Assembly: GCA_016209155.1 (NCBI GenBank)
Contig: JACQWU010000335.1
Coordinates: forward strand, 1-7,471
Source: Candidatus Desantisiibacteriota bacterium
GTDB lineage: Bacteria > JACRDZ01
Direction: 5' to 3'
Length of the DNA stretch: 7,471 bases
Part shown: positions 1-7,471 of the stretch, piece after piece
Layout of the letters: every line of letters begins with the position of its first letter
Numbering within the stretch: position 1 is the first letter of the stretch
Notes under the pieces: model-generated
What the model saw: only the letters and a program-made list of their open reading frames with translations
Databases searched by the model: none
Told to the model about the DNA's origin: nothing
Program-made: the position numbers and the translations under genes

Positions 1-2
1 GT

Positions 3-512
3 ATGTTTCGGGCGGATTTATATTATAGATTGAATGTGGTTCCGATTTTTATTATCCCTTTGCGCCAGCGCAAGGAAGACATCCCGGCTCTTGTTTTACA
101 TTTTTTACAAAAATTTAATGATGAAAATAATAAAAATGTTTCAATATCTCCCGATATTCTTGAAATATTTTTAAAATATGACTGGCCCGGGAATGTCAGA
201 GAGCTTGAAAATTATATAGAGAGACTCGTTGTAATGAGTTTCGATGAAAAAATAACCAGTGACAGTCTGTCCTTTATCGAATTCAATGCAGAAAAATCAG
301 CAGGTGATACCGGCATAAAGACACATATATCTCAAGAGAGGCCATCAAATGAATTGGCAAAAAGTCTTGAGGAAATCGAAAAAGAAAAAATTCTTGAATC
401 CTTACGGCTGTGTGCAAACGTTCAGTCAAAAGCCGCACGCCGATTAGGTATTACCCCCCGCAAGCTTGGCCTGCGTATAAAAAAATATGGTATAGTTCTT
501 GATGAAAAATGA
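3..512 (+). CDS. Sigma-54-dependent transcriptional activator, C-terminal part (5' end outside the window)
   Basis: This is the last 169 codons of an enhancer-binding protein that remodels sigma-54 RNA polymerase using ATP. The visible N-terminus, FRADLYYRLNV, lies late in the AAA+ domain and is followed by PLRQRKEDIPAL. The WPGNVRELENYIERL motif at about residues 60-74 is typical of the end of this ATPase domain. After a polar linker (about 90-115) comes a Fis-type helix-turn-helix at about 120-165 (KAARRLGITPRKLGLRIKKYGI), which would bind upstream activator sites. Walker A/B and any receiver, GAF or PAS sensor domain lie before the window, so the signal it senses cannot be told. The HTH resembles those of NtrC/NifA-like activators, but a specific name is not justified. 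The ATG at position 3 is an internal methionine, not the start. No -24/-12 promoter was seen in this window, so its target is not evident. The family assignment is secure. Confidence 0.93.
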   Translation: MFRADLYYRLNVVPIFIIPLRQRKEDIPALVLHFLQKFNDENNKNVSISPDILEIFLKYDWPGNVRELENYIERLVVMSFDEKITSDSLSFIEFNAEKSAGDTGIKTHISQERPSNELAKSLEEIEKEKILESLRLCANVQSKAARRLGITPRKLGLRIKKYGIVLDEK

Positions 513-603
513 CAAAACATAATAAATTCACTTTCAGTCCTTTTCAAAGTTTATCTTTATTTACATCTTTTAACAGCAATTTTCAGTGAATTAAAAAATC
601 CTT

Positions 604-711
604 GGGATTGCTTCGCAGAGTTTGCACTTAAGAGAAACGAATGTGCTCCGCAATGACGAGTAAAAGTTTCGTAATATGTGATTGTGAAGAGCTTTATCCT
701 GAAGCAATCTC
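604..711. repeat. Probable dispersed repeat element with GATTGCTTC / GAAGCAATC inverted ends
   Basis: GATTGCTTC (606-614) is matched by its exact reverse complement GAAGCAATC (701-709). Inside, ATTGCTTCGC (607-616) is followed by CTCCGCAATGACGAG (646-660), which gives a second, imperfect internal pairing (ATTGC with GCAAT). Short intergenic elements built on ATTGCTTCGC...GCAATGACGAG are, from general knowledge, recurrent in several unrelated bacterial genomes. The block is richer in G+C than its surroundings, which also suggests an inserted element. No protein is encoded. Only one copy is in this window, so repetition in this genome is inferred, not seen. Confidence 0.45.
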
Positions 712-763
712 CTGTTATTTCCACCGAGAATTGCTGAGGTTGAAAAGGTTGGAAAAGGTCAGC

Positions 764-792
764 TTGACAGTATACTTAAATTCATGTAACAT
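764..792 (+). promoter_or_regulatory. Candidate sigma-70-type promoter for serS-uppP
   Basis: A perfect -35 box TTGACA (764-769) is separated by exactly 17 bases from TAACAT (787-792), which matches four of six -10 positions. Transcription would begin near 799, giving a leader of about 88 nt before the serS start codon. It is the only well-spaced candidate I noticed in this gap. The assignment rests on sequence match alone. Confidence 0.45.
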
Positions 793-817
793 TTTGAGAA
801 ACTATTAGGGAATATGA

Positions 818-847
818 ACTGAAGGGAGAGAGATTTTAAACTTCAGT
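818..847 (+). promoter_or_regulatory. Small hairpin in the serS leader
   Basis: ACTGAAG (818-824) can pair with CTTCAGT (841-847) around a 16-nt loop. The 3' arm is the first seven bases of the 27-bp dispersed repeat, so the hairpin may be a side effect of a degenerate inverted partner of that repeat and not a regulatory device. No run of T follows, so it is not an intrinsic terminator. Confidence 0.3.
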
Positions 848-867
848 CTTCAGTCTAAATACCTGAA
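841..867 (+). repeat. 27-bp dispersed repeat, copy 1 (solo, forward)
   Basis: This block begins with a tandem CTTCAGT heptamer pair (841-847, 848-854) followed by CTAAATACCTGAA. It matches the reverse complement of 3003-3029 at 26 of 27 positions, the one difference being T854 against C. It lies 8 bases before the serS Shine-Dalgarno sequence, inside the leader transcript. A 27-nt near-identity in a 7.5-kb window is far beyond chance, so common descent of the copies is secure. The nature of the element (REP-like) is inference. Confidence 0.8.
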
Positions 868-1531
868 AAGCTATAAGGAGCGGATTATGCTGGATCTTAA
901 ATTTATACGTAATAATATGGAAATAGTGCGTAGCGCACTAAAAAATCGCGGGGATACAGTTAAAATAGATGAATTTTCAGCGCTTGATGTAAAACGCAGA
1001 GAGGTTTTAATGCAAGTAGAATCTTTAAGGCACAAGCAAAAAAACGCTTCTGAACAAATAGCTGAATCAAAGAAAAAAGGTGAATCTTCACTGGAATTGT
1101 TATCTGAGATGAAAGATGTTTCAGCTCAGATTAAAAAACATGAAAAAGAACTTGAAGAAGTAGAAAACACATTGAAAAATTTACTGCTTTATATCCCCAA
1201 TCTTCCTCATGCAAGTGTTCCCATAGGAAAAGATGAACAGGATAACATTGAAGTCCGCCGCTGGGGCGAAATACCATGTTTTGATTTCACTCCTCTTGGT
1301 CATGGGGAGCTTGGTGAATGTCTGGATATATTGGATTTTAAAAGAGGTGTTAAAATTGCCCGTGCGCGATTTTGTCTTTATAAGGGGTACGGAGCACGGA
1401 TGGAACGCGCGCTTATAAATTTTATGCTGGACCTTCATACAAAAAAACACGGTTACAAAGAAATTCTGCCGCCTTTTTTAGTTAATCCGGAAAGTATGAC
1501 GGGGACAGGCCAACTGCCTAAATTTGAAGAA

Positions 1532-1534
1532 TAA
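1532..1534 (+). other. Premature in-frame stop codon in serS
   Basis: TAA lies in the serS frame between codons for KFEE and LFK, where related enzymes commonly carry an acidic residue. TAA also terminates glmS (5911-5913) and the secreted protein (4068-4070), so it acts as a normal stop in this genome. Downstream, ATG 1619 is preceded by GGGAG (1606-1610) at 8-nt spacing and could in principle restart translation. The product would lack the N-terminal arm and motif 1. Confidence 0.9.
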
Positions 1535-3002
<1,468 letters not shown>

Positions 3003-3015
<13 letters not shown>

Positions 3016-3029
3016 GCTGAAGACTGAAG
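3003..3029 (-). repeat. 27-bp dispersed repeat, copy 2 (reverse), overlapping the 3' end of uppP
   Basis: The reverse complement of this block matches 841-867 at 26 of 27 positions. Bases 3003-3015 form the end of uppP including its TAG stop, so the repeat contributes coding sequence. With copy 3 it forms an inverted pair. Confidence 0.8.
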
Positions 3030-3067
3030 GATATTAGTCAGTACCTAAAAGCCTTCCGCCTTCAGCC
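3015..3067. repeat. Imperfect hairpin formed by inverted repeat copies
   Basis: GGCTGAAG (3015-3022) pairs with CTTCAGCC (3060-3067). After a 3-by-3 internal loop (ACT/CGC), GAAGG (3026-3030) pairs with CCTTC (3052-3056). The apical loop is 21 nt. The hairpin begins at the last base of the uppP stop codon. It could protect the 3' end of the mRNA or reduce read-through. No T-tract follows on the + strand, so it is not a canonical intrinsic terminator. Confidence 0.6.
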
Positions 3068-3076
3068 TATACACCT
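3053..3076 (+). repeat. Dispersed repeat, copy 3 (forward, diverged)
   Basis: Aligned to the first 24 positions of the unit (in the copy 2 version), this block agrees at 20 of 24. It shares an uninterrupted CTTCAGCCTA core. It faces copy 2 across a 23-nt spacer, giving the head-to-head arrangement seen in REP doublets (BIMEs). The divergence makes it less certain than the other two copies. Confidence 0.55.
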
Positions 3077-3077
3077 T

Positions 3078-3278
3078 TTAATATGCCGGTAACTTTCTTG
3101 TTTCTAATATTTTATGAATTTCTTCCAATCCATTACTGCCTGTCACCTTATGGTGCATAATTTTATCAGCCAAATCTAAAATTTTCTTTATATCATTATA
3201 ATCCAGCAGGCTGAAAGCAATATTGTTCCAGCTGTCACGCGCAATAAAAGACCAGACTTCACCAAGCACCCAGTGCAA
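3078..3278 (-). pseudogene. Possible remnant of a small gene of unknown function
   Basis: A minus-strand frame of 66 codons from TTG 3278 to TAA 3078 encodes a plausible-looking peptide (three Trp; LDYNDIKKILDLADKIMHH and LEEIHKILETRKLPAY could form helices). The frame stays open upstream for about 14 more codons (to about 3320, reading NIKDITFNDTQT before the TTG) without any ATG or GTG, and then meets a stop. The only upstream ATG, with an AAGGA-like sequence before it, is in another frame. This suggests a truncated or frameshifted gene and not an intact one. I recognise no family. It is the only possible minus-strand gene here, and chance openness cannot be excluded. Confidence 0.3.
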
Positions 3279-3379
3279 AGTCTGTGTATCATTGAATGTT
3301 ATATCCTTAATATTTTCTTATTTTAGTTTATTTCCAATTTATATGTCAACTCAAATTTTTTTATTTTAATTAGAAAAGA

Positions 3380-3408
3380 TTTACTTGAATACTTTTTTAA
3401 TATATAAT
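3380..3408 (+). promoter_or_regulatory. Candidate promoter of the secreted hypothetical protein
   Basis: A perfect -10 TATAAT (3403-3408) lies 17 bases after TTTACT (3380-3385), which matches four of six -35 positions. Transcription would start near 3415, about 45 nt before the start codon. The surrounding DNA is extremely A+T-rich, which makes chance -10 matches more likely. Confidence 0.45.
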
Positions 3409-3458
3409 GGTATATATAGTCAAGATAAATATAAAATTTATATAGGAGAAAAATTAAT

Positions 3459-4070
3459 ATGAAAAATAAAAAAATATATATATTTATGATTTTATCACTT
3501 TTAATAATGTCAGGTATAGATAAATTAAATGCATGGGAACACAAGGATATTTCAAAAAAAGATATAAGTGAAAACTTTGATGAAAGTCAATATGTACGAT
3601 TAAGCAATGAAGATAAATTTTTTATTTCATTCGCAATTTCTGTCCCTAAAATAGTTGAAAATAACATAGATAACCTTATTGCATTAAAAAGGATTGAAGC
3701 TGATAAGCGTGATTTGAAAATTAAAGAGGAAATGGAGTTTCTTAATCTGAATGAAGGAATTTGTGTGACCATAGGTATTTTAGGCAAATTTTGGACAAAT
3801 TATAAACCTAATATTGGAGGGATTGCCGACAGGATTTATATTGAAAATGACAAAGGGAGCTCATATTCTTACAAAAAGATAATTAAAAATATTACTTCTG
3901 ATAATTTGGAAGATAAAGATAGTCTGGTTTTATCATTTCCAAAACAAGTTGTTACCAGTGATAACAAAAATATCCATATTGTGATAAGAGGAATAGATAA
4001 AAATGCACCTTTAGAAAAACAGGTTAAGGTGACTTTTCCTCAAGAAGTGGTTTCATATCTTCTTAAGTAA
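3459..4070 (+). CDS. Secreted or periplasmic protein of unknown function
   Basis: I do not recognise this 203-residue protein. It starts at ATG 3459 with AGGAG at 3444-3448. The N-terminus is a clear signal peptide: basic MKNKK, a hydrophobic stretch at 6-20 (IYIFMILSLLIMSGI) and a likely signal peptidase I site after LNA (residue 25). There is no lipobox cysteine, so a soluble exported protein is more likely than a lipoprotein. The mature part starts with a charged segment rich in Lys, Asp and Glu (26-60), followed by a probable helix (about 66-96, charged residues and Leu/Ile). The C-terminal half alternates polar and hydrophobic residues as in beta strands (DRIYIEND, SLVLSFPKQVV, NIHIVIRG, QVKVTFP). 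It has one cysteine in the mature chain and no further membrane segment. It is separated from both neighbours by its own gaps and promoters, so it is probably a single-gene unit. Coding character and export are secure; function is not. Confidence 0.8.
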   Translation: MKNKKIYIFMILSLLIMSGIDKLNAWEHKDISKKDISENFDESQYVRLSNEDKFFISFAISVPKIVENNIDNLIALKRIEADKRDLKIKEEMEFLNLNEGICVTIGILGKFWTNYKPNIGGIADRIYIENDKGSSYSYKKIIKNITSDNLEDKDSLVLSFPKQVVTSDNKNIHIVIRGIDKNAPLEKQVKVTFPQEVVSYLLK

Positions 4071-4105
4071 ACCATCCTCAAAGAATAACACTTCAAAGAA
4101 TATCC

Positions 4106-4134
4106 TTGACAACAACGTATTAATCTAATAAAAT
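4106..4134 (+). promoter_or_regulatory. Promoter of the glmS - transaldolase - kdsD operon
   Basis: TTGACA (4106-4111) is a perfect -35 box, followed after 17 bases by TAAAAT (4129-4134), five of six -10 positions. Transcription would start near 4141, leaving a leader of roughly 45 nt with AGGAG (4175-4179) 5 nt before the glmS ATG. This leader is too short for a glmS ribozyme riboswitch. It is the strongest promoter candidate in the window. Confidence 0.65.
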
Positions 4135-4184
4135 TTTTTTTTGTATATTTTTAACTTAAACGCAGTATCATCATAGGAGTAATT

Positions 4185-5913
4185 ATGTGCGGGATTATAT
4201 GGTATATAGGCAGTAAAGAAGTTGTTCCGATACTTTTAAACGGATTAAAAAAATTGGAATATCGCGGTTATGATTCTGCTGGAATTGCAATAGTTATCGA
4301 CGGCAGAATTGCAATAAGCAGAAATCAAGGCAAAATAAAGGATCTGGAAGAAAAAATTTCAGGTAAAAAACTTTTATCTTCCATCGGGATCGGGCATACG
4401 CGATGGGCTACACACGGAAAACCTTCAGAGGAAAATGCCCATCCGCATATTGATTGTAATAATAATATTGTTATAGTTCATAATGGTATTATAGAAAATT
4501 ATCTTGAGTTGAAAAAACAGTTAATCAAAGAAGGACATATTTTCAGATCCGAGACAGATACAGAAGTTCTGGTTCATCTCATAGAAAAATTTTATAAAGG
4601 TAAAAACCTGATAAAAGCTGTACAGCAGATGATTAAGAAGATTAAAGGCGCTTATGCTCTCGGAGTCATGAGTTCACAAGAACCCGATAAATTAATTGCA
4701 GTAAAAAATAGAAGTCCTTTAGTTATAGGAGAGGGGAAAAATGAATTTTTTATTGCATCTGATATGCCGGCTATCCTGAATTATACGAGAAAAGTAATTT
4801 ATCTTGATGATAATGAAATGGCAATACTTACAAGAGAAAAACTTTCCATATGTAAATCCCATACAGGTAAAAGTCTAAAGAAAAAAACAGAGGAAATAGC
4901 ATGGGATCCAATACAGGCTGAAAAAGGGGGATTCCGGCATTTCATGCTTAAAGAAATATGTGAACAACCGCGTGTTGTCGAAGATACATTCTTATCATGC
5001 GGGTATGGTTGGTAAATATATAATTGAGGATCTGCTTAAGATTCCTGTAGAAGTCGATATTGCATCAGAATTCAGATATAGAAATCCAATAATTAACAGG
5101 AATGATCTTGTAATTGCTATTTCTCAATCCGGAGAAACTGCTGATACTCTGGCGGCAGTACATCTTGCAAAAGAAAAAGGCGCCAATCTTGCTGCTATTT
5201 GTAATGTAATTGGAAGTTCTCTTGCCCGCGAAGCACACGGAGTAATATATACCCATGCCGGACCTGAAATAGGTGTGGCATCAACTAAGGCATTTACTTC
5301 ACAGCTTGTTGCTATTTATGTATTTGCTTTGTTTCTGGGCAAGACCACTAAAAGAATATCTTTACATGATATAGAAAAAATCACCAGAGAATTAAGAAGA
5401 ATACCTAAATATATCGAGGATATAATAACTGATATTGAAAAAAATATTAAAAAAGAGTCTTATAAATATTTTAATTATACAAATTTTTTATATCTGGGAA
5501 GAGGGATAAATTATCCTATTGCTCTGGAAGGGGCATTAAAATTAAAAGAAATTTCCTATATTCATGCTGAAGGATATCCGGCAGGTGAAATGAAACACGG
5601 GCCTATAGCTTTAATTGATGATAATATGCCGGTTGTGGTAATTGCTCCGGATGGAAAAATAAATGAAAAAATTATGGCAAATATAGAAGAAGTTAAAGCC
5701 CGGGATGGGATTGTTATTTCCATAACTACAAAAGGGAATAAAGAGATAATAATAAAAAGTGATAGTAGTTTTGTTATTCCAAAAACAATGGAAATATTAA
5801 GCCCTCTTTTGACTATTATTCCTTTGCAATTACTGGCTTATTATATAGCAGTTAAGCGCGGATGCGATGTGGATCAGCCGAGGAATCTGGCTAAAAGTGT
5901 TACAGTTGAATAA
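4185..5913 (+). pseudogene. glmS: Glutamine-fructose-6-phosphate aminotransferase, broken by an internal deletion and frameshift
   Basis: GlmS makes glucosamine-6-phosphate from fructose-6-phosphate and glutamine, the first step to UDP-GlcNAc. The first frame (276 codons) carries the N-terminal glutaminase: MCGII with nucleophile Cys2, HTRWATHG (71-78), HNGIIENY (99-106) and SETDTEV (122-128), then the start of the first SIS domain (MLKEICEQPRVVEDTF). It shifts at about 4986-4992 and ends at 5015. The next frame resumes with SYHAGMVGKY and reads SQSGETADT, IGVASTKAFT, then the second SIS domain with LKEIS, KHGP and the terminal DQPRNLAKSVTVE. These hold the equivalents of E. coli Glu488, His504 and Lys603. 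The two parts add up to about 577 residues against about 608. Roughly 30-36 codons between VVEDT and SYHAG, including the CGT of the substrate-binding CGTS loop, are missing. Frame arithmetic requires the lost length to leave a remainder of 2 after division by 3. As written the enzyme is non-functional. Trp6 replaces the usual Gly of CGIVG. Confidence 0.93.
4983..4995 (+). other. Deletion/frameshift junction in glmS
   Basis: Read in the first frame the bases encode D-T-F; read in the second they encode S-Y of SYHAG. The residues normally preceding SYHAG are CGT, and a Gly-Thr codon pair would supply a GGTACAT-like sequence. This resembles the GATACAT found at 4983-4989. The join could therefore reflect slippage between short similar sequences. 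This origin is inference, as the lost sequence is not available. Confidence 0.75.
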
Positions 5914-5931
5914 ATTAAAAGGAGAAATAAA

Positions 5932-6582
5932 ATGAAATTTTTTGTGGACAGCGCAAATCTTGAAGTTATAAAAAATGCTCTGGAGCTGGGACTTGCGGAT
6001 GGAGTAACAACAAATCCGACATTAATAGCTAAAGAAGGAAAGGATTTTAAGAAAATAATTAATGATATTTGTAAAATTGTTGACGGGCCTGTAAATGTGG
6101 AAGTGTTAAGTATGGATTTTGAAGGAATTATTAAAGAATCCAGGGAATTGGTAAAATGGGGTTCCAATATAGTAATAAAAATACCCATGACGCGTAACGG
6201 TTTGCGTGCAGTTAAAAAACTAAATGAGCTGAAAATTAAAACGAATGTTACTCTTATATTTAATGCAAGTCAGGCACTTTTAGCGGCTCGTGCGGGCGCA
6301 ACTTATGTCTGTCCTTTTGTAGGCAGGCTGGATGATATAAGTCATAATGGAATGGATGTTATTCATGACATTTTACATATTTTTTCAAATTATGATTTTG
6401 AATGCGAAGTAATTGCGGCAAGCATCCGCAATCCTTTGCATGTGCTGGAAGCCGCAAGAATTGGAGCGGATATAGTTACTGTCCCGTCAAATGTTATTGA
6501 GCAGATGATATTGCATCCGCTTACAGATATAGGTATAAAAAAATTCAATGAAGACTGGAAAAAAGTGCAAAATGAAAAATGA
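5932..6582 (+). CDS. tal: Transaldolase, short TalC/Fsa-type
   Basis: This is a 216-residue, single-domain TIM barrel of the small transaldolase/fructose-6-phosphate aldolase family, at normal length. Transaldolase moves a dihydroxyacetone unit between fructose-6-P and erythrose-4-P or sedoheptulose-7-P, linking glycolysis to the pentose phosphate pathway in the cytoplasm. Asp6 (FFVDSAN), Asn28 ([10 protein letters not shown]) and the Schiff-base Lys83 (VIKIPMT) are in place. So are [17 protein letters not shown] and [10 protein letters not shown]. Glu57 (VEV) and Phe129 (CPFVGR) occupy positions that, in E. coli fructose-6-P aldolase, are Gln59 and Tyr131, but in true transaldolases are Glu and Phe. 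Transaldolase activity is therefore the better prediction. ATG 5932 follows AAGGAG (5919-5924) at 7 nt. The gene starts 18 nt after the glmS stop and overlaps kdsD by 11 nt, so all three are probably cotranscribed. Confidence 0.93.
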
Positions 6583-7471
6583 AAAGGCCATTTTACAAAA
6601 AGCAAAAACAGCTATTATGGAAGAAGCTCAAGCTGTTATTAATCTGGCGGACAATCTTGGAGAAAGTTTTATCCATGCAATAGAAGTAATTTGTAATTGC
6701 AAAGGACGCGTGATTATTACCGGTATGGGAAAATCAGGAATTGTGGGTAAAAAGATAGCCGCTACGATGACAAGTACCGGTACTCCTGCGTATTTTCTTC
6801 ATCCTGCTGAAGGTATCCACGGCGATCTTGGAATGGTAATGCCTGAAGATGTTGTTATTTTTATTTCGAAAAGCGGAGATACACAGGAAATCAATAATTT
6901 AATACCAACAATGAAGCTTATGGGTGTAAAATTAATAGGTATTACCTCAAATCCGGATTCAATACTTGCAAAACACAGTGATGTTGTTTTAGATATAGGT
7001 GTGAAAAAGGAAGCCTGCCCTCTTGGTCTTGCTCCAACTACAACTACTACAGTTACATTGGTTTTGGGCGATGCGATTGCCCTGACTCTTTTGGATAAAA
7101 AAAATTTTAAATCCAGTGATTTTGCTCTTTTCCATCCGGGTGGTCTTCTTGGGAAAAAATTACTTTTAAAAGTTTCAGATATTATGCATAAAGAAAAATC
7201 AATACCGGTTGTAAAAAAAACCAGTTTATTTAAAGAATTTCTTTTTGAAATGACATCTAAACGTCTTGGAATGACATGTGTGGTTGATAGTAGAGGTATA
7301 TTGTCCGGTATTATAACAGACGGAGATCTTCGCCGTATTCTTGAAAAGAGGGAAAATATTTATAAATTAAAAGCAGAAGAAATAATGTCAAAAAATCCAA
7401 AATTAATAGGTAAAGATAATCTTGCGGTGGAAGCCCTGAAAAAAATGGAAGAGCATCAAATTACTTCTCTT
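6572..7471 (+). CDS. kdsD: Arabinose-5-phosphate isomerase (KdsD/KpsF/GutQ family), 3' end outside the window
   Basis: KdsD converts D-ribulose-5-phosphate to D-arabinose-5-phosphate, the first step towards KDO for LPS or capsule. Exactly 300 codons are visible; family members run to about 320-330, so only the end of the second CBS domain is missing. The SIS domain covers about 35-175, with [11 protein letters not shown] (51-61), [12 protein letters not shown] (77-88), ISKSGDTQE (98-106) and [16 protein letters not shown] (155-170). [10 protein letters not shown] (187-196) precedes the two CBS domains (about 202-260 and 268 on), which usually sense nucleotides or regulate activity. Lys54, Glu106, Glu147 and His188 match E. 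coli Lys59, Glu111, Glu152 and His193 with a constant offset of 5, so the active site looks intact. ATG 6572 lies 11 nt inside the transaldolase gene with only a weak upstream purine stretch, suggesting translational coupling. Paralogues GutQ and KpsF have the same fold, so the exact role is inferred from the absence of gut or kps genes nearby. Confidence 0.93.

Follow-up and report, generated by a model that had tools for sequence, protein, structure and literature searches.

An in-frame TAA in an otherwise intact seryl-tRNA synthetase gene of a Desantisiibacteriota draft genome, probably an assembly or consensus error

The seryl-tRNA synthetase gene (serS) of the window, the 7471-bp stretch of DNA analysed here, occupies a frame at positions 887-2185 of the forward strand whose sole interruption is a TAA at codon 216 (1532-1534). 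This TAA is probably an assembly or consensus (sequencing) error, and we infer that the particular base is wrong from the condition of the gene and of the surrounding assembly. The consensus of a poor draft metagenome assembly would have acquired the TAA in place of a Glu or Asp codon through low coverage, strain mixture or a faulty join, and serS would be intact and working normally in the living organism. The window is a complete contig (C267) of a 3.08-Mb draft genome, G000, that is distributed over 352 contigs with scaffold gaps and is 78.8% complete. Base or assembly error is the leading explanation because local assembly damage is dense in the same contig and in the same genome, and a recent, real lesion is the next.

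Each half of the gene is readily recognized. Preceded by a ribosome-binding-like AAGGAG (875-880), read from the sequence 6 nt 5' of the start, the 5' part (887-1531) encodes the N-terminal arm and the start of the catalytic domain in 215 codons and matches positions 1-217 of the bacterial SerS profile TIGR00414 with 204.6 bits. The 3' part (1535-2185), 216 codons and a TGA at 2183-2185, matches positions 219-418 with 347.7 bits, so that exactly one profile position is lost at the TAA. Because both halves are long, collinear and of one family, their arrangement is not a chance one. When the TAA is read through, the gene covers positions 1-418 of the 418 in the NCBIfam model and scores 570.4 bits, against a curated cut-off of 301.65 bits. 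The serine-binding motif TAE (residues 230-232), motif 2 (FRREAG, at 260) and motif 3 (GRTL, at 389) all lie intact 3' of the TAA. These results bear out the original prediction, made from the letters of the window, of a frame open for 215 codons before and about 216 codons after a single TAA, with the family motifs continuing past it.

Compared to known bacterial SerS (TIGR00414; PDB 2dq3), the window gene is alike in its full-length match, in the possession of all motifs and in an identity of about 60-66% to many serS genes, and differs by the one in-frame TAA at codon 216, which denies it the uninterrupted reading frame of the family. The rest of the gene is sound, with 2 departures among 93 near-invariant columns. 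Codon positions 1 and 2 are conserved equally well or better 3' of the TAA than 5' of it, and there is therefore no decay behind the stop. A gene that is otherwise this healthy has been under selection until now, from which it follows that the TAA, if not an error, is very recent. SerRS is normally essential. The description of serS as an essential, single-copy gene holds for the window gene, a single-copy gene for an ordinary bacterial seryl-tRNA synthetase.

The residue aligned to the TAA is Asp in 94 and Glu in 15 of the 109 other serS genes compared, as had been anticipated for this site, and just one of the 109, that of the phylum-mate G002, carries an internal stop of its own. In the two nearest intact relatives, G001 and G003, the residue is Glu encoded by GAG, and in G002 it is Asp encoded by GAT. 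The proposal that a single change converted GAA to TAA is an inference: GAA is the main Glu codon of the window genome (54 per 1000 codons versus 13 for GAG), but GAG is the codon of the nearest intact relatives.

The window genome is extensively damaged at the level of the assembly. A 752-kb sample of G000 contains 23 runs of N, versus 1 in a 400-kb sample of G003 and 0 in a 169-kb sample of G002. Many of these N-runs are flanked on both sides by the same 10-23 bases, with one flank pair differing by a base; the duplicated flanks are scaffolder gaps, left where contig ends overlap. The density of local breaks in the sample is raised in other ways as well. A 28-bp tandem duplication breaks a frame in L034, abrupt losses of about 40 codons that change the frame occur in L053 and L237, alaS is divided into two pieces by an N-run, and a 698-residue frame in L252 is split by an N-gap. 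An in-frame TAG is found in one of two lon genes (L255:3976), beside a long run of A, the other lon being intact, and an in-frame TAA in a cheB-like gene (L035:1294). The main EF-G gene is intact, and no in-frame stop was found in the main orthologue rows of rpoC, ileS, uvrA and alaS in a panel of 20 genomes. Apparent stops at L034:4058 and in L053 and L057 were discounted because the frames run antisense to real genes or the match simply ends there, and the frameshift candidates in L044, L109, L110 and L252 are due to N-gaps, not indels.

A further break lies in the window itself, in glmS, and was absent from the original prediction. The 5' part of the gene (4185-4991, forward strand) matches profile positions 1-268 (TIGR01135/NF001484) and the 3' part (4990-5913) matches from about position 295-304 to 607. 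At the join (4985-4995) about 36 codons are missing and the frame changes, with six references passing from query residue 267 to 304 as the target passes from 4991 to 4990. This glmS is the only copy in the genome. The gene that overlaps the end of serS (2182-3015, forward strand) is unbroken and uppP/bacA-like, matching NF001392 (undecaprenyl-diphosphate phosphatase) over 276 residues with 221.6 bits, below the curated cut-off of 308.

The literature search provided analogies only and nothing direct. False pseudogenes in draft genomes, described for long-read assemblies (Kastor; PMC12007338), are alike in that numerous otherwise intact essential genes of a genome are each cut by a single stop or a frame change. 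They differ in that the present genome has the look of a scaffolded draft, for which the read type may not be the same. Should the serS TAA be an error, the lesson is that a lone stop in an essential gene of a scaffolded draft usually has a technical origin, and the quickest test of such a stop is the assembly's own record of N-gaps, duplicated flanks and frame-changing losses.

Two observations run against an error. The damage elsewhere in G000 consists mostly of joins and gaps, unlike the clean codon change in serS, and G002, in whose sample N-gaps are absent, likewise carries clean stops within the frames of essential genes, serS included. No N-run, duplication or long repeat was found at the serS stop itself. 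The TAA could instead be a real nonsense mutation of very recent origin, carried by the sampled population or by a single strain of it, and represent a dying lineage or a minority allele picked up by the consensus while other cells keep intact copies. The sequence near the TAA looks free of errors, the absence of decay 3' of the stop fits a recent event, and the N-gap flank pair that differs by a base hints at a mixture of strains. However, an essential single-copy gene cannot remain broken, and many of the other breaks in the assembly look technical. We consider a recent mutation unlikely, although it comes second to error.

If the TAA were real and also translated, it would represent a rare bacterial case of sense decoding of UAA despite the use of UAA to end most genes. 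Read-through or a suppressor tRNA would yield a full-length SerRS, and perhaps control its level, in keeping with the preservation of frame, length and motifs across the stop and with the presence of a TAA in serS of G002, a member of the same small phylum. The comparison with relatives points the other way. The G002 stop is at codon 182 rather than 216 and the serS genes of G001 and G003 are stop-free, so a recoding site is not conserved; at codon 216 itself, all 109 other genes have Asp or Glu. The RNA 3' of the TAA folds no better than shuffled sequences (z = 0.03), and Rfam has zero matches within the window. No UUA or CUA anticodon was detected by ARAGORN among the tRNA places found in the draft. 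TAA is also the main terminator, closing 230 of 362 long frames in the genome sample (TAG closes 53), including the ORF at 3459-4070 and glmS in the window, and for this reason UAA is not reassigned, in line with the argument made beforehand from neighboring genes. Reassignment is likewise rejected on the rarity of internal stops, of which three are credible in 52,642 homology-covered codons, two of them TAA (serS and the cheB-like gene) and one TAG (lon). Read-through of the serS TAA finds no positive support, and a translated stop is very unlikely.

It is also conceivable, with a probability lower still, that an intact second serS resides in the missing portion of the genome, roughly 21%, with the window copy being a pseudogene. 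The completeness of 78.8% leaves space for such a gene, and one genome of the comparison, G055, has two serS-like genes. On the other side, each of the three phylum-mates has one full-length serS and the window copy is without signs of decay. Profile and protein searches of the 78.8% complete draft found no second serS. The other PF00587 matches in the window genome are the prolyl- and histidyl-tRNA synthetases (proS and hisS), and a tblastn search of plasmids returned serS matches only, all below 60% identity. Because about a fifth of the genome is missing, the negative results for a second serS and for a suppressor tRNA both apply to the part that was assembled. The original prediction had placed base-call error, a very recent lesion, suppression or read-through, and a second serS side by side without ranking; error now leads and a recent lesion is possible, and neither the second serS nor the tRNA with a UUA anticodon that it called for was found in the draft.

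The stops of G002 raise the question of whether the phylum, sampled here by four genomes (the window genome, G001, G002 and G003), shares an unusual tolerance. The only serS of G002 has a TAA at codon 182 (L074:2189, reverse strand), where its mates have GAC for Asp, and the next codon is changed from Leu to Lys. Its tsf gene has an in-frame TAG, its only full copy of pyrH has both an in-frame TAA and an in-frame TAG, and glnA has an in-frame TAA; these four stops lie at L081:6150, 6554 and 6827 and at L082:4336. These three genes are otherwise intact, with no TGA among their in-frame stops, and there are no N-gaps or frameshifts in the 169-kb sample of G002. Internal stops occur in 2 of the 110 serS genes examined, both in the four-genome phylum. 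Given that the window was selected on account of its stop, a fair comparison is 1 of 3 phylum-mates versus 0 of 106 others, and this clustering is no more than suggestive. At several of the stops the homologues carry Glu or Asp, a pattern that equally fits G-to-T errors in GAA or GAG codons. Blastocrithidia is reported to read UAR as Glu, with a dual meaning for UAA (PMC12153298). The window serS resembles that system in having an in-frame UAA at a Glu/Asp site in a genome where UAA ends genes, and departs from it in having only three credible internal stops in 52,642 codons and in the matching tRNA, which was not found in the draft. Essential genes of the window genome and G002 might accommodate UAA and UAG within their frames, for the most part at sites of Glu or Asp (in serS of both genomes, in one lon copy of the window genome, and in tsf, glnA and, at two codons, pyrH of G002), through low-level decoding of UAR as an amino acid alongside termination, which we regard as highly improbable.

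A split SerRS, with two separately translated halves, is the least credible of all: both halves are open and a GGAG stands a little 5' of an ATG at 1619-1621, but this first in-frame ATG past the TAA (Met245) lies downstream of the TAE at 230-232, so a restart there would lose the serine-binding motif and two functional half-proteins are unlikely, and in all compared homologues but G002 serS is one unbroken frame; a split gene was accordingly rejected.

Several repeats and palindromes were seen in the course of the analysis. The motif CTTCAGTCTTCAG / CTGAAGACTGAAG occurs in the window at 841-853 and at 3006-3076, where it belongs to an imperfect inverted repeat whose arms are 32 nt long. There are 8 copies in the 752-kb sample of G000 and 0 in the samples of G002 and G003, and the motif is perhaps a dispersed palindromic repeat. 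A perfect 10-bp palindrome, AATAATTATT (1530-1539), encloses the serS TAA, and the stop in the G002 gene (L074, near 2189) lies inside TATGCT-GTAAA-AGCATA. The palindromes around both serS stops are possibly a trace of template switching, or else a product of chance.
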